DNA of 10,552 bases, taken from positions 1 to 10,552 of the forward strand of contig JASHWN010000014.1 of NCBI GenBank assembly GCA_030044035.1, in the 5' to 3' direction. The notes under the pieces are model-generated. The model did not search any database, was not told the DNA's origin, and saw nothing but the letters and a program-made list of their open reading frames with translations. Source of the DNA: Xanthobacteraceae bacterium. Its GTDB lineage: Bacteria > Pseudomonadota > Alphaproteobacteria > Rhizobiales > Xanthobacteraceae. Made by a program: the position numbers and the translations under genes. Of the stretch, positions 1 to 10,552 are shown piece by piece (within the stretch, counting starts at the first letter, position 1; the number at the start of each line of letters is the position of its first letter).

Positions 1-32
1 AGAAAAAGGACATTGAAAGGTCGATCGGCCAT
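1..32 (-). CDS. arsC: Arsenate reductase ArsC (LMW phosphatase type), N-terminal fragment
   Basis: Only the first ten complete codons are inside the window; the gene runs off the left edge. Reading leftward from the ATG at 32 gives MADRPFNVLF. This matches the opening of thioredoxin-linked arsenate reductases of the low-molecular-weight protein tyrosine phosphatase fold, where this beta strand leads into the CxGNSxRS catalytic loop, which is not visible here. It starts 8 nt after the arsI stop on the same strand, as expected for the next gene of an ars operon. Such enzymes reduce arsenate to arsenite in the cytoplasm. The call rests on ten residues plus context. The in-frame ATG at 13 would give a start lacking this motif and is less likely. 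Confidence 0.65.
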   Translation of the reverse strand, partial: MADRPFNVLF

Positions 33-40
33 GGCACGGC

Positions 41-511
41 TCACGCCGAACAACCGCAGGCCGGCTCTGCGATTTTCGGCGCGGGCGAGCAACACGATTT
101 CTCACGCGCAACTCGCGCAACGCGCTCGCCCGATCCGTCGCCGTAGTCGGTGCTTTCGCCCGTGGTGTGGAACGTCTCCCATGCGATGCCTGCGGGATCG
201 TCAATCCACGACTTTTCCGACTTGGCGTAACAGCACGCGGTTTGACCCTGTTCGATGACGGTCCCGCCGGCCTGGTGCAGCCGGGCGTAAATCTCTTTCA
301 GTTCGTCGCGGCTCTCGGCTTGGATGCCAAGATGGTCGAGGCCGGGCTCCCGCCCGCGCGTCGAGATGGCGAAATTCACGCGCGGGTCGTCCAGCATCCA
401 CTTGGCGTAATCGGTCTTGATGACGGACGGCTCGGCGGCAAACAGTGCCGAATAGAAGCCGATGGACTGTTTCAGATCGTCAACGGCGACGTGCACGTGA
501 AACCGCTTCAT
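41..511 (-). CDS. arsI: ArsI/CadI-family glyoxalase-fold dioxygenase (C-As lyase)
   Basis: This 156-residue cytoplasmic protein has the vicinal-oxygen-chelate fold. ArsI enzymes are Fe(II)-dependent dioxygenases that cleave the carbon-arsenic bond of trivalent organoarsenicals such as MAs(III) and release arsenite. Visible features are the N-terminal strand with H5 and H7, H60 in a DHLGIQ motif, E112 in WETF, and the vicinal pair C93-C94 in TACCYAK. The pair and the H/H/E set correspond to the substrate thiols and metal ligands known for ArsI. The C-terminal tail carries four more cysteines (C140, C141, C152, C154), so extra arsenic or metal binding is possible. The ATG at 511 lies inside arsR (32-nt overlap) and is preceded by a purine-rich AAGGGAG site, which suggests translational coupling. 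The related CadI annotation (cadmium-induced) describes the same family; the neighbouring arsR and arsC favour arsenic. Confidence 0.88.
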   Translation of the reverse strand: MKRFHVHVAVDDLKQSIGFYSALFAAEPSVIKTDYAKWMLDDPRVNFAISTRGREPGLDHLGIQAESRDELKEIYARLHQAGGTVIEQGQTACCYAKSEKSWIDDPAGIAWETFHTTGESTDYGDGSGERVARVAREKSCCSPAPKIAEPACGCSA

Positions 512-845
512 GGGCTACTCCCTTCGGTTTGCAGACTGCGGCGGGCGCGCACTGCTCCGGCGCGCCCTGGCAACAGTTCTCGGTGAGGAAGGCAACAAGC
601 TCGTTCATTGCCGAAAACCGCGCCGCATAGATCATGGAACGGCCGTCGCGGCGGACCGTGACCAGTCCGGCAAAGCGCAGCCGGTCGAAATGGAATGTCA
701 GCGTGTTGGGGGCGAGGCCGAGCTGTTCCGCGACCTGCCCGGCGGCCATCCCTTCCGGCCCGGCCTGGACCAGCAGGCGGAAGATTTCCAGGCGGTTTTC
801 TTGAGCGAGCGCGGCCAAAGCCGCGACGGCGTTTATCGTTTCCAC
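480..845 (-). CDS. arsR: ArsR/SmtB-family arsenite-responsive repressor
   Basis: This 121-residue winged-helix repressor controls the ars operon and releases DNA on binding As(III). Residues 1-90 form the wHTH domain; the recognition region is about residues 36-56 (AGQVAEQLGL onward), followed by a beta-wing with VRRDGRSMIY. The metalloid site is likely the cysteine cluster after the domain: C91-C92, C99 and C105. This resembles ArsR proteins with a CC-x(n)-C site near the C terminus rather than the alpha-3 CxCxxC site of E. coli ArsR. The start is GTG at 845; no in-frame ATG fits the domain better, and no Shine-Dalgarno sequence is seen upstream. A predicted promoter puts transcription start at or next to this codon, so the mRNA may be leaderless. 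The 3' end overlaps arsI by 32 nt. Confidence 0.9.
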   Translation of the reverse strand: METINAVAALAALAQENRLEIFRLLVQAGPEGMAAGQVAEQLGLAPNTLTFHFDRLRFAGLVTVRRDGRSMIYAARFSAMNELVAFLTENCCQGAPEQCAPAAVCKPKGVAHEAVSRARRR

Positions 846-881
846 ATTTCAACGAATATGGAAATGTCTTGCAAAAGTCAA
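845..881 (-). promoter_or_regulatory. Predicted arsR promoter with overlapping dyad (candidate ArsR operator)
   Basis: On the minus strand a -35 box TTGACT (876-881) and a -10 box TATTCG (853-858) are separated by 17 nt. An inverted repeat with arms CATTTC and GAAATG (845-866) covers the -10 box and reaches the GTG start, the usual place for an autoregulatory ArsR operator. The boxes and repeat are seen directly; binding by ArsR is inferred. Confidence 0.55.
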
Positions 882-930
882 GGGGCAGCAGTCACTGTTT
901 CTGCCGCCACGAGCCTTCAATCGCGCTTCG

Positions 931-942
931 CAATTATAATTG
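931..942. repeat. Perfect 12-bp AT-rich palindrome containing TATAAT on both strands
   Basis: CAATTATAATTG is a perfect palindrome in an otherwise GC-rich stretch, 8 nt beyond the stop of the 950-1333 gene and about 85 nt before arsR. It contains a consensus -10 hexamer in each direction, but neither has a good -35 partner at 17 nt. It may be a second weak promoter element for arsR, a regulator site or chance. Confidence 0.3.
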
Positions 943-949
943 GGTCGAT

Positions 950-1333
950 CTACGGCTGGGCGATGTGCCAGGCGCCGTTGAGGAAGCCGTCGCCAGTGAT
1001 GTCGCCCGGCTTCTTGTCGTTTTTCCAATTGTAGAGCGGACGGCCTTTGTAGGCCCACTGCTTGCTGCCGTCGTCGCGAGTGATAACGCTGTAGTCGCCC
1101 ATCGGCATCGCCTCGGCTGAAGCTTTCAGCGGCGGCCAATTGCCCGCGCACGGGCCGTTGCAGGCCGATTTGCCGCCGGAATCCTTGTCGAAGACATACA
1201 GCGTTATACCGCTGTCGTTGGTGAGCACTTTGCCCTTGGCGCTATCGCCGGTTTTGGTCGGCGCCATCTGCGCGAAGGCCACGGTCGCAGCTGTGGCTAT
1301 GGCGACGATCGCCACCATGATCGATTTACGCAT
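950..1333 (-). CDS. Secreted COG4315-type small protein with Y-x-[FW]-x-x-D repeats
   Basis: This 127-residue protein carries a Sec signal peptide (MRKS, hydrophobic core to about residue 18, likely cleavage after AFA at residue 21). The mature part is periplasmic or extracellular. It holds two copies of the motif that defines the 'secreted repeat of unknown function' family: LYVFDKD and LYNWKND. A cysteine pair in SACNGPCAGNWPPL is typical of the family and could form a disulfide. There is no lipobox cysteine after the signal peptide, so it is not a lipoprotein. A very good AGGAGG ribosome site (1339-1344 on the complement) stands 5 nt before the ATG. The biochemical role is unknown. It lies on the same strand as arsR, 104 nt upstream, but arsR appears to have its own promoter, so co-transcription is uncertain. 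Confidence 0.85.
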   Translation of the reverse strand: MRKSIMVAIVAIATAATVAFAQMAPTKTGDSAKGKVLTNDSGITLYVFDKDSGGKSACNGPCAGNWPPLKASAEAMPMGDYSVITRDDGSKQWAYKGRPLYNWKNDKKPGDITGDGFLNGAWHIAQP

Positions 1334-1457
1334 CTTTTCCTCCTGGATCGGCTCGACTGCAGGTGCGGCAACACTAGCGACTAACCCCGACTTGCGCCCG
1401 TCTATTCCGGCGCCGATTTGTGGCCAGCATGTTCGGGCCGTGCTATCGTCGCGTTTG
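1334..1457. promoter_or_regulatory. Divergent intergenic region between secreted protein and copper cluster
   Basis: The two flanking genes are transcribed away from each other, so both promoters should lie here. On the plus strand only a weak candidate is seen: TTGTGG (1418-1423), a 17-nt spacer and TGCTAT (1441-1446), which would place transcription start just before the ATG at 1458. No convincing minus-strand promoter and no clear dyad were found. Confidence 0.3.
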
Positions 1458-1871
1458 ATGAGAGGCCTGCGGCGATTCGTTCGGACGCGATCGAAAGGCG
1501 GCTTTTTGGCCGTCGGTGTGGCTTATTCGCTCGCGATCCAGGCCATGATGGCGAGCGTCGGGCTCGGCATGTCGTTGGGCGCGGCGCCGGATCAGGCCGG
1601 CTTTGTCCGCTGCAGCTTTGCTTCCAGTCAAACCGCCGATGGGCGCGGCAGTCACCGGCACGAACCAGCCCCCGCACCGCAATGTCCGTTCTGCTTCGTT
1701 GCGGCGCAAAGCGCCGGCCATGTCGCGACTGCGGGCGAGGCTCCTGCGTTTCCCGCCCACGCCGCCATGCTGATTGCTGCGATTTCGCACCCGATTGGCG
1801 ATGCGGCATTCGCCCCGCAAATCCGCCATCGGCAGGGTGAGCCCCGCGCGCCTCCTTCTATCTCCGTCTGA
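1458..1871 (+). CDS. DUF2946 family protein (copper-cluster associated)
   Basis: This 137-residue protein has a basic N terminus (MRGLRRFVRTRSKGG), one hydrophobic segment at about residues 15-40, and a likely periplasmic part rich in His and Cys. The conserved family core is QCPFCFVAAQSAGH (C76, C79, H88), a CxxC-plus-His arrangement that could bind a metal. Further His residues (66, 68, 101, 111, 124) and C52 add to this. DUF2946 proteins have no proven reaction but often sit beside copper chaperones and TonB receptors, and here PCuAC and SCO genes follow at once. The reading frame is open far upstream, so the start is not certain. ATG 1458 was chosen because it places the basic residues just before the membrane segment; GTG 1440 is an alternative. 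No strong Shine-Dalgarno sequence is visible. Confidence 0.75.
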   Translation: MRGLRRFVRTRSKGGFLAVGVAYSLAIQAMMASVGLGMSLGAAPDQAGFVRCSFASSQTADGRGSHRHEPAPAPQCPFCFVAAQSAGHVATAGEAPAFPAHAAMLIAAISHPIGDAAFAPQIRHRQGEPRAPPSISV

Positions 1872-1882
1872 TGCTGAAACGT

Positions 1883-1904
1883 GCTCGGCTTCCGCCGAGC
1901 TTTT
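1883..1904 (+). terminator. Hairpin plus T-run between DUF2946 gene and PCuAC gene
   Basis: GCTCGGC (1883-1889), loop TTCC, GCCGAGC (1894-1900) form a perfect 7-bp GC-rich stem, followed by TTTT (1901-1904). This is the form of an intrinsic terminator. It lies inside what otherwise looks like one operon, so it may end DUF2946 transcripts or act as a partial terminator that sets the ratio of upstream to downstream mRNA. The T-run is short, so incomplete termination is likely. Confidence 0.6.
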
Positions 1905-1928
1905 CCTCATGCGCTCACGGAGACCATC

Positions 1929-2465
1929 ATGCGCACTTTCGCGAAACTCGCTGGCGCGGCGTTGTTGATCGCCATTGCTGTTCCCGCCCTCGCTCAAGGA
2001 GCCGGCACCGCTGCCATCACCGTCGAACAACCTTGGGCGCGGGCAACGCCCGGCGGCGCCATCACCGGTGCGGTCTATATGACTGTGGACAATAAATCCG
2101 GCACTGCCGACCGCCTGACCGGTGCGTCGTCGGATATCGCCGAAAAGGTGCAAATTCATGAAATGAAGGTCGAGAACGGCGTGATGCAAATGCGCGAAAT
2201 CTCTGGCGGCCTGCCGATTCCGGCCAAGGGGTCGGTGGTGCTCAAACCGATGAGCTATCACGTGATGCTGATCGGATTGAAGAAGCCACTCGCGGCCGGC
2301 GAAAAATTCTCGCTGACGCTCACTTTTGCGAAGGCTGGGAATATTGCGGTGACAGTTCCGGTCCAGGCCATGGCTGCCACGCCGGCCGACGGCGGCATGG
2401 GCAACATGGGCGGGATGCAGGACAAGAAGCCCGGCGGCGGCATGGGCAATATGGAGATGAAGTAA
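1929..2465 (+). CDS. PCuAC-family periplasmic copper chaperone with Met-rich tail
   Basis: This 178-residue protein is exported by a signal peptide (cleavage likely after ALA at residue 22). PCuAC proteins carry Cu(I) in the periplasm and hand it to the CuA or CuB site of cytochrome oxidase, often with an SCO protein. The cupredoxin-like domain spans about residues 28-148. The copper ligand set is visible as H77 (IHEM), M88 (MQM), H111 and M113 (YHVML). After the domain comes a Gly/Met-rich tail with M157, M160, M163, M172, M175 and M177, a probable second Cu(I)-binding segment. The start at 1929 was chosen because it begins the signal peptide and has a GGAG site 6 nt upstream; the longer frame from 1881 would run through the hairpin. 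The stop overlaps the next ATG by one base (TAATG). The Bradyrhizobium homologue is called PcuC. Confidence 0.92.
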   Translation: MRTFAKLAGAALLIAIAVPALAQGAGTAAITVEQPWARATPGGAITGAVYMTVDNKSGTADRLTGASSDIAEKVQIHEMKVENGVMQMREISGGLPIPAKGSVVLKPMSYHVMLIGLKKPLAAGEKFSLTLTFAKAGNIAVTVPVQAMAATPADGGMGNMGGMQDKKPGGGMGNMEMK

Positions 2466-3076
2466 TGCCGGCGCGCCAATGGCTCTTGACGGGGCTTGCC
2501 GGCGTTCTTGGTTTTGCCTTCGCCTCGCTGTGCATCGTCTACGCCATTTCGATGCGCGTAGGCGGGCAGGAGGCCGCAACAACGTCGATCGGCGGGCCGT
2601 TCACGCTTGTCGATGATAACGGCGCGACGGTCACCGAAAAGACGCTCGCCGGCAAGCCCTATGCCATGTATTTCGGCTATACCTTCTGCCCGGAGGTCTG
2701 TCCGACCACGCTGTTCGACTTGTCGCGCTGGATCCGAAAGCTTGGGCCTGACGCCGACAAGCTCAATTACGTGTTCGTGACCGTCGATCCGGAGCGGGAC
2801 ACGGTGCCGGCGATGCATGCTTATCTGGCGTCGTTCGACAAGCACATCCGAGGCTATACCGGCACTCTGGCGCAGATCGTGCAGATCGCAAAGCAGTATC
2901 GCGTCTATTACAGGAAAATCCCCACCGATGGCGGCGGTTACACCATGGATCATTCCGCCATCATCTATCTTGTGGGGCCTGACGGTAAATTGGTCACCGT
3001 CATTGCCTATCAGGAGAACGACGCCGCGGCGCTGGCTAAACTCAGAAACCTCGCGTCGTCGGCGCCAACATCATGA
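2465..3076 (+). CDS. SCO1/SenC family copper chaperone / thiol-disulfide protein
   Basis: This 203-residue protein is anchored by an N-terminal membrane segment (about residues 6-30) with a thioredoxin-fold domain in the periplasm. SCO proteins bind copper through a CxxxC pair and a distal His, and take part in maturing the CuA centre of cytochrome c oxidase, by reducing its cysteines or passing on copper. All three ligands are present: C75 and C79 in FCPEVCP, and H163 in TMDHSA. The VTVDPERDT strand typical of the family is also present. Translation is coupled to PCuAC by a TAATG overlap. Length and motif order are normal for the family. No oxidase genes lie in the window, so the target enzyme (aa3 or cbb3 oxidase, or another copper enzyme) is unknown. 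Confidence 0.93.
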   Translation: MPARQWLLTGLAGVLGFAFASLCIVYAISMRVGGQEAATTSIGGPFTLVDDNGATVTEKTLAGKPYAMYFGYTFCPEVCPTTLFDLSRWIRKLGPDADKLNYVFVTVDPERDTVPAMHAYLASFDKHIRGYTGTLAQIVQIAKQYRVYYRKIPTDGGGYTMDHSAIIYLVGPDGKLVTVIAYQENDAAALAKLRNLASSAPTS

Positions 3077-3092
3077 ATTGACCCGCGAGATC

Positions 3093-3155
3093 GGCTTTCG
3101 CGGCGACTCGGCCATCGCCGGCCGAAAGGTACCGGCGCTCAAGGCCGCGAAAGAC
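3093..3155. terminator. Nested inverted repeat between converging genes (possible bidirectional terminator)
   Basis: The outer arms GGCTTTCGCGGC (3093-3104) and GCCGCGAAAGAC (3144-3155) pair at 11 of 12 positions. Inside lies a perfect 6-bp hairpin, TCGGCC (3108-3113) and GGCCGA (3120-3125). The SCO gene ends at 3076 and the next gene on the other strand ends at 3183, so a shared terminator is expected here. There is no clean T-run on either side, so factor-independent termination is not assured. Confidence 0.4.
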
Positions 3156-3182
3156 CGTTCTGAAACTCGACTGGCGGCGGCC

Positions 3183-3587
3183 TCACTGCCTGGCGGCGAG
3201 CCGCCACCAGTACATCAACGAATAGACCACGTACGGGACCGCCAGGACCGGGAACACCCACACCAGCCAGAGCGGAACCTTCTTAGTGACGCGTTCGGGA
3301 ACGAACATGGCGATGACGCCAAGCGCGCCAGCGATGATGACGGTCGTCAACGTCCACCCGTACCAAAGCATGTTCGGCCCTGAATTGGGGCGCGCTGTCT
3401 CGAGTCCCCAGACCAGGCGACCGATCGCCGGCCAGTAGGTGACAAGCGGATAGTTGAGATATTGGATCACGCAATAAATCACGGGGCCGGAAATCGAAAA
3501 GGTTATGGCGAACGTCCCGAATTTACTCGACCTCGCCAATGACGATGTGGGTCGCGTCGTGCCGGCGGTATTTATGGCGGTGCTCAT
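3183..3587 (-). CDS. Unrecognised three-segment membrane protein
   Basis: I do not recognise this 134-residue protein. A polar N-terminal region (1-22, rich in Ser/Thr/Ala) is followed by three predicted membrane segments at about 24-50, 73-96 and 104-128. The second and third are joined by a short basic loop (PERVTKK) and are rich in Trp and Tyr (WLVWVF, YVVYSLMYWW). There are no His residues and a single Cys (C39) in the first segment. Its ATG lies within the stop of the preceding gene (ATGA overlap, 4 nt), so the two proteins are made in a coupled way and probably form one complex in the inner membrane. No catalytic motif is seen. A subunit of a small haem or metal membrane complex is possible given the partner, but this is inference. 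Confidence 0.7.
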   Translation of the reverse strand: MSTAINTAGTTRPTSSLARSSKFGTFAITFSISGPVIYCVIQYLNYPLVTYWPAIGRLVWGLETARPNSGPNMLWYGWTLTTVIIAGALGVIAMFVPERVTKKVPLWLVWVFPVLAVPYVVYSLMYWWRLAARQ

Positions 3588-4081
3588 GACGCGAAGCCCC
3601 TTGTGTTGTTGAGGACATGGCCGACGATGAAGAGAAACCAGACGATGACGGCGAGCACCAGGGTCACACCCTTGCGCGCGTTGTCATATTCCGGGCTTTG
3701 CGCATTTTTCCAAAAGTACCAATAGGCCGGCAGCAAGACCAAGCCGATCGTCGCCATGTGCTCCTTGAAGTCGAAGAAACCTCCGGTCTTGTAATAATGC
3801 TGGGCCTCGAGCGGAATCCGGATGGCGACGCGATACTGCGTGTAAATGAATGAGCCTATGAGGAAGATGAGCACATAGAGCACGCAGACCGCCGTTGCGT
3901 ATCCGGCGGCGGGCACCGCGCGAAAGCGCGTTACGATCCCTGCCCCTGCGGCGGGCTTACGGACAGGGAACGCCACCGTCATGGCCTGGTGCGTGACCGC
4001 GCCAAGCAAGCCCAACGCCAAGATGAGGTGACCGAACAGCCATAGGGTCCAAAACGTGTTGGTGGAAATGAGGCCCGTCAT
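3584..4081 (-). CDS. Unrecognised four-segment membrane protein with intramembrane histidines
   Basis: I do not recognise this 165-residue protein. It has four predicted membrane segments at about 9-31, 55-80, 107-124 and 138-157. Histidines fall in or at the ends of three of them: H18 and H31 (segment 1), H108 (start of 3) and H155 (end of 4), with H95 in the long loop between 2 and 3. A four-helix bundle with paired His is the layout of b-type cytochromes and of some metal permeases, so haem or metal binding is plausible but unproven. The start at 4081 (MTGLIS) was chosen because the frame upstream to 4141 is polar and unlike the rest; an AAGGAG and a GGGGA run lie upstream. It overlaps the next gene by 4 nt and is divergent from nikR, with a NikR-like site in between. 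Confidence 0.72.
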   Translation of the reverse strand: MTGLISTNTFWTLWLFGHLILALGLLGAVTHQAMTVAFPVRKPAAGAGIVTRFRAVPAAGYATAVCVLYVLIFLIGSFIYTQYRVAIRIPLEAQHYYKTGGFFDFKEHMATIGLVLLPAYWYFWKNAQSPEYDNARKGVTLVLAVIVWFLFIVGHVLNNTRGFAS

Positions 4082-4286
4082 TGGTGTTTTCCCCGGCTCC
4101 TTACGGTCGCCCCCCAGTAACGACACACAGCCGCGATGCAAAGCCGTGGCCTGTTGCGCGCGAGTGGTAGCTTATCGGCTGCAGCAGCGTCCGGCAATTC
4201 GCAATCCAGGGAGCGTGCCTGTCATCGCCCACTGCACCGAAACTAGAACCGCTCTAAGCTCCGTTCGGGGCCACACGCGCAAATGG

Positions 4287-4315
4287 GTATGAGCGTGTGC
4301 CTTCGATCATCATAC
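4287..4315. promoter_or_regulatory. NikR-type operator: GTATGA-N17-TCATAC
   Basis: Half-sites GTATGA (4287-4292) and TCATAC (4310-4315) are a perfect inverted repeat; one more base pair on each side (GGTATGA/TCATACC) extends it to 7-bp arms. The sequence matches the known E. coli NikR operator GTATGA-N16-TCATAC except that the spacer here is 17 nt. It sits just upstream of nikR, which supports autoregulation. On the minus strand the right arm contains TATGAT (4309-4314), a good -10 box, so binding could also block transcription toward the membrane-protein pair. Confidence 0.75.
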
Positions 4316-4320
4316 CAATT

Positions 4321-4349
4321 TTGCTTATTTGTTCATTCAGGAATATTGT
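4321..4349 (+). promoter_or_regulatory. Predicted nikR promoter
   Basis: A -35 box TTGCTT (4321-4326) and a -10 box TATTGT (4344-4349) are separated by 17 nt, giving a leader of about 36 nt to the nikR ATG. The boxes begin 5 nt after the NikR-type palindrome. Seen by eye only. Confidence 0.5.
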
Positions 4350-4391
4350 AGCACCCACGCACGCTGCGCCAAAACCGGAAGGAAGCGGTTC

Positions 4392-4868
4392 ATGCAACGC
4401 ATTACGATCACTTTCGACGATGACCTCATGGCGGACGTCGATCGCATCATCGCGACGCGCGGATACCAGAACCGCTCCGAGGCCGTCAGGGATTTGGCGC
4501 GGGCCGGGCTCGCCCAAGCGATGCAGAGCGTGAGCGGCGGCCATGATTGCGTCGGAGCGCTGGTTTACGTTTACGACCATGCCGCGCGGCAATTGGGCAG
4601 TCGGCTGGTGCACTCTTTTCACGAACATCACGATGTGGCGCTGGCGACCATGCATGTGCATCTCGATCATGAGAGCTGCCTGGAAGTGGCGATCCTCAAA
4701 GGCCGCAATCGCGACGTTCAGAGCGTCGCCGACCAGGTGATAGCCGAGCGCGGGGTGCGCTACGGCCGGCTGTTGGCGATCCCGGTCAAGGAAGGCAGCG
4801 AACATCACGCTCATGGCGGCGACCGCGCGCGCCGCCATTCGCACAGCCACGTTCACAACACGCGATGA
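4392..4868 (+). CDS. nikR: Nickel-responsive transcriptional regulator NikR
   Basis: This 158-residue cytoplasmic repressor binds Ni(II) and then DNA, usually to shut off nickel uptake genes. The N-terminal ribbon-helix-helix domain covers residues 1-45 (MQRITITFDDDLMADVD, then NRSEAVRDLARAGL). The C-terminal ACT-like domain carries the high-affinity nickel ligands: H88, H90 and C96 in MHVHLDHESC, with H77 supplied across the tetramer interface; these match H87, H89, C95 and H76 of E. coli NikR. The tail (134-158) is unusual, with seven His (138, 139, 141, 149, 151, 153, 155), a possible extra low-affinity metal site. The ATG at 4392 has a strong GGAAGGAAG site 6 nt upstream. A NikR-type palindrome lies about 80 nt upstream, so autoregulation is likely. 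No known nickel transporter lies in the window; the convergent operon begins with a TonB receptor. Confidence 0.95.
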   Translation: MQRITITFDDDLMADVDRIIATRGYQNRSEAVRDLARAGLAQAMQSVSGGHDCVGALVYVYDHAARQLGSRLVHSFHEHHDVALATMHVHLDHESCLEVAILKGRNRDVQSVADQVIAERGVRYGRLLAIPVKEGSEHHAHGGDRARRHSHSHVHNTR

Positions 4869-4894
4869 GGGTCGCATCGGCGAAATTGGTCGCT

Positions 4895-5692
4895 TTATGG
4901 CCTGGGCGCAATGGCAACGAGACGCGCGCTCTCGCTGGCCAGAAATGCAACGAGTTCGCCGTATTGCAGCGGGCTCTCGCCGCCGTTGAGGCAATTGATC
5001 AGTACACGAAACATTTGCTCGGACCGCTCTGAATAAAACGCGGCAAATTGCTCGTAGCAGAGATAAAGATCGCGCGTAAAGCGATTACATCGATCCATCG
5101 TGATCTCAAATCCGGAGCGTACGATTCTTCGCGAAAACCATCGGTGCATCGATTGTTCGACGCCGCCGTCGCGGCCTGCCTGCAGCAACCTTGGCAATCG
5201 CGCGAAATCGCTTTGCAGCGAAAAAACATGACTGACCATGTCGGGGCCGATCCGGAACGGCGCGATATCCCTGGCGATATCGTCGCCGGCGAGGAACAGG
5301 CATTGGGTCTTGAGCAGCATGTGAAAATACGGGCGTCTCTGCCTGGGACGAATTTCATCGAAGGCCGCGCGGCCGAGGCGCAAAAGCTCAAGGCCTCCGG
5401 CAAAGGGGAACTTTGCAGCGGCGGCGTCTTCGAATTCGATATCGGCCGGATCGAAATTGGTCTCGGAAAAGTAGATAAAATCCGCGTCGGAGACGTTTTC
5501 AATCGCCAATCCCCGGGCGATCGAGCCGCGCAGATAGACCGAGCGGACGCCCGGCCGGCTCATCAACCCGTCGCGCACGAACCTCAGGAGGGGCCGCCAA
5601 ATCGTCCCGACACGCTCGATGGCGACGTCAGGCTGGATGTAACCGAATTTGTCGACGGCCAGGAAACGACCGATGCGCTGCGGTTCGATCAC
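4895..5692 (-). CDS. Nucleotidyltransferase-fold protein, third gene of receptor operon
   Basis: This 265-residue protein has a pol-beta/MNT-type nucleotidyltransferase signature near its N terminus: YLRGSIARG (G56, S57) followed by the metal-binding D69-x-D71 in SDADFIYF. The fold transfers a nucleotidyl group from NTP to a protein, small molecule or RNA; the substrate here is unknown. The rest (about 80-265) is mainly helical, with a cysteine/aromatic-rich part (CNRFTRDLYLCYEQFAAFYS), and I recognise no further domain. The stretch corresponding to the third acidic residue is not obvious, so activity is not certain. The start is GTG at 5692, 17 nt after the cupin stop, with GGGG upstream; a TTG at 5713 overlapping the cupin stop is an alternative. 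The frame is open to 6079, but that part is antisense-like shadow of the cupin gene. It ends 26 nt from the nikR stop, facing it. Confidence 0.72.
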   Translation of the reverse strand: MIEPQRIGRFLAVDKFGYIQPDVAIERVGTIWRPLLRFVRDGLMSRPGVRSVYLRGSIARGLAIENVSDADFIYFSETNFDPADIEFEDAAAAKFPFAGGLELLRLGRAAFDEIRPRQRRPYFHMLLKTQCLFLAGDDIARDIAPFRIGPDMVSHVFSLQSDFARLPRLLQAGRDGGVEQSMHRWFSRRIVRSGFEITMDRCNRFTRDLYLCYEQFAAFYSERSEQMFRVLINCLNGGESPLQYGELVAFLASESARLVAIAPRP

Positions 5693-5709
5693 TAGCGCCC
5701 CAACATTCG

Positions 5710-6951
5710 TCAATCGGCCAGGGTCAGGAAGCGCTCGCCGTGCAGATACCGCGCCAGGTTGAGCTTGGCGTCGTTGCCGAGCGGGCCGGAAAGCTCTGCC
5801 GGCCGGAATGATTGTCTCCTGCACATCTCGTCGATCGTCTCTCGGATTTTTTCCGGCAGGACGAACTTCTTGCCGGCGAATTCCATGACGACGCCACGCC
5901 GCTCGATAGAGATGTGATAGCTGCCCGCGGCGGGAGTTTTGAGCCGCGTTTGCAATCCGATTACCGCGACCTCCGAATGAAACCGTTCCTGCGGGGCAAG
6001 GCGGGCGGACCTCACCTTCTGCAAAAAGTTTTCGATCAGCCGCTCGCCGTCGATATTGTTTCGCAATAGATCCAGGCATTGGACGAGATCGCGCTGCAGC
6101 GTCCTTTTGAGCTCATCGCGGCCGATGAAACCGGGCGGCAACGCGGCGCGCAGCGGAGCGATTTCCTTTGCCGCGTTGGCAAGCTCGGCAATGAGCTCGA
6201 CCCGGGTGTAGACCGTTATGCCGATGGTGACGTGCGCCGAATGGCCGTGCGAGGTGTGGGCGGCGTGCACGTAGCCGCGCGGCAGATACAAAAGGTCGCC
6301 CGGCTGCAGCTCGAGTTCGAGCAGCGGCGGCGGCAAAGCAAAACCGATGGGGCTGAACGGTTGGCCGCGGTGCGGCAGCGGTTGCGCCGGCTCGAACACG
6401 CGCCAGCGCTTGGTGCCGGCGATCTGCAGGACGAACACCTCATGGGTGTCGTAGTGCGGCGTGAATCCCGGCGAATCTCCGGGCGTCAGATAGGCGTTGG
6501 CGTGCACCGGGTGGCTGAATTCGTCTTCCAGCGCCGAGCACAAAAGGTGCAACGGCGGCCAGGTCCGCTGCAGCGCCGGCAACACCACGGTCGCACCCGA
6601 GCCATATTCGGACTGGATTTGTCGGAGGTCAGGCACGCCGTTGAAGAACTCGGTGCCGTGCTTGATATTCCTGGTATAGGCCTCCGCCGGCAGATAGGAG
6701 CCGTTCCTGGCGAGCTGGATCGCCGGATAACGCAAGTCCGCGGACGAAATGATGCCATCCAAATCGGCATTGGTGATGACGCCGTCATAAAAGTGCGGCT
6801 CGCCGCGGCGGCGATAAAGCGGCTTGCGCTCCCAATGCTCGCGGAAGAAGTCGTCGAACCCAAGGGGGGCGATCAGCGCGGCTGGATCAAGCGCCGCTCT
6901 TCCCGGGCAATCGGCCATTTGCTCTCCGGCATCGGCTATTTGTTCGCTCAT
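5710..6951 (-). CDS. JmjC/cupin-4 family 2-oxoglutarate/Fe(II) oxygenase
   Basis: This 413-residue protein belongs to the family of ribosomal oxygenases (E. coli YcfD/RoxA, human MINA53 and NO66), which hydroxylate a side chain of a protein using Fe(II), O2 and 2-oxoglutarate. The JmjC core shows the iron triad: H166 and D168 in TPHYDTHEVF, and H229 in YLPRGYVHAAH. The strand after the first ligands (LQIAGTKRWRVFEP) is typical. The C-terminal part (about 260-413) would hold the dimerisation and winged-helix regions, in keeping with family length. The start ATG 6951 lies 7 nt after the TonB receptor stop, so the genes are co-transcribed; a longer frame from 7014 would overlap the receptor. True RoxA genes are usually not linked to outer-membrane receptors, so its substrate here may be a peptide or partner protein of this operon. 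That is inference. Confidence 0.9.
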   Translation of the reverse strand: MSEQIADAGEQMADCPGRAALDPAALIAPLGFDDFFREHWERKPLYRRRGEPHFYDGVITNADLDGIISSADLRYPAIQLARNGSYLPAEAYTRNIKHGTEFFNGVPDLRQIQSEYGSGATVVLPALQRTWPPLHLLCSALEDEFSHPVHANAYLTPGDSPGFTPHYDTHEVFVLQIAGTKRWRVFEPAQPLPHRGQPFSPIGFALPPPLLELELQPGDLLYLPRGYVHAAHTSHGHSAHVTIGITVYTRVELIAELANAAKEIAPLRAALPPGFIGRDELKRTLQRDLVQCLDLLRNNIDGERLIENFLQKVRSARLAPQERFHSEVAVIGLQTRLKTPAAGSYHISIERRGVVMEFAGKKFVLPEKIRETIDEMCRRQSFRPAELSGPLGNDAKLNLARYLHGERFLTLAD

Positions 6952-6958
6952 CGGGCGC

Positions 6959-9900
6959 TCAATAGTTGCCGAAGAGCGGCCCGAATTTATAGGCGAGACC
7001 GACGCGAACGTCACTGACCGGCACTGGGTTCGCGGCAGCGGCGGAATTGGTGGCGACGTTAACGAAGCCCGCGGTCTTCAGCTCGGTGTAGCGGTATTCG
7101 AGGCGGCCGAAGACGTTGCCGGTCAAGGCGTAGTCCAGTCCGGCGCCGGCGGTCCAGCCGGAAAAGTTGCCGCCATTGGCAGCGAACGGAGCGGAGCCGA
7201 GAAGCGCGTAGGTGTTCGCAGGATCGCCCCATGCCAACCCGCCGGTGCCGAAGACAAGGAAACGATCGAAGGCAAAGCCCAATCGGCCGCGGACCGACTC
7301 GTAGTTTTTGATCGTGGTCGAGACGGTGAAAGGGCCGCCGGGAAGGGCGCCGGTGGCGCCGAGCGCGGCCTGCTGTTGACTGTTGCCGGTCAGGTTGGCG
7401 CGCTGCCAATCGGCTTCTACTCCGGCCACCCACTGACCGAGTTGATAATTGGCACCGGCGAAGATTCCGGCAAACGGGCCGTTCACGCTGTAATCGTAGG
7501 CCGCCAAAGGTGCCCCCGCCGCGGTGGTCAAAATTCCGTTGGCGGCCTGCCAGCCATAGCCGCTGTCGCCGCCGATGTAGAACCCGGTCCAGGTGAAGGC
7601 AGGGGAAACAGAAGGTGCCTTGACGGGAAGCGCGGGCCCGTCGGCGTAACGAGCGGGCGGCGACTTGTAGACCACCGGCGCGGCATTGGCGCTCGCCGGT
7701 GCGCCCCAGTTGAACTTGTAGTTCACCCCGACGTCGAGCGTGCTCACTTTGGTCGTCGACGTCGTGGCGAGTTCTGAGAACGGCAATCCGATCACCGTCG
7801 ATCCGTAGTCGGTATAGCGATACTCGGCGAAGGCGTTCCAGTTCTGGGCAAAGGCAACCGCCACTCCCGCGCCCGCGGTCCAGCCGCCGAGATAGCGGTT
7901 GACCGCCTCGTCGGTGCCGGCGGTCGCCAGGTTGAGCGTGCCGGTCAATTGGGTGCGGATGTATTGATTGCTCGACCAGGCCCAGCCGCCGGTGCCGTAA
8001 AGCAGCACGTTGTCGAGCGCGTAGCCGAGCCGCCCGCGCACGGTTTCGCTGTCGAACACGGTGAGCTGGCTGGCGCTGGTGCCGGACGCATCCGTGGCCG
8101 TGATCGACTTGGTGCCGCCGGAGGTCACGTCGCCGACAACGCCGATCACGACGCGCGATGGCAGCATATAATCGTAGCCGACCTGAACGCCGCCGTGCCA
8201 ATTCGGCGGACTGCCGTAGATCGGCGCCGTCGTGCTGCCCGTTGCGGCGTTGACGGTGCTGCCGCTGGTGTTCGACAACGCGGCACCGACATGCGCGCCG
8301 ACATAAAGCCCGGTCCAATCGTAGGCCCCGGGCCGCAGCGGCGCCGCCGGAAACGATCGCTTCATGTCGGCGGCCATCGCCGGAATGTTGAGCGTGCCGA
8401 TCGTCTCCAGCGGTCCGGCGAGCGTCAACCGAAAGGCCAGCGGCTCGACCGGGTGGTAGACGTAGTCCATGAAGCCGTTGGCGCAGACCGCCGCCGGAAT
8501 CTTCGGCGTCGGATTGCACATGGCGTACAGGGCATCGGAGGTGAGCAGTGTGCCATAGGCGTAGGTGGCCAAATCGGTCGTCGAGTTGAGCAGGTTGAGC
8601 GCGTCGAGCTGGATGCGCCAGCCGTTCTCGAACCGGTAACCGACGCCGGCATTGATGATGTTGAATGGCGGCGACTGGAAGATGCCGTCCTCGGTCAGCG
8701 GCCGCGAGCTGATGTAGCGCCAGCGCAGCGCGCTGAACCAGCCGGCCTTCGCGCCGAGCGTGATGCCGGCCGACGCGATCATCCAAGGCGCGTTATAGAC
8801 GTAATTGCCCGGCGCATTGCCGATCTGCGACTGCGGATAGCCGGCGAGCGACTGGTAGAGCGCCGCTTGGGTATAGTCGTAACCGATAAACCGCGCCCGC
8901 GACAGCGCCAGATTGGCGTCGATGTGTGCCCACGAGACCGGACGGTAATCGTTGGTGAACTCGACGCCGGTGCGGTCGCTGGGCAGGCCCGGCGTGGTAT
9001 CGCCGGTATCGCCGTCGAAAAACAGCTCGGAGTTCTGATGGATGTAGAACAGGCTGACCGAGCTGTCGAGGTTCGGTATGGCTTTGCTGCGGACGCCGAC
9101 CTCGGCGCCGGTCGAGCGCACCAGAAACGGCGACCATCCCTCGGGCGTCGCCGGATCGCCCGGCACCTGGGTGACCAGCGTGCTGCGCGCGTCGTTGCTG
9201 TGGTAGCCGCCGCCGGCGCCGACAAAAAATTCGGTGTTGGCGAACGGCCCCAGCACCATGCGGAATTTCGGGCTGCCGATGGCCTCTTGGCGATATCCCG
9301 AATTCGCCGGCTGCAGGATCGAGTTGACCGAAGCTGCATAATAATCGCCGCGCCAACCGAGGACCGTCTGCAACCAGTTGGTCCAGTGTATCGTATTCTC
9401 GGTGTAGATTGCGCCGTTGCCTTCGCCGACGTGATCGTAGATGTACGGCGTCAACAGCTGCCGCTGATCCGAATAGTTCAATGCCGTAATGATGTCGTCG
9501 TAGCGCGATTGGACGCCGATCAAGGTCTCGGTCGGTAGACCGAACAGCGCGCCGTCGAACGTGCGCGAGGCGCCGCCGCCGCCGTAAACGCGATCGTCGT
9601 GCTGATGGAATTGATCACCGTTCACCGGATTGTAGGTGTCATAGGTGTAGTTGTTCCACAGGTCCATCATGTATTTGACGACATAGGCGTTGGCCTTCCA
9701 CGATCCGTCGTCGGTGGTTTGCGCCAGGCGCCCCGACAGCGAGAAGCGGGCGGTGTCGCCGCCGTCGGTCCCATCGAACTGGCCATAAAGGCCCATTTGG
9801 CCGGTCGTGTAGTACCGCAGCGCGTTCTGATCGGTCGAGTTCCAGCTATTGGTGTAGGCCGCTGCGGTCAGCGACAGGCCGTCGGTCGCCGTGCCCCGCG

Positions 9901-10552
9901 TGTAGCGCAACAGCCCGGTGAATTTGTTCATGTCGTCGGGATTGGTCCAGGGACCGTCATAGCTGTTGAATTCGCCGGCATAGAGCAGCGTCCCGCCGCC
10001 GAGCTTGGTCGAGCCGAGCGTCAGATAGCGCTCGTAGCCGAAGCTGCCGACGCTGACCGACTCGATATTTTGTTCGACGCTGTCGCGGAAATTGATGTGC
10101 AGGTTGCCGGCATTTTCGAAGTCGCCGACGTCGGCCCAATACGGCCCCTTGCGGATGTCCATGCCGCCGACGGTCTCCGGAATGAGCCAGTTGAGGTCGG
10201 TGTAGCCCTGGCCGTGCGCATGGGTCGGCAGATTGATCGGCACGTCGTCGACGAAGGTGGCGAGATCGGTGCCGTGATCGAGATTCCAGCCGCGCAAATA
10301 ATACTGATTGGCCTTGCCGGCGTCGGCGTGCATGACCGTCATCAGGCCGGGCGCAGCCTCGACGATTTCACCGGGACGCGAGATCGGACGGGCGTTGAGG
10401 TCCGCGCCCGAGACCGTCATCTGGCTGCCCATGGTCGGCGCCACCGCCGCGCCGCCGGCGATATTCGGCGCGCCGGTCTCGTAGGGCGAAGGCGCGGCCG
10501 GCACCGTCGCTTGTGCCGGGGCGTTTGCCGGGGCGCGGACGCGGCGTTGCTG
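6959..10552 (-). CDS. TonB-dependent receptor fused to two Omp25/31-like beta barrels (5' end outside window)
   Basis: One unbroken frame of 1181 codons from 10504, plus 16 more codons to the window edge; signal peptide and TonB box lie outside. Numbers count from the codon at 10504. Residues 28-150 are the plug domain (MTVSGADLNARPISRPGEIV; YYLRGWNLDHGTDLATFVDD; LPTHAHGQGYTDL). Residues about 150-705 are the large TonB-receptor barrel, ending near AFRLTLAGPLE. At 710-725 a segment with AMAADMK resembles the cleavage site and mature start of a small Omp. Then come two small-porin domains of about 205-212 residues: 728-933 (DWTGLYVGAHVG to YKFNW) and 970-1181 (TWTGFYIGGDSG to LAYKFGPLFGNY), joined by a Pro/Ala linker. 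The two are diverged paralogues of Omp25/Omp31 type. Such receptors import scarce metal complexes or cofactors using the proton motive force. The ligand is unknown; nikR nearby hints at nickel. JmjC and nucleotidyltransferase genes follow. Confidence 0.9.
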   Translation of the reverse strand, partial: QQRRVRAPANAPAQATVPAAPSPYETGAPNIAGGAAVAPTMGSQMTVSGADLNARPISRPGEIVEAAPGLMTVMHADAGKANQYYLRGWNLDHGTDLATFVDDVPINLPTHAHGQGYTDLNWLIPETVGGMDIRKGPYWADVGDFENAGNLHINFRDSVEQNIESVSVGSFGYERYLTLGSTKLGGGTLLYAGEFNSYDGPWTNPDDMNKFTGLLRYTRGTATDGLSLTAAAYTNSWNSTDQNALRYYTTGQMGLYGQFDGTDGGDTARFSLSGRLAQTTDDGSWKANAYVVKYMMDLWNNYTYDTYNPVNGDQFHQHDDRVYGGGGASRTFDGALFGLPTETLIGVQSRYDDIITALNYSDQRQLLTPYIYDHVGEGNGAIYTENTIHWTNWLQTVLGWRGDYYAASVNSILQPANSGYRQEAIGSPKFRMVLGPFANTEFFVGAGGGYHSNDARSTLVTQVPGDPATPEGWSPFLVRSTGAEVGVRSKAIPNLDSSVSLFYIHQNSELFFDGDTGDTTPGLPSDRTGVEFTNDYRPVSWAHIDANLALSRARFIGYDYTQAALYQSLAGYPQSQIGNAPGNYVYNAPWMIASAGITLGAKAGWFSALRWRYISSRPLTEDGIFQSPPFNIINAGVGYRFENGWRIQLDALNLLNSTTDLATYAYGTLLTSDALYAMCNPTPKIPAAVCANGFMDYVYHPVEPLAFRLTLAGPLETIGTLNIPAMAADMKRSFPAAPLRPGAYDWTGLYVGAHVGAALSNTSGSTVNAATGSTTAPIYGSPPNWHGGVQVGYDYMLPSRVVIGVVGDVTSGGTKSITATDASGTSASQLTVFDSETVRGRLGYALDNVLLYGTGGWAWSSNQYIRTQLTGTLNLATAGTDEAVNRYLGGWTAGAGVAVAFAQNWNAFAEYRYTDYGSTVIGLPFSELATTSTTKVSTLDVGVNYKFNWGAPASANAAPVVYKSPPARYADGPALPVKAPSVSPAFTWTGFYIGGDSGYGWQAANGILTTAAGAPLAAYDYSVNGPFAGIFAGANYQLGQWVAGVEADWQRANLTGNSQQQAALGATGALPGGPFTVSTTIKNYESVRGRLGFAFDRFLVFGTGGLAWGDPANTYALLGSAPFAANGGNFSGWTAGAGLDYALTGNVFGRLEYRYTELKTAGFVNVATNSAAAANPVPVSDVRVGLAYKFGPLFGNY

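Follow-up and report, generated by a model that had tools for sequence, protein, structure and literature searches.

Does a single polypeptide, encoded on the minus strand at 6959-10552, really hold three outer-membrane barrels, namely a TonB-dependent receptor and two smaller barrels behind it, and if so, what might the additional barrels do for the receptor? The window, i.e. the whole stretch of 10,552 nucleotides that was analyzed, is an entire contig, and the frame runs for 1197 codons without a stop and passes the contig end; hence, the GTG at 10504 is not its true start. Its nearest relative exceeds the window's frame by 86 residues and carries a signal peptide and the TonB-box-like sequence LPEIRVVG. 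Judging from the N-termini of the relatives, the signal peptide and TonB box of the window's own protein would lie beyond the contig end. Given that this GC-rich DNA holds other long frames, the open frame alone is no proof, and the fusion is instead proven by domain matches, the best 120 of 7886 homologues, dN/dS values and two AlphaFold models.

A Pfam search recovered all the domains that the original prediction had led one to expect in this chain, namely the plug (Table 1), the TonB receptor barrel (residues 207-654) and OMP_b-brl in two stretches (PF13505, 89.3 bits; best stretch 740-947), with whole-protein scores above the cut-offs for all three. The joint presence of plug and receptor barrel in one chain marks it as a TonB-dependent receptor, and the presence of at least two complete barrels, by sequence and predicted models, places it among the multi-barrel outer-membrane proteins. 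Beyond the last receptor strand (residue 713) the tail continues for 484 residues, and the opening W-T-G and closing Y-K-F motifs claimed for each small barrel were both located in frame: WTGLY at 8303-8317 with YKF at 7712-7720, and WTGFY at 7577-7591 with YKF at 6983-6991.

Table 1. Features of the fused chain and of the neighboring genes in the window
Feature	Position	Strand	Details
TonB plug domain	10109..10429	-	residues 42-148; PF07715, 34.4 bits against a cut-off of 23.9
TonB-dependent receptor barrel	8414..10108	-	last strand PLAFRLTLAGPL; unfused relatives end there at AGxF
Linker 1	8321..8413	-	residues 714-744; predicted helix 723-733 holds AMAADMK (8360-8380)
Small barrel 1, 8 strands	7712..8320	-	residues 745-947; PF13505, AlphaFold, clade adjoining stand-alone Omps
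Linker 2	7598..7711	-	residues 948-985; predicted disordered, pLDDT <50 at 951-984
Small barrel 2, 8 strands	6980..7597	-	residues 986-1191; missing in one-barrel relatives
JmjC_2 gene (cupin-type oxygenase-like)	5710..6951	-	PF08007, 94.2 bits; start inferred
Nucleotidyltransferase-like gene	4895..5719	-	PF01909, 20.6 bits, just below the cut-off of 21
nikR, nickel-responsive repressor	4392..4868	+	TIGR02793, 189.2 bits against a cut-off of 175.45; Pfam NikR_C

Structure prediction is consistent with this layout. The AlphaFold model of the whole chain (pLDDT 81.9, pTM 0.79) shows the receptor followed by two separate eight-stranded barrels, the eight long strands being apparent for barrel 1 in this model and for barrel 2, whose loops are poorly predicted in the whole chain, in a model of the tail alone (pLDDT 79.7); the pTM of the latter, 0.57, gives no confident positioning of barrel 2 relative to barrel 1. 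A sequence search of solved structures with the single chain gave no match at E <= 0.01, and a fold search of the models outperformed it. The top Foldseek rows for the tail model are poor superpositions on FadL-type barrels (TM 0.2-0.3, rmsd 14-23), and the fold likeness of the small barrels was taken from the per-barrel rows, which point to an OmpA/NspA/OmpW-like fold. Eight-stranded barrels of the OmpA/NspA type are closed as a rule, and the name "small porins" first given to these domains is doubtful. Together, the Pfam domains and AlphaFold models confirm that one continuous chain carries all three barrels as predicted folds.

Could separate genes merely appear joined here, through a missed stop, a frameshift or a misassembly? 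The window does come from a draft genome (637 contigs, 68% complete), but four further congeneric genomes have the two-barrel chain as well (the gene of one of them, G152, being read from two pieces that a gap separates and that belong to different contigs), as does G726, a genome of another genus, estimated to be 100% complete in 90 contigs. The same domain order with two extra barrels is present in 106 of the best 120 of 7886 homologues and one extra barrel in the other 14, in a list biased toward fused forms by its ranking on whole-length score. An artefact is thereby excluded, its probability being vanishingly small, and relatives are not found to encode the parts always as separate genes. 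Fused forms are present in at least 8 of 391 genomes of the family (G726 included) among the matches listed, a survey that would miss any fused forms among its weakest, unlisted matches.

In a quick, unbootstrapped receptor tree whose root has weak support (58 unfused rows, 42 of the best 120 homologues, five named loci and the window), the fused rows form one clade inside the unfused receptors (SH-aLRT 100), suggesting a single origin of the fusion. The original prediction derived the chain from a receptor gene fused in frame with a tandem array of omp genes. In-frame fusion with former stand-alone Omps remains the better account, whereas the array finds no backing: the two barrels share 32% identity and belong to different clades, and no barrel-1-like or barrel-2-like gene lies within 3 kb downstream of the unfused receptor, on its strand, in any of 40 regions. 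That identity and the separate clades likewise rule out that both barrels arose when a single omp gene was duplicated in tandem. The lineage holds at least two other multi-barrel fusions; those recognized in it are receptor plus Omp (twice) and Omp plus an OprB porin.

The receptor and both small barrels are under purifying selection, with dN/dS of 0.10-0.29 throughout (barrel 1, 0.15-0.21; barrel 2, 0.12-0.29). The linkers diverge fast, linker 2 being 0.32-0.84 identical among four relatives. Barrel 1 seems to be an integral part of the protein, and barrel 2 seems loosely tethered and is missing in some lineages.

A further claim concerned the junction motif AMAADMK, placed at 8345-8377 instead of its actual position (Table 1), which was read as the former signal-peptide site and mature start of a stand-alone Omp. 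That reading is borne out by the resemblance of PAMAAD to the stand-alone relatives: AD[LMV] occurs in all 14 scorable stand-alone Omps (16 were chosen, two lacking the WTG motif), and the AD-to-W spacing is 18 at the junction as against 19-28 in these proteins. The motif thus looks like the vestige of a lost signal-peptide site. It was also suggested that the barrels might be processed off after export. In such a polyprotein the chain would be cut at AMAADMK and the small barrels set free as Omps, whose new N-terminus might attach them to peptidoglycan in the manner of other Hyphomicrobiales Omps; for Brucella Omp25, an N-terminal tether to peptidoglycan is described (PMC12729407). A small residue is also retained at -3 in most of the scored homologues (A in 58, G in 20 and S in 10, i.e. 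88 of 115; six of 121 sequences did not match the pattern and were left out). However, R, E, K or M occupies this position in 20 of the 115, and the maximal 10-residue hydropathy before the site is 0.80-1.59 in the 115 fused sequences, every one of them below the 2.16-2.90 of the 14 stand-alone Omps, so that the small barrel has no signal peptide and free N-terminus of its own. In the whole-chain model the site also lies in a predicted helix, albeit one with a pLDDT of only 53-62 in the tail-only model. Because so many of the sequences (88 of 115) have A, G or S in position -3, the case against cleavage rests on the lost hydrophobic core and the predicted helix; a working signal-peptidase site is unsupported, and we regard release of the barrels as very improbable.

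The strongest functional clue, missed in the first reading, is a link to nickel. Of 40 unfused relatives, 24 have a NikR or HoxN gene in their vicinity, against none of 20 control regions (one of which has a short HypF-like match); NikR is divergently encoded upstream in 16 of the 40, and neither gene occurs in 16. These regions were hand-picked from receptor matches, and three named plasmid regions (L099-L101) were excluded from them because they were the sources of the marker queries; on those plasmids the unfused relatives stand beside nikR, hyp or hydrogenase genes, or HoxN. The NikR operator consensus is given as GTATGA-N16-TCATAC (PMC7055735). A dyad with 11-12 of its 12 bases lies upstream of all eight fused loci that have upstream DNA; none was seen in the window, where the receptor promoter lies off the contig, and a dyad of at least 11 bases is absent at 16 of the 40 unfused regions, and likewise from the pHG1 and Bradyrhizobium 62B p1 relatives. 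Elsewhere in the genus, three of the five places with an exact dyad adjoin nikR (G149, G155 and contig C34 of G159). In the window, the JmjC_2 gene just downstream of the receptor probably belongs to the same operon, with the nucleotidyltransferase-like gene as its probable third member: the JmjC_2 gene follows the fused receptor in G153, G146, G154 and G152, though not in G726, and the order of all three genes is common to G153, G146 and G154.

Given the nickel genes near the unfused relatives and the dyads at the fused loci, the receptor is most likely NikR-repressed, with nickel or a nickel chelate as its substrate. That it instead serves cobalt or another metal chelate, with the nickel genes nearby through shared regulation, is quite improbable: the dyads at all eight loci, nikR or HoxN near five of seven fused regions scanned with flanks, and the hydrogenase genes near unfused relatives argue otherwise. 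Cobalt retains this small probability because G146 and G076 carry a cation-efflux/CsoR-type pair in place of NikR or HoxN; such pairs also lie near G154, G159 and G152 (the G146 pair being the one identified by Pfam), and G076 has a Peripla_BP_2 binding-protein gene.

We consider it probable that a NikR-repressed receptor for nickel or a nickel chelate was joined in frame, in a common ancestor, to two eight-stranded Omp25/31-type (OMP_b-brl) barrels that serve as a scaffold. Under nickel scarcity NikR repression would be lifted, a single signal peptide would direct export of the whole chain, and BAM would insert the receptor and both small barrels side by side with the linkers in the periplasm. 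The receptor would then import nickel using TonB energy, while the small barrels would stay attached as a built-in scaffold, their role probably being to anchor or cluster it. Counting against this reading, the last strand of the internal receptor barrel in the fused chain lacks the terminal Phe that ends 60 of 63 unfused receptors, a difficulty for its assembly by BAM.

The small barrels might instead be passengers that fold harmlessly, the fusion having been fixed by drift with loss not favored. The six changes of the one-barrel label on the receptor tree (at least four forced by starred branches), the lack of a receptor match in 13 of 20 congeneric draft genomes and the fast drift of the linkers all fit this, but selection on both barrels, the retention of at least one extra barrel in all of the best 120 of 7886 homologues (with a whole-length ranking that favors fused forms) and the building of similar fusions with other barrels in the same lineage make it unlikely, if still deserving of some weight. 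It is a little less probable still that the surface loops of the small barrels bind the nickel chelate or funnel it to the receptor. Such a role would suit barrels joined to a nickel-controlled receptor, and an Omp-OprB fusion of the same genus, which in G155 adjoins nikR, is likewise behind a 12/12 dyad; yet barrel 1 has two His as read from its sequence, barrel 2 has none, neither has Cys, and the loops of barrel 2 are those modeled poorly. Returning to the scaffold reading, we give an even chance to a broader picture of a one-polypeptide island for import under nickel starvation, in a lineage that repeatedly built multi-barrel importers and set two or more of these behind NikR dyads, and in which an internal barrel assembles without the β-signal Phe.

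This family offers a natural, conserved test case for how BAM recognizes and inserts internal barrels no longer at the C-terminus, and for whether attached accessory barrels help a receptor to function or hold it in place, with unfused, one-barrel and two-barrel relatives allowing a clean comparison. It also indicates nickel as substrate for a family listed only as TonB-dependent receptor, Fe-transport receptor or opacity-like antigen.

PqqU/YncD, BtuB and FecA are only 12-14% identical to the receptor, have other substrates and form a single barrel. Helicobacter FrpB4, FecA3 and NikH are presumably single barrels too, and the present chain, likened to them by its probable nickel regulation, differs in having two more barrels after the receptor. 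These three are described as nickel-regulated outer-membrane receptors (PMC7689651, PMC7055735). The unfused receptors of Afipia pHCG3 and Bradyrhizobium 62B p1 belong to the same family (53-58% identical, nickel gene context) and end in AGRF and AGTF without extra barrels. Omp25/31-type OMP_b-brl proteins share PF13505 and the predicted OmpA/NspA/OmpW-like fold with the small barrels, which, unlike them, are internal to a receptor chain and lack their own signal peptide. Multi-barrel outer-membrane proteins were reportedly treated by Solan et al. 2021; a search of the literature on these or on receptor-Omp fusions returned works citing that study and otherwise unrelated ones, and earlier publication is possible. 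Proteins with more than one barrel domain per polypeptide are already a known kind (PMC8592465), among them GfcD with its two-barrel model. Set against GfcD and the proteins of Solan et al. 2021, the present chain combines a receptor with two eight-stranded barrels under what is most likely nickel control.

The fused frame, on the minus strand, runs for 1197 codons without a stop and continues past the window edge, hence the GTG at 10504 that is listed as its start is not the genuine one; relatives have, ahead of the point where the window's copy breaks off, both a signal peptide and LPEIRVVG, which resembles a TonB box. The window is one entire contig of a draft genome in 637 contigs that is 68% complete. 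Pfam searches of the fused protein recovered a Plug domain (42-148), a TonB receptor barrel (207-654) and two stretches of OMP_b-brl (barrels 1 and 2), with whole-protein scores exceeding the cut-offs. Three barrels within one chain, as originally predicted, are evident from the sequence and predicted by the model, and they would be seated in the membrane as a single uncut chain. The motifs on which that prediction drew are present, with AMAADMK lying at 8360-8380 and not at 8345-8377.

Sequence comparison shows the fused frame to be no artefact. Of 7994 proteins scored in a search, 7886 were kept; the best 120 of these 7886 comprise 106 with two extra barrels and 14 with one, a set biased to fused forms by its ranking on whole-length score. 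Two of the 106 have a short barrel 2, of 108 and 123 residues. Within the window's genus the receptor was found in 7 of 20 genomes: the two-barrel form in the window's genome, G153, G146, G154 and G152 (the last pieced from two contigs), and the one-barrel form in G076 and G159, a second G159 copy being broken by a contig end. Across the family, 166 of 391 genomes matched the receptor at E <= 1e-100; among the matches listed, at least 8 of the 391 carried the fused form, namely seven of the window's genus and G726, a member of another genus (8.5 Mb, 90 contigs, estimated 100% complete) with a fused frame of 1273 residues. A survey of the order covering 397 genomes found the receptor in 28 at E <= 1e-80, fused in the window's alone.

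When 106 receptor domains were placed in a quick tree, all 48 fused rows formed one clade (SH-aLRT 100), nested within the unfused receptors. One-barrel rows were dispersed through this clade, entailing 6 changes of which at least 4 are forced by starred branches, a scatter that we read as probable repeated loss of barrel 2. In the barrel tree the barrel 1 rows made up a single clade beside stand-alone Omps, and the barrel 2 rows another clade. A terminal Phe closes 60 of 63 distinct complete unfused receptor frames; the corresponding strand of the fused receptors is GP[LI] in all 115 with the junction pattern (6 of 121 were unmatched), so the Phe with which the beta-signal usually ends has been lost. 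The junction PAMAAD still looks in outline like the signal-peptide site of an Omp, with an AD to W spacing of 18 (19-28 in all 14 scorable stand-alone Omps), and hydropathy ahead of it fell below the stand-alone range in 115/115 fused sequences scored. Despite the retention of A, G or S at -3 in 88 of 115 fused junctions, we read it as the likely vestige of such a site.

PMC7055735 gives the operator of E. coli NikR as GTATGA-N16-TCATAC. A dyad agreeing with this operator at 11 or 12 of 12 bases lies upstream of all eight fused loci with upstream DNA (G153, G146, G154, G159 twice, G076, G152 and G726). Its first base falls 158-192 bp ahead of the candidate signal-peptide start in six of the eight, and seven contain a -35-like TTGAC within the dyad. 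Exact matches to GTATGM-N16-TCATAC in the 20 genus genomes numbered 15 at 13 places (reversed control, 2); eight of these places are fused receptors, two of them in G076, and three of the remaining five adjoin a nikR gene (G149, G155 and contig C34 of G159). Scanning 900 bp upstream of unfused receptors recovered a dyad of at least 11 with spacing 16 in 24 of 40; single-base shuffles mostly peaked at 9-10 and reached 11 at three loci. Among the plasmids, Afipia carboxidovorans pHCG3 had one of 11, and none of 11 or more occurred in that stretch on Cupriavidus necator pHG1 or the Bradyrhizobium plasmid.

On pHCG3 the unfused relative adjoins nikR, with hypB-hypF close by; on pHG1 it lies about 4.4 kb from HoxN, with a regulatory hydrogenase further off; on the Bradyrhizobium plasmid it is flanked by a HoxN/NixA gene and hydrogenase genes. 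The 40 unfused regions held NikR in 19, HoxN in 7 and either in 24, with NikR divergent directly upstream of the receptor in 16; neither turned up in 20 regions of those contigs used as controls. Near fused receptors, nikR occurs in the window, G153, G154 and G726; G159 has a HoxN/NicO gene there. The sequences support nickel control of the relatives well; the window's gene, whose promoter lies off the contig, presumably shares it. Judged from gene context, nickel would be the receptor's cargo.

As to the small barrels, their acting as a scaffold for the receptor would be the most likely explanation, only weakly ahead of one in which they are passengers. Among four fused genes the receptor had a dN/dS of 0.10-0.27, barrel 1 one of 0.15-0.21 and barrel 2 one of 0.12-0.29; the linkers were looser (linker 1, 0.28-1.21; linker 2, 0.32-0.54).

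Several other genes accompany these loci. The JmjC_2 oxygenase-like and nucleotidyltransferase-like pair following the window's receptor recurs in G153, G146 and G154, and the G152 locus has the JmjC gene; neither gene was found near unfused regions, one-barrel forms or the two-barrel G726. In five genomes the fused receptor adjoins a cation-efflux gene with a CsoR-type repressor gene, a kind of pair known as DmeF/DmeR (Pfam on the pair in L068); at G146 and G076 the scanned stretch holds this pair but neither nikR nor HoxN. The window also carries a copper-delivery pair and two small overlapping genes, membrane-like by eye, that match nothing in Pfam or NCBIfam at E <= 0.01. In G076 two NikR-like dyads (11 of 12 each, 31 bp apart) precede another TonB receptor, whose frame of 787 residues shares 26% identity with the receptor of the window.

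Coordinates of features in the window and in other DNA regions examined (L-numbers)
Region	Position	Strand	Feature
Window	6959-10552	-	Fused receptor gene
Window	4895-6951	-	JmjC_2 oxygenase-like and nucleotidyltransferase-like genes
Window	4392-4868	+	nikR
Window	3183-4141	-	Two small overlapping genes
Window	1881-3076	+	PCu(A)C copper chaperone, then directly SCO1
L068	11885-13430		Cation-efflux and CsoR-type pair
L069	9671-10969		Cation-efflux and CsoR-type pair
L070	7649-9437		Cation-efflux and CsoR-type pair
L071	7934-9183		Cation-efflux and CsoR-type pair
L193	4113-5363		Cation-efflux and CsoR-type pair
L174 (G076:C340)	1698-1725		Two NikR-like dyads
L064	1233-3269		Omp and OprB chain
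L066	1387-3525		Omp and OprB chain
L189	2805-4892		Omp and OprB chain
L070	11623-13686		Omp and OprB chain
L069	3432-5534		Omp and OprB chain
L069	5686-7734		Omp and OprB chain
L190	1243-4464		Different TonB receptor with one small barrel
L191	2847-6119		Different TonB receptor with one small barrel
L192	3076-6540		Different TonB receptor with one small barrel
L009 (contig C42)	1-1872		Omptin match, then OMP_b-brl

The same genus has two further kinds of fusion. In the first, a small barrel at the N-terminus is joined to an OprB porin at the C-terminus in chains some 700 residues long (Pfam on three chains; the barrel tree has 20 rows of about that length), and in G155 one such chain immediately follows a 12 of 12 NikR dyad and a nikR gene that shares 80% identity with nikR of the window. 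In the second, a different TonB receptor (1074 residues in L190) bears a single small barrel at its C-terminus (Pfam on L190 alone); 119 of its best 120 listed relatives, 68-94% identical, carry a PF13505 tag, and its barrel groups with a directly adjoining stand-alone omp gene (support 91, barrel tree). As the barrels of both kinds form clades apart from barrels 1 and 2 in this quick tree, we infer that such fusions would have arisen at least three times. The window's own genome has a frame in L009 that is possibly another two-barrel chain.

Multi-barrel outer-membrane proteins were reportedly described by Solan et al. in 2021. They figure as a described kind in PMC8592465, and NikR-controlled receptors are already known from PMC7689651 and PMC7055735; what appears new to us, earlier publication being possible, is the combination of a NikR-linked receptor with extra barrels, its single origin and its recurrence.
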